From: Pirellulaceae bacterium
GTDB taxonomy: Bacteria; Planctomycetota; Planctomycetia; Pirellulales; Pirellulaceae
Assembly: GCA_020852965.1 (NCBI GenBank)
Contig: JADYZV010000048.1
Span: 1 to 64,000 of the forward strand
DNA length: 64,000 nt
Direction: 5' to 3'
In this document: piece by piece, positions 1 through 64,000 of the stretch
Layout: each line of letters begins with the position of its first letter
Numbering within the stretch: position 1 is the first letter of the stretch
The notes under the pieces: model-generated
Told to the model about the DNA's origin: nothing
Database searches by the model: none
The model's input: only the letters and a program-made list of their open reading frames with translations
Position numbers and translations under genes: made by a program

Positions 1-90
1 AACAAACCCCCCGCCCCCCCCGCGGGGTCGTCGCGGCCCCCGACCACCCCGCGGGTGGGACGACGCGCTCACGAGTGACGATCTACGGAC

Positions 91-127
91 AAAACTTTGG
101 CTCCCGTGGCACAAGGCCACGGGGGCC
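91..127 (-). repeat. Family A hairpin repeat (GGCCCC...CTTGY...AAGTTTTG)
   Basis: On the minus strand the order is GGCCCC, a stem arm CCCGTGGC, loop CTTGT, the other arm GCCACGGG, then AGCCAAAGTTTT. The 5' flank, loop and 3' tail recur at many places in the window while the stem changes. It lies just past the stop of the RND pump gene. The first 90 bases are a G+C-rich stretch with short C and G runs in which no gene is seen. Confidence 0.75.
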
Positions 128-143
128 GAGACTGTCCGCCTAA

Positions 144-3443
<3,300 letters not shown>

Positions 3444-3497
3444 CGGTCGATTTCCTAAAAAAATATCGTAGAACAATTGTCCCAATGGCCGCCGAAA

Positions 3498-5192
3498 CTA
3501 TTCCAACTGCGATTTGCGCACGCGGATCGGCTCATCCCCCTCGGCTTCGACGCCAGGTAGAGGTGTGACGACGACTTTGTCCCCGGCGACCAGTTCACTG
3601 CTGGCGACTTCGCAGACCCAATATTCGATCGGCTCCGCCTTACTGTCGGCACCGGTGGATGGCGATTCCGCTGGCTTGTCTTCCAATGGGGCCGGGCCGA
3701 GATAGGGGCCGACCACAGCGACTCCGTCGATCACCGACAGAAAGCCTGCTTGCCAGGCATCGGGGTCGTCCAGAGTGGGCGATTGGGCGCTCGCATCCAC
3801 GCCTTGGACAGGTTCTCGGTCGGGATCGGCCAGGGTGCCAGCCGCCTTGAGCCGTTGGCGAGTTTGCACGAGCGCTTGCGGGTTGGCGGTAAATTTCCAA
3901 ATCTGATTGCTGCCTGTCGCCGGTTTGACACTCAGCTTGGGGACCAGCAGTAGTGGCGTGGCCGGTTTGGCCTCAATGACCACTTCTACGAACATACCGC
4001 GCACCAAGCTCGATGGGCCACTCATGCTCGATTCGCGTGCAGGTTGGCCATTGATCAGATACTCGCCCGGCTTGTCGACCAAGACGCGAATTGGGACCGT
4101 GCGGCTTTGCGGGTCGATGCCTGCTCCGTCGTAGCGGGCCAACACTCCCTTCCACTCGTAGCGCGCCGATTCGCGGCCGGATAGCTGATAGACTACCTTG
4201 ACTTCATTTCTAGGGAGCTGATAGTGCGAGGCCTGTGCCGCATTGACCAGGCTATCGCTACTGAGGTGTTGTTGGTCGAGTATCCAATACAGTTGATCCA
4301 TCCGCACATTGACAGCCACTTCGACGCTCGATGTATCCTCGATGGTTACCAGCGGAGTGCCGCGTTGCACATACGAATCGGCCTCGACTTGCTCGGTCAC
4401 CACTCGCCCCGAGACCGGAGCGCGAACCACGGTCCGCTGGAGATTCAGTTGAGCTTGCTCCAGTTCGGTTTCTGCAAGTTTGACGGCCGATTCGAGTCGC
4501 GTGCGGCGAGCTCGAAGCAAGCTGACTTGGTTTTGAATGGTTACGCGTTGATTCATGCTGGCAAGTCGCGCGCGTTTGGCTGCGTCGAGCTCCGCCTCGC
4601 TACGGAAATTCCCCCCCAGTCGTTCGAAACGCGCCACCTCCGCTTCGGCCAATAGCATCTCCTGCTCGGCCACTTCCACCAGTCGCATAGCGTTATCGAT
4701 GTCCTGCTGCTGTTCAGCCAAACTGGCGCGCTCTTGGTCGAGCCGCCGCGTGACCCGTTCAACCTCTAGTTCATAATCGCGTGGATCGATGCGATACAGC
4801 TCGCTCCCCTCCTCGACGAAGTTCCCGCTACGCGTATTGGGGTTTTTCTCGGTGATGCGCCCAGCTACCTCGGCCGCCAATTGTATTTCGCGAAAGGGGA
4901 CGACCGTACCACTGACGGGGATCTCGAGTACCTCTGAAACTTCGGCCAGAGCTCGTACCGTCTGTACGTCAGCAGCCAGCATCTGTGTCAACAGCGCTGC
5001 GCGATTGTCTTCGATGGGGGGCTTCTTGCCTGGGATAGGGCGCTTCATCCCGATCATGACCCCTACACCAACGGCGACGAGCAAAAAGGGGATGATCGCC
5101 CCAAACAACATATTCTTGATCATAGACGGTGGACCTGAGTCTCCAAGTGAGCCGGAGCGAGATCCGGCGCGCGTGCGAGCCGCATTGGTCAC
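3498..5192 (-). CDS. HlyD/AcrA-type membrane-fusion adaptor of the RND pump
   Basis: Periplasmic adaptor that links an inner-membrane RND pump to an outer-membrane channel. After a short polar N-tail there is one membrane anchor (residues about 28-50), a first lipoyl half with REIQLAAEVAGRITE, a long alpha-helical hairpin rich in Glu, Gln and Arg (about 135-260), the second lipoyl half (TVVRAPVSGRVV) and a beta-barrel/membrane-proximal region. At 564 residues it is longer than AcrA because of a C-terminal extension. The GTG at 5192 has no clear Shine-Dalgarno; an ATG at 5123 (MIKNMLFG), just before the membrane anchor, has AGGT upstream and is a good alternative start. The pump gene follows on the same strand. 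Confidence 0.9.
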   Translation of the reverse strand: MTNAARTRAGSRSGSLGDSGPPSMIKNMLFGAIIPFLLVAVGVGVMIGMKRPIPGKKPPIEDNRAALLTQMLAADVQTVRALAEVSEVLEIPVSGTVVPFREIQLAAEVAGRITEKNPNTRSGNFVEEGSELYRIDPRDYELEVERVTRRLDQERASLAEQQQDIDNAMRLVEVAEQEMLLAEAEVARFERLGGNFRSEAELDAAKRARLASMNQRVTIQNQVSLLRARRTRLESAVKLAETELEQAQLNLQRTVVRAPVSGRVVTEQVEADSYVQRGTPLVTIEDTSSVEVAVNVRMDQLYWILDQQHLSSDSLVNAAQASHYQLPRNEVKVVYQLSGRESARYEWKGVLARYDGAGIDPQSRTVPIRVLVDKPGEYLINGQPARESSMSGPSSLVRGMFVEVVIEAKPATPLLLVPKLSVKPATGSNQIWKFTANPQALVQTRQRLKAAGTLADPDREPVQGVDASAQSPTLDDPDAWQAGFLSVIDGVAVVGPYLGPAPLEDKPAESPSTGADSKAEPIEYWVCEVASSELVAGDKVVVTPLPGVEAEGDEPIRVRKSQLE

Positions 5193-5290
5193 GGTGAGCG
5201 ACAGGATGAACCAGCGGCAGTAGATCTTCAGATTTTAATTGCTAACCGGGGAGTTTGCCCAGGGCTTGGTGCAGAATGATACTTTTAACA

Positions 5291-5373
5291 GACCCCAGCG
5301 CGCTCGCCACCTGGTGAATGAGTTTTGGTAGCTAGACCCCAGCGTGCTTGTCACGCTGGTAAATCAGTTTTGG
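5291..5373 (+). repeat. Two family A hairpin repeats
   Basis: Two copies, about 5291-5328 and 5335-5373. The second has a clean stem CAGCGTG / CACGCTG around CTTGT, followed by GTAAATCAGTTTTGG. The first has drifted in the stem. The space 5193-5571 upstream of the adaptor gene holds only these and the family H copies; no gene is seen there. Confidence 0.7.
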
Positions 5374-5391
5374 TGATAGGACACGCGTGGT

Positions 5392-5573
5392 GATACCGAC
5401 GGCGGAGCGTCGGGCCACATTGGGTTAGACCCCAGCGTGCTGGGCTTGCGAGGGGGGGGGAGATACCGACGGCGGAGCGTCGGGCCACATTACTTCCAAG
5501 GAGATACCGACGGCGGAGCGTCGGGCCACATTACTTCCAAGGAGATACCGACGGCGGAGCGTCGGGCCACATT
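5392..5573 (+). repeat. Four family H hairpin repeats (CCGACG...CGTCGGGCCACATT)
   Basis: Copies at 5392-5421, 5462-5491, 5503-5532 and 5544-5573, the last three with a 41-base period. Each contains CCGACG-GCGGAG-CGTCGG followed by GCCACATT, so each can fold as a short hairpin. Read on the minus strand, the last copy begins inside the TAA stop codon of the gene at 5572-5907. Further copies lie at about 35.9, 55.7 and 60.2 kb. Confidence 0.8.
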
Positions 5574-5907
5574 AGCGCCGCGTCCACTGGGTGTAACTCT
5601 GCTGAATTCCAAAGTGTCTACCCCACTGAGAATTTTTCATAGAATGGGGATTGCTTCCAAACCAGCCGTAGGAATATGCGGCTTTGGGAGCCATGGGTTG
5701 GACCGGCAGCGCGGGGGAGGCGTTGTGACGTACCGTCGTGCTGAGCACGTGGTAGCTGGCAGCAGAAGCCCGCTGAACTGCTTCGGGAAAGGCAGGCCGA
5801 GCGGATCCCCACGGAAACGTCAGCGGCTCAGCCGACGAACCCTTTTGGGGCATGAGCGAACCGAGCAGAATGAGCAGCAGCGTGAAGGAAGCAGGTATTG
5901 AGCGCAT
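5572..5907 (-). CDS. Small secreted protein of unknown function
   Basis: 111 residues with an N-terminal signal peptide (MRSIPASFTLLLILLGSLM, then a small-residue site near SSAEP), so probably exported. The C-terminal third is rich in aromatic residues (YSYGWFGSNP, then WGRHFGIQQSYTQW). I believe this Tyr-Gly-Trp-Phe-Gly ... Trp-Gly-Arg-His-Phe-Gly pattern recurs in small planctomycete exported proteins, but no function is known to me. Its stop codon runs directly into a family H repeat. No operon partner is visible. Confidence 0.65.
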   Translation of the reverse strand: MRSIPASFTLLLILLGSLMPQKGSSAEPLTFPWGSARPAFPEAVQRASAASYHVLSTTVRHNASPALPVQPMAPKAAYSYGWFGSNPHSMKNSQWGRHFGIQQSYTQWTRR

Positions 5908-6005
5908 GGAGCAAGCCTAGCACACTCGCTACAGGCAAGCTCGGAGTCGTGGCGAACTCACGCGAAAATAATGCCCTCACGGTGAGGGTCGTAGCAACTG
6001 CATTA

Positions 6006-6092
6006 AACGTAGCACGGCGGTCCCCCGCCGTGATTTCATGCATTGCATTTAACTTAAACGTAGCACGGCGGTCCCCCGCCGTGATTTCATAA
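6006..6092 (+). repeat. Two family C hairpin repeats (GTAGCACGGCGGTCCCC...)
   Basis: Two copies of ACGTAGCACGGCGGTCCC + CCGCCGTGATTTCAT, at about 6008-6040 and 6058-6090, each able to pair CACGGCGG with CCGCCGTG. They lie about 20 bases beyond the stop of the PEP-CTERM gene. Related copies with other stems are at 22.8, 40.5 and 52.7 kb. Confidence 0.75.
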
Positions 6093-6112
6093 AATTTCCG
6101 ATGAACGCCACC

Positions 6113-6901
6113 TTAGCCTTCCTTGCGGCGGCGACGCAAGGTGAGTGCTAAACCGACCAGGCCCAAACCAGCCAGCGCGGTCGGCTCGGGGACAGCCGTG
6201 AGCGAAATGTTGTCGATTAGCAAGCCCGAAGGGAAGCTCGAGTCCGTTGCATTGAAGACCCCAAAACCGATCGTGTAATCCCCAGCTTCAGTAAACGTAA
6301 AGGTTGTCGGTGGCGGCGTGGGGGACAACAGATTTGGATCACGTGACTGCCTGGAAAAAAAACTTCCAGAGAATGCGAACGGTGTGGCTGCCGTACTGGT
6401 GTCGGCCAAGAACATAGCCGATTGTGTACCACCCGCTCGGCTAATACTGAGCACGGCGAAGTCATTGAAAGTCAGGCTTGCAGTTTGCGAAGTCAAAAAA
6501 TTCCAATTGAACGACAGCTTGTCTCCGACGTTGATGTTTGTAACGACTTGTGTGACCCCACTGCCGCGAATGGCATCGCGGCCGTTGGCATTGATCTCGG
6601 ACACGGGGATTTTAAGAAAACTCGCCAAGTTGGCCACCGTATCATCGCCTACCACTCCGTCAGCGGTACGAATCAAGGCTTGCTTTACGCCGTCGAATGG
6701 ACGTGCTGGATTAGGGTCGACACCAAACCTTGGCGTTTCAATCGTCGCAATTCCTAGTGTGCTCCAATCGGTATAATCGCCTTCGAAACTGCCGTTGAGT
6801 ACGGTTCCTGCAATGCAAGCCGAACTACTGAGCACGACCCAAGCGAAGCAAAGCGACAGGCTAGTTTTGAGCAGTCGAGTTTTTAAGAATGCGGTTTTCA
6901 T
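6113..6901 (-). CDS. PEP-CTERM sorting-domain protein
   Basis: Exported protein of 262 residues. It has a signal peptide (about residues 1-31), a Gly/Ser/Thr-rich beta-type body with an N-terminal LNGSFEGDYTDW that resembles the start of carbohydrate-binding-like jelly-roll domains, and a complete PEP-CTERM tail: VPEPTALAGLGLVGLA followed by LTLRRRRKEG. The tail is the signal for exosortase processing in outer-membrane bacteria. No exosortase gene is in the window. It is transcribed divergently from the DUF1559 gene across a 287-base gap. The specific role is unknown. Confidence 0.88.
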   Translation of the reverse strand: MKTAFLKTRLLKTSLSLCFAWVVLSSSACIAGTVLNGSFEGDYTDWSTLGIATIETPRFGVDPNPARPFDGVKQALIRTADGVVGDDTVANLASFLKIPVSEINANGRDAIRGSGVTQVVTNINVGDKLSFNWNFLTSQTASLTFNDFAVLSISRAGGTQSAMFLADTSTAATPFAFSGSFFSRQSRDPNLLSPTPPPTTFTFTEAGDYTIGFGVFNATDSSFPSGLLIDNISLTAVPEPTALAGLGLVGLALTLRRRRKEG

Positions 6902-7188
6902 CGAAAAAGTCTCTCAGACAAGGTTGGCTGGAAAGAGTGAATCGCGCGAGAGCGTAGGGTTGACCATCGGGGCTTGCTCAGAGTGAACATCACTGGTTCA
7001 TTTTAGCTGCCCCAACATCAAAAGCAACTCTGGGCTGTTTTTTACCCACATTCCGCGATTTTATGACCTCCTCAATGGACTTTATTGGACTCACAACGAT
7101 ACAATGAACTGCAATAGCCGAAGATTTTGACGGACCAGCTCATATAGAACACTACTCTTCTCGTCTGCTGTCACACAGGGATCACGCA

Positions 7189-8256
7189 ATGACAATTCAC
7201 AACCGCAAGGGGTTCACGATCGTCGAACTGCTGGTGGTCATCGCCATCATTGGAGTTCTGGTTGGCCTGCTACTACCTGCTGTGCAAATGGCTCGCGAGG
7301 CGGCTCGACGCGCGCAATGTGGAAACAACATCCGGCAAATCGCACTCGCCACGGTTAATTTCGAGTCGGCCAAGAAACAGTATCCAGGCTTTCAGGAAGC
7401 GTTCGGAGTAGCGGGCAGTTCGCTGAAAGCTGGAACGTGGGTCGTCTCGATTTTGGGAAGTCTGGAGCAGCAGAATCTTCGCGACGTGTGGGACGACAGC
7501 TCCACAAATGCACTCTGGTTCTCCGATGCCGCTCCGAGGACATTTAACCCTTCGAGCTCGGAGTTGCAAACCGAAAACTTCTATCCCAACATTTCGCTAT
7601 TGCGTTGTCCAAGCAATCCGCGACCTGCACTTCTTGATGGTTCTCCATTGAACAATTACGTCTGCAATGCAGGGTTTGCGCTCGACCGAAACGATAGTGG
7701 GTTGGTAACCGCACTTTACGGTCGAGTTGACTCGGAAACAATGTGCATCAAAACTCAGAGAAAAGAGAATGGGGTGTTTATCAACAAGCTGCCCGGTAGC
7801 TTTGGATGCCCCCACGATAAAATTTCGGCTTCCGATATTTATGATGGCCTTTCTTCGACGCTCGGCTACTCGGAAAACTTGCAAGCCGATTCGTGGCGCT
7901 ACGTCAATGCTACCAACGATTCGGCCCGCTATCATATCGGCATGGTGTGGCTTTATCGACTCAGCGACCCTTCGAATACGACAAAAACTCCAGGCAGACC
8001 AGCCGATCTAGTGCAGCCCGCCAACCGAATCAATGGCTTGAAGGATACTCCCAATATGATCGGCAACCCAGAATTTGCTCGCCCCTCCTCAAATCATCCT
8101 GGATTGGTCATGGCGTCTATGCTTGACGGATCCGTCGTCAAGCTCAACGAAAACGTAGATTATCACGTCTATCAAGCGTTGATGACCCCGAAGACTAGGG
8201 AAAGCGATGCACCTTGGAACACCTACCTGCTCAAGGACGACGATTACCAGCGCTAA
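7189..8256 (+). CDS. DUF1559 protein with type IV pilin-like N-terminus
   Basis: 355 residues. The N-terminus carries a prepilin peptidase site and hydrophobic helix ([20 protein letters not shown], cleavage expected after the Gly before FTIVE, with the conserved Glu at +5). The rest matches the DUF1559 pattern, including [19 protein letters not shown] and the C-terminal region with SNHPG and LDGSV. This is a very large paralogous family in planctomycetes, thought to be surface or pseudopilus-like; the function is not established. The ATG at 7189 has AGGGA upstream. A clear terminator follows at 8281-8314, so it is probably monocistronic. Confidence 0.92.
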
Positions 8257-8280
8257 GCTACCGTGAACGCTCGGCGAAGT

Positions 8281-8314
8281 ACAACAGCCTCCACATTGGG
8301 AGGCTGTTTTTGTT
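8281..8314 (+). terminator. Rho-independent terminator of the DUF1559 gene
   Basis: Perfect 9-bp stem ACAGCCTCC / GGAGGCTGT (8284-8292 with 8299-8307), a six-base loop, then TTTTGTT. It is 25 bases past the DUF1559 stop codon. Confidence 0.85.
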
Positions 8315-8456
8315 GACAAGCGCTACAGTCCAGGCTTTAGCCGCTCTTCGACCTGCGCGTCAATCGCCTAAAGGCTATACTCCAATAGACGCTGGAGTCC
8401 AGCAAACTTGCAACTGCTCAAGACTAGCGTTTTCCAGTTATCAGACTTTTTTAAAT

Positions 8457-8491
8457 TTCACACTTCACACTTCACACTTCACACTTCAAAC
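8457..8491 (+). repeat. Heptamer tandem array, 5 units (TTCACAC)
   Basis: Four units TTCACAC and one TTCAAAC. The next seven bases (CTCCCTC) lead straight into the ATG of the membrane-protein gene at 8499, so the array takes the place of the usual leader and no Shine-Dalgarno is visible. Confidence 0.85.
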
Positions 8492-8498
8492 CTCCCTC

Positions 8499-9137
8499 AT
8501 GCGCGCGAACTTTCAAAAAAGCTATCGAATGCGTTACTTGGCTTTAGCCACAGTCTGCCTGCTGATGGCGGCTTGGTTCGGCTACGACGGGCTGGTGGGC
8601 TATCCTGCCCAGCTTCCTGCAGCCGAAGCCTATGATGAAATACGGGATCTCGATGACAAAAAGCGAGCCGAACAATGGAAGCAAATTGCCGCCGATAAGA
8701 ATCTCCCCAAACAGACGCCCAAAAAGACGGCCGAGCAACTGCGCAGCGACATCGTCGGACAGTATTTTTGGGGTGGCATCAATCTGCTCGTCGGCCTGCC
8801 AGCCCTATTCCTGTGGCTGCGCTCGCGCGGTAAATGGGTCGAGTCGACCGACGACGGGCTGACGACCAGTTGGGGGCAGACGCTCCGTTTCGGCGATGTC
8901 ACGCTGCTGGACAAAAAGAAATGGCAACGCAAGGGGATCGCCAAAGCGACCTATACTCCGGTGGGGGGGGTGGCCTCTGGGGTGTTTATCTTCGACGATT
9001 TCAAATTCGAACGCGAGCCGCTCGGCCAAATGCTGCGAGACCTGGAAAAACAACTACGTCCCGAGCAAATTGTCGGCGGACCGGCAGAGGCCGAGCTCGA
9101 AAGCTCCTCGGCGGAGGACCCTAAGCCGGAAGTCTGA
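8499..9137 (+). CDS. Two-TM membrane protein of unknown function
   Basis: 212 residues from ATG 8499; an in-frame ATG at 8529 (MRYLALATVCL) is an alternative start that begins at the first helix. One membrane helix lies near residues 12-30, and a second (YFWGGINLLVGLPALFLWL) near 87-107. Between them is a charged segment rich in Lys, Asp and Glu. After the second helix comes a soluble region (GKWVESTDDGLTTSWG ... FIFDDFKFEREPL) that looks like a small beta domain, perhaps of PH-like type. I do not recognise the family with certainty. It sits alone behind the DUF1559 terminator. Confidence 0.7.
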   Translation: MRANFQKSYRMRYLALATVCLLMAAWFGYDGLVGYPAQLPAAEAYDEIRDLDDKKRAEQWKQIAADKNLPKQTPKKTAEQLRSDIVGQYFWGGINLLVGLPALFLWLRSRGKWVESTDDGLTTSWGQTLRFGDVTLLDKKKWQRKGIAKATYTPVGGVASGVFIFDDFKFEREPLGQMLRDLEKQLRPEQIVGGPAEAELESSSAEDPKPEV

Positions 9138-9523
9138 TGCCAAAGACCTTAATTGCTGTCCGTGTATAAGCTCAACCGCTCCACGTGGGAGCAGACTCTT
9201 CGGCAGCGCGATGCGCCTGCCGAGGCGATAGATTGTTTAACCGCGAAGCGCGCCCGCCTGTTGGTTTGCGACCGACAAAGCAGATTCAGCGGCACCGATG
9301 GTCGTCCCCATTGAAGGCGCAGTTTGCCTCAGACTATCCTAATGTACGACTGCCACCCCCGTTTCGCGCTTTGACAAAGCGCCTATGGCTCGCGATGCTA
9401 AGTCACAGAAATTTGGCTATCGAGCACAATCCATTCACAAAATAGTTGTTCAAACTGCTGCGGATGCGCAAAATGGTAGGATAGCTCCTGCCAAATATCA
9501 CACCGCGCGAGATACGTATTCCC
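9138..9523. other. Intergenic space without recognised content
   Basis: Between the two-TM protein and the M50-like gene. Small open frames here have no family resemblance, and no hairpin or repeat of the families listed was seen. Confidence 0.5.
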
Positions 9524-10663
9524 ATGACTCCATTACAACGGCTTCGCAATTGGACGATGCGTTTACCGAATGTCTGGGGACTTGGCCAAGCTCAGATACA
9601 TTCCTCGTTGTTGATCTTGCTGGCCGCCTTGTCGATCTTAGTGGCCATGGCCGGCTTCTCGCGTCCTGACTTATCGGAGATGCTACCAGCCGCGATCACA
9701 CTTCCAATTGTTTGGGTGGTCAGCCTGGCAGTTCGGGTCGCGGCACAACAGCTAGCGCTCGGCCCAACCGCCATCGAAATGGAGACCACGGTGGGGCCGA
9801 CGGGGAACCTTTCGACCGACTACGAATACCTGCCGGGACGGCGAATGTTGCTCTACGCAGCCGCTGGGCAAACTGCCAGTATGGGCTTAGTTTTGCTGGG
9901 TGCTGTCGTTTCTGCGGCCCTCATCCAAGCCCAGGGAAGGGTCGTCGAGCCCGCTAAGCTACTCGATCTCCAAGGTGGCTGGCATAGTGGCGCATGGGCT
10001 TCACAGATCATGTGGGTCAACTTGTTCCTGACCTGCTTGCATCTGCTGCCGACGGTCCCCTTTGACATGCGTGCTGCCCTGTTCGGCGTTTTCAGTCTGC
10101 AGAACCGCAATGCCCAAGAGCCGTTCGTGTTTCGCAAAGTTGCCGTACTCGTCTCACATCTCTCGACGTTCATGTTGGGCATGGGTATGTCGACCTTGTT
10201 GATGAGCCTAATTTGGCAACGTGAAATCATCGGCTGGTACGCTGCCACGGCAGCAGCAGTTTACTTGTTCGTCGCTGCCCAATGGGAGGCCTCGCGAGCC
10301 GACGAGTTAGAAGAACAATACATGCCGGTCCTAGCGCGCTCGCACGCTCCCCATGCCAAGCAGACTCGGCGGCCGCACCTCAAGTTCCGACCAATTACCG
10401 AGCCAGGCACGGCGCGCGGTACGCCCCAATCGCAAAACGGGTTGGCAGAATCGGCTCCGCCTGCCGAACTTGCGGACAACTCGTTTTCCACAAAGATCCG
10501 TGGGGAAGAATTCTCCGAGGACCGTTCACTGGCGTCTCTAGACATCGACGAAATCTTGCGCAAATTGCATCGCCAAGGACGCGACGCACTCTCTCGGCTT
10601 GAACAGGAAGCCTTGCTCAATGCTAGCCAAAAGCTGCAAGAGAAACGCAGTCAATCTCATTAG
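9524..10663 (+). CDS. Degenerate M50 (site-2 protease)-like membrane protein
   Basis: 379 residues, about five to six membrane helices. The layout follows the M50 protease core: a helix where HExxH is expected, a GG-containing loop, an AG-type helix (YAAAGQTASMGLVLLGAVV) and a helix with NLFLTCLHLLPTVPFD. Both metal-binding motifs are altered: the HExxH position reads RVAAQQ (residues about 71-76), and the LDGGR motif reads FDMR (about 180-183). A zinc protease activity is therefore unlikely. The C-terminal 35 residues (DIDEILRKLHRQGRDALS, then LEQEALLNAS) resemble the DUF6576 tail found on some rhomboid and M50 proteins. A scaffold or pseudoprotease role is an inference. Confidence 0.6.
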   Translation: MTPLQRLRNWTMRLPNVWGLGQAQIHSSLLILLAALSILVAMAGFSRPDLSEMLPAAITLPIVWVVSLAVRVAAQQLALGPTAIEMETTVGPTGNLSTDYEYLPGRRMLLYAAAGQTASMGLVLLGAVVSAALIQAQGRVVEPAKLLDLQGGWHSGAWASQIMWVNLFLTCLHLLPTVPFDMRAALFGVFSLQNRNAQEPFVFRKVAVLVSHLSTFMLGMGMSTLLMSLIWQREIIGWYAATAAAVYLFVAAQWEASRADELEEQYMPVLARSHAPHAKQTRRPHLKFRPITEPGTARGTPQSQNGLAESAPPAELADNSFSTKIRGEEFSEDRSLASLDIDEILRKLHRQGRDALSRLEQEALLNASQKLQEKRSQSH

Positions 10664-10769
10664 CTGATCCGTCTAACCCGGATTATTCATGAGTCTGCGA
10701 GAAAACGAAGTAAACGATGATAGCGACTAGGTTTACGTCATACGAGCAAAAAGCAGTCTGCTATGCAAT

Positions 10770-10799
10770 CGTAACCCGCAGCGTCAGCAAGGACGTTTG
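10770..10799 (+). repeat. Family J repeat, copy 1
   Basis: The string CGTAACCCGCAGCGTCAGC + AAGGACGTTTG recurs with one change at 32723-32752. Both copies lie in non-coding space with AACCCGGAT nearby. No other feature was seen in 10664-11115. Confidence 0.6.
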
Positions 10800-11115
10800 A
10801 CGCAACTGCAAGTGGGTTGCGAAAAACCAAGGTAATTCATGCTTTTAGTTTTCGACCACTACGTCATGCTATCAATGTGCATTTTGGTAAAATATTCCGA
10901 TCAGTCAAAGTTTGCGGGAGGTTGGGACGATAACTCATGTGTCGACCGGTACACCGAGTGGCTTTGCCACAACGTGGGCCGTTAGACAGGGGGGTTCTTT
11001 ACAATACAAGATTCGGTCGCAGACGCGAACAGCGGTTCTGTCCGGGTGCCTCGTAGGCACACTGGTTCAGTCCAAGGAGAGTTCGTGCGACAGACTTGGT
11101 AGGAACCTAGCTCCG

Positions 11116-13476
11116 ATGAGCCGACCAATATACCGCTGGGCAGCACTAATCCAAATCGGTTTGACTCTCCTCACTGGATGTCATCCCACGCAGCCCTTTT
11201 TCGTCCGACGCGACGAATCGATGGCGCAGTATCTTGCGCAATCGATGGATATCGAATATGCCGATGTCCAGGTCGAAAGTCTGCCCGAAGCGACGCAGGC
11301 ACACATGCCGCTGGGTCCGACGAACATTCCTACCGAGTTCGTTGATTTGTCGTTGGAAGACTGCATCGCCATGGCTTTGCAGAACACCAAGATTCTTCGT
11401 GTGGTCAATGGTGCCAATTCGCAAAGTGGCAGTACCACAGCGGCCCTGCTCAGCGCGGCCCCTGGTCAGATGCCTAGCATCTACGACTCGGCCTTGGTCG
11501 CCACGACGGCTAACACACAGCCCTTGACCATCGACAGCCAAGGCAATCGTATCGCACCGCGCGGTTCAGCGCGAGCGAATCAGGTCGGTGGGGTTGAAGA
11601 TGCGTTGAGCGAGTTCGATACACAGTTCTCGTCGCTATTCGGGTACAACACCACCGACCGTCCGCGCAACGTGGGACCGGGCAACCCCTTCAATCCTCAA
11701 CAGTTTCAAGCGGTGGACGCCAACGCCCAAGCGGCCTTGTCGAAGCGGCTGGCCACCGGCACGATAGTGACAGCCCGAACCACCACCGTCTACTCGCGCA
11801 ATAACGTGCTCTCGCCCGGCGTCGGTCGTAGTGTTCCCAGCGATTACACGTTGGCCCTAGAACTGCAAGCCACCCAGCCATTGATGCGAGGGCGGGGTAC
11901 GCTAGTCAACCGCATTCCGGTCGTATTGGCGCGGATCAATGAAGACATCCAATTGCACGACTTCGAAGCCAACGTGCGCAATTTGGTCAAGTCCGTCGAG
12001 GACGCGTATTGGGATCTGTACTGTGGCTATCGCGCTCTAGAGACTGCCCAAGGTGCTCGGGACAGTGCCCTGAACCTGTGGCGCGTCGCGGCCGATCGTT
12101 TTCGAATAGGTGCCGAGGGGAGTGGTCCGGAGGCTGAAGCTCAAGCTCGTGCTCTGTACAAACAGTTCGAAGCCCAAATCCACACTACGTTTTATGGCTC
12201 GACCATTCCCGGCAACGATCCACGCGGTTTGTACGGTCGAGAGCAGCTTCTGCGTGAGAAGATTGGTTGGTCACCAACCGACAGTCGCATGATCCGCCCC
12301 TCGGACGAACCTAGCGAAGCGCGCGTCCACTTTGATTGGTGCGATGTGCATAGCGAAGCTCTCCTGCGTAGCGTCGAACTGCGAAAGCAAAAATGGGCCA
12401 TCAAGAGCGCTCAACTCGAAATGATGTCCGCCAAGAACCAATTGCTACCGCAGCTCGATGTGACCACCTTCTATCGTTGGTTGGGTGTCGGCGATCAACT
12501 GGCGGCTGCCCATTCGAACGGTATCCGCTTTCCAAACGCCGGCTCCAATGCACTGGACGAGCTCGTTGGGGGCCAATATCAAGAGCTCGGGATGCGCCTA
12601 GAGTTTACTCCGCAAGCCATCGGCCATCGTCGCGCATTGGCTGGAATTCGCAATCGCCAAATGCAATTGGTCAAGCTCCAAGAGGAAATGCGAGAGAAGG
12701 AAGTCTTTGTGACCGACAACTTGACCACCGCTTGGCGCAACATGGAATCGACTTTCATCTCGATCAAGGACTACCGCGATCAACTGCAAGCTCAGACCGA
12801 CGAAATCAAAATCTACAACGATCAAATCGGCAGCGGCACCAACGCCCTGGGACAATTGGCTGACCTGTTACTGCGAGCCGAAGAGCGCAAGTCGCGTTCT
12901 CAACTCCAGTATTACCAGGCCATCTGCGAATACAACAAATCGATCACCAACATCCACTATTGGAAAGGTTCACTGCTCGACCTGAACGCGATCACACTCG
13001 GTGAAGGTTCTTGGACGGACAAAGCCTACTGGGATGCCGAAGAGCGTTCACGTGAACGAGCTGGCGGGCTCTACTTCGACTACGGCTATACCCGCCCTGG
13101 TGTCATCTCCAACGGTCCGGTTGTCACCGGCGGTCAGACGGAAGGGAACTTTTCCGAGCCTGGCGCTGAATTCCAAAGCACCAACCAAGGGACACCCGTT
13201 CCAGCGGTACCGTTGCCCGAGGATGATTCGGATAAGCAAGAGGAAAAAGATCGTCCCGAGCTGGCACCGCCCACGGCAGGTAAGCTGACCAATCATCAAC
13301 GTCTCACCAGCAATGACTCCTTGCGTTTTGGAGACGCGGCCAGCAGTCGACTGAGCGATCGCTCCGATGTCCCAACCTACCGCGGCCAACAAGCACTACC
13401 AGCCATCGTCACCAGCAGCGGCCGCGGCCAGCCATCGACGGCTCGTCCTTCCAATGTTCATTGGCAGCGTCGCTAA
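11116..13476 (+). CDS. TolC-like outer-membrane efflux lipoprotein
   Basis: 786 residues from the ATG at 11116 (MSRPIYRWAALIQIG), which begins a lipoprotein signal with lipobox LLTGC. An upstream in-frame start at 10912 would add an unlikely 68-residue tail. The body has the two-fold alpha-helical repeats of the outer-membrane efflux family: LSLEDCIAMALQNTKILRV near the N-terminus, long Gln/Glu/Arg helices, and a second half with EARVHFDWCDVHSEALLRS and RLEFTPQAIGHRRAL. At 786 residues it is far longer than TolC (about 470), with a loop insert around residues 90-200 and a low-complexity Pro/Ser-rich tail. It probably forms a trimeric channel. No pump gene adjoins it. Confidence 0.85.
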   Translation: MSRPIYRWAALIQIGLTLLTGCHPTQPFFVRRDESMAQYLAQSMDIEYADVQVESLPEATQAHMPLGPTNIPTEFVDLSLEDCIAMALQNTKILRVVNGANSQSGSTTAALLSAAPGQMPSIYDSALVATTANTQPLTIDSQGNRIAPRGSARANQVGGVEDALSEFDTQFSSLFGYNTTDRPRNVGPGNPFNPQQFQAVDANAQAALSKRLATGTIVTARTTTVYSRNNVLSPGVGRSVPSDYTLALELQATQPLMRGRGTLVNRIPVVLARINEDIQLHDFEANVRNLVKSVEDAYWDLYCGYRALETAQGARDSALNLWRVAADRFRIGAEGSGPEAEAQARALYKQFEAQIHTTFYGSTIPGNDPRGLYGREQLLREKIGWSPTDSRMIRPSDEPSEARVHFDWCDVHSEALLRSVELRKQKWAIKSAQLEMMSAKNQLLPQLDVTTFYRWLGVGDQLAAAHSNGIRFPNAGSNALDELVGGQYQELGMRLEFTPQAIGHRRALAGIRNRQMQLVKLQEEMREKEVFVTDNLTTAWRNMESTFISIKDYRDQLQAQTDEIKIYNDQIGSGTNALGQLADLLLRAEERKSRSQLQYYQAICEYNKSITNIHYWKGSLLDLNAITLGEGSWTDKAYWDAEERSRERAGGLYFDYGYTRPGVISNGPVVTGGQTEGNFSEPGAEFQSTNQGTPVPAVPLPEDDSDKQEEKDRPELAPPTAGKLTNHQRLTSNDSLRFGDAASSRLSDRSDVPTYRGQQALPAIVTSSGRGQPSTARPSNVHWQRR

Positions 13477-13762
13477 TCGCGTTTGCCAAAACTTTCCACA
13501 ACAACCATTGCTCGCTTCAGCGGGCAACGACTCGAACACTTTCCCGAACTAGGCAAGGACATTGTCGCTCTGCGGCAGCACAAGGTTTCGTAGCGAACCT
13601 CCAATCTCAGGTGTAGCTGCGGTCGCCAGACCGCAGAGAACTACCGTCTGGCGACGGTAGCTAGGGAGGGAAGCGACAAAGCTTAGCAGTCTACGAGTTC
13701 GGGAGTCACGATTTTTAAGCGTACAGCGAAAGCTGTGAACGAGAAGCCGGGGGGCGACTCTT

Positions 13763-13805
13763 GAAACGGGACCGGTAGTTCTTCGGAACTACCGGGGCCC
13801 GTTTC
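13763..13805. other. Strong two-part hairpin with UUCG loop
   Basis: GAAACGGG (13763-13770) pairs with CCCGTTTC (13798-13805), and CCGGTAGTTC (13772-13781) pairs with GAACTACCGG (13786-13795) around a TTCG loop. It lies 42 bases before the thioesterase start and no T-run follows. It may be a terminator for the efflux lipoprotein, or a 5' leader structure of the thioesterase. Just upstream (about 13610-13665) are two shorter inverted repeats, TGCGGTCGCCAGACCGCA and TACCGTCTGGCGACGGTA. Confidence 0.65.
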
Positions 13806-13846
13806 GCATTGGTACTCTACCTGTTTGGACATCGAAACCCACTATC

Positions 13847-14227
13847 ATGCAACAATACACGCAGGCTATCCGTGTCCGTTATGACGAATGCGATCCGATG
13901 GGCTTCGTCCATCATTCACACTATCTGAAATACTTGGAAATCGCCCGTACCGAAATGTATCGCGCCCGTGGTGCCACTTATCGCGACTTCGAAGCCAGTG
14001 GCCTGTTTGTCGTGGTAGTGCGCGTCGAGTGCCAATACCGGCTGCCAGCGCGCTACGATGACATGCTCTCAATCCATGTCTCAGTCGAACGCATGACCGA
14101 AGCGAAGATTATCCACTCCTACTCCGTCGACCGCGATACGCAGCAGCTCGCAACCGCGCAAGTTACGCTGGCGGTCATCGATCGTAGCGGCCGGCCCCAG
14201 CGCATCCCTGAATGCTTGCGCAGCTAA
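13847..14227 (+). CDS. 4HBT hot-dog-fold thioesterase (YbgC-like)
   Basis: 126 residues, single hot-dog domain. The active-site Asp motif of the YbgC/4-hydroxybenzoyl-CoA thioesterase group is present: VRYDECDPMGFVHHSHYLKY, with LEIARTE following. Substrate is probably an acyl-CoA or acyl-ACP; the sequence does not tell which. It is a different protein from the second 4HBT gene at 37.6 kb, which has ETDAAGIAHFSAF at the same place. Downstream, 23 bases past the stop, is a block of four family A repeats. Confidence 0.88.
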   Translation: MQQYTQAIRVRYDECDPMGFVHHSHYLKYLEIARTEMYRARGATYRDFEASGLFVVVVRVECQYRLPARYDDMLSIHVSVERMTEAKIIHSYSVDRDTQQLATAQVTLAVIDRSGRPQRIPECLRS

Positions 14228-14250
14228 GGATCACACATCCCTATTTTTTG

Positions 14251-14434
14251 GACCCCTGTGAGCTTGTCTCACCGGTAAATAAGTTTTGGATACAGCGGGA
14301 CCCCTGTGAGCTTGCCTCACCGGTAAATAAGTTTTGGATACAGCGGGACCCCTGTGAGCTTGCCTCACCGGTAAATAAGTTTTGGATACAGCGGGACCCC
14401 TGTGAGCTTGCCTCACCGGTGAACAAGTTTTGGA
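14251..14434 (+). repeat. Four tandem family A hairpin repeats, 48-bp period
   Basis: Starts at 14251, 14299, 14347 and 14395. Each holds GACCCCTGTGAGCTTGCCTC + ACCGGTAAATAAGTTTTGG (loop T/C variants), with stem GTGAG / CTCAC around CTTGC or CTTGT. The 48-bp repetition is nearly exact, suggesting recent amplification. Confidence 0.9.
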
Positions 14435-14459
14435 TATAGATCGAGGGCTTCCCCCATGC

Positions 14460-14514
14460 CACCACTTTTCCACCCGCGCGCCACCTCAGGTGGCGCGCGG
14501 GTGGAAAAGTGGTG
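14460..14514. repeat. Long perfect inverted repeat, 26-bp arms, 3-base loop
   Basis: Arm 14460-14485 (begins CACCACTTTTCCACCC) is exactly complementary to 14489-14514, with loop TCA. It lies 25 bases after the four forward family A copies and 21 bases before an inverted family A copy. A similar arrangement with an unrelated palindrome is at 22001-22060. Confidence 0.95.
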
Positions 14515-14535
14515 ATATAGACGTGCTCTACTCAT

Positions 14536-14562
14536 AAAACTTGGCTCACGCCAGACAAGCTG
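14536..14562 (-). repeat. Family A hairpin repeat, inverted copy
   Basis: On the minus strand: GGCCCC, ATGCCAG, loop CTTGT, CTGGCGT, then GAGCCAAGTTTT. Stem GCCAG / CTGGC. It closes the cluster that holds the long palindrome at 14460-14514. Confidence 0.7.
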
Positions 14563-14646
14563 GCATGGGGCCGATGCAAAATCGAGATGTGTCGAGATGT
14601 GTGGACCAACGCGCGCAGGGGAGGGTAGTCGCGGCTTGATAAGCAG

Positions 14647-16425
14647 CTAGCCTTCGTAGGCACTGAGCTCTAACCAACGCTCTTCGACGACGCCGAGCTC
14701 CATCTCGAGCGCTGTGACATCGTTGTGAAGACGCAGCGCTTCCTCGGGATCGGTCGAGCTCATCAACTGTTCGTTGAGTTCCGTTCGCTGGGCGTCAAGG
14801 TTTTTGATCGTGCGTTCGATATTCTTGAGCTCCTTCTGCACTTGGCGCGAGTCCATGGCGGGGGAGGCTGCCGGAGCCGCATTGCTGTTCGCCATTTTCT
14901 TGGCTTTGGATCGAGTTGGCGCGCGAGTGCGTTCCCCCTCCTCAATCTCTTTATTGATGTAGTACAGATAGGCGTCGTAGTCGCCACCGTAGTTCTTGGC
15001 GGTGCCGTCGCGAACTTCGATAATGTTGGTCGCCAAGCGGCGCATGAAGTGCCGATCGTGGCTGGTGAAGATGACGGTGCCGCGATATTCGAGCAATGCC
15101 TCGGCCAACGATTCTACCGTCTCGACGTCCAGGTGGTTGCCCGGCTCGTCCAGCACCAGGATGTTATAAGTCCCCAGCAGTAGACCGGCCATGCACAAGC
15201 GGGCTCGTTCACCACCAGAAAGCACTTTCACTTTCTTATGCACGTGCTCGCCACGAAATAGTAGAGAGCCGGCAACGGTGAGAATCTGTTGGTTGGTGGT
15301 CCCTGGCGTGGCCTTGTACTCTAAGTATTCGAGCACCGTATGCTGTGGATCGAGGCTGCCGTAGACGTGCTGCGCATAGACGCCGATCTCGCAGGCATGT
15401 CCCCATTTGACCGTTCCAGCCACGGGAGAAAGCGAACCGACGATCGTGCGCAGTAGCGTGGTTTTGCCTTGGCCGTTGTCCCCCACGATGGCCGCTCGTT
15501 GACCGTGTTCAATCTCGATATTGATCCCTTGGGCAACCGTATTATCGGGGTAACCGATGGATAAATCGATTAGCCGTACTGCGGCACCGTTGCGTGGCGT
15601 GACGATGGGCGCGCGGATCGAGGCGGTAGGCAGATCCTCGGCGATTTCAACCGTTTGTAACCGTTCGAGCTGTTTGCCTTTGGATCGCGCTTGGCTAGCC
15701 GTACTGGCTCGGGCGCGGTTCTTGTCGATGAACTTCTGCAAATGCTTTTGCTTGGCTACCACCGCTGCATTGACGCGTTCATCATGCTCGCGGCGCTCGG
15801 CCTGGTAGATCAGAAACGGTTCGATCTTGCCGGGATACATGGTAAGTTTTCCGCGCGACAAATCGAGCGTATGATCGCAGGTGGCTTGCAGAAACGAACG
15901 GTCGTGCGACACGATCAAGGCCGCTTTATTGAAGTTCCGCAAAAAGTGCTCGAACAAGATTTGGGTGCGCACGTCGAGGAAGTTTGTCGGCTCGTCGAGC
16001 AATAGCAGGTTGGGTTCTTGCAGTAGCAGCGATGCCAGCTTGACCCGAGTTTGCCAGCCGCCGGAGAGTTCCGAGATCGGTCCGTTGAGATAGCTCCCCT
16101 TGAGTTCAAATTCGCCACCGACTTCACCGCACTTCCAGTCGGGCTGTCCGCTGTCACGCATCAAGAAGTCGAGCGCCGATTCGCCAGGCTGAAATGGGTC
16201 GTGTTGTCGTAGGTAGCCAACTTTGAGGCTCGAATGACGAATGACTTCGCCCTTCTCGAGCTCTTCTTCGTCGAGCAAAATGCGCAGCAACGTCGACTTG
16301 CCCGCACCGTTGCGCCCTACGAAGCCAATCTTGACATTGTCATTGATCGTCGCCTCGGCATCGTCGAGCAGCAATTGATGTCCGTAGCTCTTTGAAGCTC
16401 CGCGAATCTGTAACAAAACACCCAT
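14647..16425 (-). CDS. ABC-F family ATPase
   Basis: 592 residues from the ATG at 16423-16425 (MGVLLQIRGASKSYG). Two ATP-binding cassettes on one chain, no membrane helices: first Walker A GRNGAGKSTLLRILL, signature LSGGWQTRVKLA and Walker B LLLLDEPTNFLD; second Walker A GDNGQGKTTLLRTI, signature LSGGERARLCMAG and Walker B ILVLDEPGNHLD. The linker between them is charged (the P-site tRNA-interaction motif region of ABC-F proteins), and the C-terminus is a coiled coil (IKNLDAQRTELNEQ). Likely a ribosome-associated translation factor of the Uup/YheS type. The Walker B Thr-to-Gly change in the second cassette (DEPGNHLD) is seen in some members. A heptamer array ends one base before the start codon. 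Confidence 0.92.
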   Translation of the reverse strand: MGVLLQIRGASKSYGHQLLLDDAEATINDNVKIGFVGRNGAGKSTLLRILLDEEELEKGEVIRHSSLKVGYLRQHDPFQPGESALDFLMRDSGQPDWKCGEVGGEFELKGSYLNGPISELSGGWQTRVKLASLLLQEPNLLLLDEPTNFLDVRTQILFEHFLRNFNKAALIVSHDRSFLQATCDHTLDLSRGKLTMYPGKIEPFLIYQAERREHDERVNAAVVAKQKHLQKFIDKNRARASTASQARSKGKQLERLQTVEIAEDLPTASIRAPIVTPRNGAAVRLIDLSIGYPDNTVAQGINIEIEHGQRAAIVGDNGQGKTTLLRTIVGSLSPVAGTVKWGHACEIGVYAQHVYGSLDPQHTVLEYLEYKATPGTTNQQILTVAGSLLFRGEHVHKKVKVLSGGERARLCMAGLLLGTYNILVLDEPGNHLDVETVESLAEALLEYRGTVIFTSHDRHFMRRLATNIIEVRDGTAKNYGGDYDAYLYYINKEIEEGERTRAPTRSKAKKMANSNAAPAASPAMDSRQVQKELKNIERTIKNLDAQRTELNEQLMSSTDPEEALRLHNDVTALEMELGVVEERWLELSAYEG

Positions 16426-16426
16426 G

Positions 16427-16461
16427 GAAGTCTGAAGTCTGAAGTTTGAAGTTTGAAGTTT
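16427..16461 (-). repeat. Heptamer tandem array, 5 units (AAACTTC/AGACTTC)
   Basis: On the plus strand GAAGTCT twice and GAAGTTT three times, then a degenerate GAAAAAG. One base separates the array from the ABC-F start codon. The unit is related to the TTCACAC unit at 8457. Confidence 0.85.
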
Positions 16462-16590
16462 GAAAAAGGAAAACTGAAACGGAAAACCGACAAGGACTTC
16501 TTCGATTTGAAATCTCGATCTGATACCCTCGGACTCGAAAACCGCAATGACTCGCCGCATGCCTGCTGTCCAATGATCACAAAGGCCCAA

Positions 16591-17100
16591 TTATCGCAAT
16601 GGATCGTTGCGGACCTGCGAAGCGAATTGTCCTGCCAGGGCGCGGCGTTCGAGGTCGAGGAGTTTATCGACGCGCCGCTGATGCCTGGGCTGAGGCGCGT
16701 AGAGAGCAGAGAGGAAGGAGTTGACAATCTCCATGGCCAGTTCGGGGCCAATCACGCGAGCACCGATGCACAAGACATTCATGTCGTCGTGCTCCACCCC
16801 CTGGTGTGCCGAGTAGGTATCGTGGCACAGACTCGCGCGAATCCCTGGTATTTTGTTGGCGGCGACGCTCACCCCCACGCCGCTGCCGCACACCAAAATG
16901 CCACGCTGCACGGCTCCCGTGATTACCTCGACCCCCACTTTTTCGGCGAAGTCGGTGAAGTCGCAAGGCGCTTCATCGGTCGTGCCACAGTCGAGAACCA
17001 TCAAGTTGTGTCCACGTAGGAATTCGACCAACATCGACTTCATCGTAAAACCGGCATGATCCCCGCCGATGGCGAGTGTCTTGACGACAAATTGGCTCAT
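16591..17100 (-). CDS. rpiB: Ribose 5-phosphate isomerase B
   Basis: 169 residues of the RpiB/LacA/LacB family, which interconverts ribose 5-phosphate and ribulose 5-phosphate in the pentose phosphate pathway. The phosphate/active-site motif LVCGSGVGVSVAANK carries the catalytic Cys, and DHAGFTMK near the N-terminus and HDDMNVLCIGARVIG near residue 105 carry the other conserved binding residues. The C-terminus (RRVDKLLDLERRA) is the usual end helix, extended by about ten residues. It lies upstream of the ABC-F gene on the same strand, 165 bases away. Confidence 0.93.
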   Translation of the reverse strand: MSQFVVKTLAIGGDHAGFTMKSMLVEFLRGHNLMVLDCGTTDEAPCDFTDFAEKVGVEVITGAVQRGILVCGSGVGVSVAANKIPGIRASLCHDTYSAHQGVEHDDMNVLCIGARVIGPELAMEIVNSFLSALYAPQPRHQRRVDKLLDLERRALAGQFASQVRNDPLR

Positions 17101-17703
17101 GGTAATTTCCTAGCAGGCTAACTCAACAGCCCGTCCACCCCACACATTAGCTGTAAATGAAGGCTAGCGGCTGAAAAACACGGAATATCAAAGGGCGCAG
17201 TTTAACCGCCAAGCCCCAAAACGCGAAGTCGTCGCAGAGTAAGAAATATGGGCACCGTGGATCGGTTTAGCGCTTCCTCGTGGATCGCTCCGCCGATCCA
17301 TGGTTTTGGCAACTGGCCAATCCATCGCGCCAACTTAACAACTGCGACGCGCTTCACGAGCGACGTGAAAGCAACGACTCAGGCCTGCTCCGTGCTCGAT
17401 CTATTCGGTAACGCTCCATTTTCTGCTGTTTCCTAGTTCGTTTGGGCCGGGCTGGCGTTGCTGTAACTTGGCACAGGTGTTAGATTTGCGAGTTGGTTCG
17501 CCTTCAGGTTGGAATAGTCCGCGCAGTGTGCCGACTAGCCGATGGCGAAAAGTCACTTTAACACTTTTTGGGTTCCTCTCCGCTGGGCTGCCAACTTATC
17601 GCCTGATCTCTGGCCGCAGTCCCCCTCAGGACGGCTGGCACGCAGGGGTCATCGAGCTGATTTGCGGCAGTAAGTCGGGAGGTTTTCTAGGTCAAATTAC
17701 AGT
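17101..17703. other. 600-bp leader region upstream of rpsA
   Basis: Divergent space between rpiB and rpsA. It holds a short repeated GGATCG pattern with nearby inverted partners (17260-17305) but no gene with family resemblance. Promoters for both genes must lie here; I could not place -10/-35 boxes with confidence. A long rpsA leader would be compatible with autogenous control by S1, which is an inference only. Confidence 0.4.
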
Positions 17704-19527
<1,824 letters not shown>

Positions 19528-19541
19528 GGAAGTTGGTTGTT

Positions 19542-19564
19542 GGGCCGCCGCTTTGCGGCGGCCC
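19542..19564 (+). terminator. Hairpin after rpsA
   Basis: Perfect 10-bp GC stem GGGCCGCCGC / GCGGCGGCCC with a TTT loop, 14 bases past the rpsA stop. There is no T-run after it, so termination may need Rho, or it may be a 3' mRNA-stabilising structure. Confidence 0.65.
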
Positions 19565-19667
19565 CGACTCGAGTTTGTGCGAACCGATGATCCGCTCAGC
19601 GTATTAGCACTCATGTTTGATTGCCGAATGCCAGTCGGTTTCGGTGCAATGCCGTGATCGCTGCTTT

Positions 19668-19892
19668 GTAGGCTCGTAACGAGTACCGCGAGTTACGGCA
19701 GATCGAAGCAAGTGATCATTGTGCCGCGTTTCCACGTCCCAACGAGTACCAGCCTGATAATGCGCCACGATTGTTGTCAAGCGAAACTCTAGGGTGGTTA
19801 CACGGATCAGACGCGAATTCGAGGGAACGCGAGGCGGGTCGATCCGTACACTCGGCCCGTGCCGTAACTCGCTGTACTCGTTACGAGCCTAC
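19668..19892. mobile_element. MITE-like element with 33-bp terminal inverted repeats
   Basis: Left end 19668-19700 (begins GTAGGCTCGTAACGAGTAC) and right end 19860-19892 are inverted repeats with 32 of 33 matches. The 160-bp interior has no gene. Size, structure and location between two genes fit a non-autonomous element. Flanking bases do not show an obvious target duplication. A fragment of the end (AACGAGCCTAC) also occurs near 24322. Confidence 0.6.
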
Positions 19893-20060
19893 TTCAGACT
19901 CGTAACGGGTCAACCGAGTTAATGAACCTCTTACGAAGTCTGAGCTGGATGCCGTTTTTCGGAACGACGCTAGCGCCCTCACTCTTTCTGGTATAATCGA
20001 GAAAGCTAAGCTTTTGAAAACGCGTACCCCCATTTCTTCTCGTTGCGAGCCAAGCCGATC

Positions 20061-20666
20061 ATGGCCACAGCCGATTTGCCGCAGAGCATCCCCTATCAAC
20101 CGCTGCGAGTCTCTGTAGAACGCTATCACGATTTGATACGCGCGGGCGCGTTTTCCGAACACGATGAAGTAGAGTTGCTCGACGGAGTCGTAACGGAAAA
20201 GATGTCCAAGAATCCGCGTCATGCCTTGGCTACTCGTAAGATCGATTTGGCGTTGTCGAAGCTGATCGTTCACCTGGTTCCTGAAGCGTGGCATGTGCGG
20301 AATCAAGAGCCTGTCACCATACTCAATAGCGAACCAGAGCCTGATATCGCAATCGTTCGCGGCAAGCTCGACGACTATGCGAACCGACATCCCGGCGTCG
20401 GCGAAATAGACTTGGTGATCGAGGTCGCCGATACGTCACTGGTAACCGATCGCTACAAGGCGGGAATCTACGCAGCCGCAGAAATCCCAACCTATTGGCT
20501 CGTCAATCTGTCCGATGCGACAATTGAAGTATACGACTCACCGGTGAGTGGTGGCGAGGCGAGTCGCTATGCAGGCTCGCAGGTCTATGCTGAAGACGGG
20601 ACGCTCCCCGTCAGCGTCGCGGGAATAGAAATCGGTCACATCTCCGTACGAAATCTGTTGCCTTGA
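20061..20666 (+). CDS. Uma2 family (DUF820) putative endonuclease
   Basis: About 201 residues from the ATG at 20061; another in-frame start lies at 20043. Uma2 proteins have a PD-(D/E)XK-type restriction nuclease fold. The pattern is present: VELLDGVV near residue 45, PEPDIAIVRG near 105, DLVIEVADTSL near 125 with a following Lys (DRYKAGIYAAAEIPTYWLVN). The family is abundant in cyanobacteria and planctomycetes with no established cellular role. It stands alone, next to the MITE-like element. Confidence 0.85.
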   Translation: MATADLPQSIPYQPLRVSVERYHDLIRAGAFSEHDEVELLDGVVTEKMSKNPRHALATRKIDLALSKLIVHLVPEAWHVRNQEPVTILNSEPEPDIAIVRGKLDDYANRHPGVGEIDLVIEVADTSLVTDRYKAGIYAAAEIPTYWLVNLSDATIEVYDSPVSGGEASRYAGSQVYAEDGTLPVSVAGIEIGHISVRNLLP

Positions 20667-20748
20667 CCATCCAGTTTTGCGCGAGTGTTTCCAACTAGCC
20701 TAAGTACATTAGATGTCTAGCACCATGCGACAATCACAAACGCCGCGG

Positions 20749-21759
20749 TCACTTCAATTCGGTTACGTCGATGTAGCGGAACTTGCCGCCGGTGCCTTCG
20801 GACAATAGGCGTATCCAGCCGCCGTCGTTGCGACTGGGGCCAGAGCCGAATTGAATCGCATGCACCGTCGTACCTCCGCGTGAGGCGCGACTCAGCAGAC
20901 TATCGAGCTCGCGAGCCGATGGAGATGAATCGGCATCGGTCAGAAAAAAGATTACGTCGGGTCCCAAGTTGAGTGCCATGCGCAGCGCGTCAACATGCTG
21001 CGTACCGCCATCGGCCGAAATGTCACGCACGAATCGTATCGCGGTTTCTTTGGAGCGTTCGTCTCCATTGAACAGTTTTGGTGCACCGCCGGACAATCCT
21101 CCTAGTGGCAGGGGCGAATCGTTGTAAAAGACGATTTGAAATTGATGCACGGGACCCAGCGACTGGAGGCTCTCGAGCAGTTCGGACTTGGCCCTGCGCA
21201 GCGGTGCACCGCCGTGACCGAGCATGCTTTCGGATCGATCAAAGACATACAGAAACCGCGTCCCTTCGCCCTCGATGCCAAACACGGTCGTTTTGACCTT
21301 GGGAATGCTGCGGTCACCTCCTAAGGCGGCGCCACCGTCGCCCAACCCTAGACCGCCTGCCGCCTGCGTTGGGTCGCCGACCGACTGCCCAGCGTCTGGC
21401 AGCAGACCTGCGAGCAGAGCGTCGGTGGCGGCTGCCATACTGTCCGCGACGGGCAAGTTATTCGTCGTTTCGGCCGCCGGGGAAGTACTGCTGCTTGCCC
21501 CGATGGTAGCTGTTCCACTATGGTCGAGGAAATAAGCTTCACCGCCGTTGGTTTCATAGACCATCGCGACCCCAACAGGCCGATCGGCTTCGGCACCGGT
21601 CCCTTTGGGGCGGGCCACCCAGAACCAGCTAAGCGTGGCGATCAAGCCTGTATGGAATAGCAGCGAAAGCATCCAAGCTGGCATGCTGCTGAGCCGCTGG
21701 GCGGGAGGTAGCGCCGGGATCTCTCGGCGTTGTAGTCGTTGCGGATCGGGTGGAGGCAT
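20749..21759 (-). CDS. Membrane-anchored von Willebrand factor A protein
   Basis: 336 residues. A short cytoplasmic tail, one membrane helix (about 29-48), an Ala/Gly/Ser-rich linker to about residue 150, then a vWA domain to the C-terminus. The metal-ion-dependent adhesion site is complete: DRSES (Asp174, Ser176, Ser178), a Thr in GGTQH (about 253) and Asp in LTDAD (about 275). It probably binds protein partners through Mg2+ on the periplasmic side. No co-transcribed AAA ATPase or Bat partner is present, so its pathway is unknown. Confidence 0.85.
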   Translation of the reverse strand: MPPPDPQRLQRREIPALPPAQRLSSMPAWMLSLLFHTGLIATLSWFWVARPKGTGAEADRPVGVAMVYETNGGEAYFLDHSGTATIGASSSTSPAAETTNNLPVADSMAAATDALLAGLLPDAGQSVGDPTQAAGGLGLGDGGAALGGDRSIPKVKTTVFGIEGEGTRFLYVFDRSESMLGHGGAPLRRAKSELLESLQSLGPVHQFQIVFYNDSPLPLGGLSGGAPKLFNGDERSKETAIRFVRDISADGGTQHVDALRMALNLGPDVIFFLTDADSSPSARELDSLLSRASRGGTTVHAIQFGSGPSRNDGGWIRLLSEGTGGKFRYIDVTELK

Positions 21760-21809
21760 AGGTGTATTCTACCATGCCGCACTGAGGTCGTCCTAGTGCG
21801 CAGAGGTTT

Positions 21810-21971
21810 GGCCCCCTTGCCAGTTAGACCGACGCGAGTCATAGTTTCGTCGTCAGCGGCCCCCTTGCCAGTTAATCGATAGCGGCCCCCTTGCCAGTTA
21901 GACCGGCGCGAGTCAAAGTTTCGTCGTCAGCGGCCCCCTTGCCAGCTTGCCTGGCAGGAGCCAAAGTTTTG
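21810..21971 (+). repeat. Four family A hairpin repeats, three decayed
   Basis: Four copies beginning GGCCCCCTTGCCAG. The last (about 21932-21971) is intact with stem GCCAG / CTGGC around CTTGC and the tail AGCCAAAGTTTTG. The other three have lost the second stem arm (CCAGTTAGACCGG or CCAGTTAATCGAT). Confidence 0.8.
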
Positions 21972-22000
21972 CGGCTAGAGGCAGCTCGCGATGAAATCCC

Positions 22001-22060
22001 CTTCCCCCTTTCCGCTCCGGTCGCCGCCCGCGGGCGGCGACCGGAGCGGAAAGGGGGAAG
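22001..22060. repeat. 60-bp perfect palindrome without loop
   Basis: 22001-22030 (begins CTTCCCCCTTTCCGCTCC) is exactly complementary to 22031-22060, with centre CCCGCGGG. It sits between forward family A copies (21810-21971) and an inverted copy (22087-22124), the same layout as at 14251-14562, although the two palindromes are unrelated in sequence. Confidence 0.95.
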
Positions 22061-22086
22061 AAGGTCGAATGCACGGCTGCTAATTG

Positions 22087-22124
22087 CAAAACTGATTCAC
22101 CAGCGAGGCAAGCTCGCGGGGGCC
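22087..22124 (-). repeat. Family A hairpin repeat, inverted copy
   Basis: Minus strand: GGCCCC, stem GCGAG, loop CTTGC, CTCGC, then TGGTGAATCAGTTTTG. Begins 15 bases past the dcd stop codon, so it lies in the 3' untranslated end of dcd. Confidence 0.75.
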
Positions 22125-22139
22125 TGGGGAGCCACGCTG

Positions 22140-22703
22140 TTATGAAGCAGGGAAGTCAAGTTTCATTTGTTGATCGTCTTCAGAACGGCCAAACTCGCGA
22201 TAAAGCAAGCTGGGTTGAATGTCCTTGTTGTTCTGGTATTTGCCTGAGGCGTATTCGGAAATAGTCCCCTCTAAAGTATGGTAAATCATCTGGCAGATTT
22301 GGATGCCAGGATAGATGCGGATTGGCTGTACGGCAAACATCTCCAGCGTCCAATACCCCTTGAATCCCACATCGCCAAAGCCGGCAGTAATGTGCACGAA
22401 CAAACCGAGTCGACCGAGCGACGAACGCCCTTCAATCATCGGGACTAGGTTACGCGTTTCGGTGTATTCGACCGTCCGCCCCAAGTAGACTTGGTTCGGG
22501 CTGAGCACCAATCCGCAATCTGGGATTTCGATCCGCCGATAGCGATTGGGGGTTTTGATGTCGAGTACCACTTCCTCGTACACCAGTAACTCGTTGTGCA
22601 GGGTCAAATCGTAACTGTTGGGATTGATCTGAGACGCATCGAAGGGGGTAATTCGAATATCCCCGCCCATGCGTTTCTTGATTTCCTCGCCTGTTAAAAT
22701 CAT
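22140..22703 (-). CDS. dcd: dCTP deaminase
   Basis: 187 residues from the ATG at 22701-22703 (MILTGEEIKKRMGG); a TTG three codons upstream is less likely. Converts dCTP to dUTP for thymidylate synthesis. The active-site block is EGRSSLGRLGLFVHITAG with the catalytic Glu in the following YWTLEMF, and the trimer-type C-terminus SGKYQNNKDIQPS is typical. Whether it is the bifunctional (dUMP-forming) type cannot be told from motifs alone. It is not in an operon. Confidence 0.93.
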   Translation of the reverse strand: MILTGEEIKKRMGGDIRITPFDASQINPNSYDLTLHNELLVYEEVVLDIKTPNRYRRIEIPDCGLVLSPNQVYLGRTVEYTETRNLVPMIEGRSSLGRLGLFVHITAGFGDVGFKGYWTLEMFAVQPIRIYPGIQICQMIYHTLEGTISEYASGKYQNNKDIQPSLLYREFGRSEDDQQMKLDFPAS

Positions 22704-22835
22704 GCTGTGCAACCTAGCTTGCGGGCCATTTGGCGCGGACCAAAGTGTGGCTCGTGGGGGCCTGGGGTTTTTGCCGCAACGCTATTTATAAGCCATCGTG
22801 GCTCGTGGGACTAGGCTTTGTTCGAGAATCAACGT

Positions 22836-22926
22836 AGCTCAGTGGTCTCCACTGAGAATCGCGTTGGGGGACCAACGTGCCAGGTTGGCCAAAAATCGCG
22901 TTGGGGGACCAACGCGCACCCTGCGT
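22836..22926. repeat. Family C hairpin repeats
   Basis: GTAGCTCAGTGGTCTCCACTGAG can pair CTCAGTGG with CCACTGAG, followed by two copies of CGCGTTGGGGGACCAACG (pairing CGTTGG/CCAACG). Same organisation as family C at 6.0 and 40.5 kb but with different stems. The rest of 22713-23073 has no recognised content. Confidence 0.6.
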
Positions 22927-23073
22927 TAAGATGGTCACCTAATGTACAATGCCAGTAGGAACTAGCGAATGCGCCTTGCTAGCCGGTGCGAGCAGGGTGG
23001 AGCCTCCGCAAAGTTTCGCGTCATTAGCCCACTACGATACTGGCACTCAAGAACTGGCATTCAAGACCTTCGG

Positions 23074-23790
23074 ATGACGAATCTTCAAAGCTCAGCGGGA
23101 TGGCCGGACGACTTTTCAGGATGCGTTCGCTTATTCCCACTCCCCAACTTGGTACTGTTCCCCCATGTGGTTCAGCCGTTGCATGTATTCGAGCCTCGTT
23201 ATTGCGAAATGCTCCAGGATGCGCTGGCCGGAGATCGATTGATCGCCATGGTGCTGCTCGAACAGGGGTGGGAGCACCAATATCTTCATTGCCGTCCTCC
23301 GATATCGCAAGTTGCCTGTGTCGGCAAGATTCTTTCGCACACGCCGACCGAAGACCAGCGGCACAATATCCTGCTGGTTGGCATGAAGCGTGCGAGAATT
23401 GTGCGCGAGCTCGAACCGCTGCGTCCCTTTCGGGAAGCCGCGGTCGAGTTGCTGGAGGACCTCTATCCCCCGGACGAAGCCGAGCAGCGACCAGCGCTCG
23501 TGCAGCATCTGCAGGAGCTATTTCAACACTTTGTTCCCGAGGGATTGGCTGCCCAAGAGAGCTTCCAACAGTTAATGGGCAAGCAATTGCCGCTGGGTAT
23601 CTTGACCGATACCATCGCCTACGCATTGCAACTACCTCTGGCAATCAAACAACAACTATTAGCCGAAGCCAATGTCGATATTCGTTGCCGATTGCTATCT
23701 CGCTGCTTGGAACAAAAAATCCATGGCCGCAGCGATGCCTGTGACGAATCGGCTGCAGATGACTTTCCGCCACGCTTTTCCGAAAACTAA
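23074..23790 (+). CDS. LON substrate-binding-domain protein
   Basis: About 238 residues from the ATG at 23074 (MTNLQSSAGW). It corresponds to the N-terminal substrate-recognition domain of Lon protease, without ATPase or protease domains: RLFPLPNLVLFPHVVQPLHV, then FEPRYCEMLQDAL, GKILSHTPTEDQRHNILLVG and a helical C-terminal part. Stand-alone members are common and are thought to bind unfolded or specific proteins; the target is unknown. The 4-TM protein gene follows after 27 bases on the same strand and is probably co-transcribed. Confidence 0.88.
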   Translation: MTNLQSSAGWPDDFSGCVRLFPLPNLVLFPHVVQPLHVFEPRYCEMLQDALAGDRLIAMVLLEQGWEHQYLHCRPPISQVACVGKILSHTPTEDQRHNILLVGMKRARIVRELEPLRPFREAAVELLEDLYPPDEAEQRPALVQHLQELFQHFVPEGLAAQESFQQLMGKQLPLGILTDTIAYALQLPLAIKQQLLAEANVDIRCRLLSRCLEQKIHGRSDACDESAADDFPPRFSEN

Positions 23791-23817
23791 ACCCTTTGCA
23801 CTTGAGCGAGCTACCGT

Positions 23818-24267
23818 ATGTTTTGGATCGATTATTTGTCGCGTGTTGTCCACATTTCTACCGCGATCGCTGTGGTCGGTGGGAGCGTGTTCACGCTTTG
23901 CGTATTACTCCCTGCTGTGAGAATGCTGTCCGAAGACGCCCACGCAACTTTCGCTCAAGCCGTCTCATCGCGCTGGAAACGTTTCGTGCATGTGGGAATA
24001 CTCCTGTTTTTAGCGAGTGGCTTTTACAACTATTTCAAGGCCATGCCATTGCATAAGGGGGACGGGCTGTACCACGCTCTGATCGGGTCGAAGATGTTAT
24101 TGGCATTGGGAGTGTTCTTCATCGCTTCGGCGCTCGTCGGTCGCAGCCCAACGTTTGCAGCCATGCGCGCACAACGCGGCAAATGGCTAACCATACTCGT
24201 GCTTTTGGCCTGCATCATCGTCTTGATTTCCAGCTTCGCGAAAGTCCGCGGCATAGTGGGTGCATAG
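23818..24267 (+). CDS. Four-helix membrane protein (CopD/DUF2269-like)
   Basis: 149 residues with four membrane helices. The first contains a His (YLSRVVHISTAIAVVGGSVF), the third begins near LYHALIGSKMLLALGV, and a fourth ends in LLACIIVLISSFAKVRG. The layout and the His in helix 1 resemble small CopD-like/HemJ-like proteins that may bind haem or copper, but the match is loose. It is in a probable two-gene operon with the LON-domain gene. A family I repeat follows its stop. Confidence 0.6.
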   Translation: MFWIDYLSRVVHISTAIAVVGGSVFTLCVLLPAVRMLSEDAHATFAQAVSSRWKRFVHVGILLFLASGFYNYFKAMPLHKGDGLYHALIGSKMLLALGVFFIASALVGRSPTFAAMRAQRGKWLTILVLLACIIVLISSFAKVRGIVGA

Positions 24268-24287
24268 CCATGCTAATAATTGCAGTC

Positions 24288-24322
24288 TAGCACGGATGGC
24301 AAAGCCGGAGCACGGATAGTAA
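24288..24322 (+). repeat. Family I repeat (CTAGCACGGATGGCAA...CCGGAGCACGGATAG)
   Basis: Lies between the convergent 4-TM and PKS genes. The same string occurs twice, once in each orientation, at 58903-58990. Confidence 0.65.
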
Positions 24323-24339
24323 CGAGCCTACCCGGAATG

Positions 24340-27300
24340 CTAAGAGCGTTCGCCTAGCATCTGGTTGAGCAACTGCGATACCTCCTCAGCTCCCAAGTTC
24401 GGGAGTTGCTCCAACAATGCAGCCGCCTGCGATTCCGTCAACTCAGACAGCCTCGCTGGAGCACTGGCTGCGCTGTGCTCGGCGGTATCGTCGGTCGACA
24501 CTTCATGCTTCTGACGCAGCGCGTCGCATAATGACTCTATCACATGCGACAAGCTCTCGCTGCGCATGAGCGATGCAATGGGCAAGTTGACTTCCAATTG
24601 TCGCTCGATCCAGTTGCGCAGTTCGACGGCCATCAGCGAATCGAGTCCCAGTTCTAGTAGTGCGCGATCGACGGGCAATTGGTTGGCAGAGATGCCGAGC
24701 AGACTTCCCGCCTTGGCGCGCAGCATCTTTTCGACCATGGCAGATCGCTCGGCTGCAGGCATATTGCGCAGGTGATCTGCGGACGCCCAGTCATCGGCGG
24801 CTGTTGTTCCAACTGAATTAACGTCACGCAGCAGATGAGCGAAACGCGGCGAGATGCGTTGGGTAACTCCTAGTCCGCGCCAAAGACTCCAGTCGATACG
24901 CAGCACGCTAACTTGAAGTTCATGATTTTGCAACGCATACTCCAAGCAATTGGTGGCTTGTTCGACACTAAAGCTCAAAACTCCTTGGCGCTCGAGCCGT
25001 TTGCCGAGTTGCTCGCGCGCGGCCAAGTATCCAACTTCGCCCAAGTGTCCCCAGTTGATGACCGTTGCGGGGAGTCCCTGAGCGCGGCGATGGTAGGCCA
25101 AGCTATCGAGGAACGCATTGGCGGCTGCGTAATTCGCTTGACCTGCGTGCCCAAACACGCTCGACAGTGACGAAAACAGTATAAAATAATCGAGCGGGAA
25201 ATGTTGTGTCTGCTGATGGAGATTCCAGCCGCCGAGTAGTTTCGGACGCAGCACGCGTTGTAGTGTGTCATCATCGAGGTCGGCCAGCAGCTTGTCCTCC
25301 AAAACCATCGCGGTATGCAGCACGCCACGCAGCGGTGGCAGGTCTTTGGCTATCATCGCCAGGACATCGTCCACTTGTGCCGGATCTGTAATGTCGGCGG
25401 GAAGGTGCGTTACGCGACAATCGGCCTGTTGCAGTTCGGTGATCGTCTGCTGGGCCACGGCGCTGGGCAATGGACTCCGACCGCTGAGAACCAACGAACG
25501 CACTCCGTGGCTTACCAACCAACGGGCGGTTTCTAAGCCAAAGCCCCCCATTCCGCCTGCGATCCAAAACGTACCATTCGGATCGAAGGAAATGGGAAGT
25601 GTCGAACCGACGCGCACCTCGCTGGGAGCGGACTGGTAATCGACAACCACTTTGCCAATGTGCTTCCCCTGCTGCATTAATCGAAAGGCGTCACGCGTCT
25701 CATCGGCCGTAAAACTTTGTGTCGGCAACGCTTGCAACTGTCCGCTGTCAAAGCGTTCGACCAGGTCTCGTAGCAAATCTCCCATGCTCGAAGCTCGTTG
25801 CTTGAATAGCTGATCCAGGTCGATGGCGAACAAAGCCAAATTATTTCGGAACGGATACAGGCTGAGCGCCGCGTCGCTGTAGATATCGCGCTTGCCGATC
25901 TCCAAGAAACTACCGCCGACCTTCAATAGCGACAGTCCGGCCGCAATGGCTTCTCCGGGCAACGAATTGAGCACTGCGTCCACCCCGGCCCCCTTGGTGG
26001 CAGCCAACGTTTGCTCGACGAAGGCGAGCGAGCGCGAATCCATTACACAGGTAGCGCCAACCTGGCGTACCAAGCGACGTTTTTTCTCGCTACCTGCCGT
26101 CGCGAAAATCGTTGCACCCGCCAGGCGAGCGAGTTGCATTGCGGCCAAACCAACTCCGCCACTGGCCGAGTGAATCAACACGCTGTCGCCAGCTTGCAAT
26201 CGAGCGCACTGGTTGAGCGCATAGTCGGCCGTCATGAAAGCGATCGGGATGGCAGCGGCTTGCTGATAGGTCAACCTACGCGGTTTGCGAGCGACCAGCG
26301 ATTCCCGCACAATGGTGTGTGAGCCAAAGGCGGCTGGGGCGATGGCAATCACTTCATCGCCAACTTGCCACCGGCTCCCCTCGGCCACGCGCGCGATGCG
26401 TCCGCAGCACTCGGCACCCAGGTCGATTGGCCCATCGGGCAGCCCTGGATAGAGCCCTAGCACCTTCATCACGTCACTAAAATTCAGCCCAGCGGCGATC
26501 ACTTCGATCTCAACTTCACCCGGCTGGAGAGCGGGCCGCGAGCTGGTTTGGTAGTGAAGCGTTTCCACTCCCGACGATGAACCCACACGGAGCTGACAGG
26601 CCATTTGGCTGATGGCTTCTGCCGTGGCTAGTTTGCCTGCCTGGGGGCCAAAGCGATGCACCCAGCGCGTGCCATCGCGCCAAAGCACTTCATCTTCGTA
26701 TAGGTCGTGCGATTCGTACTCGTCCAACCCGGCAAGAAGTTCGGCGCGCAGACAATCGATATCGCGCGCCGAAATCTGCGAAGGTAGGTCGACAAGTTTG
26801 CCGCGCAGGCTGCCAAGCTCACTAATGACAACGCGTCCGAATCCAATCAGTGGTGCTTGAGCCACCTCCGTCAGTTCGGGCGGACCGTCGCTCGACTGCG
26901 CACCGGCGGTGACAAAGCAAATGATCGGAGGTAGTGCTCGTCCAAAATGTTCCTGCTGAGCCTGTTCCGCCACCAGGGCCTCGGCAGCTTGTACCAACCT
27001 GAGTGGCCCCTGCACGGTCAGCGCCGTGCACTGATCGAGCGACTCGGTGCTAAGCTGCTGTACGCTTGGATGCTGTGTGCTAGGACGCCGGGCGGAAGGT
27101 GCGTCGAGAGCCCACAGGTAGATGATGTTCGGAGCGTCGCCGTCGAGCACTGCCACCGCATTGGCTAACGCTTGCTGCATGGTCTCTGCCGACGTCGGCG
27201 AAGCTTGATAGAAACGATCCGCGAGCGTTTTAGGGACGTGCGATTCGTCGCGGTAAACCTCGACTACCTGGCAGCCGCGCTGACGTAGTTGCTGATTCAG

Positions 27301-30300
27301 CTCGCGACCTATCCCCCCTTCGTCCATGAACACGATCCAACTCCCGGCCGGCGCTGCACCGCTGTGCGTGGCCAAGGGTTGTTCCAGCCAGGTGTAGCCG
27401 TAGAGTAAGTCCTCGGTCGCCTCGGCGGTAACACCACCGCTGACTCGGCGGCTTTCGAAGTCCCGAATCGATAGACACAATTGTCCCTGGTCATCGTAGA
27501 TGTCCACGTCACAGCGCATCAGCTTTTTTGATTTGTGCGGGCAATGCACGATTGCTGTCATGCGCCGCGTCGGCTTGCGATGCAGGACGAACTGGCCAAT
27601 CTCCGCTGGCAGATAAAGTCCATCGATGCGGTGATCGAAGTCGGGATCGGCGGCGACCATGCCTTGAAAGCAACTGTCCAATAGGGTGGGATGAATCAGG
27701 TACTCCTCCCACGCCATTTCGTCTTCGGACAAGGCAGCAGGGTATTCGAGTTCCAATAGGGCTTCCCCGGCGCAACGCACTCCCGACACGACCCCTTGGA
27801 AGTTGGCACCGTAGTCAAGGCCAATGCGAGTACAGTAGGCGTACAGCCGGCGTGCGTCGAAGGAGTCCGTGCAACGACTGCGAACTTTAGCCACACGAGC
27901 GTCGAAGGACATCGGCTCCAGGGAGGATCCACTCGCCGGTTGCGAACTTACATCGAGCGTGATCAGCGGGCTCCACGTAGGCTCGTCGCAGGCACGAAAG
28001 GCGAGTCGAATTTGTCGGCGCGCGGCATCATAGCAGGTCTCGATCCATTGGGGATGAGCCTCGCTCAATACGCACGGATGACGCAATCGCACGCGCTGCA
28101 GGTGTATCGGCAGAATGGGACCATCTGCCTCAGCGCGAGTTAACTCACGGACGGCAGACAATGCCGTCTCGAGCATCGCGGCGGCCGGATAAACGGCCAC
28201 ACCACGCACCGTGTGGTCGACGAGATACGATTGTAGCTTGAGATCAATTCGCTGCTGCCAGCGTGGCTGTGGCGCGATGTCGGCCGAGCCCAATAGCGGA
28301 TGGGCTTCGCCGCTGAGTCGAGCGTGTTTCGATTCGAGGGACTCGGACCAACAGGTCTGCAATTGAAATGGATAGGTCGGCAGGTCCACTCGCCGCGTAG
28401 GCTGATTGTAAAAGCCCGACCACTGGATATCATGCCCCAAACCGTAAAGGCTGCCCAAGGATTTGGTAATGCATAACAAATCGTCCTGTTGGCGATTGAG
28501 CGAGGCCAGCGTATGCACCGAGTGGCCAGTCGACTGAAAGCATTCGTTGATCGAATAGGCCAACACCGGATGTGGACCAATTTCAATCGCCAAACCATAA
28601 CCTCGTTCGGCTAGACAATTCATCGCTTGGCTGAAATGTACGCTGTGACGAACATTCTTCCACCAGTATTCCGCGTCGAGCGCGTCACCATCGATCCACT
28701 GCCCCGTCACCGTGGAGACGAGCGGCGTGTGTGCGGCCTGCGGTTGAATGTGTGCCAATGAGGCGAGCAGTTCTTCGCGCACCGGCTCCATCTGCGGACT
28801 ATGAAAGGCGTACTCGACTGCCAACCGCCGGCAAAAGACACCGGCCTGTTCGAGCCGTACTGCCAATTGCTCGATCGTTGCCGCCGCTCCGGAGATGGTT
28901 ACGGAAGAAGGGCCATTGATGGCGGCGACGGAAACATCGGCTTCGAGGCCGCTGAGCCAACGGGGGACATCGTCGGGCGAAAGTCCAGCGGCCAACATCG
29001 CGCCCTGCGATGAAGCGAGGTCCATCGTGCGCCCACGATGAAAGGCAACGCAGGCGGCATCCTCAAAGGTCAATGCACCGGACAGATAAGCGGCTGCGAT
29101 CTCCCCCACGCTATGTCCGACCAGCACCGCCGGTTCGACACCCCAACTCTCCCATACCGCAGCCAACGCAATTTGAATCGCAAATAGACTCGGCTGAGCA
29201 ATCGAGGTCTTTTGCATTTTCGACGTCGCTTCGCTACGGGTCAATTCCTTCAGAAGCGACCAGCTTGCGACCTTCGAGAACTCCGTGTCGCAGCGTTTGA
29301 TCACGGAGCGAAAGGCGGGAGAATACTTGAGCAGCCCGCGTCCCATGGCCCACCACTGCGGACCTTGCCCAGAACAGATAAACGCGACCCCTGCGGCGCG
29401 GTGGGCGCTGCTTATCTGCGTCGACAGTTCGGCGGTCGTGCTGGCGGCGAGCACTCGAAGCTCAGCGATCATGTCGGAAACGTTGGTGGCCGTAGCCGTA
29501 GCGCGGCAGTCGTGATGACTGCGGCGATGTGCCAAATAACCGGCCACTTCGGCGAGCTGCGTGGCGGCTCCACGCTCTTCAAACCAATGAGCGTATCGTT
29601 CGGCCACGACGGCCAACGCTGCGGGCGTTCGCGCCGACAGTGGCAGGAGCACCGGTGCCGCAAACGTCTCGCTCGCTGCCGCACTCGATTGTGAGGATGG
29701 CGACGAGTGCGATGGCGCGTCCCAGTCGCAGTGCCGCAAGTGGTCGAGCTGGTCCGCTGTGACGATCCGCGCCCGCGATCGCGATGGAGTACTAGGCGCC
29801 GAAACATAGTCGAACGCCGTCTGCGATTCGCTGGCAGGTGGTGCCTGCTCCAAAATCACATGGGCATTGGCCCCGCCATAGCCGAATCCGTTGATTCCAG
29901 CTAATCGACTGCGATCCGATTCCCAAACCTGTGATTGTCGCGGTATCTGCAAGTGCAACTGCTCGAAATCGATGGCCGGATTGGCTTGCTGAAAATGCAG
30001 ATGTGCGGGAATGCGTCGATGATGGAGCGCCAACGCGACCTTCATCAGACTAGCGATCCCCGCCCCGGCTTCCAAATGGCCAATGTTGGTCTTAACCGAT
30101 CCGATAATGCAGGGATCGTTCGAACGGCGGCCAGCACCCACCACACCTCCAATCGCGGCCGCTTCCAACGGGTCACCGACGGGCGTGCCCGTGCCGTGGG
30201 CCTCAACATATTGGATGTCGCTGGGGAGAACACCCGCTTTGTCACAGGCGGTGCGAATCAATTGCTCTTGGGCCGCCTGACTAGGAACGGTCATGCCCGC

Positions 30301-31137
30301 CGTGCGTCCGTCTTGATTGAGTGCCGTCGAGCGAATAACCGCGTAGATGGGATCTTTGTCGCGCAAGGCCGCCGACAACGGTTTGAGCACTGCCATGCCG
30401 GCTCCTTCGCTGCGGACATAGCCGTTGGCCCGCGCGTCAAACGACTTGCAGCGCCCGTCGGGCGAAAGCACTCCAAGCTGGCTGAATGCCACGTAGAAAT
30501 CGGGTAGTAACAGCGCGTTGACACCACCAGCCAACGCCATCCGCGCTTCACCACGCCAAAGGCTCTCACACGCCAAGTGGACGGCAACCAGCGACGATGA
30601 GCAAGCCGTGTCGACCGATACGCTCGGGCCACGCAAATCAAAACAATAGGATATGCGATTGGCTGCGATGCTCGATGATCCTCCCGTGTTGCTATAAGCA
30701 TCAATCACGCCGCGATCGCGTGGGCTGAGCCCAGCTACCGCATAGTCAAAACTGCTTATTCCTACGAAGACCGATACCGCTTGACCCGCCACTCGCTCAA
30801 GTGGTTGGCCGCCATCTTCGAGCGCGCGAAAGGCCACTTCGAGTAGCATGCGTTGCTGCGGATCCATACCCGCCGCTTCACGCGGTGAAATGCCAAACAG
30901 TTGTGGATCAAAGCGCTCGATCCCTTGCACGTAGCCACCCCAGCGACTTTGCGTCTTGCCCGGCTTGCCCGCTCGCGAAGCGTAAAACTTCTGCAGATTC
31001 CATCGCTCAGGCGGTGTCTCGGATATGGCATCGACGCCATCGTTCAACAGCCGCCAATAGCCGCGCCAATCCTGTACCCCTCCCGGAAAGCGGCAGCCCA
31101 GGCCAATGATTGCGATCGAGTCGTTGCGTGCGTTCAT
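24340..31137 (-). CDS. Single-module reducing type I polyketide synthase (KS-AT-DH-ER-KR-ACP)
   Basis: 2265 residues, one complete fully reducing module. Ketosynthase 1-430 with Cys179 (DTACSSSLVAVH) and both His motifs (EAHGTGTPVGDP, KTNIGHLEAG). Acyltransferase 585-880 with Ser676 in GHSVGE and selectivity motif YAFH at 776, more like malonyl than methylmalonyl types. Dehydratase 945-1235 with HTVRGVAVYP (His975) and HPTLLDSCFQ (Asp1154). Enoylreductase 1515-1835 with SASGGVGLAAMQ. Ketoreductase 1855-2035 with GGMGGFG and catalytic Tyr near 2003. ACP 2130-2205 with LGLDSLMAVEL (Ser2167). All active sites look intact. There is no thioesterase, methyltransferase or docking partner, so it probably works iteratively to make a saturated acyl chain that another protein releases. 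The neighbourhood has no other obvious PKS gene. The start codon overlaps a 29-unit heptamer array. Confidence 0.95.
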   Translation of the reverse strand: MNARNDSIAIIGLGCRFPGGVQDWRGYWRLLNDGVDAISETPPERWNLQKFYASRAGKPGKTQSRWGGYVQGIERFDPQLFGISPREAAGMDPQQRMLLEVAFRALEDGGQPLERVAGQAVSVFVGISSFDYAVAGLSPRDRGVIDAYSNTGGSSSIAANRISYCFDLRGPSVSVDTACSSSLVAVHLACESLWRGEARMALAGGVNALLLPDFYVAFSQLGVLSPDGRCKSFDARANGYVRSEGAGMAVLKPLSAALRDKDPIYAVIRSTALNQDGRTAGMTVPSQAAQEQLIRTACDKAGVLPSDIQYVEAHGTGTPVGDPLEAAAIGGVVGAGRRSNDPCIIGSVKTNIGHLEAGAGIASLMKVALALHHRRIPAHLHFQQANPAIDFEQLHLQIPRQSQVWESDRSRLAGINGFGYGGANAHVILEQAPPASESQTAFDYVSAPSTPSRSRARIVTADQLDHLRHCDWDAPSHSSPSSQSSAAASETFAAPVLLPLSARTPAALAVVAERYAHWFEERGAATQLAEVAGYLAHRRSHHDCRATATATNVSDMIAELRVLAASTTAELSTQISSAHRAAGVAFICSGQGPQWWAMGRGLLKYSPAFRSVIKRCDTEFSKVASWSLLKELTRSEATSKMQKTSIAQPSLFAIQIALAAVWESWGVEPAVLVGHSVGEIAAAYLSGALTFEDAACVAFHRGRTMDLASSQGAMLAAGLSPDDVPRWLSGLEADVSVAAINGPSSVTISGAAATIEQLAVRLEQAGVFCRRLAVEYAFHSPQMEPVREELLASLAHIQPQAAHTPLVSTVTGQWIDGDALDAEYWWKNVRHSVHFSQAMNCLAERGYGLAIEIGPHPVLAYSINECFQSTGHSVHTLASLNRQQDDLLCITKSLGSLYGLGHDIQWSGFYNQPTRRVDLPTYPFQLQTCWSESLESKHARLSGEAHPLLGSADIAPQPRWQQRIDLKLQSYLVDHTVRGVAVYPAAAMLETALSAVRELTRAEADGPILPIHLQRVRLRHPCVLSEAHPQWIETCYDAARRQIRLAFRACDEPTWSPLITLDVSSQPASGSSLEPMSFDARVAKVRSRCTDSFDARRLYAYCTRIGLDYGANFQGVVSGVRCAGEALLELEYPAALSEDEMAWEEYLIHPTLLDSCFQGMVAADPDFDHRIDGLYLPAEIGQFVLHRKPTRRMTAIVHCPHKSKKLMRCDVDIYDDQGQLCLSIRDFESRRVSGGVTAEATEDLLYGYTWLEQPLATHSGAAPAGSWIVFMDEGGIGRELNQQLRQRGCQVVEVYRDESHVPKTLADRFYQASPTSAETMQQALANAVAVLDGDAPNIIYLWALDAPSARRPSTQHPSVQQLSTESLDQCTALTVQGPLRLVQAAEALVAEQAQQEHFGRALPPIICFVTAGAQSSDGPPELTEVAQAPLIGFGRVVISELGSLRGKLVDLPSQISARDIDCLRAELLAGLDEYESHDLYEDEVLWRDGTRWVHRFGPQAGKLATAEAISQMACQLRVGSSSGVETLHYQTSSRPALQPGEVEIEVIAAGLNFSDVMKVLGLYPGLPDGPIDLGAECCGRIARVAEGSRWQVGDEVIAIAPAAFGSHTIVRESLVARKPRRLTYQQAAAIPIAFMTADYALNQCARLQAGDSVLIHSASGGVGLAAMQLARLAGATIFATAGSEKKRRLVRQVGATCVMDSRSLAFVEQTLAATKGAGVDAVLNSLPGEAIAAGLSLLKVGGSFLEIGKRDIYSDAALSLYPFRNNLALFAIDLDQLFKQRASSMGDLLRDLVERFDSGQLQALPTQSFTADETRDAFRLMQQGKHIGKVVVDYQSAPSEVRVGSTLPISFDPNGTFWIAGGMGGFGLETARWLVSHGVRSLVLSGRSPLPSAVAQQTITELQQADCRVTHLPADITDPAQVDDVLAMIAKDLPPLRGVLHTAMVLEDKLLADLDDDTLQRVLRPKLLGGWNLHQQTQHFPLDYFILFSSLSSVFGHAGQANYAAANAFLDSLAYHRRAQGLPATVINWGHLGEVGYLAAREQLGKRLERQGVLSFSVEQATNCLEYALQNHELQVSVLRIDWSLWRGLGVTQRISPRFAHLLRDVNSVGTTAADDWASADHLRNMPAAERSAMVEKMLRAKAGSLLGISANQLPVDRALLELGLDSLMAVELRNWIERQLEVNLPIASLMRSESLSHVIESLCDALRQKHEVSTDDTAEHSAASAPARLSELTESQAAALLEQLPNLGAEEVSQLLNQMLGERS

Positions 31138-31339
31138 TCTTGGTGCTTAGTTCTTGGTTCTTGGTTCTTGGTTCTTGGTTCTTGGTTCTTGGTTCTTAGT
31201 TCTTGGTTCTTAGTTCTTAGTTCTTAGTTCTTAGTTCTTAGTTCTTAGTTCTTAGTTCTTAGTTCTTGGTTCTTGGTTCTTGGTTCTTGGTTCTTGGTTC
31301 TTGGTGCTTGGTGCTTGGTGCTTGGTGCTTGGTGCTTGG
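31137..31339 (-). repeat. Heptamer tandem array, 29 units (TTCTTGG type)
   Basis: Exactly 203 bases: TTCTTGG with variants TTCTTAG, TGCTTAG and TGCTTGG, arranged in blocks. The first unit shares its first base with the PKS start codon, so on the coding strand the array is the whole immediate leader and ends ...CACCAAGA-ATG with no Shine-Dalgarno. The 7-base unit is not a multiple of three. Confidence 0.95.
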
Positions 31340-31362
31340 TAGTGGACGAGGTTACGAGTCCC
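31339..31362 (+). repeat. Family G repeat, copy 1
   Basis: GTAGTGGACGAGGTTACGAG + TCCC, also found at 34135-34158 and 39145-39168. It joins directly to the end of the heptamer array. Confidence 0.7.
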
Positions 31363-31421
31363 TGATGCACGGTTGATTCCAACGGACTGGCAGGCCTCGC
31401 TCACCACGATGTGCCTAGTGC

Positions 31422-32645
31422 CTAGGTTTCGCGAAAGGCTTCGGTGGGTAAAAGTTTGGCAGCCCGCCAGGCTGGAAGCAAAGCTCCCAGCAAGCCTATC
31501 GCGATGGCCAATACAAATCCTTGCATCACAATGCCGCCATCGATGGCTGGGCTCAGGACACCCTTAACCATCGGTGCTTGGGCCAAGCCCCAAGTCAACA
31601 ACATGGCCATCCCCGTCCCCAGGAGACTAGCCAACAGCGCCAAACTGCATGACTCGAGCAAAATCATGCTAACCACGCGGCGCTTGGGCCAACCAATCGC
31701 ACGTAATATCCCAATTTCTTTGGTCCGCTCCATGACGCTGGTCAACATGGTATTGAGCGTCCCAATCACACCTAGCGTCATCGCAATCATCGATGTCATC
31801 CAAGCCATTGCGCCAGCTAGTTTCAGACGCGTGTCGGTGTCGACGAACTCCTGCGTAGCCAGGGGTAACAGTTTATTGTCGAGCTGTTTGATGGCTGCAA
31901 CGGCACGCTGAGCTCGCGATGGGCCCCGCGCCTCGCCAGCCACTGGAGGGTTGAGCACCACGTTGATGTACGTGGCTTGGCCTCGACGATCGGTCAGTCG
32001 CTGCAGTTCGTCCAAGTCGAAAATCATCGCTCCGTTTTCCCAGGTACTGCGACTCTTGAATAAGGCGGCCACGCGATAGGGCTCGTCGAATAAGTTGACG
32101 GTGCCGCCCGGGCTGACTCCCAAGCGATCCGCCAGATGAATGCCCAACCAGACCGTCCGATCTGCCGCCGCTTGGGTGTCAGCCACTTGCGCCGAACCGT
32201 TTTCGTCCGGCGGTGTGTCATTCTGATCTGAATGGAGGTCGTTTGGATTCACTTCAGTCTTTCTAGCACGTTGGATTTCATAGTCGCGGCGGATCCACGA
32301 GTCGCGGGCGATCCCCATCGCGGGAATGCCATATACCCCCTCGTCCTCGAGGGACAGCGTGTCGAGGAGCACGGCGGCGGTGCGGTTGACCTCGGGCAAT
32401 TTGGCAATTTCCTCGGAAAAACGTTGGTCGATCGAGCTGCTGAGTCGGTCTGCCGAGCCAGCTCGCGAGACGACGATGTCGACCGAGTGAGCCGTGTAAA
32501 TCTCACCAAACGAACGCGTGAAGCCACGACTTATCCCCTGCAACGAGACCACAGCAGCTATCGCAGTGGCCAGAGCAAGCAATGTGAGTGCCGAACGCAT
32601 CGGCCGACGCACTAAGTTTTTCCAAATTAGCGATGAAAACCGCAT
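31422..32645 (-). CDS. ABC transporter permease, FtsX/MacB type
   Basis: 407 residues. Four membrane helices in the usual MacB/LolC layout: one at the N-terminus (RSALTLLALATAIAAVVSLQ), a periplasmic domain of about 220 residues, then three helices. The signature of the FtsX domain is clear: MERTKEIGILRAIGWPKRR between helices 2 and 3, and the end LLPAWRAAKLLPTEAF. Such permeases work with a LolD/MacB-type ATPase in lipoprotein or peptide export or in mechanotransmission. No ATPase gene adjoins it, so its partner must be elsewhere. It lies upstream of the PKS gene on the same strand, separated by the heptamer array. Confidence 0.9.
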   Translation of the reverse strand: MRFSSLIWKNLVRRPMRSALTLLALATAIAAVVSLQGISRGFTRSFGEIYTAHSVDIVVSRAGSADRLSSSIDQRFSEEIAKLPEVNRTAAVLLDTLSLEDEGVYGIPAMGIARDSWIRRDYEIQRARKTEVNPNDLHSDQNDTPPDENGSAQVADTQAAADRTVWLGIHLADRLGVSPGGTVNLFDEPYRVAALFKSRSTWENGAMIFDLDELQRLTDRRGQATYINVVLNPPVAGEARGPSRAQRAVAAIKQLDNKLLPLATQEFVDTDTRLKLAGAMAWMTSMIAMTLGVIGTLNTMLTSVMERTKEIGILRAIGWPKRRVVSMILLESCSLALLASLLGTGMAMLLTWGLAQAPMVKGVLSPAIDGGIVMQGFVLAIAIGLLGALLPAWRAAKLLPTEAFRET

Positions 32646-32722
32646 GGCTTACCTGTGTGCACTTGTCTAAAGCCCCTCGCTAGCCGCCGGATTTAAGCAT
32701 CTGAGCTTAAACCCGGATCATT

Positions 32723-32752
32723 CGTAACTCGCAGCGTCAGCAAGGACGTTTG
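32723..32752 (+). repeat. Family J repeat, copy 2
   Basis: CGTAACTCGCAGCGTCAGC + AAGGACGTTTG, matching 10770-10799 with one change. The divergent space 32646-32921 has no other recognised content. Confidence 0.6.
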
Positions 32753-32921
32753 GTTGAAAGACGTTTGATTAAATAGGGTGTCTGGTGAACGCATACCGCT
32801 GGAACAATCTAGGCGGGATTTCGACGATGTCATAGCCGATGGTATGAGAAGTATCCCTCACAACGCGAAACACCCGCAAAAATAGCATCAGCCTCATAGA
32901 GTAATTCGGCAGCACGGGCCA

Positions 32922-34070
32922 ATGGTCATTATTCGCATTCTTATTTTATTCACGCTGTTGGCCAGCCTTTCCGCCTGTCGCCTGTCGGGCCCCTTACGGA
33001 CCATCATGCAGGGGGATATGACGATGGATGGTGGCATGACCATGGACGGCGACATGAGCATGGATGGCGATATGAATATGTCGGGCCAGATTGCGACGAC
33101 CATGCGCAGCGACAATCTCGCCTCACGCTTGGTGAGCGTCCCCGTCTATGGTAACCCTGAATGCACGCCTTCCGTGTCAGGGCGAACCGGCACACCATGC
33201 GGCCCAGCCTTGGGCAAGATCGCGGTGCTGGACATCGATGGACTGCTAGTGAATAAAAACATCGGTGGCTTCGGCTCTCTGGGAGAAAATCCAGTCGCCC
33301 TTTTTCGCGAAAAGCTGGATGCGATCGCCGGCGACCCTTCGATCACCGCGATCGTGCTGCGCATCAATAGCCCAGGGGGTGGAGTGACCGCCGCCGACAT
33401 CATGGCGCGCGATCTATTGCAAGTCAAACAGAGTCGCAACTTGCCGGTCGTGGCCTGCGTCATGGACGTCGGGACAGGAGCTGGATACTACTTGGCATGC
33501 ACGGCCGATGCCATCGTCGCTCATCCCACATCGATCGTGGGTGGGATTGGCGTTATCCTGAACGCCTACAATATGGAAGTTGCCATCGAGCAATTCAGCA
33601 TCGCGTCGATCCCAATCAAAGCGGGCGAGCACATCGATATCGCATCTCCCGAACGAGAAATGAAGCTCGACGAGCGAGCGATGCTACAAGCCATGGCAGA
33701 TGAATTCCACCAGCGCTTCATCGACCACGTCCAGCGCACACGACCCGAGATAACGGACACCGAGATATTCGATGGTCGCGTTATCACGGGACTGCGTTCG
33801 GCCGAGTTGAAGTTGGTTGACCGCATTGGTTATCTCGACGACGCTGTCGTGCAGGCGCGTCAAATGGCCAATCTACCAGCCGACGCACCGCTCGTGATGC
33901 TGCGACGCGACAACGATCGTGCCTACACGCTGCTCGATGTGACACCTATTGCCCCGACGATGAGTTCGTTGATCCCACTCAAGCTCCCAGGGCTCGACCG
34001 CAGCTCGCTTCCCACTTTCCTTTATCTCTGGCAACCCGAACCGAGCCTGGTCACCGCTTCGGGAGGTTAA
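32922..34070 (+). CDS. SppA/S49-like lipoprotein lacking the catalytic dyad
   Basis: 382 residues. A lipoprotein signal ends at Cys19 (LASLSAC). Residues 29-54 are a Met-Asp-Gly repeat. From about 98 the protein follows the signal-peptide peptidase SppA (S49) fold: VLDIDGLLV, LRINSPGGGVTAADI and a C-terminal EIFDGRVITGLRSAELKLVD. The catalytic Ser motif (normally AASGGYY) reads GTGAGYY, with Gly186 at the Ser position, and the catalytic Lys position in KAGEHIDIASPERE is Ile238. Peptidase activity is therefore not expected by the known mechanism. It may be a binding or regulatory homologue at the inner or outer membrane surface. It stands alone. Confidence 0.8.
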   Translation: MVIIRILILFTLLASLSACRLSGPLRTIMQGDMTMDGGMTMDGDMSMDGDMNMSGQIATTMRSDNLASRLVSVPVYGNPECTPSVSGRTGTPCGPALGKIAVLDIDGLLVNKNIGGFGSLGENPVALFREKLDAIAGDPSITAIVLRINSPGGGVTAADIMARDLLQVKQSRNLPVVACVMDVGTGAGYYLACTADAIVAHPTSIVGGIGVILNAYNMEVAIEQFSIASIPIKAGEHIDIASPEREMKLDERAMLQAMADEFHQRFIDHVQRTRPEITDTEIFDGRVITGLRSAELKLVDRIGYLDDAVVQARQMANLPADAPLVMLRRDNDRAYTLLDVTPIAPTMSSLIPLKLPGLDRSSLPTFLYLWQPEPSLVTASGG

Positions 34071-34134
34071 TTGCTGTTAACTCGAACTCGAGCTCAACAT
34101 GTTGTTCCGTCCGTTTTTGATTTTGGGGTTGGAC

Positions 34135-34201
34135 GTAGTGGACGAGGTTACGAGTCCCCTACGGTTAACGATTCAAGCGGAATCGCGGGCCTCGTCCACT
34201 A
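34135..34201. repeat. Family G repeat, copy 2, with inverted partner
   Basis: 34135-34158 carries the family G string; 34190-34201 (CTCGTCCACTAC) is the inverse of its first 12 bases, so the two can form a hairpin. Lies in the convergent space between the SppA-like gene and the acidic protein gene. Confidence 0.6.
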
Positions 34202-34301
34202 CCCTGAGGTAGTGATCACCGAGAATCGGCGTTTGAGTTTAATCTCGATTGTGGGGGATCGCGTCCAATATCGATCCATGGTGGAACTCGGCGAGCCCCA
34301 C

Positions 34302-35306
34302 TCACAGACTAACAAAGGCTTTCAGAGCATCGAGGGCTTGATGCACGTCGGCACGGGATACGTCCGACCAACCGTCTGCGCGATGACGGATGATCGCTAG
34401 CTTGAATTGCTCGAGCGCCTCAGCCAGGTCGACAGGGAGACTGGGCAATCGAGCAAACGGCGACTCGCTCGGTGCAGCCTGTTCCGCACCATCCTCCCAG
34501 GGTAAACCGTCGTCCTCGTTGTCCGCAGAGCCTTGCGCCGATGGAGACATGTCGTCCTCATCACCAAAATCGGGGCCATCGGGGCGTGGACCTTCAGCCA
34601 CAGAGCGCGGGCCATCTTTGGCACCCGTCAGGTCTTCGGCTTCGGCCATTGGTGTAAAGTCTTCGTCTACCCCCATGGCGATCGAACCATCGGCGCTGAT
34701 GTCGCGATCGTCCGGTTCTTGGTCAGGTTGGCCCCCCATCGATTCCCAACGGGTGCGACGCATTTGGGAAACGCTCCAGCCGCTCTGCGCAGCACCTTCG
34801 AGCCAGAGTTCGGCATCATCCCAGTCGAGCGCCGCTAGAAAGTGACTCCAGTAGACACCCGCGTAGCTGCTATAGGTCGCCCCGAAGCGTTCGAAGACGC
34901 GGCGCAAACGCCCCACGTGTTGTGGTGATACGCCACCCACGCGACGACTCCAAGCTTCATCGCTATAAGCCACCGCTGGCGACTCGGACCCCATCAGTGC
35001 ATCGCGCCACTCGGCGATGATCCGCCCCTTCTCCCAATTGGTAGTACTCACCAGAGTCGACCAACGACCTACAAACTCAGCGGACAGCTCGAGACTTTTC
35101 GGATCATCTATATCGACGGGTGCCACTCGACTCCACGCAATCGAGCTCGAGTCGCTCTGCTCCGCTTGCATTGCACTCGCAGAATCGGCGTCTTCAGCAT
35201 CGACCTCTCCGACAAGGCTCACCCTGTCGTTAGCGGAATTGCTGGTTTCGAGTTCGGTTGCAGGTTGATCGTCGTCTGCGGGGAAATTATCCGGCGTATT
35301 GTCCAA
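34302..35306 (-). CDS. Acidic protein of unknown function
   Basis: 334 residues, no signal peptide or membrane helix, so cytoplasmic. The start is a TTG with GGAG seven bases upstream; a nearby ATG is out of frame. Residues about 70-190 form a helical, Trp-rich core (TTNWEKGRIIAEWRDALMG, WSRRVGGVSPQHVGRLRRVF, WSHFLAALDWDDAELWLEGA), flanked by very acidic low-complexity segments. The C-terminal 50 residues look like another helical domain (LAEALEQFKLAIIRHR). The core with HVGRLRR could bind DNA, but I do not recognise the family. Confidence 0.75.
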   Translation of the reverse strand: MDNTPDNFPADDDQPATELETSNSANDRVSLVGEVDAEDADSASAMQAEQSDSSSIAWSRVAPVDIDDPKSLELSAEFVGRWSTLVSTTNWEKGRIIAEWRDALMGSESPAVAYSDEAWSRRVGGVSPQHVGRLRRVFERFGATYSSYAGVYWSHFLAALDWDDAELWLEGAAQSGWSVSQMRRTRWESMGGQPDQEPDDRDISADGSIAMGVDEDFTPMAEAEDLTGAKDGPRSVAEGPRPDGPDFGDEDDMSPSAQGSADNEDDGLPWEDGAEQAAPSESPFARLPSLPVDLAEALEQFKLAIIRHRADGWSDVSRADVHQALDALKAFVSL

Positions 35307-35929
35307 GGGGGTACTCCATGACGTTATATGTTGAGGCGTGCTAAACCAGCGTTCGATCCTCTGCCGAAGATTCGTCGCCTGCTCATGTTCAAGAGGTTAA
35401 CCGTTGGCCCAGGAAAGCATAGATGCAATACGATACGACGCGCTGAAAACGGCACTTCTCGCAGCTTGCTATTTAGCAACATGCTGGCTGGTCAAACTTT
35501 ACGGCTATCCTGCCCGCGAATTATTTGTGAGTGATTGGCAGCAAACAAAGCCGCGCGGCCAACGATCATTGTGGAAGAAGTGTTGATAACCATGCGCGCA
35601 AATCGGGAACCCCGTGAGCTTGCCTCGAATGGCGTGGACCTACGGGGGACTCCCCTGCCAGCTTGCCTGGCCGGAAGCAAAGTTTTGTTGGTAGAACGCG
35701 TTGCCCACTCCGTGTCGTTTTCCCGCTCGATCGCCGAAACGTTTGAAGAGTTTTGCTACCACGATGTTTCTTAATTCCACACCAATCCAGGCAGGCAAGC
35801 AAGCAAGCTGGCAAGCAAGCTGGCAAGCAAGCAGGTAAGCAAGCAGGCAAGCAAGCTGAGATGCAACCGGGGAAGCGAGGGGCTATACAAGTAAACGGCG
35901 AGGTCTCCGAAGCGGAGCGTCGGGCCACA
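35307..35929. other. Repeat-rich intergenic region
   Basis: Contains an intact family A copy at about 35650-35688 (stem GCCAG / CTGGC, loop CTTGC), a partial one at about 35611-35637, a 12-base tandem repeat (GGCAAGCAAGCT and variants, about 35794-35857) and a family H copy at about 35900-35932 that begins in the stop codon of the next gene. Small open frames here look like accidents of these repeats. Confidence 0.7.
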
Positions 35930-35932
35930 TTA
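35900..35932 (-). repeat. Family H repeat at a stop codon
   Basis: Minus strand reads TAATGTGGCCCGACGCTCCG, the TAA being the stop codon of the LemA-like gene. This is the same junction as at 5572. Confidence 0.75.
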
Positions 35933-36472
35933 CTTTGCCGGGGCCAATTGGAACGGCTGCGAATCGGGGAAATTGAGAAAGACTTCTAGGATCTTTCCCC
36001 CTGGACTGTCGAGCAACCTTAGCTCGCTTCTTCGCTGCTGATTGTAGTGTTCCAGTTCGCTTTGTAGCCGTGCGGAGCGCGGCAATGCTTGACGTACTCG
36101 ACTGGGGAATTCCCCACTGCCAATGAGTTCCTCTATTCGCTCGGCTGCGGACACTTGTTCATTGACAATCGAGGTAGTCCGAAACGTATCGACGGCCGAC
36201 TTCAATTGCTGGTTAAACTCCTCACTTGTCGCACTGCCGGCTGCACTTTCCGCCATTCCAAGCTCCGCCGCGTGATATCGCTCGGCCAGCGATTCCATAG
36301 CACCTCGCCACGCATTTGCCGATTGAGCGCGTGCGGCATCGAGCCTGTTATACGTCCACAGCGTATAACTCAAGCTGACGCCGATGACGACCAGCCCGGT
36401 GATGACCCACAGCGTGACGCGCTTGCCTGAGATACCAGGAGGGGGCTGCGGAGTTGACGAAGGTTGTGTCAT
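35930..36472 (-). CDS. Divergent LemA-like membrane protein
   Basis: 180 residues from the ATG at 36470-36472 (MTQPSSTPQ). One N-terminal membrane helix (VTLWVITGLVVIGVSLSYTLW), then YNRLDAARAQSANAWRGAM and a long helical region, ending in YNQQRRSELRLLDSPGGKIL and a hydrophobic FLNFPDSQPF. The YN-xx-L ... NAW start and the YN ... PG ... FP-x-x-x-F end follow the LemA pattern, but the polar middle lacks the usual LIPNLV motif. The function of LemA proteins is uncertain. It is assigned with moderate confidence; a plain helical membrane protein is the alternative. Confidence 0.6.
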   Translation of the reverse strand: MTQPSSTPQPPPGISGKRVTLWVITGLVVIGVSLSYTLWTYNRLDAARAQSANAWRGAMESLAERYHAAELGMAESAAGSATSEEFNQQLKSAVDTFRTTSIVNEQVSAAERIEELIGSGEFPSRVRQALPRSARLQSELEHYNQQRRSELRLLDSPGGKILEVFLNFPDSQPFQLAPAK

Positions 36473-36563
36473 TTTACCTACCCATGGATTGGGGCATGAC
36501 ATGGTTCGGCGGAGCGATCCATGACGAAAGCGGGGGCATTGGTGAGGTCCTCGCTGCTAGTTT

Positions 36564-36602
36564 CAAAACTCGTTCACCGGTGAGGCCAGCTCACAGGGGG
36601 CC
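36564..36602 (-). repeat. Family A hairpin repeat
   Basis: Minus strand: GGCCCCCT, stem GTGAG, loop CTGGC, CTCAC, then CGGTGAACGAGTTTTG. Between the prenyltransferase-fold gene and the LemA-like gene. Confidence 0.75.
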
Positions 36603-36641
36603 GAAAAAAAGGTTATGTGATACAGCGAGCGCGCGCAGTAT

Positions 36642-37592
36642 TCATGAATCATCCGTATTAAACAGCGCCAAGGCCCCCAACCCGTAGAACGTGTATTCCA
36701 CATCGTCGGCGGGGTCGAATTCGAAACCGCGAAAACCACCGCTGGGTTGCTGCATACTTCGGACGTAATGTTGAGCTCCATCGATCGAAATACATGATAA
36801 CTGATCGATGTCAGCCAAAGTGACACAGGCGGTAAAAGTGCTCAGCAGATCGCACAGCGGAATGCGCGTATTGGCTTGAAAGCCCCCCTCATCGGTTTGC
36901 CGCTGAGCTAAAAAATCGGCAGCATGTTCGGCTACATCGGCGTCGAGTCGTCGCAACACGCGCAGGGCACCGATGGCGGCGGCGGTCGGATTGGTCCCCG
37001 AGCGTTTGCCTACGCGGATCTCTAAAAAACCGCCATCAGGCTGTCGCTGGCTGAGCAAAAACTTGTACGCCGAGTCGGCGTCAGGACAGGGTTGCTCGAT
37101 CAATTCCAAACAGAGCAGCACCAGGAACGTCTGGTAGGTACTGCCTACTTGTCCTTCGAGGCTCTTGCTAAAACCACCGTCGTTGCGTCGAAGTTTGCCC
37201 AACAATTCAGCTAGGCGCACCGTCCAATCGGCGCGCGCAGCGGCCAGCGCATCCAGCCCGCAGGCGGCTTCGATGAGCTTGGCCGAATAGACGAGCGACA
37301 ACAGGTCGACGATCGTCTCGTGACCAGCGACTCGACTACTAATGAATCCAGCGCAGCGTTGGGCCAGGGCGCCGTCTAGCAAACCCAGGATCGCCAGCGA
37401 GCGCAGCGCGAAGCTGGTGTAGTAAACATCGCTCACTCCCTCGCGACCCGGCCAACCACCATCCCCCAATTGCCGCGACAACACATAGTCGGCTTGTTTG
37501 CGCTGAAATTCCTCGGGCAATTGCGCAGCCCCAATCGTCAGCCGCACCATCAGGCGTCCAAGGTAGCCGAGTTGTTCGAGTTCTGCGTCCAC
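36642..37592 (-). CDS. Prenyltransferase beta-subunit/squalene-cyclase-fold protein
   Basis: About 316 residues made of alpha-alpha barrel repeats with the QxxDGGW/F motif of protein prenyltransferase beta subunits and terpene cyclases: QLGDGGWPG, RRNDGGFSKS, QRQPDGGFLE, QTDEGGFQAN, QQPSGGFRGF. At the places where the zinc ligands of protein prenyltransferases (Asp, Cys, His) are expected it reads CDLLSTFTA and DVEYTFYGLG, so the ligands seem lost. No DxDD cyclase motif is seen. A start at GTG 37592 overlaps the stop codon of the upstream thioesterase by one base (TAGTG), which suggests coupling; the open frame extends to 37679 and an ATG at 37550 is another candidate. Role unknown. Confidence 0.75.
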   Translation of the reverse strand: MDAELEQLGYLGRLMVRLTIGAAQLPEEFQRKQADYVLSRQLGDGGWPGREGVSDVYYTSFALRSLAILGLLDGALAQRCAGFISSRVAGHETIVDLLSLVYSAKLIEAACGLDALAAARADWTVRLAELLGKLRRNDGGFSKSLEGQVGSTYQTFLVLLCLELIEQPCPDADSAYKFLLSQRQPDGGFLEIRVGKRSGTNPTAAAIGALRVLRRLDADVAEHAADFLAQRQTDEGGFQANTRIPLCDLLSTFTACVTLADIDQLSCISIDGAQHYVRSMQQPSGGFRGFEFDPADDVEYTFYGLGALALFNTDDS

Positions 37593-38014
37593 TACACGAG
37601 ATACTTCTGGAGCGAGGATCTCAGCTCGGCGGGAATCGCCATCGATTCGAGCGGCTGGCCGGGACGCACCTTGCAACATACCGCGACCAATTTTCCAGAG
37701 GCCAAAGATTGCCCATCGCGCGTGAAGTCAAATGCGTAGGTCACACTGCGATCCCCAAGTCGCTCGACGGCCACCTGGATGGTTAGACAGTCCTCAAAGC
37801 GCGCGGAGCCGCGATAATCGCATTCGACATGAACGCGCGGCCAACTCAAGTGCCAACCGTCGCCAAGATCACGGGTTACCGACGTCCCCAAGTGCCGCAG
37901 CAGCGCATGCTCGGCTTGCTCCATATAGCATACGAACGCGGAGAAGTGAGCAATCCCCGCCGCGTCGGTTTCGCAAAATTCCACGCGTCGCGCGACCGAG
38001 AAGGGATGGCTCAT
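37592..38014 (-). CDS. 4HBT hot-dog-fold thioesterase
   Basis: 140 residues, single hot-dog domain. N-terminal FCETDAAGIAHFSAF carries the conserved Asp, followed by VCYMEQAEHALLRHLG. The C-terminal part has the usual beta strands (RFEDCLTIQVAVERLGDRS). Acyl-CoA thioesterase activity is likely. It lies between rpsR (32 bases upstream) and the prenyltransferase-fold gene (one-base overlap), on the same strand, so the three genes may form one transcript. Confidence 0.88.
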   Translation of the reverse strand: MSHPFSVARRVEFCETDAAGIAHFSAFVCYMEQAEHALLRHLGTSVTRDLGDGWHLSWPRVHVECDYRGSARFEDCLTIQVAVERLGDRSVTYAFDFTRDGQSLASGKLVAVCCKVRPGQPLESMAIPAELRSSLQKYLV

Positions 38015-38046
38015 GAGCGTTCCACGACAGTGGTTGATGCACTACG

Positions 38047-38331
38047 CTATTCGCCAACGTAGGGGAGCAAGGCCATGAAGCGAGCGCGCTTGATCGCTTC
38101 GGTCACCGCGTGTTGACTGACAGCCGAGCAACCGGTTTTACGACGTCCGACAATGCGTCCGTGTCGATTGACCAGCTTTTTCAATGTTTCGATATCTTTG
38201 TAATCGACGAACATCGGCCTAGGACGCTTGCCATCGACGAACAGCGGATCCTTCCGTTTGGCTCGCGAGCGAATCCGCGATCGTTTCCGGGCGCGACTCT
38301 TAGCCGTTGGCGCTCGACGCAAAGTAGACAT
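38047..38331 (-). CDS. rpsR: 30S ribosomal protein S18
   Basis: 94 residues. The S18 core is clear: [20 protein letters not shown], then [20 protein letters not shown] and [12 protein letters not shown] at the end. The N-terminus is a basic extension of about 25 residues (Arg/Lys/Ser). S18 normally sits with rpsF, ssb and rplI; here it heads a different group with a thioesterase downstream and a lipoprotein gene upstream. Confidence 0.95.
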
Positions 38332-38470
38332 AGAAAATCAAACCTCTCTAAACCGTTTTAACCAGCCTGTCGGGAAGCCCCGAACTAAGTTCTGCCGAAG
38401 AATCCAGAAATTTATCAGCAAACGAGCCAATCGACAAGGGCTGAAACCCAGCTTACTCGAAACTCCATAG

Positions 38471-39079
38471 CTACCTTGGCAGACGCTGGGTGGGCTCCTC
38501 TGCTGGCAGCGGCAATGGCTCGGGTGCTAGCGGAGGAGCCAAATTGGGCGCTGGCAGATGTCCGGGTTGTTGCTGTTGCACCTCGGTCGTAGGAGGGCTT
38601 TCGAGCCTGCTCCATGGCAGGCCACCAGCTTCGGCGGTAGGAAGTTGACCATATGGTGTTGGCGCGGCCATGCTTGCCCCCCACTGGTTAATTTCCGAAA
38701 CGGGGCACGGTTGAAACATCGGACGCGTCGGCAGCGGGTGAAAATGTGGATATGGGGCCGGCTCGGGCAAGTCCTTCTTGGCCCTCCACTCAGCATACCA
38801 AGCTGGTACAGGCAGGCCACAGTGCATCCAGCCGCCCAGTGGCGGGAGGAATCCCGGAGGACAATCCTGATCGGTCAAGCAGCCGACAGCATTGGGTGTA
38901 TGCATTGTATTGTCAAAATCGCACCCCACCCGGCTATACCCCACACCACCGGCCCCATGTAAACCGCCTGGCGAGTCGACTCGGTAGCTGGGAATATTCA
39001 GTATCTGGCAGCCGCTGCCGCTAGTCAAAAGCCCGAAAACAAGCAGAATAGATCGAGTTGAGTACAAGCGGTTATACAT
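38471..39079 (-). CDS. Proline-rich lipoprotein of unknown function
   Basis: 202 residues from the ATG at 39077-39079 (MYNRLYSTRSILLV). The lipobox LTSGSGC near residue 23 predicts lipid attachment. After that come a short Gly-rich part, a block with four Cys residues (VGCDFDN ... VGCLTDQDCPPG ... MHCGLPVPAWYAEW) and a Pro/Gln/Leu-rich tail to the C-terminus (LAPPLAPEPLPLPAEEP). The family is unknown to me; such lipoproteins are frequent in planctomycetes. It is upstream of rpsR on the same strand, 140 bases away. Confidence 0.75.
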   Translation of the reverse strand: MYNRLYSTRSILLVFGLLTSGSGCQILNIPSYRVDSPGGLHGAGGVGYSRVGCDFDNTMHTPNAVGCLTDQDCPPGFLPPLGGWMHCGLPVPAWYAEWRAKKDLPEPAPYPHFHPLPTRPMFQPCPVSEINQWGASMAAPTPYGQLPTAEAGGLPWSRLESPPTTEVQQQQPGHLPAPNLAPPLAPEPLPLPAEEPTQRLPR

Positions 39080-39144
39080 CGGATGTCCGCCCGGAGGCTC
39101 ACACAAAACTAGTGCTTCAACCATTTTTAATCTTAGGGTTGCTT

Positions 39145-39168
39145 GTAGTGGACGAGGTTACGAGTCCC
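39145..39168 (+). repeat. Family G repeat, copy 3
   Basis: Same string as at 31339 and 34135. It is followed by CAAACGGTTTACAAGTCCC, a partial second copy. In the divergent space 39080-39420. Confidence 0.65.
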
Positions 39169-39420
39169 AAACGGTTTACAAGTCCCAAACGTACTGCGAA
39201 TCCCTCAACGCGAATACGAATCCGTCCACTGCTGTCATCGACCATCCCGCCTGGGTAGCTTGAGTCAATCGCGTCGACTTTGACGAATAGATCGACTTTG
39301 CCGCCTGAGTAGTCTTTTTTAGCGTGTTCCTGTATCTCAAAGGTCAATCCCATTCCCCAGAGCACCACACTCCCGGGTGTTCGCTCGAGCGATGCCCAAG
39401 AAAAAAATTGCGCGGCGCCG

Positions 39421-40479
39421 TTGAAACTACCTCATTTGAGGATTGGATCGCTCGATATCGGCTTTCCTGTAGTCCAGGCGGCGCTGAGCGGCTACAGCGA
39501 CTGGCCGATGCGCATGTTGGCTCGCGAGCACGGGGCAAGTTATACCTTGTGCGAAGTGATGCTGGACCAATTCCTGGTTGCCTTTCGCGATCGGAGTAAG
39601 AACAAGCACTTTCTGTACAATTCGATCGAGGAGCAGCCGGTGGCCGGTCAGCTCATGGGGGCTGAGCCGCTGCAATTCTCATTGGGCGCCAAGCGGCTCG
39701 TGGAAGCGGGCTTCGCGGTGATCGACATCAATTTCGGCTGTCCGGTAAAGAAAGTACTTGGTCGCTGTCGCGGCGGTTTCCATCTGAGCCAACCGGCCAT
39801 CGCGCTGGAGATCATCCGCCGCACGCGAGACATCGTACCGCCTCAGATCCCAGTAACGGTGAAGATGCGGCGCGGGATTGACGACTCGGAAGCTAGCCGA
39901 GAGCAGTTTTTCGAGATCCTATCGGGCGGTTTTGAGGCGGGATTGGCGGCGGCGACCGTACATGGCCGCACGGTGCTACAACGTTACAACGGCCCCAGTC
40001 GCTGGGAGTTCCTGAAGGACGTGAAACAAGCCTTTCCTAACCAGACGATTCTGGGAAGTGGCGATTTATTCACCGCCCCCGACTGCTTGCGAATGCTCAG
40101 TGAAACCGGCGTCGATGGCGTGACCGTAGCGCGCGGAGCGATCGGTAATCCATGGATTTTCGAACAGACGCGGGCCTTGGCGGGCGGCCTCCCCCTGCCG
40201 CCTCCCCCAAGCTTGTTTCGCCAACGCGCAGTCATGCAGCGCCACTGGATGTTGGCTGAGCAAATCTACGGCGAAGCCCATACGGGAATGCTCATGCGGA
40301 AATTCGGTATTAAGTACTCTACCAGCCATCCTCAAGCGATCGACGTGCGCTCGGCTTTTGCCCGCGTCCGTAGTCGCGACGAGTGGTGGGCCGCACTCGA
40401 TCGCTGGTACGCCGAAGACCAGCCCGGTGTCTATCCCTCGCCTGAAAGCCACCGAGTTCAAGGTTCCGGTTGTTCGTAA
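39421..40479 (+). CDS. tRNA-dihydrouridine synthase
   Basis: 352 residues of the Dus family, which reduces uridines in tRNA D-loops using FMN and NADPH. TIM-barrel motifs: QAALSGYSDWPMRMLAREHG at the N-terminus, QLMGAEP, INFGCPVKKVLGRCRGG with the catalytic Cys, VTVKMRRGID, VHGRTVLQRYNG (FMN/tRNA contact) and GSGDLFTAPDC, GVTVARGAIGNPWIF. The C-terminal helical domain follows. The LGRCRGG where most DusB members have a Gly-Ala/Ser-Gly-Ser/Ala string is a little unusual. Start is a TTG; no ATG or GTG occurs in frame after the upstream stop at 39310, and no good Shine-Dalgarno is seen. Confidence 0.9.
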   Translation: MKLPHLRIGSLDIGFPVVQAALSGYSDWPMRMLAREHGASYTLCEVMLDQFLVAFRDRSKNKHFLYNSIEEQPVAGQLMGAEPLQFSLGAKRLVEAGFAVIDINFGCPVKKVLGRCRGGFHLSQPAIALEIIRRTRDIVPPQIPVTVKMRRGIDDSEASREQFFEILSGGFEAGLAAATVHGRTVLQRYNGPSRWEFLKDVKQAFPNQTILGSGDLFTAPDCLRMLSETGVDGVTVARGAIGNPWIFEQTRALAGGLPLPPPPSLFRQRAVMQRHWMLAEQIYGEAHTGMLMRKFGIKYSTSHPQAIDVRSAFARVRSRDEWWAALDRWYAEDQPGVYPSPESHRVQGSGCS

Positions 40480-40484
40480 TGTAA

Positions 40485-40574
40485 CGGTAGCTCGGTGGTC
40501 CTCCACCGAAATTCACGGTGGGGGACCACCGTGCTACGTTAAACCACGGTGGGGGACCACCGTGCTGCATTAGT
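40485..40574. repeat. Family C hairpin repeats, three parts
   Basis: GGTAGCTCGGTGGTCCTCC + ACCGAAATT, then two copies of CACGGTGGGGGACCACCGTG. All can pair (CGGTGG/CCACCG). They begin six bases after the TAA of the dus gene. Confidence 0.75.
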
Positions 40575-40706
40575 GGTCAACAATTTGCAACGATTTGGGC
40601 GAAAAAGTTGACAATCGCGTGGCGTTTCTGATAGCCTAGAAGCTGGGAGTAATATCTGCGCACGCGTTCGTGGGCGCGGCGGAGTTTCGTTTTGGAGAAC
40701 GTCGAA

Positions 40707-42365
40707 ATGCAATTCAACAGCCATCGCACGTCCGCTTGGGTCGCTTGGTTGCTCGTGGTAACGGTGGCCTGTGCGGGGCAGAGTCAGGGCCAAGGCAATG
40801 GTGAGCCTTTGACGCGTGAACAAGATAAGTTGGCGCGCGATTTCATTCGTGGTCGCACATCGGCGTCGGAAGAGGCCAAGGGAGCGTTGCGTTTGAAGAT
40901 GAAGGCCGAGGTCGATCGACTGAAGCTTCCGCCTGCCAGAACATTCGAAGAAGCCGAAGCCTTGGCCAAGTTGGTCGATACACGCAACAACATCGACGCA
41001 ACCTGGGTCACCGGGGCGAGAGACCCAGCGGCTCGCGCAGTGGCTGTCGAAGCCTTGGCGGTCTACGGGGAAATGTTGCTGAGCGAAGATGTATCCCCGC
41101 AATCGAAAGTCAATTGCATGGCCATGCTAGCGGAGCTCGACGAAGCCGGTGTCAATGGTGCTATGCCACCGACCCCTTCGGAAAAGGCCCTCGGCGTGCT
41201 GTACAAATACGCGAGGAACGATCAGGTTCCGGTCTACTTACGAGCCATTGCCCTCCACGGGGTCAATCGCCATATCGGACGCTGGTGGCCGACCGACAAG
41301 TGGCCCGACCGCACGAAGCAAGCAATCGAAAGAACGATGGCTGACATCGTCAACTCCGAGCCTGCGAGCCCGCTGGATGTGCGCGCTCATGCCTGGATGG
41401 TGCGCCGTGCATACGATTGCTTGAAGACCATGGAGTCTCCCATCGGAGCCAATTCGGCGCTCAATCGTTTGGCCGATCCCAAGGCGTTGCCCAGCCTTCG
41501 GTTGGCGGCGCTCGAGTATCTTTCGCGGCTCGATACGAGTGGGTTTCCTGAGGACAAAAAGAGTTTGCACTTGATTGGCTTAGCCCACTTCACTCGAAGT
41601 CAATTGGTCAACTGGTACGAAAAGGAAGACGACACCTTGAAAGCCAAATCTGGGGCGGCAGCGGGGGGTATGGGTGGCGGTAGGATGGATATGGCGATGG
41701 GTGGTGGCATGATGGACATGATGAGTGGCGGCATGATGGACATGATGGATGGCGGCATGATGGGCGGCGGCAGGATGGGTAGCGATATAGGCGATATGCT
41801 CGGCGGGTCGGGGGGCAGGAGAAGGGACAAGCCAGTCGATACGCAGACTTGGCAAGTTCGCTTGTCACGTCGGTTGATCAATCAGATTTCTCAAGCCGCC
41901 CACGTGGCGCTCGATGGTGTGGCACTTCCCGAAGGAAAACCGGTCCTAGGGGTCAAGCCCTTGAAGGATGCCAAGCTCTCGGCTGCAGAACAAGCCAAAA
42001 TAGCCAAATTGATCGAAGCCATTGAATTATTCCAAACTGCCGTCAATGATCCGCAGCGAGTGCGGAACATGGTCAGTCTGCTGACGCAAGCCGAAGGGAA
42101 TATTGAAGAGATCATGGACTTGGTCAAGGAAGTCCCTGGCTTTCTCGTGCGCTATCCCGAGTTGGTCCCCGACGAGGAGTTAGATTCAGCGGAAGATGAA
42201 GGTCCGCTACAGGCGGACCCCGCCAACCCCGATGCTCAACCCGGCGCAAGCGATCCTAGCGAACCAGCCGACACGGGCGAACCAGCCGACACGGGCGAAC
42301 CAGCCGAAGCGACCGAACCGCAGTCACCTCCCCCTGCTGAAGAAACAACGGCCTCCATTCCGTAA
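40707..42365 (+). CDS. Secreted helical protein with Met/Gly-rich insert
   Basis: 552 residues from the ATG at 40707 with GGAG nine bases upstream. A signal peptide ends near VACAGQSQGQ. The mature part is mainly helical, with HEAT-like pairs (AAVEALAVYGEM, LRLAALEYLSRL, VYLRAIALHGVN). Around residues 320-370 there is a Met/Gly/Asp-rich segment (GGGMMDMMSGGMMDMMDGG) in which Met is about one residue in three. The C-terminus is an acidic Pro/Glu repeat with two copies of EPADTG. The Met-rich segment could bind copper or form a flexible linker; that is inference. Family not recognised. Confidence 0.75.
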   Translation: MQFNSHRTSAWVAWLLVVTVACAGQSQGQGNGEPLTREQDKLARDFIRGRTSASEEAKGALRLKMKAEVDRLKLPPARTFEEAEALAKLVDTRNNIDATWVTGARDPAARAVAVEALAVYGEMLLSEDVSPQSKVNCMAMLAELDEAGVNGAMPPTPSEKALGVLYKYARNDQVPVYLRAIALHGVNRHIGRWWPTDKWPDRTKQAIERTMADIVNSEPASPLDVRAHAWMVRRAYDCLKTMESPIGANSALNRLADPKALPSLRLAALEYLSRLDTSGFPEDKKSLHLIGLAHFTRSQLVNWYEKEDDTLKAKSGAAAGGMGGGRMDMAMGGGMMDMMSGGMMDMMDGGMMGGGRMGSDIGDMLGGSGGRRRDKPVDTQTWQVRLSRRLINQISQAAHVALDGVALPEGKPVLGVKPLKDAKLSAAEQAKIAKLIEAIELFQTAVNDPQRVRNMVSLLTQAEGNIEEIMDLVKEVPGFLVRYPELVPDEELDSAEDEGPLQADPANPDAQPGASDPSEPADTGEPADTGEPAEATEPQSPPPAEETTASIP

Positions 42366-42592
42366 TTTGCAACTCGACCAGCCTACTCAGCCATCTTCAA
42401 GCCACGCGCTCGACGCTACCGCTCGTCACTTCACTAATACATGATTTTGACGGACCACTAGCCACCGCTCCAAATTGAAAAACGAAGAGTCAGCGCCAAG
42501 AAAACTCTGCATTTTGCATTTATCAATTCTCATTTTGCATTCCCAGAATGCTCAATGTCTTCCCGCGCCGTAGTCTTGGTGAGCACCGCGCA

Positions 42593-42648
42593 CCAAGAAC
42601 CAAGAACTAAGAACCAAGAACCAAGAACCAAGAACTAAGAACCAAGAA
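42593..42648 (+). repeat. Heptamer tandem array, 8 units (CCAAGAA)
   Basis: Six units CCAAGAA and two CTAAGAA, the inverse orientation of the array at 31137. It ends 13 bases from the stop codon of the DUF2062 gene. Just before it (42506-42545) is a loose CATTTTGCATT repeat. The rest of 42366-42661 has no recognised content. Confidence 0.9.
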
Positions 42649-42661
42649 CCACTCCCTCCCC

Positions 42662-43294
42662 TCAGGCAGCGTTTTCTTCGCCGGGCGCATTGCCCTTGGT
42701 GCTAGCAGCGGGATGCGAAACTCGCGACTGCTCGGGTACTCGGCCCACTTCCTCTACGGGTGTTAGCTTGGGGGGCATTAACTGACCCCAGCGGCGCAAA
42801 CGATAACTGCGAATCGCCAGCAGTGAGATATAGTAGCTGAGAACTCCCAACGCGCTGGCCACCACCACGCATCCCAGACACAGAGGGGGGATGATATCCA
42901 TCAGCCCTTCCCACCAGAATTTGATGGTGATACCCCACGTGGTCGTTGGGTCGGCCTGCAATTGCTGCCACTCGGTCCATTTCTCGTTGTCTACTTTCCC
43001 GCCAAGCAGGACGCAGCCAAGCCGGTAGCAGGGGTAGTAAATTGGAATGGCGGTGGCGGGGTTAGAAATCCAAACGAGTGGTATTCCCACCAGTTTGTTG
43101 GCGCGCAACATCCATGCCAGCGTCACCGACAGCAGCATCTGAAAACCGATCAGCGGCGTAAACGTCACGAACATGCCCACCGCGATCCCCAGCGCTAGTC
43201 GATGCGGCGGATCGTCGGCATGTAGCACTTTATACACGCAAAAATCCTTCGCGCGTTTCCAGTAGTGCCGGAATTGATCGCTGACAATTTTCAT
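42662..43294 (-). CDS. DUF2062 membrane protein
   Basis: 210 residues with three to four membrane helices. The DUF2062 signature is present: HRLALGIAVGMFVTFTPLIG, then FQMLLSVTLAWMLRANK and GIPLVWISNPATAIPIYYP. The family is found as single genes or fused to glycosyltransferases and has no settled function. The C-terminal 50 residues are polar and low in complexity. It has no operon partner; the heptamer array at 42593 lies just past its stop. Confidence 0.9.
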   Translation of the reverse strand: MKIVSDQFRHYWKRAKDFCVYKVLHADDPPHRLALGIAVGMFVTFTPLIGFQMLLSVTLAWMLRANKLVGIPLVWISNPATAIPIYYPCYRLGCVLLGGKVDNEKWTEWQQLQADPTTTWGITIKFWWEGLMDIIPPLCLGCVVVASALGVLSYYISLLAIRSYRLRRWGQLMPPKLTPVEEVGRVPEQSRVSHPAASTKGNAPGEENAA

Positions 43295-43747
43295 GGAATG
43301 TTATAGGCTAGCGAAGCCATTGCTCGTTACGATTATTCTATGCTGCGTTTGCCATCAATGTGGTGACAAACGCAAATTTGGCAATAATCGCTAAGGCGGC
43401 AAATGATCTTTTAAACGATCGTATGGAGGCAAAGCGGAATCACCCGCAGTCGGTGTGTCCTCAAGCCATCTGCCACAGGGGTATTATGATAGCATCGGCT
43501 TCAATGGGTGGGAGCGTTTATCGACGACGCGGAAAATCGGGTTAGGTGGCCTAACTAAGCTTATTGCAATCCGCCCGCTTGTCCAGAGAACTACCCCCGC
43601 GAAATCCTCCCAAGCAGCGAAATCGCTTTGTTTGCCCCAATTTTACATTGCTTCGGGACAGTCAGTCCACTAGAATCCGCGCGGCGGTGCGCCCCGTTGC
43701 ATCATCCACTACCCTAGCCCACGACACCGATCAAGGAGGATCTGGTG
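43295..43747. other. Intergenic space upstream of the Kdo/LPS operon
   Basis: About 450 bases between divergent genes. No gene or repeat of the listed families is seen. The only clear signal is the strong Shine-Dalgarno AAGGAGGA at 43733-43740, which fixes the kdsD start at the ATG 43748. Confidence 0.5.
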
Positions 43748-44848
43748 ATGCCCCTAGCCAGACGCAATGTCGCAGATTCTAACTCGCCGTCAGCGTTCGA
43801 TAAGCCGCTCAATTCCGTCGTTGAGCGTGGTCGCAATGTGTTGCGCAGTGAGCGTCAGGCGATCGAGCAGTTGATCGAAGGACTCGACGATTCGTTCGCT
43901 CGCGCCGTCGAGCGGTTGTTGGGCTGCCGCGGCTCGGTAGTCGTCAGCGGCATGGGTAAAGCCGGAATAGTTGGTCAAAAGTTGGCCGCCTCGCTCAGCT
44001 CCACTGGCACGCCCAGTTGTTTTTTGCATCCGGCCGAAGCCGTTCACGGAGATTTGGGCTGCATTCGCCCACACGATATCGTGCTGCTGTTATCCTATAG
44101 TGGCGAAACGGACGAAGTGTTGCGTCTGCTGCCGTTGGTTAGCGAAGTGGCCGATGCCAGCTTAGCCATTACCGCCCGCGCTGACAGTACGCTGGCGCGC
44201 GGAGTCGACCTGGCCTTGCTGACTGGCCAACACCCCGAAGCGTGTCACATGGGACTTGCTCCAAGCTGTAGTACGACCGCCATGTTGGCTTTGGGCGATG
44301 CGTTGGCGCTGGTGGTCAGCAGCCAGCGCGGCTTTACTCGTGAACAATTCGCGAAGCTGCATCCCGCCGGCAACTTGGGAAAACAACTCACCCGAGTCGA
44401 AGAGGTGATGCGACCGTTGGCCGAATGCCGCTTGGCTGTTGACAGCCAAAGCGTACGCGACGTGTTGATTCATGTCGGTCGCCCGGGGCGTCGAACCGGT
44501 GCGACCATGCTCACCAATGCGACTGGAGAATTGAGTGGTATTTTCACTGACAGCGATTTGGCACGCCTGCTCGAAGCCTCCCACGAATCACAGCTCGATC
44601 AACCGATCGCCCAGGTCATGACGCGGCGAGTACAGACCGTTTCAGCCGGAACCTATTTGGCCGACGCCATGCGCACGCTGGCACAACTCAAGATTAGCGA
44701 GCTACCGGTGGTCTCGCCCGATCGTCGGCCACTGGGATTGATCGATATTACCGACGTCATGTGCGTGATGTCCGAAGACTGGTCGCGCTCTGACGAGCTC
44801 GCTGAGCCACAGATCTTGCCGATCTCCGCCCATCGTACTCACGTGTAA
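43748..44848 (+). CDS. kdsD: D-arabinose 5-phosphate isomerase (KdsD/KpsF/GutQ)
   Basis: 366 residues. Converts ribulose 5-phosphate to arabinose 5-phosphate, the first step to Kdo. SIS domain at about 45-185: VVVSGMGKAGIVGQKLAASL, HPAEAVHGDLGCI, LLLSYSGETDEVLRLL and the substrate loop CHMGLAPSCSTTAMLALGDA. Two CBS domains follow (about 205-350) with VMRPLAECRL and VMTRRVQTVS. Start at ATG 43748 is fixed by AAGGAGGA eight bases upstream; a GTG at 43745 is too close. First gene of a three-gene operon with kdsC (22 bases later) and the LptC/LptA-like gene. Confidence 0.94.
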   Translation: MPLARRNVADSNSPSAFDKPLNSVVERGRNVLRSERQAIEQLIEGLDDSFARAVERLLGCRGSVVVSGMGKAGIVGQKLAASLSSTGTPSCFLHPAEAVHGDLGCIRPHDIVLLLSYSGETDEVLRLLPLVSEVADASLAITARADSTLARGVDLALLTGQHPEACHMGLAPSCSTTAMLALGDALALVVSSQRGFTREQFAKLHPAGNLGKQLTRVEEVMRPLAECRLAVDSQSVRDVLIHVGRPGRRTGATMLTNATGELSGIFTDSDLARLLEASHESQLDQPIAQVMTRRVQTVSAGTYLADAMRTLAQLKISELPVVSPDRRPLGLIDITDVMCVMSEDWSRSDELAEPQILPISAHRTHV

Positions 44849-44870
44849 CAGCCAACGTCAGGATACCTCG

Positions 44871-45401
44871 ATGGCCAATAAAGATATCGAAGCCGCCAAA
44901 CCCATTCGCTTGATCCTCTCCGACGTCGATGGCGTGCTCACCGACGGCTCGATCACCATCGACAACGCGGGAGTCGAGAGCAAAACTTTTTACGTCCGCG
45001 ATGGCCTGGCGATCAAACTTTGGCAGCGCTGTGAGTTTCAGTTTGGAATCGTCACCGCCCGCAATTCGCAAATAGTCAAGTTGCGAGCGGCTGAGTTGAA
45101 TATCGAAATTGTTCGCCAAGGCTCGGCGGATAAGTTGCCGGTTGTGCGTGAGATCATTGGGCAACTTGGGCTGCAAGCTCACGAGGTAAGTTATATCGGC
45201 GACGATCTACCGGACATTCCCGTGATGCACGAAGTTGGGTTGCCCATCGCGGTCGCTGATGCAGCGAGAGAAGTCCGCGAGGTGGCCAAATGGACGACCC
45301 AACTGCCGGGCGGCCGTGGAGCGGTGCGTGAGGCGATCGAGCGTCTGCTGAGAGCCAAGGGGTGTTGGGACCATTGCATACCCGCACACACGGTAGGATA
45401 G
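44871..45401 (+). CDS. kdsC: 3-deoxy-D-manno-octulosonate 8-phosphate phosphatase
   Basis: 176 residues, HAD superfamily without a cap domain. Removes phosphate from Kdo 8-phosphate. Motif I LILSDVDGVLTDG (nucleophile Asp18, acid/base Asp20), motif II FGIVTARNS, motif III Lys in GSADKLPVV and motif IV YIGDDLPDIPVM. The C-terminus (LPGGRGAVREAIERLL) has the GGxGAxRE loop that reaches into the neighbouring active site in the tetramer. Placed between kdsD and the Lpt-like gene. Confidence 0.95.
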   Translation: MANKDIEAAKPIRLILSDVDGVLTDGSITIDNAGVESKTFYVRDGLAIKLWQRCEFQFGIVTARNSQIVKLRAAELNIEIVRQGSADKLPVVREIIGQLGLQAHEVSYIGDDLPDIPVMHEVGLPIAVADAAREVREVAKWTTQLPGGRGAVREAIERLLRAKGCWDHCIPAHTVG

Positions 45402-45410
45402 CTGCAAGCG

Positions 45411-48400
45411 ATGAACGTTTTCATTCGACGCTACGTCTCGACGCTACTTGGGCTGCTCATCGTCATGGGCGGCTACTCGCTGTTTGTCGTACCCGCGATT
45501 GAACCTCCCGCGCGTCCACCGGTTACTCCGCCTCCCTTTTCGGGCGCGTTGGCGGGGGACCAATGGTGGCGTTCGTTCTTCCCTGCTGGCGCTTGGCAAA
45601 CATCCAATCCACAAATTCTACAGAGCAAGCGTGGCATCGTGCTGCTATCGCAATCCTGGGTGCAAGAGGGCCCCAAGACGCTGCGACTGCAACCGCTGAC
45701 GATGATTTTGCCCCAGGGAGATAGTCTCGAATCGTCGGATGCGGCCAAGGATGTTCTCATCGTCAGTTCCGAACTCGGAGCGGTGATTCATCTCGAAGAG
45801 GAATTCGATCCGAGCGTTTCGACCCCCTCGGTCGAGCGCGGGCAGCTCAGCGGTGCGATCGAGATCACGCGACAACTGCAAGGCAAACCGAACGAGTATC
45901 CCTTGAAACTCCGCACCAGCGATCTATCGCTCGACCGCAGTCGAGTTTTCACGCAGCAAGAAGTCATCATCGAGTGGCCGGAAGGAATCATCGTCGGCCA
46001 CGACATGAAACTCACTCTTCAAGGAGACTTGCTCGGGGCGCACAACAAACAAGAGTCATCTCCCTGGGGACCGCTGCGGACGTTGGAACTGTATCACGTC
46101 GATCGTATCGAAGCTGCGCTGCCTGCGGGCGGATTGTGGAAGGATTCCAAATTGCCCTCACCCGCTGGACAGCCCCCGCTGTCGACCCTGCCAGCGCTGA
46201 TGAAGCTTGCGTGCGGCGGTCGCTTTACATTCGACTTTACCCAGTCCCGCGCGACGCTGACTGGTGGTGTGCAGCTCACGCATCAGCTCGCCCAACTTCC
46301 GCCAGACGAATTCTCCAGCCAGGAAGTGACGCTGCAGGTCGTGCCGCCTGATGGCTCCCATAGCAATCCACTTCACACCGCCCGTGCCTCCGATTCTCGT
46401 GGCACGCTGGGGGGCATTCAAATCCGTCAAATCGAAGCTCGTGGTGTCGACTCGCTCGAAAATTTTGTCGGCGAACGCAAGGTCGAACTCAAGGCACCCA
46501 CCATCGACGCCTTTGCCTCTGCCAAACGACTGCGCATCGACGTGCTCAAAAATCGGATCGAGCTCGACGGCAAACTCGACCATCCCAGTGCCACTCAGTC
46601 GACCGCCTGGCTCAAGTACGGAGGCTATGAATTCACCGCTCCTCGCATCGACTATGACTCGGATGGTAATGCCGCCAACCCAGCCTTGGCCGCTGAGCAC
46701 TTGGGGTACCTCGTTGCCAGTGGAGCGGGGGAACTGCGCATGCCCTCCACCGCTAGCACCGGGAAAGCGCTGGTGCGCTGGCAGGATACGCTCGAGATGC
46801 GTCCCACCGACATCGCCGGGCAACAATGGGTCGGACTATTTGGCAACGTTCTCGTCGAAAGCGCACTCCACGGTTACATGGCCAGCGACAAATTGGAAAT
46901 CTGGTTGCGAAAGAACCAAGCCGCTTCCGCAGCCTCCAACGCTCCAGCACCCGGCGGCACGCTGTCGAACACGTCAGTTGCCACTGCGCAATTCCTGCCG
47001 GAACGGATACATGCCACTGGAAAGACGACACTCGACGCCCAACAAATCAAGGCACACGTCGAAGAGCTAAGCTTGGCATTGAACTTTGTTCAAGACGTCG
47101 ATCCCAATGCAGCCGCCCCAGGCAGTCCGGCTTTGAGCGACTCGGCCGGTCGCCCGATGTATCAGTGGTTGAATCCCCCGGCAGAGAATGTCTCGGCTGG
47201 CGGAGCGATATCGCCCGTCCCACCAATCGCGCAAGCCGCTCAGGGAACGCAGAAAAAGTTTAACCCGCTAACGGTTAACGGGAGCTCGCTGCATTCAACC
47301 ATTATCGTAGCGGGCCAGGAGAGTTGGGTCGACAATTTGACCGTCGCCGGTCCTTTGAACGTAACAGGTGAAGCGATTGGGCCCAATCAACCAGGTTGGA
47401 ATGTGGTCGGTGATGAACTGCAATTGGCCACCAACTCGGCTGGGCAAGTTGACATGCAGATCAGCGGCAAACCCGCTCGTATCACCCTGGGCGAAGGATC
47501 CTTGGAAGGACCGCTCATTCGCTTCGATCAACGCAGCAATTTAATTTGGATGGATCAGCCTGGAGAATTCACCATCCCGACCAGCGCTTTGGCCGCATCG
47601 CAACCCAGCTCAACCGGCACGATCGACTGGTTCGAACCGCCTCACTGCACTTGGAAAGGACGCATGTTGTTCGACGGACGCATCGTGCGCATTGAAGGTG
47701 ATATCGACTTCGACGGTGCGATGGCGATCGACCACGACCAGTTTTGGTGGATTCATGGTAAGTCCGACGTGTTGCAATTGGAGTTATCCCAAGCCGTCAA
47801 CCTCGATGATCTCAAGGGGGCTACCGCACAACCACTCAAAGTCACCGTCAGCCAAAATGTCAACATTATGGCCTCGCAGCTCGACCATACCGGCACCAAG
47901 AAGAGTCGTCAGCAACTACAGCTACCCTCGCTCAGCTTCGACATTCAGACGCACGAAATTCTTGGCCTCGGGCCCGGTTCCATTCGCTCTTGGTACATTG
48001 CGAAGAGCACGATTGGACAGATGGCCAGCAGTAGCGCCTCGCGCGCTACCGAGAATCTGCAAGGGGCGCATTTGATTTTTCGCGAAAGCATGAGCGGCTT
48101 TCTCGATCGCAGCGAACTCAACTTCTTAGGCAAAGTGGAAGTCGCTGCGGGACCATTGGCCAATTGGGAAGAGTCGATCGACTTGGCGCAAATGCAACGC
48201 TTGACGATCAACCAAATGCACTTGGATTGCGACCTGCTGAAACTGTACGACACCAGCGGCCTGAGCAGTACTGCCAGCCTGGCCTCTGGCCGTGGTTCGG
48301 GCGGGGATCGAACCAGTAAAGCATGGGAGATTCAAGCCAAAGGGAATGTTCACTTCGCTGGCAAGGCCGAATCGGGGGACTACGAAGGCGAAGGTGCCGA

Positions 48401-48689
48401 AGTCACTTACGTACAAGCCAAAGAACTGCTCACTCTGTTCGGTGAACCGCGACGCTCAGCCCGGATCATCAAGACGCCCACCGATCGCTCGCTCGAACAG
48501 ACCATCAATGCCTCGGTCGAATACGCGGCTATCAATCCGCGCACGTTGGCCATCGAGAGTTTCAAAATCGGCCAAGATGGAATACGCGTAGACGCCCCCA
48601 TTGCACCCGGCGGAGTCGCGCCGCCAGGCGGCAACCTCCCCATCCCCAACCCGCGCGGCAGCGTATCCGATTTCCTCCAACGCCGCTAA
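45411..48689 (+). CDS. Giant LptC/LptA (OstA)-like LPS transport protein
   Basis: 1092 residues, about five times a normal LptC. One N-terminal membrane helix (VSTLLGLLIVMGGYSLFVV), then a periplasmic part made almost wholly of beta strands. The N-terminal 230 residues follow the LptC pattern (ADVLIVSSELGAVIHLE, DLSLDRSRVFTQQEVIIEW, IIVGHDMKLTLQGDLLG); the rest has repeated OstA/LptA-like stretches (VELKAPTIDAFASAKRLRID, VNIMASQLDH, EGEGAEVTYVQAKELLTLFG). The gene is nine bases after kdsC. Context and fold indicate that it bridges LPS from the inner membrane to the outer membrane, perhaps uniting LptC and LptA in one chain. Fusion is an inference. Confidence 0.78.
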   Translation: MNVFIRRYVSTLLGLLIVMGGYSLFVVPAIEPPARPPVTPPPFSGALAGDQWWRSFFPAGAWQTSNPQILQSKRGIVLLSQSWVQEGPKTLRLQPLTMILPQGDSLESSDAAKDVLIVSSELGAVIHLEEEFDPSVSTPSVERGQLSGAIEITRQLQGKPNEYPLKLRTSDLSLDRSRVFTQQEVIIEWPEGIIVGHDMKLTLQGDLLGAHNKQESSPWGPLRTLELYHVDRIEAALPAGGLWKDSKLPSPAGQPPLSTLPALMKLACGGRFTFDFTQSRATLTGGVQLTHQLAQLPPDEFSSQEVTLQVVPPDGSHSNPLHTARASDSRGTLGGIQIRQIEARGVDSLENFVGERKVELKAPTIDAFASAKRLRIDVLKNRIELDGKLDHPSATQSTAWLKYGGYEFTAPRIDYDSDGNAANPALAAEHLGYLVASGAGELRMPSTASTGKALVRWQDTLEMRPTDIAGQQWVGLFGNVLVESALHGYMASDKLEIWLRKNQAASAASNAPAPGGTLSNTSVATAQFLPERIHATGKTTLDAQQIKAHVEELSLALNFVQDVDPNAAAPGSPALSDSAGRPMYQWLNPPAENVSAGGAISPVPPIAQAAQGTQKKFNPLTVNGSSLHSTIIVAGQESWVDNLTVAGPLNVTGEAIGPNQPGWNVVGDELQLATNSAGQVDMQISGKPARITLGEGSLEGPLIRFDQRSNLIWMDQPGEFTIPTSALAASQPSSTGTIDWFEPPHCTWKGRMLFDGRIVRIEGDIDFDGAMAIDHDQFWWIHGKSDVLQLELSQAVNLDDLKGATAQPLKVTVSQNVNIMASQLDHTGTKKSRQQLQLPSLSFDIQTHEILGLGPGSIRSWYIAKSTIGQMASSSASRATENLQGAHLIFRESMSGFLDRSELNFLGKVEVAAGPLANWEESIDLAQMQRLTINQMHLDCDLLKLYDTSGLSSTASLASGRGSGGDRTSKAWEIQAKGNVHFAGKAESGDYEGEGAEVTYVQAKELLTLFGEPRRSARIIKTPTDRSLEQTINASVEYAAINPRTLAIESFKIGQDGIRVDAPIAPGGVAPPGGNLPIPNPRGSVSDFLQRR

Positions 48690-48695
48690 GGAAAG

Positions 48696-48863
48696 TTTTT
48701 GGTTCTTGGTTCTTGGTTCTTGGTTCTTGGTTCTTGGTGCTTGGTGCTTGGTTCTTGGTGCTTGGTTCTTGGTGCTTGGTGCTTGGTGCTTGGTGCTTGG
48801 TTCTTGGTTCTTGGTGCTTGGTGCTTGGTGCTTGGTGCTTGGTGCTTGGTGCTTGGTGCTTAA
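48696..48863 (+). repeat. Heptamer tandem array, 24 units (TTCTTGG/TGCTTGG)
   Basis: 168 bases exactly. The left end is a degenerate unit six bases after the Lpt-like gene's stop; the right end is TGCTTAA, in which the bases 48860-48862 are the reverse of the DUF1501 stop codon TAA. The array thus fills the whole convergent gap and includes the stop codon of one gene. Confidence 0.95.
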
Positions 48864-50278
48864 GCGATGATCTCGCGAACTACCTTTCCATGCACGTCGG
48901 TCAAGCGAAAGTTGCGCCCAGCGTGTTCAAAGGTCAAGCGTTTATGGTCCAAGCCGAGTTGGTTCAATAGGGTAGCGTGTAGGTCGTGCATATGTACGCG
49001 CCCTTCAACGCCACGAAAACCGAATTCGTCACTTGCCCCGTAGGTCATGCCAGGTTGGAACCCACCGCCGACCAACCAAACCGTAAAACCGCCCGGATTG
49101 TGATCGCGTCCCGTGCCGTTCTCCTGCGAGTAGGGCGTGCGTCCAAACTCGCTCCCCCACCACACGATGGTATCTTCCAACAGACCGCGTTGCTTGAGGT
49201 CGGTCAGCAAGCCAGCAATCGGCTTGTCCACTGCCAAAGCGTGATTCGCATGCTTGGGCAAGTTTGAGTGTTGATCCCAGGCGGGATTGGCCGAGTTGTC
49301 GCCGTAGTTGACTTGGATGAAGCGCACGCCCGACTCGCACATACGACGCGCCATCAAGCAGCGCTGGCCATAGTCGCGCGTCGCCGGATCGTCGATCCCA
49401 TACAGCGAGCGAGTGTGCGACGATTCTTGTTCCAAATCGAGCACATCGGGGGCGACCTGTTGCATTCGCCAAGCCAGCTCCTGAGCATTCAATGCCGCCT
49501 CGAGCTCGCTGTCACCCACTCTGCGCCGCGACAACTGCGCTCGGTTCAATCGTTGTAGCAAAGCGAATTGCTCCCGCTGGCTCGTCATGGTCACCCCAGC
49601 ACGCGTCAAGCTGTCGAATTCAAGCGCCGAGCCATCGGGCGTGCCGAGCTTGGTCCCTTGGAACTGTGCCGGCAAAAAAGCACTGCCGTAATTGCGCGGC
49701 CCCCCATTGCCGATCGACGGTGCGATGGCTACGAAGCCGGGCAGATTCTGGTTCTCGCTCCCCAAGCCATAGAGCACCCACGATCCGACCGATGGGCGAA
49801 TAAAATTGGTTGACCCACAATGCAAAAACAGCGTTGCAGGACCGTGAGCGACGCCTTCGGTGTGCATGGCGTGTAGCAGACACATGTCATCGATGTGTGC
49901 GGCGGTATGCGGAAATAACTGCGATACGTGCCGACCCGTTTGGCCGTATTGTCGGAACTTCCAGGGAGAACCCATCAAATGCTGTTCGGTCCGCTTGCCC
50001 GTTTTGGCCAGTTGCCGAGCGTCGTCGAAGGTCAGCACCTGTCCATGGCGTTGATTCAACAATGGCTTGTAGTCGAACGAGTCGACTTGGCTGACGCCTC
50101 CCTGCATGAACAAAAAAATCACTCGCTTGGCAGCCGCTCGGTGATGCAATCCCTGTGTCAGCGAATGCGTTCCCGCTCTGGCTTGGTCGCCAGCCAATAG
50201 AGCGGTTGCGGCCAACGAGCCGAAACCGCAGGCGGCCCGTTGCAATGCCTGGCGGCGACTAATGAATGGATTGAGCAT
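48860..50278 (-). CDS. DUF1501 protein (sulfatase-like, Tat-type signal)
   Basis: 472 residues from the ATG at 50276-50278. N-terminal FISRRQALQRAACGFGSLAA is a twin-arginine-type signal. The body belongs to DUF1501, related to the alkaline phosphatase/sulfatase superfamily: KRVIFLFMQGGVSQVDSFDYKP, HGPATLFLHCGS, ARRMCESGVRFIQVNYGDN, WWGSEFGRTPYSQENGTGRDHNP. Its stop codon lies in the heptamer array. The PSD1 gene is 13 bases upstream; this pair is one of the most frequent operons in planctomycetes and is thought to act on the cell surface in polysaccharide or redox metabolism, though it is not established. Confidence 0.93.
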   Translation of the reverse strand: MLNPFISRRQALQRAACGFGSLAATALLAGDQARAGTHSLTQGLHHRAAAKRVIFLFMQGGVSQVDSFDYKPLLNQRHGQVLTFDDARQLAKTGKRTEQHLMGSPWKFRQYGQTGRHVSQLFPHTAAHIDDMCLLHAMHTEGVAHGPATLFLHCGSTNFIRPSVGSWVLYGLGSENQNLPGFVAIAPSIGNGGPRNYGSAFLPAQFQGTKLGTPDGSALEFDSLTRAGVTMTSQREQFALLQRLNRAQLSRRRVGDSELEAALNAQELAWRMQQVAPDVLDLEQESSHTRSLYGIDDPATRDYGQRCLMARRMCESGVRFIQVNYGDNSANPAWDQHSNLPKHANHALAVDKPIAGLLTDLKQRGLLEDTIVWWGSEFGRTPYSQENGTGRDHNPGGFTVWLVGGGFQPGMTYGASDEFGFRGVEGRVHMHDLHATLLNQLGLDHKRLTFEHAGRNFRLTDVHGKVVREIIA

Positions 50279-50290
50279 GGTCACGCCTCT

Positions 50291-52645
50291 CTAGTCGAGG
50301 TAACGAAAATCGAGCGAGGCAAAAAGCGAATGAACCAAAGCTTCCAATGCGTCGAGCGGTTGCTTGTCCGTTGCTGGCAACGGCTCTTGTGCCGTAGTCA
50401 CGCCGGTTGCCGTGCCAACCAATTCTACTCCCGGATGCCCGCCCGGTTGTCCACTTAACTCCAAGAATTCGATACAAGCCGCCAACTCGTCGACAGTCGG
50501 CTGACGCGCCAAGCACCGCTCGTACAAGTCGGCTACCAACGTATGGAAATCGTTCGATCGCGATTCCTTGCGTACGCGCGCTGCCGTCGCTCGCGCACGG
50601 GCTACCACCCACGAGTTGTTGAGCAGCACTAGCCCCTGCGTTGCCACCGTGCTGCGCGGGCGCTGACCAATCGACGTGCTCGGATCGGCGAAGTCGAAGG
50701 CCTCGAATAACTCTGGCAGCGAGTTGCGGAAAACGGGATGGTATAAACTGCGCCGTGTCGAGCGATGCACGTAGTTGTAGTCGGCCTTCGTCCCCTCCGC
50801 TATCAAGCTCCCGCCAACCTCGCAATCAAGCTCGCCGCTGATCTGCAACATGGCATCCCGCAGCGCCTCTACGGTTAAGCGGCGTGACACACCGCGCCAA
50901 GCCAGTTGATTCGTCGGATCGACGCTCGCCTGGCGCGCATCAGATTCGACCAACCGGCTGCGGCAATAAACGTCCGACATCACGATCGTGCGCACCAAGT
51001 GTTTGGTTGACCAATGGTGTTGCGTCAGTTCCCGAGCCAACCAGTCGAGCAGCTCGGGATGCGACGGTGCCACACCAGTCGTCCCCAGATTGTTGACGCT
51101 CGGGGCAATCCCGCGCGTCATCAGCCAACTCCAGATTCGATTGGCATAGACGCGAGCCGTCAGCGGATTGCTCTGCGCGCTCAACCACTGCGCCAATTCA
51201 ATGCGACCGCTCGAACCAGCGGGAATGCTCGGCGCGTCGTCGCGCCCCAGTGCCGTCAAGAAGCCGCGTGGGACGATAGCACCCAGATTGTGAGCTTCCC
51301 CACGTATGTGGATTGGGATATCGACCGGATCATTTTTCTCCACCAGCGTCATCACCATTGCCGAAGCATCCTGTTCGGTCGGTGACGCATTCGCAGGTAA
51401 TTGCGAGGCTTCTGAGCTGGGCAATTCCTCTGGACCGGGCAAAGGTAGCTCGATCCACTTCGACACGTTATCGTGCTTGAGCGATACTGCCGAGCGCAGT
51501 ATGCCAGCCAGCGCATAGTAGTCGCGCGTCGGAATCGGATCGAATTTGTGGTCGTGGCATCGAGCGCAGCCGATCGTCTGCCCCAAAAAAGCGCGCCCGA
51601 TGACTTCCAACTGCTCGTCGATCGTATCCATATCGAGCTGTGTTTTGTCTTGCTTTTCCAGGTTTGTATTGCCCAGTACCAACAAGCCAGTAGCAATCCA
51701 CTGCCGACGTTTCTGCTGCCAATCTTCGGCAGGCAATAGATCGCCGGCAATTTGCTCGCGAATCATTTGATCGAAAGGACGATCGTTGGCGTAGGCATCG
51801 ACGAGATAGTCGCGATATCGCCATGCCTGTGGCAGCACAAAACCACGTAGGGTAATGGAATCGGCGTAGCGGACCACATCCATCCACTTGCGCGCGAAAT
51901 TCTCGGCATACTGAGTGTTTCCCAGAAGTTGATCGACCAACCGCGCGAACCCCAGCTCTCCTTGGCTGAGCAACCGCACGGCTTCGGACCTTTGATCGAG
52001 CGTTGGTGGTAAACCTAGCAGATCATAATATAGCCGCCGCACCAGTGCTTCATAGGTCGCGCGCGGAGCGGGTTCCACGCCAGCTTGCACCAGCCGTTGA
52101 TTGATAAAAGCGTCGATGGGAGTGCCCCCTTGCAATTCGCTCATGGCCGGGATGCTCACCGACTGCACATCGCGGTAGGCCCAATGCGTTTGCGCGTCTT
52201 CAACTGCCAAACCAGCAATGGTCGCAGGCTGCGCCGATTGGCTGTCGCGTGGATCGTAGGCACCCGAACCAATCCACAATTTAATATCGCGAATCGCTTC
52301 GTCGGGAAGCTTGCCCGCTGGTGGCATTTGCAGATTGGGATCATCGTAGTCGATCGCCCGCGCCACGCGGCTAGCCTCCACATCGCCTGGGACGATCGCA
52401 TTGGAAGAATCCCCGCCAGCTTGCCAACCCTGACGTGAATCGAGCAGCAGGCCTCCGCTGGCTTCGGTATCGACCGCGTGGCATTCCAAGCAATGCGCAA
52501 CGAACACAGGTCGAATTCGCGACTCGAAGAAGTCAGCTTGCTGCTCGCGTGACTGCGTCTGCTCCGCGCGTACGATGTTCGACGAGCTTGCTATGGCCAG
52601 CAGCAGCGGTAGGAGACAAAGTAGTCGAAGGTCTAAACGCGTCAT
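50291..52645 (-). CDS. Planctomycete cytochrome c (PSD1, DUF1549/DUF1553) protein
   Basis: 784 residues. Signal peptide, then a cytochrome-like PSCyt1 domain with the haem-binding CLECH near residue 54 and the distal Met in DPNLQMPPAGKLP (about 110). A DUF1549 domain follows (about 165-370; PIDAFINQRLVQAGVEPAPR, FARKWMDVVRYADS, GCARCHDHKFDPIP with a second CxxCH), and a DUF1553 domain (about 475-740; RIELAQWLSAQSNPLTARV, NRIWSWLMTRG, GLVLLNN). First gene of the operon with the DUF1501 gene. Confidence 0.94.
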   Translation of the reverse strand: MTRLDLRLLCLLPLLLAIASSSNIVRAEQTQSREQQADFFESRIRPVFVAHCLECHAVDTEASGGLLLDSRQGWQAGGDSSNAIVPGDVEASRVARAIDYDDPNLQMPPAGKLPDEAIRDIKLWIGSGAYDPRDSQSAQPATIAGLAVEDAQTHWAYRDVQSVSIPAMSELQGGTPIDAFINQRLVQAGVEPAPRATYEALVRRLYYDLLGLPPTLDQRSEAVRLLSQGELGFARLVDQLLGNTQYAENFARKWMDVVRYADSITLRGFVLPQAWRYRDYLVDAYANDRPFDQMIREQIAGDLLPAEDWQQKRRQWIATGLLVLGNTNLEKQDKTQLDMDTIDEQLEVIGRAFLGQTIGCARCHDHKFDPIPTRDYYALAGILRSAVSLKHDNVSKWIELPLPGPEELPSSEASQLPANASPTEQDASAMVMTLVEKNDPVDIPIHIRGEAHNLGAIVPRGFLTALGRDDAPSIPAGSSGRIELAQWLSAQSNPLTARVYANRIWSWLMTRGIAPSVNNLGTTGVAPSHPELLDWLARELTQHHWSTKHLVRTIVMSDVYCRSRLVESDARQASVDPTNQLAWRGVSRRLTVEALRDAMLQISGELDCEVGGSLIAEGTKADYNYVHRSTRRSLYHPVFRNSLPELFEAFDFADPSTSIGQRPRSTVATQGLVLLNNSWVVARARATAARVRKESRSNDFHTLVADLYERCLARQPTVDELAACIEFLELSGQPGGHPGVELVGTATGVTTAQEPLPATDKQPLDALEALVHSLFASLDFRYLD

Positions 52646-52663
52646 CTGCTAGAATGCTCGCTA

Positions 52664-52689
52664 AAGTAGCACGCGGGTCCCCCACCGAG
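52664..52689. repeat. Family C repeat, short copy
   Basis: AAAGTAGCACGCGGGTCCCCC + ACCGAGC, a copy with an imperfect stem. It fills the 44-base gap between the mutarotase stop and the PSD1 start. Confidence 0.5.
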
Positions 52690-53568
52690 CTACACGATTG
52701 AGTAAGTGCAGCCAATGCTGGCGGACGTATGGGCTGGGATGCGCATGCGATCTAAGCCAACGTTGGCTGTCTCGACACAACACATCCGCAAATACTCGTC
52801 GTCGCCAAAGTCGCTCATGCGCTGCGATTTGGAGATCCAGGGATTCCATACTACCGTCGATTGGGAATTTCGGGGGAGCAATCGAATCTGTCGATGCTGG
52901 CCGGGATCATCAACGAGCATCTCGGGCACACTCCCACGGTAGATGCGATCGGTCTCTTGCGTAAAACGAATCGCTTGGCCACTGGCCGGCCGAGTCACCC
53001 CGGTAAGTTTGTCCAAATGCGATTGCTGCTCCAATCCGCTCACGCTGGCCGCATGGACGTCGGCGAGCGACAAGTAGGTGTGCAAAGCCACTTCACACTC
53101 GCGCGACTCGTCGGCTAAATTCTCAATGGCCAAGTTCAATTCGAGCGCTGCACCCCACACAATGGTGTAGGTCAAACGCCAGTGCTCGGCAGCTAACCCG
53201 AGCTCTAACCCCATCTCGACGCGTACGACACCGTTCGCTTCGATGGAAGTGGCTTGCAATTGCCAGCTCCGAGTGCGGACCAAGCCGTGCGCTGCTGCGG
53301 TAGTATCGCTGGGGTGGGGACCAAACCAGGGAAAACATATCGGCACGCCGCCGCGAATCGGTTTGTCTTCGCGCATCTCGCTGCGTTCACTCAAAAACAA
53401 CAGCGGCGCAGCCCCTGTCGGTTGGAACTGAGTCACATGGGCACCATGCAGATAGAACTGCCCGCGACAAAGTGCCGTCGAGACATTCCCTTGGATCAGC
53501 CCGCTCGCGTGTTCGACAAACTGCAATTGATTATCGATCGCGAACTGTGCATTGATTCCGTCCAACAT
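52690..53568 (-). CDS. D-hexose-6-phosphate mutarotase (YeaD-like)
   Basis: 292 residues of the aldose 1-epimerase superfamily, glucose-6-phosphate 1-epimerase subgroup. Motifs: YLHGAHVTQFQPTGAAPLLF near the N-terminus, PIRGGVPICFPWFGPHP, AAHGLVRTRSWQL with the catalytic His-Gly, EVALHTYLSLADV, and VVWNPWISKSQRMSDFGDDE with YLRMCCVETANV at the C-terminus carrying the catalytic Glu. It balances alpha and beta anomers of hexose phosphates. Transcribed in the same direction as the PSD1 gene, 44 bases upstream, but functionally separate. Confidence 0.92.
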   Translation of the reverse strand: MLDGINAQFAIDNQLQFVEHASGLIQGNVSTALCRGQFYLHGAHVTQFQPTGAAPLLFLSERSEMREDKPIRGGVPICFPWFGPHPSDTTAAAHGLVRTRSWQLQATSIEANGVVRVEMGLELGLAAEHWRLTYTIVWGAALELNLAIENLADESRECEVALHTYLSLADVHAASVSGLEQQSHLDKLTGVTRPASGQAIRFTQETDRIYRGSVPEMLVDDPGQHRQIRLLPRNSQSTVVWNPWISKSQRMSDFGDDEYLRMCCVETANVGLDRMRIPAHTSASIGCTYSIV

Positions 53569-54032
53569 GGTAGACTTTTCCCTTGCGGTCTGTCAAAGCT
53601 AAGTAGTAACCGTTCATGAACTTGGAGGGTTGAGAATTGTACCAACCACGAAACACACGAATAACACGAAAAAAATCTCTACTGGTGTTCTTGGCGATGC
53701 AGCAACCCGGCATTGAGCAATACTGAAATACTTTGAAAAGATAATAATTGTAAAATCATGGTAGCGATATTCGAGTCTTACAAAGAGCAATACGAACGAA
53801 TCAATCACCAAAACTTTCTGAGAATGAAATCCCGGAGTGCACTATACAATCAACGAAGAGCAGAGCCAGCTTTTCGTGTTCTTCGTGTTCAACAAACGAA
53901 CCAACTCGTGAAGGGTTACATTAAGTTTTAGGATTGGCAAAAAAGTGGCGTAAGCTTCCAGCTTACGATTTACGAATGATTCCGAGACGGCAAGCTGGAA
54001 GCATACCCGACCTACTTATCTGTCACAGATCC
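53569..54032. other. Intergenic space downstream of metF
   Basis: A+T-richer than its surroundings (for example 53690-53780). No gene or repeat of the listed families is seen except a terminator for metF at 53937-53967 and a partial echo of its arm (GGCAAGCTGGAAGCA) at about 53989-54003. Confidence 0.5.
53937..53967 (-). terminator. Probable terminator of metF
   Basis: On the minus strand CGTAAGC-TGGAA-GCTTACG (53967-53949) followed by CCACTTTTTT. It lies about 66 bases past the metF stop. Confidence 0.65.
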
Positions 54033-54905
54033 TTATCGATTTAGTCCTGTTAGGTTGGATAAGATCTGATTCGTGGCTGTCGATTTGTTGAGCACGTAGA
54101 AATGGATACCTGGCACACCTGCGTCGATTAGACCTTGGGCCTGCGCGTGGGCATGCTCGACTCCGACGGCAAACTGCCAATCGGCATCATCCTTCTGTTC
54201 GAGCTTAGCGACAAATTTGGCGGGCAGCTTGGCTTTGCACAGCGTGGTGATGCGCTGCACTTGATTCAGGCTCAGCACGGGCAATAGTCCCGGTACGATC
54301 GGGACGCGGATTCCCGCCGCAGCGCACTCGTCACGGAAGCGAAAGAAATCGTCGTTGTCGTAAAACAACTGGGTGACGACTGCATCGGCACCCGCATCGA
54401 CCTTGCGCACCAAGTTGGCCATGTCGACTTTCGCATCGCTGGCCTCTTGATGCACTTCGGGGTAGCCGGCAACGAGAATGCCGAACTCTGGGAACTCGGC
54501 CCGTATCAGCTCAACCAATTCGTTGGCATAGCGCAGTCCACCATCGACGGCGGTGAACGAGGTTTCGCCCTTCGGCGGATCGCCACGTAGGGCCACGATG
54601 TAGTCTACACCACGCTGCTGGGCCAGTCTTAAATAGTCTCGCAATTGATATCGAGTCGATCCCACGCAGGTCAAGTGTGAGGCGACGGGGACATTCCATT
54701 GCGAACGAACTTGGGCGGTAATCGTCAACGTGCGATCGCGTGTCGAACCGCCCGCTCCATAGGTGCAAGTGAAGAAGTCGGGCTTGTGGATATTGAGTTC
54801 TTCGACCGACTTCATTAAATCGGCCATACCAGCGTCGGTCTTGGGAGGAAAGAGTTCGAAGGAGAGTACGCTACGCCCCGAGGAGAAGGCTTGCTTTAGG
54901 CTCAT
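54033..54905 (-). CDS. metF: Methylenetetrahydrofolate reductase
   Basis: 290 residues from the ATG at 54903-54905 (MSLKQAFSSGRSVLSF). Reduces methylene-THF to methyl-THF for methionine synthesis, using FAD. Family motifs: LSFELFPPKTDAG with the catalytic Glu, FFTCTYGAGGSTRD, VASHLTCVGSTR, YIVALRGDPPKG, VAGYPEVHQEA, QLFYDNDDFFRF and PIVPGLLPVLS. Length is that of the bacterial catalytic domain without a regulatory part. I looked for a SAM-type riboswitch upstream and saw none in the 100-base gap. Confidence 0.95.
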   Translation of the reverse strand: MSLKQAFSSGRSVLSFELFPPKTDAGMADLMKSVEELNIHKPDFFTCTYGAGGSTRDRTLTITAQVRSQWNVPVASHLTCVGSTRYQLRDYLRLAQQRGVDYIVALRGDPPKGETSFTAVDGGLRYANELVELIRAEFPEFGILVAGYPEVHQEASDAKVDMANLVRKVDAGADAVVTQLFYDNDDFFRFRDECAAAGIRVPIVPGLLPVLSLNQVQRITTLCKAKLPAKFVAKLEQKDDADWQFAVGVEHAHAQAQGLIDAGVPGIHFYVLNKSTATNQILSNLTGLNR

Positions 54906-55007
54906 GAAAATCAACTGAAACGAGAAATGCTGCTGGAAATACGCTCGTTGGCGTGGGTTTCTATCATAATCGAAGATGCCGGTTTTACCCAGCTAAAGGG
55001 ATGTTGC

Positions 55008-55679
55008 CTATTTCAGTACCAACTGCGCCCATAGGCTGGGATTCTCCGTGACCGGCAAGTCGGGTTGGAGGGCCAGGGATTGCCAGCCGAGTTCACGGTC
55101 CGAGACGGCAAAATAGAATCCGACCGTAGGGAAATCGTCCACGTCGAGCCCAGTTAGTGCGTTGAAATGCAAGGCGGCCACCAGCCGATAGCGCCCATCG
55201 CTGACACGCGCTCGAATCGCCAATTGATCGTCGGGGGGGGGAGGCGGATTCTCTCGGGCGCGATTGATCGGTGCCCAGCCCACGAACGGCAAGTCGGCTT
55301 TGGGCCCGCGCCCCATGGGTGCAAATCCGAAGCGATGACAGAATTTGGTCGCGCGGTGGATCTCGCGAGAATTGCGAGTATCAATCCAAACGTGCAATCC
55401 GTCGCAATCTTCCAAACGCGATTCGCGACACCAAGGAAGCTTTTGCTTGCCTTGAACATCGGCTTGAAAAAAGATCGCATCGCTGCCGACAGCCACGCGC
55501 ACCTGCGCGAACTTCGGTTGTCCGGCCAGTTCGGCACTCAAGCACGGCACGATCGCTTCATCGGGAAGCGCCTCGGGGCGCTCCGTGAAAGTCCGCTCCA
55601 GTCGATGGGCTTTCAGTCGCAGTCGGATCAATAGGCTCGGATCGATTGTCGGAGCTTCGTCGCTCAACTCAGTACTCAA
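55008..55679 (-). CDS. CBM9-like/DOMON-type beta-sandwich protein
   Basis: 223 residues without signal peptide. The start is TTG at 55677-55679. From about residue 45 it matches the carbohydrate-binding family 9-like fold: VRVAVGSDAIFFQADVQGK, CDGLHVWIDTRNSREIHRAT, FCHRFGFAP and a C-terminal AALHFNALTGLDVDDFPTVG, FYFAVSDRELG. In planctomycetes this domain usually occurs in proteins of unknown function. No catalytic domain is attached. The tadA gene lies upstream on the same strand with a family H repeat between. Confidence 0.75.
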   Translation of the reverse strand: MSTELSDEAPTIDPSLLIRLRLKAHRLERTFTERPEALPDEAIVPCLSAELAGQPKFAQVRVAVGSDAIFFQADVQGKQKLPWCRESRLEDCDGLHVWIDTRNSREIHRATKFCHRFGFAPMGRGPKADLPFVGWAPINRARENPPPPPDDQLAIRARVSDGRYRLVAALHFNALTGLDVDDFPTVGFYFAVSDRELGWQSLALQPDLPVTENPSLWAQLVLK

Positions 55680-55777
55680 CTATTTCTATCCCTGTTAGCG
55701 TTTCTAATGTGGCCCGACGCTCCGCCGTCGGAAGTTCTCCGCAGCAATCAACTATTTCTTTCCCTGCTTGCGTTTCT
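55677..55777. repeat. Family H repeat flanked by a 29-bp direct repeat
   Basis: 55677-55705 and 55749-55777 match in 26 of 29 bases (CAACTATTTCT-TCCCTG type). Between them is the family H unit (AATGTGGCCCGACGCTCC + GCCGTCGGA, about 55706-55733) and 15 further bases. The right copy is the 3' end of the tadA coding region with its stop codon, so the left copy is a duplicate of a gene end. Confidence 0.8.
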
Positions 55778-56273
55778 CTTGAAAGAAGTGACTCAGTATC
55801 CCGCCGCACTCTGGCGCCAACACCCCGCCCGTTATCTCCGCCCGGTGGTTCAAACGCGTGTCATCCAACAAACGAAACAGCGAATCGACGGCTCCTGCCT
55901 TGGGATCGCGAGCTCCGTAGACCACTCGTGCGATACGCGATTGAACCAACGCACCAGCGCACATCGGGCAGGGCTCGAGCGTCACGTACAGCGTGCACTC
56001 TTCCAACCGCCAGCTTTCCAGCGAGGCGGCCGCTTGCGTAATTGCAATCATCTCTGCATGGGCGGTTGGGTCCTGCAAGGCTTCGCGTTGATTCCAACCT
56101 GCACCGATGACACGCCGACCATGCGTGACTACCGCTCCAACGGGTACCTCGTCCTGCTCCAAGGCTTGCTCGGCCAGGGCCAGTGCTTGCCGCATGAACT
56201 TTGTATCCCAGTCGACGAGCGGGTCATCGCGAACAAAGCCTTCGTCCACGTCACCAAAGAATTCATCGCTCAA
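55752..56273 (-). CDS. tadA: tRNA adenosine(34) deaminase
   Basis: About 173 residues from a TTG at 56271-56273 that overlaps the TGA of the upstream gene and has GGAG eight bases before it; the frame is open up to 56345, and a GTG at 56249 is another option. Converts A34 to inosine in tRNA-Arg. The zinc cytidine-deaminase fold is complete: [11 protein letters not shown] with the His and catalytic Glu, and [16 protein letters not shown] with both Cys ligands. VPVGAVV and [11 protein letters not shown] are also as in TadA. The C-terminal helix ends [11 protein letters not shown]. Confidence 0.93.
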
Positions 56274-57004
56274 GGCGTTTGCTCCGCTGCCGTCAACTTG
56301 CGGTAGCGTAGATCGCGCAGTGCAACTTTGGAGCTGAATGCGCACAGCCCCAACGGCCGGCTGACGTAGACTTCGATACGCGTAGAAAATTTGTGCCCTT
56401 CGCGCTCCTGCTGAATAACTTCTTTGTCGTCGATCCAGCCGGTGATGTTTTTCGAGTCAACGCGCAAGCGGAATTTGTACCAGCGTTTGTTCTCGAAGGT
56501 GTAATACAGCGAGGTGGCATTCTCGGCTGCGTCGTAGCCATCGACGCTCGACAAACCGACTACCCCTCCGCCCCAGCCGCCGCCGATAAACGAGCAGAAT
56601 TCGTCGGCGACAGGAAAGGTCAGCCCGCACAAGAAGTCATTCCCTTCGATGCGCTGCGCGCTGAATTCGAGCTCGTAATTCTCTTTGGGAAAAGCCAATT
56701 TGTAGTTGATGCCGGTCAGCGGATGGCCCTTTTCGAGCACTAGCAACTCCCCATCGCGCCGCACCTCTCCTTGGCTACCGAAATCGCTAACCTCCCAGCC
56801 CTCGATTCCTTCGTCCGGAAATAGGGCTTTCCATTTGCCTGGCTTGTCGGCTTCGCCCGCCTCAGCCGCGTCGCTGGCTTGGCCACTTTCGGAGCTAGCT
56901 TTTGCGGTATCGGCTTGTTTGCCTTTTTCGGCGGTTTCTTGCGCCCACCCGTTGGTAGGTAGTGCCGCTAGCAACAGCCAAATCCAAATTATGGCGATTC
57001 GCAC
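56270..57004 (-). CDS. DUF1080 (3-keto-disaccharide hydrolase-like) exported protein
   Basis: 244 residues from a GTG at 57002-57004. Signal peptide [19 protein letters not shown], then an acidic Ala/Glu/Lys linker (about 22-55), then the DUF1080 jelly-roll: [57 protein letters not shown] and [20 protein letters not shown] near the end. Some family members hydrolyse 3-keto-glycosides, others have no tested activity. It is first in a probable operon with tadA (four-base overlap). Confidence 0.88.
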
Positions 57005-57249
57005 GCGCTCAATCCTTAGAATGTAGTAATTAGGTAAACAGTACGGGTTGGTTTAGACGAAACAACCGATAACATTATATGCAGCACCGACGATGCAGCA
57101 CCAATTTATCAGGCAATGGGCTCGAGTGGAGTGAATTCCCAGGAAATTCATGGGAGTTTCATTGTTTTTTGCAGATTCTGAGCCACCTTTTGATTAGCAT
57201 CCAGGTGTTTCGCTGAACCGGCGAATCCCGAAAACCAAGGATTTAAAGT

Positions 57250-57735
57250 TTGACCGCTTCACCAAATCCCACCAATGCCATTGCCAGCACGGCGCTGCGC
57301 AGCGATTGGCAGAAACCTTCGACGAGTCGAGTACTGCGCAAAGTGGCACGCATCGCATCCTTCTGTTTGGCAATTTACTGGCTGGCCATTTTTGCTGGGA
57401 CCCACTTGCCGGGAAGTTCTATTCCGGCGGTTGCCGTTTCCGACAAAATCCTGCATGTGTTGGCGTATACGGGACTCTCGTTTCTGCTGGCTTGGGCCCT
57501 TCCATCGATGGGCAAGAGCCTGACCCATGTGACTTGGGCTGCCGGAATTGCAGTGGCTTACAGTTGCCTTGACGAACTGACTCAAATGCTTGTGCCGTCG
57601 CGAAGCTGCGACATTTACGATATCGCCGCCGACTGTGTAGGCATCGCCGTCGGGCTGACCAGCTATTTGATCTTGCGGCAATTGCTGCTGCAAGTCGCGT
57701 GGGGACGCAGGCTGCTGCACGACCTGTCGCGATAA
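57250..57735 (+). CDS. VanZ-like membrane protein
   Basis: 161 residues, four membrane helices. The start is TTG at 57250 with AAGGA eight bases upstream; no in-frame ATG precedes the first helix. VanZ-family signature residues are present: HLPGSSIPAV, DKILHVLAYTGLSFLLAW, SCLDELTQMLVPSRSCDIYD and the end AADCVGIAVG. The family is linked to glycopeptide resistance in one case (VanZ) but in most bacteria its role is unknown. Convergent with holB. Confidence 0.88.
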   Translation: MTASPNPTNAIASTALRSDWQKPSTSRVLRKVARIASFCLAIYWLAIFAGTHLPGSSIPAVAVSDKILHVLAYTGLSFLLAWALPSMGKSLTHVTWAAGIAVAYSCLDELTQMLVPSRSCDIYDIAADCVGIAVGLTSYLILRQLLLQVAWGRRLLHDLSR

Positions 57736-57795
57736 TCGCATGGATCGGCGAAAAACAAGCGGCATCGAATGTCGCCAGTTATCTTTCCGACGATT

Positions 57796-58863
57796 CTATA
57801 CTCCTCCCAGTCTCGCGATATCAGCAGCCCAAGCTTCGAGCAGTGTGGCTTGGTTCGCATTGCGATTGACTTGTTCCGTGGCCAAGAGGCACCGGTCCCA
57901 GGCGGAAGTGGCCCCGCGCGAACCCGACTTCCAGTTTCTGCGGCAGGTTTCTACAGCCTGCGATAGATCGTTCTCGCCGCGCGGCAAAGCGCGCTCTGAC
58001 GACGCTGCGCTGAGGCTCAGCGACAACTCGCGATAAAAGCTGGCCGCAATGCGAAAGATCAACTTCAGCCGCTCGCGTTTGACACGCGCATCCTTCCCAG
58101 CCGCATCGACAATCGCCCCGCAGCTCTTGGCCAGTTCGATCAGCGGCAACTGCGGCTTTCCCAGATTCTCGAGCAGATGCCCGCGAAACTCATCCAACTC
58201 TGGGTCGACCAATAGTCGCGCTTCCGCCAAGCTTCCGCCCGCTTGGCTGGCCAACTGGAACGCGCGGTCAGCCGAATCGGTTAAACCAGTGCGCAGCAGC
58301 AAGGTCTGCAATTGCTCCACATCGAGCGGTTTGAACAGAATGGCTTGGCAGCGCGAGCGAATGGTAGGGAGCTGACGTTGCAGACTGGTTCCGAGCAGGA
58401 TCAGCAACGAACCTGCGGGGGGCTCCTCTAGTGTCTTGAGCAAGCAATTGGCCCCTTCGTTATTGAACGTATCGGCATCGTCGACGATAGCTATCTTGCG
58501 GCGTCCTCCGTAAGGTCGCATGCTGATGTCATGGCACAGGCCGGCGCGCATCCGCTTTTCACGCTCGCCGATCAGCAACTCGATCGGAATATTGGCCTTG
58601 TCGATCGGCTTGGACACACTCAGGAGGTCGGGGTGCGTTCCCGCATCGACTTGTACGCAGTCTTCACAATTCCCACAAGCCTCGAGCGACTGTGGCGGAG
58701 ATTGTCGGCAGAGCAAGCCCTTGGCCAGTAGGATTGCAAACGTCCGCTTGCCAATCCCTTCGGGACCTACAAACAGAAAGCTCGACGCCAGCCGACCGCT
58801 ATCGAGCGCGGTTTGGAACCATTGCTTTTGTTGTTGATGGCCCAACAGTGAATCCCACTGCAT
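57796..58863 (-). CDS. holB: DNA polymerase III subunit delta'
   Basis: 355 residues. Clamp-loader subunit. N-terminal AAA+ domain: SLLGHQQQKQWFQTAL, an altered Walker A FVGPEGIGKRTFA, the zinc-binding Cys cluster (LLCRQSP, CGNCEDCVQVD), IAIVDDADTFNNEGANCLLK and TLEEPPAGSLLILLGTS with PTIRSRCQAI. A helical C-terminal domain follows and is shorter in motif conservation. Single gene here; no tmk partner. Confidence 0.92.
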   Translation of the reverse strand: MQWDSLLGHQQQKQWFQTALDSGRLASSFLFVGPEGIGKRTFAILLAKGLLCRQSPPQSLEACGNCEDCVQVDAGTHPDLLSVSKPIDKANIPIELLIGEREKRMRAGLCHDISMRPYGGRRKIAIVDDADTFNNEGANCLLKTLEEPPAGSLLILLGTSLQRQLPTIRSRCQAILFKPLDVEQLQTLLLRTGLTDSADRAFQLASQAGGSLAEARLLVDPELDEFRGHLLENLGKPQLPLIELAKSCGAIVDAAGKDARVKRERLKLIFRIAASFYRELSLSLSAASSERALPRGENDLSQAVETCRRNWKSGSRGATSAWDRCLLATEQVNRNANQATLLEAWAADIARLGGV

Positions 58864-58902
58864 TCGGCTGCTCCTATTTCTCTAAAATCGTCCTCGATCG
58901 CT

Positions 58903-58990
58903 GTTATCCGTGCTCCGGCCTTGCCATCCGTGCGAGATTTTGTGTCACTATCTAGCACGGATAGCAAGACCGGAGCACGGATGGCAAGGC
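58903..58990. repeat. Two family I repeats in opposite orientation
   Basis: 58903-58935 (minus strand: CTCGCACGGATGGCAAGG + CCGGAGCACGGATAAC) and 58953-58990 (CTAGCACGGATAGCAAGA + CCGGAGCACGGATGGCAAGG). The pair could fold into a long hairpin upstream of holB. One more copy is at 24288. Confidence 0.7.
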
Positions 58991-59183
58991 CACTCTCTTG
59001 CACCCCACACTTCTGCGATACCATCAGATTCTTCTGAGGGCCAGCTCGAGAATGTCCGCTGGAGAGTGAAACTCGGTCAGTCGCTTTCGCCCCATGCCCC
59101 TTGGCCATCGCGCGAGTCAGTGGCACAATCTACGACAACTCCTTGCGTTGCGATACCCAGCATTATGACCTCCAGTCCCTGCC

Positions 59184-60164
59184 ATGTCCTCTCTACAGAC
59201 GAACCGACCGACAGGCAAGTGGATTGACTATTTGGGCTATATCGCTCTGCGCTGTGGGATCTGCGCGATCCAGTCGCTCTCGCTGGAAAGTTGCGACCGA
59301 GGGTGTCGCTTGCTAGCAGCCTTGTTGGCCGACTGGACCAAGATCCGCCGCGATCCGATCGACGCTAATTTGCAACTGGTTTACGGTCAACTCACGACAG
59401 AGCAACAAGCCTTGTTGCGCCGACAGATGTGGCATCACTTGCTGTTGATGATTTGTGAGATTGCCCATGCCCCACGCAAAATCCATCGCACCAACTGGCG
59501 CGATCATTTCTATTTGCGCGACAAAGACGCGATGTTTCAGTACATGATGGATGGGCGAGCCACGGTGTTGGTCACGGGGCACTTCGGCAATTTCGAAGTG
59601 GCCGGATATTTGGTGGGTTTGATTGGAACGCCGACCACCACCATCGCTCGGCCTTTGGACAATCCCTACGTCAATGATTTTTTCACCGAGTTTCGTTCGT
59701 TTGGTGGCAATCAGATATTGCCCAAAGAGGGGAGTTCGGCACGCGTGCAAGAGGTGCTCGACGCCGGAGGCACACTCACCCTGCTGGCCGACCAACATGC
59801 CGGGGCCAAGGGTTGCTGGGTTGACTTCTTTGGACATCCCACATCATGTCACAAAGCGCTTGCTTTGTTTGTGTTGTCTGCTCGCGCACCGATGGTCGTC
59901 AACTACACTCGGCGGTTGGGAAAGCCGCTTAGGTTCGAGATGGGCATGACCGGAGTCGCCGATCCCGCCGACCTGGATGCACCGCACGTTCCCGAGTACC
60001 TCGAATCGGTCACCGAGCTGACGGCTTGGTACAACCAGAAGTTGGAAGAAGCCATTCGCATGGCACCTGAGCAATACTGGTGGCTGCATCGCCGCTGGCG
60101 CGACGTCCCTCCCGCCCAACTCAAGCGAATCGAAGCTCGCCGACAAAAGAAAATCGGTCATTAG
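59184..60164 (+). CDS. Lipid A type lysophospholipid acyltransferase (LpxL/HtrB-like)
   Basis: 326 residues of the LPLAT superfamily, lipid A acyltransferase group. The catalytic motif appears as VTGHFGNFEVAGYLV (H-x4-E) near residue 133, followed by RPLDNPYVNDFFTEFR, LADQHAGAKGCWVDFFG and a C-terminal PEQYWWLHRRWRD. There is a weak amphipathic/hydrophobic N-terminal segment. Likely adds a secondary acyl chain to lipid A, or acylates a related lipid. With kdsD, kdsC and the Lpt-like gene it shows that this organism makes LPS. Not in an operon. A family H repeat begins eight bases past its stop. Confidence 0.9.
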   Translation: MSSLQTNRPTGKWIDYLGYIALRCGICAIQSLSLESCDRGCRLLAALLADWTKIRRDPIDANLQLVYGQLTTEQQALLRRQMWHHLLLMICEIAHAPRKIHRTNWRDHFYLRDKDAMFQYMMDGRATVLVTGHFGNFEVAGYLVGLIGTPTTTIARPLDNPYVNDFFTEFRSFGGNQILPKEGSSARVQEVLDAGGTLTLLADQHAGAKGCWVDFFGHPTSCHKALALFVLSARAPMVVNYTRRLGKPLRFEMGMTGVADPADLDAPHVPEYLESVTELTAWYNQKLEEAIRMAPEQYWWLHRRWRDVPPAQLKRIEARRQKKIGH

Positions 60165-60171
60165 CAGGAAT

Positions 60172-60199
60172 GTGGCCCGACGCTCCGCCGTCGGATCTA
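60172..60199 (-). repeat. Family H repeat after the acyltransferase gene
   Basis: AATGTGGCCCGACGCTCC + GCCGTCGGA, in the same orientation to the gene end as at 5572 and 35930. Confidence 0.7.
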
Positions 60200-60951
60200 G
60201 CCGTGAAACCGCCGATTTAAATAGCCCAGATTGCAGCGAAGCGGCCCCCCCCTTTGCCTTTAGCGGTGAAACCGCGGATTTAGATAGGATAACTTTGCAT
60301 TTAGCGGTGAAACCGCGGATTTGGATAGCCGAGGGTGGAGCGTAGCGCAACCCTCGGATAACCCACCTCCCACCTCCCATCTCCCCCCTCACCCCCGTTG
60401 CATTTAGCGGTGAAACCGCGGATTTCGATAGCCGAGGGTGGAGCGTAGCGGAACCCTCGGATAACGGCCCGACCCCGAATGCGGACGAGGAGAACACCCA
60501 ACAGAAAGCGGATCTGCACCGAGTCCGCAACCCACCGGTGTAAATGCCCAACCCCCGCATCGGACCACCCCAACCAATCAACCTTCAATCATCCCCCGCG
60601 CCATCTCCCGACTCCCCCCTCCCCCCCCTTTGCATTTAGCGGTGAAACCGCGGATTTCGATAGCCGAGGGTGGAGCGTAGCGAAACCCTCGGATAACAGC
60701 CCGACCCCGAATGCGGACGAGGAGAACACCCAACAGAAAGCGGATCTACGCCGAGTCCGCAACCCACCGGTGCAAATGCCCAACCCCCGCATCGGACCGC
60801 CCCAAACAATCAACCTTCAATCATCCCCCGCGCCCTCCATCATCGAGGCCTCAACGCCTTGCGCCCTCGAACGGCTCGCGTGCGCTGGTGAAATCCACCT
60901 CTCGGTCGCCCTGGGAGATGGATGATTGGGGAGGGTGTGTGGGCGCGGTTT
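60200..60951. repeat. Family D repeats and a 205-bp duplicated segment
   Basis: Family D unit: TTAGCGGTGAAACCGCGGAT followed by TTxGATAGCCGAGGGTGG and AGCGTAGCGxAACCCTCGG, with two hairpins (GCGGT/ACCGC and CCGAGGGT/ACCCTCGG). Copies near 60202, 60260, 60300, 60401 and 60634. The segments 60398-60602 and 60630-60834 are near-identical 205-bp direct repeats, each a family D unit plus about 145 bases. A diverged, inverted third copy is at about 62245-62451. No gene is seen. Confidence 0.85.
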
Positions 60952-61031
60952 CCTGGGGTTACGCTTGGCTCGCTGAGGCTCGCCGCGCTCCACCCCAGGC
61001 TATCCAAATCTGCGGTTCCACCGCTAAATGC
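60952..61031. repeat. Left 80-bp inverted repeat of the RAYT unit
   Basis: Matches the reverse complement of 62021-62100 in 76 of 80 positions. It ends in ...CACCGCTAAATGC, the family D hairpin, and is joined directly to the heptamer array. Confidence 0.9.
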
Positions 61032-61310
61032 CAAACGACCAATGACCAATGACCAACGACCAATGACCAATGACCAATGACCAATGACCAATGACAAATG
61101 ACCAATGACCAATGACCAATGACCAATGACCAATGACCAATGACCAATGACCAATGACCAATGACCAATGACCAATGACAAATGACCAATGACAAATGAC
61201 AAATGACCAATGACAAATGACAAATGACAAATGACAAATGACAAATGACAAATGACAAATGACAAATGACAAATGACAAATGACAAATGACAAATGACAA
61301 ATGACAAATG
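61031..61310 (+). repeat. Heptamer tandem array, 40 units (ACCAATG/ACAAATG)
   Basis: 280 bases exactly. Units are mostly ACCAATG on the left and ACAAATG on the right, with a mixed zone at about 61180-61215. The last base is next to the transposase stop codon (CTA, 61311-61313), with no gap. Confidence 0.95.
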
Positions 61311-61772
61311 CTAGCTCACGATATCTTCTTCAAACACGTAGGCGAGGTCATAAACGATGTTATGCCTATCGAGAAAATCGAGATACTCTTCTTGAAACGA
61401 TTTCGTTTTATGATGTTCGACTTGGTTGCGGATATAGTTTCGAACGCTCTCGGCCACAGACTGGCTCACGGAGAATGCGGCGTAGCCTTTTTGCCAATGG
61501 AACTTGCCGGTTATACGATTGGTTTCGTTGATCCAATGCGACGAGTTGGCTTTTAGGAGTCGGATGGTATCGGCAATGGCAAACGATGGATGGGTCTTGA
61601 GAAACAGGTGGATATGATCTTCAATCCCGCCGGCTTGCAGCAACGCTCCTTTGTGTTCTTTGACTTGATCGCCGATGATGGCAAACAACTCATCGCGCCA
61701 CGTGTCGGCCAACAATCGCTTGCGGTATTGGGTGCTGAAAATCACATGCACGAGTATGCCATGAAAAGACAT
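61311..61772 (-). CDS. tnpA: IS200-like/REP-associated tyrosine transposase
   Basis: 153 residues from the ATG at 61770-61772, with GGAGG placed nine bases upstream (GGAGGTTCCTCATG). Y1 HUH single-strand transposase: GILVHVIFSTQYRKRL at the N-terminus, AGGIEDHIHLFLKTHP with the HxH metal site, and RNYIRNQVEHHKTKSFQEEY with the catalytic Tyr. These features look intact. REP-associated (RAYT) types cut and move hairpin repeats. The open frame continues upstream of this ATG without a stop, through a repeat; the Shine-Dalgarno decides the start. Confidence 0.92.
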   Translation of the reverse strand: MSFHGILVHVIFSTQYRKRLLADTWRDELFAIIGDQVKEHKGALLQAGGIEDHIHLFLKTHPSFAIADTIRLLKANSSHWINETNRITGKFHWQKGYAAFSVSQSVAESVRNYIRNQVEHHKTKSFQEEYLDFLDRHNIVYDLAYVFEEDIVS

Positions 61773-61914
61773 GAGGAACCTCCAGTCGAGTGGTCTGCGA
61801 GCCGGGAAGAAACACCGCCTCCAATCATATCGATTCCGGCATTCCCAAAAAATCGGTTTGTGCACGAGCTGTCCCGATTTTGAGTTGGCAATAGACGAGT
61901 GATGGAAGCGCGTA

Positions 61915-61986
61915 CATTGCATTCTCCTTATTGCATTTCCCCCAGTCACATTCCACCCAGTCACATTCCTCCCTATTGCATCCTCC
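61915..61986 (-). repeat. Five 15-base repeats with Shine-Dalgarno-like cores
   Basis: Minus strand units: GGAGGATGCAATA, GGGAGGAATGTGACT, GGGTGGAATGTGACT, GGGGGAAATGCAATA, AGGAGAATGCAATG. Each joins a GGAGG-like string to an ATG. They lie 140-215 bases upstream of the transposase start. Confidence 0.7.
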
Positions 61987-62020
61987 TTGATCCACCACCC
62001 ATTTCGCATACTCCATAGTT

Positions 62021-62100
62021 GCATTTAGCGGTGAAACCGCGGATTTGGATAGCCTGGGGTGGAGCGCGGCGAGCGTTAGCGAGCCAAGCGTAACCCCAGG
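62021..62100. repeat. Right 80-bp inverted repeat of the RAYT unit
   Basis: Begins with the family D hairpin (GCATTTAGCGGTGAAACCGC) and contains GCCTGGGGTGG / CCACCCCAGG-type pairing. 76 of 80 match the left copy in inverse orientation. Confidence 0.9.
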
Positions 62101-63284
62101 ACACCGTGCCCTCCCCCCTCTCCCCATTTCTCCTTGTTGCATCAGCGACCGAGCGAGAGATTTCACCAGCGAGCGAGAGATGTTCGAAGGTCGCAGGCGT
62201 TGTTAGATCGATGAAGGAACGCGCCAGGAGTGATATTGCGCGCGGGACGATTGAACGATGATTGTTTGCGTTACTCCGATGCGCGAGTTGGGCATTAACG
62301 CCGATTGGGCATTAACGCCGGTGGGTTACGGACTCGGCGCAAATCCGTTTACTATTGGGCGTTTCTCTCGTCCGCGATCGGGTTCGGGCCGCCTTCCGAG
62401 GGTTCCGCTACGCTCCACCCTCGGCTATCAAAATCCGCGGTTCCACCGCTACAAACATCGATCGGCGATCAACGGAATATTGTCTCCATGTCTCCATGTC
62501 TCCTTGTCTCCATGTCTCCCACCTCGCCCCTTCTCTTTCCGTATTGGGCTGCGTAGACTTCTCGCCAACGCAACCCACGAGCCATCCTCGCTGGACATTC
62601 GGTAATTACGGAAGATTTTTAGACGACGGAGTGTCGAATCGACGACAAAAACCCGCCTGCCCCTCACTTGGGCCTGTAACTTATTCCAGTCGGACCACAT
62701 TCTCTCGATTTTCTTTACCAAACGCTTGACTTAATACACCTAGCGTTTAACTTAGACCCCCAGGATTGATTGTTATATCGCGAAAATTCGTCGCGAGGTC
62801 AGCAATCATCCCACGTGGAGTATTCCTCCTAAACCTCCGTGTTTGACAAATATATTGGCATTTAGACGTTTGCTGACTTGAGATTTGAGGGGTGACAGGG
62901 TGCTAGCCACAGGTTGTTTCGGAGCAGAAAAACCTGTCGCTTGTGCGCTGTTGGGACGACTGGCAGGCCAAAGATTTTCTGCAAGGCGGAATTGATTGGG
63001 CTGGCGCAATCGTCAAAATCGGCACACTTGAATGAGAGAATGGTAAAAATCGGCGCTGGCAAGACTTCCCAATCCCGAATTTCGAATTGAAATGGTGGAG
63101 AGGAAATTGCGGCCTAGCCGGAGGTTTTACCGCACAACGCATAAGTCAATTGTTTGTTCGTTTATCCGACCCTATCCATGGCCTAACCCTGATCCTGTTT
63201 GCCCCACGTTTCTTACTTGTTCCGACGCGCTGGTCGGCGACGAGGGGGAAAAAGGGTCACCTACCTTAAGAATGAGAACCAACT
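62101..63284. other. Non-coding region with decayed repeats
   Basis: Holds a twice-repeated GAGCGAGAGAT at about 62152-62180, a diverged inverted copy of the 205-bp segment (about 62245-62451, with the family D hairpin at its end) and an 8-base tandem repeat (TGTCTCCA, five units, 62481-62520). The part 62521-63284 shows no gene with family resemblance; short frames present there do not look real. Confidence 0.6.
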
Positions 63285-64000
63285 ATGAATCGTCGCACCC
63301 ATCGCAATCACAGTAGCAGCAAGACCCAGGCCCGCATCGCTCGTGTGAAGGACAAGCTGCAGAAGTTGCGCGATCGCGTGCGACGTAGTGCCGTCATGTT
63401 TTGGGAGCGCCGCCAAGCTCGTTTGACCTGGTGGCAGCAAGCCTTCCGTACGCCAATGGCGTCGGGCCGTTGGGTTTTCTCGCAATCGCGTACGTTATGG
63501 TCAGCCTTCTTGACGCTTCTGGGCTTAGCCCCATCGGGCCGCGCCCGCCTGCTCGCCCGCAGCAGCGACATTCGCGGCAACAAAGCCCGCAAGGCTGCCA
63601 GCCGTAATCATCTGATCCTGGAAGGCCTGGAGCAACGCCAACTTTTGGCTGGGGATTTGTATGTAGATAATCCAGTTGATTACATAGTCACAACGAACAA
63701 CGCTGGGGGGGCCGGTGCTGATCCAACTGATGAGGTGCGTTGGGTAGGCTTCAATGGTATCGATGACGGCGGTCTTGGGGATGATGTCGTTGGGTTGATT
63801 TACGGAACGGATGCCTTCGGGAGTATTCAAGATGCGATTAGCGCAGCGGCTCCCACTAACACCGTCAACGTGGCCCCTGGAACCTACGTTGAGAGTCTCA
63901 GCATCCCAACAGAACTGACCTTGTTGGGGCCGAACAGTGGTATCGCCGGTAATGGGGTCCGTGGAGCGGAGGCAAGCATTGTTGCGCCAGCGGCCGCCTT
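63285..64000 (+). CDS. Surface protein with LEPR-XLL-like leader and parallel beta-helix repeat (partial)
   Basis: Open from the ATG at 63285 to the window end (238 codons), so the protein is incomplete. The N-terminal 100 residues are strongly basic (NRRTHRNHSSSKTQARIARV), with a hydrophobic stretch (TLWSAFLTLLGLAPSG). Then comes LILEGLEQRQLLAGD, which matches the LEPR-XLL-type motif at the start of giant planctomycete surface proteins. After it, FGSIQDAISAAAPTNTVNVA and PGTYVESLSIPTELTLLGPN is the first coil of a right-handed parallel beta-helix (pectate-lyase-like). It is probably a large exported adhesin-like protein. Confidence 0.85.
   Translation, partial: MNRRTHRNHSSSKTQARIARVKDKLQKLRDRVRRSAVMFWERRQARLTWWQQAFRTPMASGRWVFSQSRTLWSAFLTLLGLAPSGRARLLARSSDIRGNKARKAASRNHLILEGLEQRQLLAGDLYVDNPVDYIVTTNNAGGAGADPTDEVRWVGFNGIDDGGLGDDVVGLIYGTDAFGSIQDAISAAAPTNTVNVAPGTYVESLSIPTELTLLGPNSGIAGNGVRGAEASIVAPAAA

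What the first reader, a model, noticed from the sequence alone, without database searches (positions are those of the whole stretch)
31137..31339. Heptamer tandem arrays that touch start or stop codons
Seen directly: six arrays have a unit of exactly seven bases: 8457-8491 (5 units), 16427-16461 (5), 31137-31339 (29), 42593-42648 (8), 48696-48863 (24), 61031-61310 (40). Their borders meet gene borders: the 31137 array shares a base with the PKS start codon, 48696 contains the DUF1501 stop codon, 61031 meets the transposase stop with no gap, 16427 is one base from the ABC-F start, and 8457 is seven bases (one unit) from a start. The units fall into two sequence groups (TTCTTGG/TCATTGG and TTCACAC/TTCAAAC), so the constant is the period and the position. 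Slippage in a seven-base unit would change leader length, so array copy number could tune expression of the PKS, ABC-F and others. The mechanism that places them at codon borders is unknown to me.
Basis: seen in the sequence. Interest (0 to 1): 0.78.

Follow-up and report, generated by a model that had tools for sequence, protein, structure and literature searches.

The report
One-way heptamer repeats ending at genes
In this bacterium dozens of arrays of a seven-letter DNA repeat end within twenty letters of a gene's start or stop codon, nearly always with the same strand end facing the gene, so the repeats likely grow one way and would be stopped by selection where coding DNA begins.

Summary
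All six arrays exist, and in 1.655 Mb of the same genome 78 of 78 period-7 arrays are non-coding, with 9,043 bases against 141 for period 8. They abut gene borders far more than uniform placement gives: 40 of 45 ACCAAG-family arrays with both neighbours called, 12.4 expected. The 3' end of the C-rich strand faces the border, whether start or stop codon: of 60 heptamer arrays of all units, 42 are flush only at that end, 2 only at the other. Unit types are layered along the arrays, 11 of 35 flush stop codons lie inside array sequence, and 0 of 21 flush starts keep a Shine-Dalgarno-like motif against 329 of 1137 others. In other lineages the same unit is mirrored: arrays outside the set that suggested this gave 8:0 in Verrucomicrobia/Lysobacterales and 0:14 in four Bacteroidetes genomes and Chloroflexi. 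Best reading: one-way growth toward the gene, halted by selection; growth itself is inferred. Expression tuning is not supported in general. Heptamer repeats near ORFs are known; the two-codon border rule and mirrored polarity look new.

The parts
8457..8491 (+). TTCACAC/TTCAAAC array; C-rich strand is +, its 3' end points to an ATG at 8499 (7 bases on)
   Evidence: TRF 8457-8488, sequence; start codon uncertain
16427..16464 (-). GAAGTTT/GAAGTCT array; C-rich strand is -, its 3' end is 1 base from the ABC-F start codon
   Evidence: ABC-F profile
14647..16425 (-). ABC-F family protein gene next to the array
   Evidence: NCBIfam ribo_prot_ABC_F above its cut-off
31137..31340 (-). 29-unit array ACCAAGC -> ACCAAGA -> ACTAAGA -> ACCAAGA (C-rich strand is -), flush with the PKS start codon
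   Evidence: unit order
24340..31137 (-). Type I polyketide synthase gene (KS-AT-DH-ER-KR-ACP)
   Evidence: Pfam; KS domain begins at residue 6
31342..31361 (-). End of a REP-like dispersed element (GGACTCGTAACCTCGTCCACT, minus strand) at which the PKS array begins
42592..42651 (+). ACCAAGA/ACTAAGA array; 3' end 10 bases from the stop codon of the DUF2062 gene (42662-43294, minus)
48699..48861 (-). ACCAAGC/ACCAAGA array that fills the gap between two convergent stop codons; 3' end of the C-rich strand on the left, 9 bases from the stop at 48689
48860..50284 (-). DUF1501 gene whose stop codon is overlapped by the array
   Evidence: PF07394 matched to its last profile position at residue 473 of 474
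61037..61310 (+). GACCAAT/GACAAAT array, flush with the stop codon of the Y1 transposase gene
61311..62024 (-). Y1 (IS200-like) transposase gene
   Evidence: PF01797

Best explanation
These are polar heptamer arrays: one defined strand end sits within a few bases of a start or stop codon, and the arrays likely lengthen at that gene-facing end, by slip-back copying of the last heptamer during DNA synthesis, until they reach coding sequence, where purifying selection would stop them. Shown: intergenic confinement, flush position at both kinds of codon, strand polarity, layered unit types, array-encoded stop codons, absence of Shine-Dalgarno-like motifs at flush starts, and a polarity of the same unit that differs between lineages. 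Inferred: that the gene-facing end is the younger, growing end; that slip-back (rather than another synthesis or insertion step) adds the units; that selection at the coding border decides where growth ends; and that new arrays inherit the handedness of a founder array in their lineage.
For: Position: 48 of 54 family arrays are within 20 bases of a gene on the 3' side of the C-rich strand, 8 of 48 on the 5' side; other units 8 of 16 and 0 of 15. Polarity 42 against 2, p about 1e-10; of the 2 exceptions one is a head-to-head array and one has an uncalled ATG on the expected side. Start and stop borders alike: 17 and 31. Four gaps hold two inverted arrays, each at its own gene, so replication or transcription direction does not set the polarity. 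Far first unit ACCAAGC/ACTAAGC in 17 of 41, gene-side last unit in 6 of 49; non-canonical units 13 of 123 far, 3 of 147 near. Far flanks keep weak 7-base periodicity. Array supplies the stop codon, TAG each time, in 11 of 35 flush stops. No Shine-Dalgarno-like motif in 21 flush starts. Different handedness by lineage, 8:0 against 0:14. At sucC-sucD the spacer is 397 bp here and 42-124 bp in ten relatives.
Against: Growth was not observed; direction rests on layering and on few mutated units, and TRF end rules may add to it. If units were only inserted, the old leader should lie between array and gene; flush position then needs loss of tens of bases or seeding at the border, and the residual-gap test cannot tell. 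In less array-rich Pirellulaceae many arrays are not flush: by my count, 10 only 3', 1 only 5', 1 both, 8 neither. Layering has exceptions (for example the array at C36, whose C-type units lie next to the gene). No enzyme is identified.
Confidence: 0.4

Rival explanations
1. Outward addition: broken intergenic ends next to a gene are extended by G-strand heptamers (telomere-like) and then rejoined, so the gene-side unit is the oldest.
For: Polarity is that of repeats added to a 3' end leaving the gene; head-to-head arrays and inverted pairs look like fused ends. Start and stop borders are treated alike.
Against: Mutated units and older-looking flanks lie at the far end. No excess of reverse transcriptases (PF00078): 2 matches here, 10 in the array-free closed relative G155, 0 in array-bearing G172. 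Break points would not by themselves fall at codons.
Confidence: 0.2
2. Oriented insertion: a mobile process (for example ssDNA transposition of REP-like elements by Y1/IS200-type enzymes) places arrays at gene borders in a fixed orientation, and slippage only changes their length.
For: A Y1 transposase gene lies in the window; a REP-like element is abundant (166 hits with up to 3 mismatches in the sample, some of them chance) and four arrays begin at its end. The same unit recurs at dozens of loci. DNA is added at sucC-sucD.
Against: Far flanks of most arrays differ and share no body or terminal repeat. No known target rule covers both start and stop codons.
Confidence: 0.2
3. Selected regulatory leaders: copy number tunes expression of the neighbouring gene.
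For: 17 family arrays touch start codons; TAACTGA repeats in Beggiatoaceae end at start codons and were proposed to act in translation (PMC4679880, abstract and section 7).
Against: 31 of 48 are at stop codons; genes are ordinary housekeeping genes; polarity of the same unit is mirrored in other lineages.
Confidence: 0.1
4. Undirected slippage that survives only in short intergenic gaps, or an artefact of assembly or gene calling, makes the arrays look flush.
For: The genome is a 199-contig assembly and several contigs end in arrays; gene calls are from my own finder.
Against: Uniform placement predicts 12.4 flush arrays and 40 are seen; polarity is 42 to 2. Single-contig genomes G138 and G148 show it too. 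Start codons agree with NCBIfam profiles.
Confidence: 0.06

Closest known systems
Heptameric GGGAATC repeats of Xanthomonas and GGGGA(C/T)T of Nostoc (PMC4692102; passages and sections 10 and 11 seen)
   Same: Dispersed, mostly intergenic heptamer arrays; in Xanthomonas almost exclusively nearer to the ORF 5' of the G-rich strand (28 against 160 nt), convergent pairs common, divergent gaps rare: the same polarity as here
   Different: Other units; read there as G-quadruplex repeats; flush start/stop borders, layering and mirrored polarity are not described in what I read; the Nostoc section gives no such distance and few pairs
TAACTGA direct repeats of Beggiatoaceae (PMC4679880; abstract, passages and section 7 seen)
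   Same: Heptamers oriented toward start codons, commonest distance 1 nt; some overlap ORFs; few Shine-Dalgarno motifs
   Different: Mostly 2-6 units; mostly starts (132+15 of 170 sets, 12 toward stops). A sample of 24 sets in Microcystis did not share the orientation
Cyanobacterial short tandemly repeated repetitive (STRR) heptamers
   Same: Tandem heptamers dispersed in a genome (named; details recalled)
   Different: Polarity to gene borders not seen by me in print
Contingency-locus simple sequence repeats (phase variation)
   Same: Tandem short repeats that can change length beside genes
   Different: Mostly 1-5 nt units (PMC4692102 abstract); no switching evidence here and two thirds of flush arrays are at stop codons

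Membership tests
Long simple sequence repeats (heptamer class) | Head-to-tail units of 5-11 bp, heptamers commonest, intergenic | tested here: met
Long simple sequence repeats (heptamer class) | Unit not tied to one genus; patchy between relatives | tested here: met
   (ACCAAGA)3 in 15 of 199 family genomes and 2 of 301 genomes of the Chloroflexi draw; many phyla
Phase-variable contingency locus | Copy number changes switch or tune a gene | not testable with these tools
   no reads, strains or expression data
Phase-variable contingency locus | Placed where length change alters expression (coding, promoter or leader) | tested here: not met
   31 of 48 flush family arrays are at stop codons; not met as a general rule, though 17 are at starts
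Transposable element or MITE | Common flanking body or terminal repeats at the copies | tested here: not met
   far flanks differ by eye in the list; four arrays begin at a REP-like element
Telomere-like or RT-made repeat | A reverse transcriptase gained in array-rich genomes | tested here: not met
   PF00078 counts do not follow arrays in 14 genomes; only this one family was searched

The most novel reading that the evidence does not exclude
Bacteria carry tip-growing, enzyme-free selfish repeats: heptamer arrays with an inherited handedness, set by a founder in each lineage and mirrored between lineages, that creep one way through intergenic DNA, take the place of the leader beside start codons, take over the last codons and stop codons of genes, and halt only where selection protects coding sequence, leaving layered units as a record of their growth.
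Probability: 0.27. Interest if true: 0.82.

Novelty: new variant of a known kind. Interest (0 to 1): 0.62.

Why it matters
Heptamer repeats have long been noted in bacteria without an account of why they sit at gene edges. A strand polarity that treats start and stop codons alike, and that is mirrored for the same unit in other lineages, narrows the causes: replication direction, transcription direction or a leader function alone would not give it. It turns an old curiosity into a directional process that long reads can test, and it shows such repeats beside start codons of housekeeping genes and supplying stop codons.

Tried and rejected
Rejected or undecided: (1) C-richness as a universal rule: it fits Planctomycetes, Verrucomicrobia and Lysobacterales, but the same ACCAAGA unit is mirrored in four Bacteroidetes genomes and in Chloroflexi, and in Chloroflexi other units are 11 to 5 in the first polarity. 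(2) Replication or transcription direction: inverted arrays share one gap. (3) Reverse transcriptase: no association. (4) Residual spacer length as a test of overwriting: with length-biased seeding allowed for, it does not discriminate. (5) Alignable empty sites: same-genus DNA matches are mostly 64-79% identical apart from a few short pieces; only the sucC-sucD spacer comparison worked (sucC end recognised in 10 of 12 relatives fetched). (6) A first cross-phylum gene finder that masked arrays with stop codons was biased and gave 14 only-3' and 20 only-5' of 68; it was replaced. Over all phyla one search shows no net polarity (16 against 15 of 60 informative rows of 84); the lineage split was seen there post hoc. 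Rows against a simple 'Bacteroidetes are mirrored': Flavobacteriia L195 and L230, Saprospiraceae L200 and L258 (from a genome later used as mirrored) are only-3'. In one search two loci (L384, L398) were dropped because one search already held those arrays. The pooled sets were picked by hand and leave out those Flavobacteriia and Saprospiraceae loci. (7) The 'read backwards' control of the genome search is no control here, since ACCAAGA reversed is a cyclic shift of itself. (8) In 301 genomes drawn from the Chloroflexi only 2 (one of them the centre) hold the unit, so further arrays came from genomes already known to bear it. The 20-base limit was set after seeing distances; at 10 bases the counts are 0:7, 0:2 and 6:0.

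Full report
What was checked. The window is the first 64,000 of 64,181 bases of contig C48 of an 8.37 Mb, 199-contig genome. All six arrays are real.

Genome sample. Many were chosen because a search had shown ACCAAG arrays there, so counts are not densities. My hexamer gene finder gave 1,185 genes at 82% coding. TRF gave 78 period-7 arrays, none coding, 9,043 bases; period 8 gave 3 arrays and 141 bases. Sixty of 78 have the unit ACCAAGA, ACCAAGC or ACTAAGA. After merging neighbours 73 arrays remain, 57 of this family and 16 of other units.

Border and polarity. With each array oriented by its C-rich strand, the 3' side is within 20 bases of a gene in 48 of 54 family arrays with a called neighbour there, the 5' side in 8 of 48; for other units 8 of 16 and 0 of 15. 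Uniform placement in the same gaps predicts 12.4 of 45; 40 are seen. Of 60 arrays of all units with both neighbours, 42 are flush only at the 3' side, 2 only at the 5' side, 6 at both, 10 at neither. Of the 2, C70:33987 is a head-to-head array and C117:3217 has an uncalled ATG at the expected side. Flush family borders are 31 stops and 17 starts. Divergent gaps are avoided, 1 of 45 against 169 of 901 gaps of 40 bases or more (p=0.002). In four gaps two inverted arrays each meet their own gene, and two arrays are head-to-head. In the window five of six arrays lie within 10 bases of a gene on the rule's side; the sixth (8457) does so if the ATG at 8499 is the start.

Genes at the border. Start codons look right: sucD matches its profile from residue 1, fliJ from 5, sufS and recG from 8, purB and hisC from 9, and the PKS KS domain from residue 6. 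None of 21 flush-start genes keeps a Shine-Dalgarno-like 4-mer, against 329 of 1137 others. Of 35 flush stops 21 are TAG, against 458 of 1157 among all called stops (p=0.02); in 11 the array overlaps the gene by 5 or more bases and supplies TAG each time, with a C-terminal Gly-Ser in five. Among 17 family arrays that reach the stop codon (distance 0 or less) the last unit carries TAG in 9, against 156 of 621 units (p=0.02). This is what selection for a stop codon at an advancing array would leave.

Layering. Written from the far end to the gene with a=ACCAAGA, c=ACCAAGC, t=ACTAAGA, u=ACTAAGC, the PKS array reads cccccaaaaaattttttttataaaaaaua. The far first unit is c or u in 17 of 41 arrays, the gene-side last unit in 6 of 49 (p=0.003); non-canonical units are 13 of 123 in the far three and 3 of 147 in the near three (p=0.004). 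Exceptions exist (C36). Far flanks, those with a second family array left out, keep weak 7-base periodicity: 0.315 in 33 flanks against 0.263 in 788 control gaps (p=0.036). I read the far end as older; TRF end rules could contribute.

Insertion or overwriting. Gap minus arrays has median 158 (31 codirectional) and 209 (9 convergent) against 135.5 and 127 in array-free gaps. Overwriting from a random seed in length-biased gaps predicts 163 and 159, so this does not decide. At sucC-sucD ten relatives whose sucC end I could recognise (of 12 fetched) have spacers of 42-124 bp, nine of them 42-76; here it is 397 with 268 of array. So DNA is added there.

Other genomes. (ACCAAGA)3 is patchy: 15 of 199 family genomes including this one, none of the 13 other same-genus genomes drawn; another same-genus genome, G199, has related arrays. 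In other family genomes I count 20 ACCAAG-type arrays: 10 flush only 3', 1 only 5', 1 both, 8 neither. Eighty named loci from many phyla gave no net polarity (16 only 3', 15 only 5', 6 both, 23 neither of 60 informative rows), but the two kinds fell largely by lineage, with exceptions inside Bacteroidetes (Flavobacteriia, a Saprospiraceae locus and one of three loci of CTSoil_028 follow the first polarity). I then tested arrays not in that set: four Bacteroidetes genomes 0 only 3' and 9 only 5' (13 informative of 18), Chloroflexi 0 and 5 (8 of 22), Verrucomicrobia with one Lysobacterales genome 8 and 0 (11 of 14); 8:0 against 0:14 gives p=3e-6. Most of these arrays come from the same genomes as the first set, and arrays in one genome are not independent, so p is optimistic. 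In hand-picked pooled sets family units are 1 only 3' and 17 only 5' (Bacteroidetes without the Flavobacteriia), 0 and 9 (Chloroflexi), 16 and 2 (foreign Planctomycetes and Verrucomicrobia); other units in Chloroflexi are 11 and 5. So handedness seems to belong to a unit in a lineage, not to base composition.

Mechanism. What start and stop borders share, in either gene direction, is that coding sequence begins there, so purifying selection is the natural limit; polarity then needs one-way growth or oriented insertion. I favour one-way growth at the gene-facing end by slip-back synthesis, with handedness inherited when arrays seed new ones. Reverse transcriptase counts do not follow arrays. 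Outward addition and oriented insertion stay open.

Literature. Heptamers as the commonest long simple repeats are known, and a polymerase-footprint cause was proposed (as cited in passages of PMC4679880 and PMC4692102; the original paper not seen). Xanthomonas GGGAATC repeats lie nearer the ORF 5' of the G-strand, with convergent pairs (section 10), and TAACTGA repeats end at start codons (section 7): both fit the polarity here. A sample of 24 TAACTGA sets in Microcystis (6 toward starts, 8 reversed, 8 between stops; passage) does not fit a start-facing rule. Passages of PMC6749651 and PMC4060949 mention heptamer satellites in bacteria and longer SSRs but, in what I saw, no polarity. Searches listed no title or abstract start that states flush start-and-stop borders or mirrored polarity; the library is open-access only and the papers were read in passages and sections, not whole.

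Noticed in passing
31342-31361 (minus) and 166 hits with up to 3 mismatches in the sampled genome: A REP-like dispersed element (GGACTCGTAACCTCGTCCACTAC, often as a pair of inverted copies) is abundant in intergenic DNA; four heptamer arrays begin at its end.
   Followed up: partly
61311-62024 (minus): A 237-aa Y1/IS200-like transposase gene that could be of the REP-associated (RAYT) kind (name recalled) lies in the window.
   Followed up: no
5459-5574 and 14250-14436: Non-heptamer tandem repeats of 41 and 48 bp with palindromic cores in intergenic DNA.
   Followed up: no
G000 contigs C9, C28, C41, C78, C79, C98, C107, C117, C197: Contigs of the assembly begin or end at heptamer arrays, so array lengths there are minimum values and the arrays are likely assembly breakpoints.
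   Followed up: partly
L155-like far flanks, e.g. G000 C155:19649-19994, C159:5376-5424: AAAATGC-type heptamer arrays lie in the middle of gaps that also hold ACCAAG arrays at the border, as if an older generation of arrays had been left behind.
   Followed up: partly
G000 C70:34588-34835: An array ends 3 bases before the start codon of recG, a repair helicase gene.
   Followed up: no
24340-31137 (minus): A single-module reducing type I PKS (KS-AT-DH-ER-KR-ACP); its neighbours and product were not studied.
   Followed up: no
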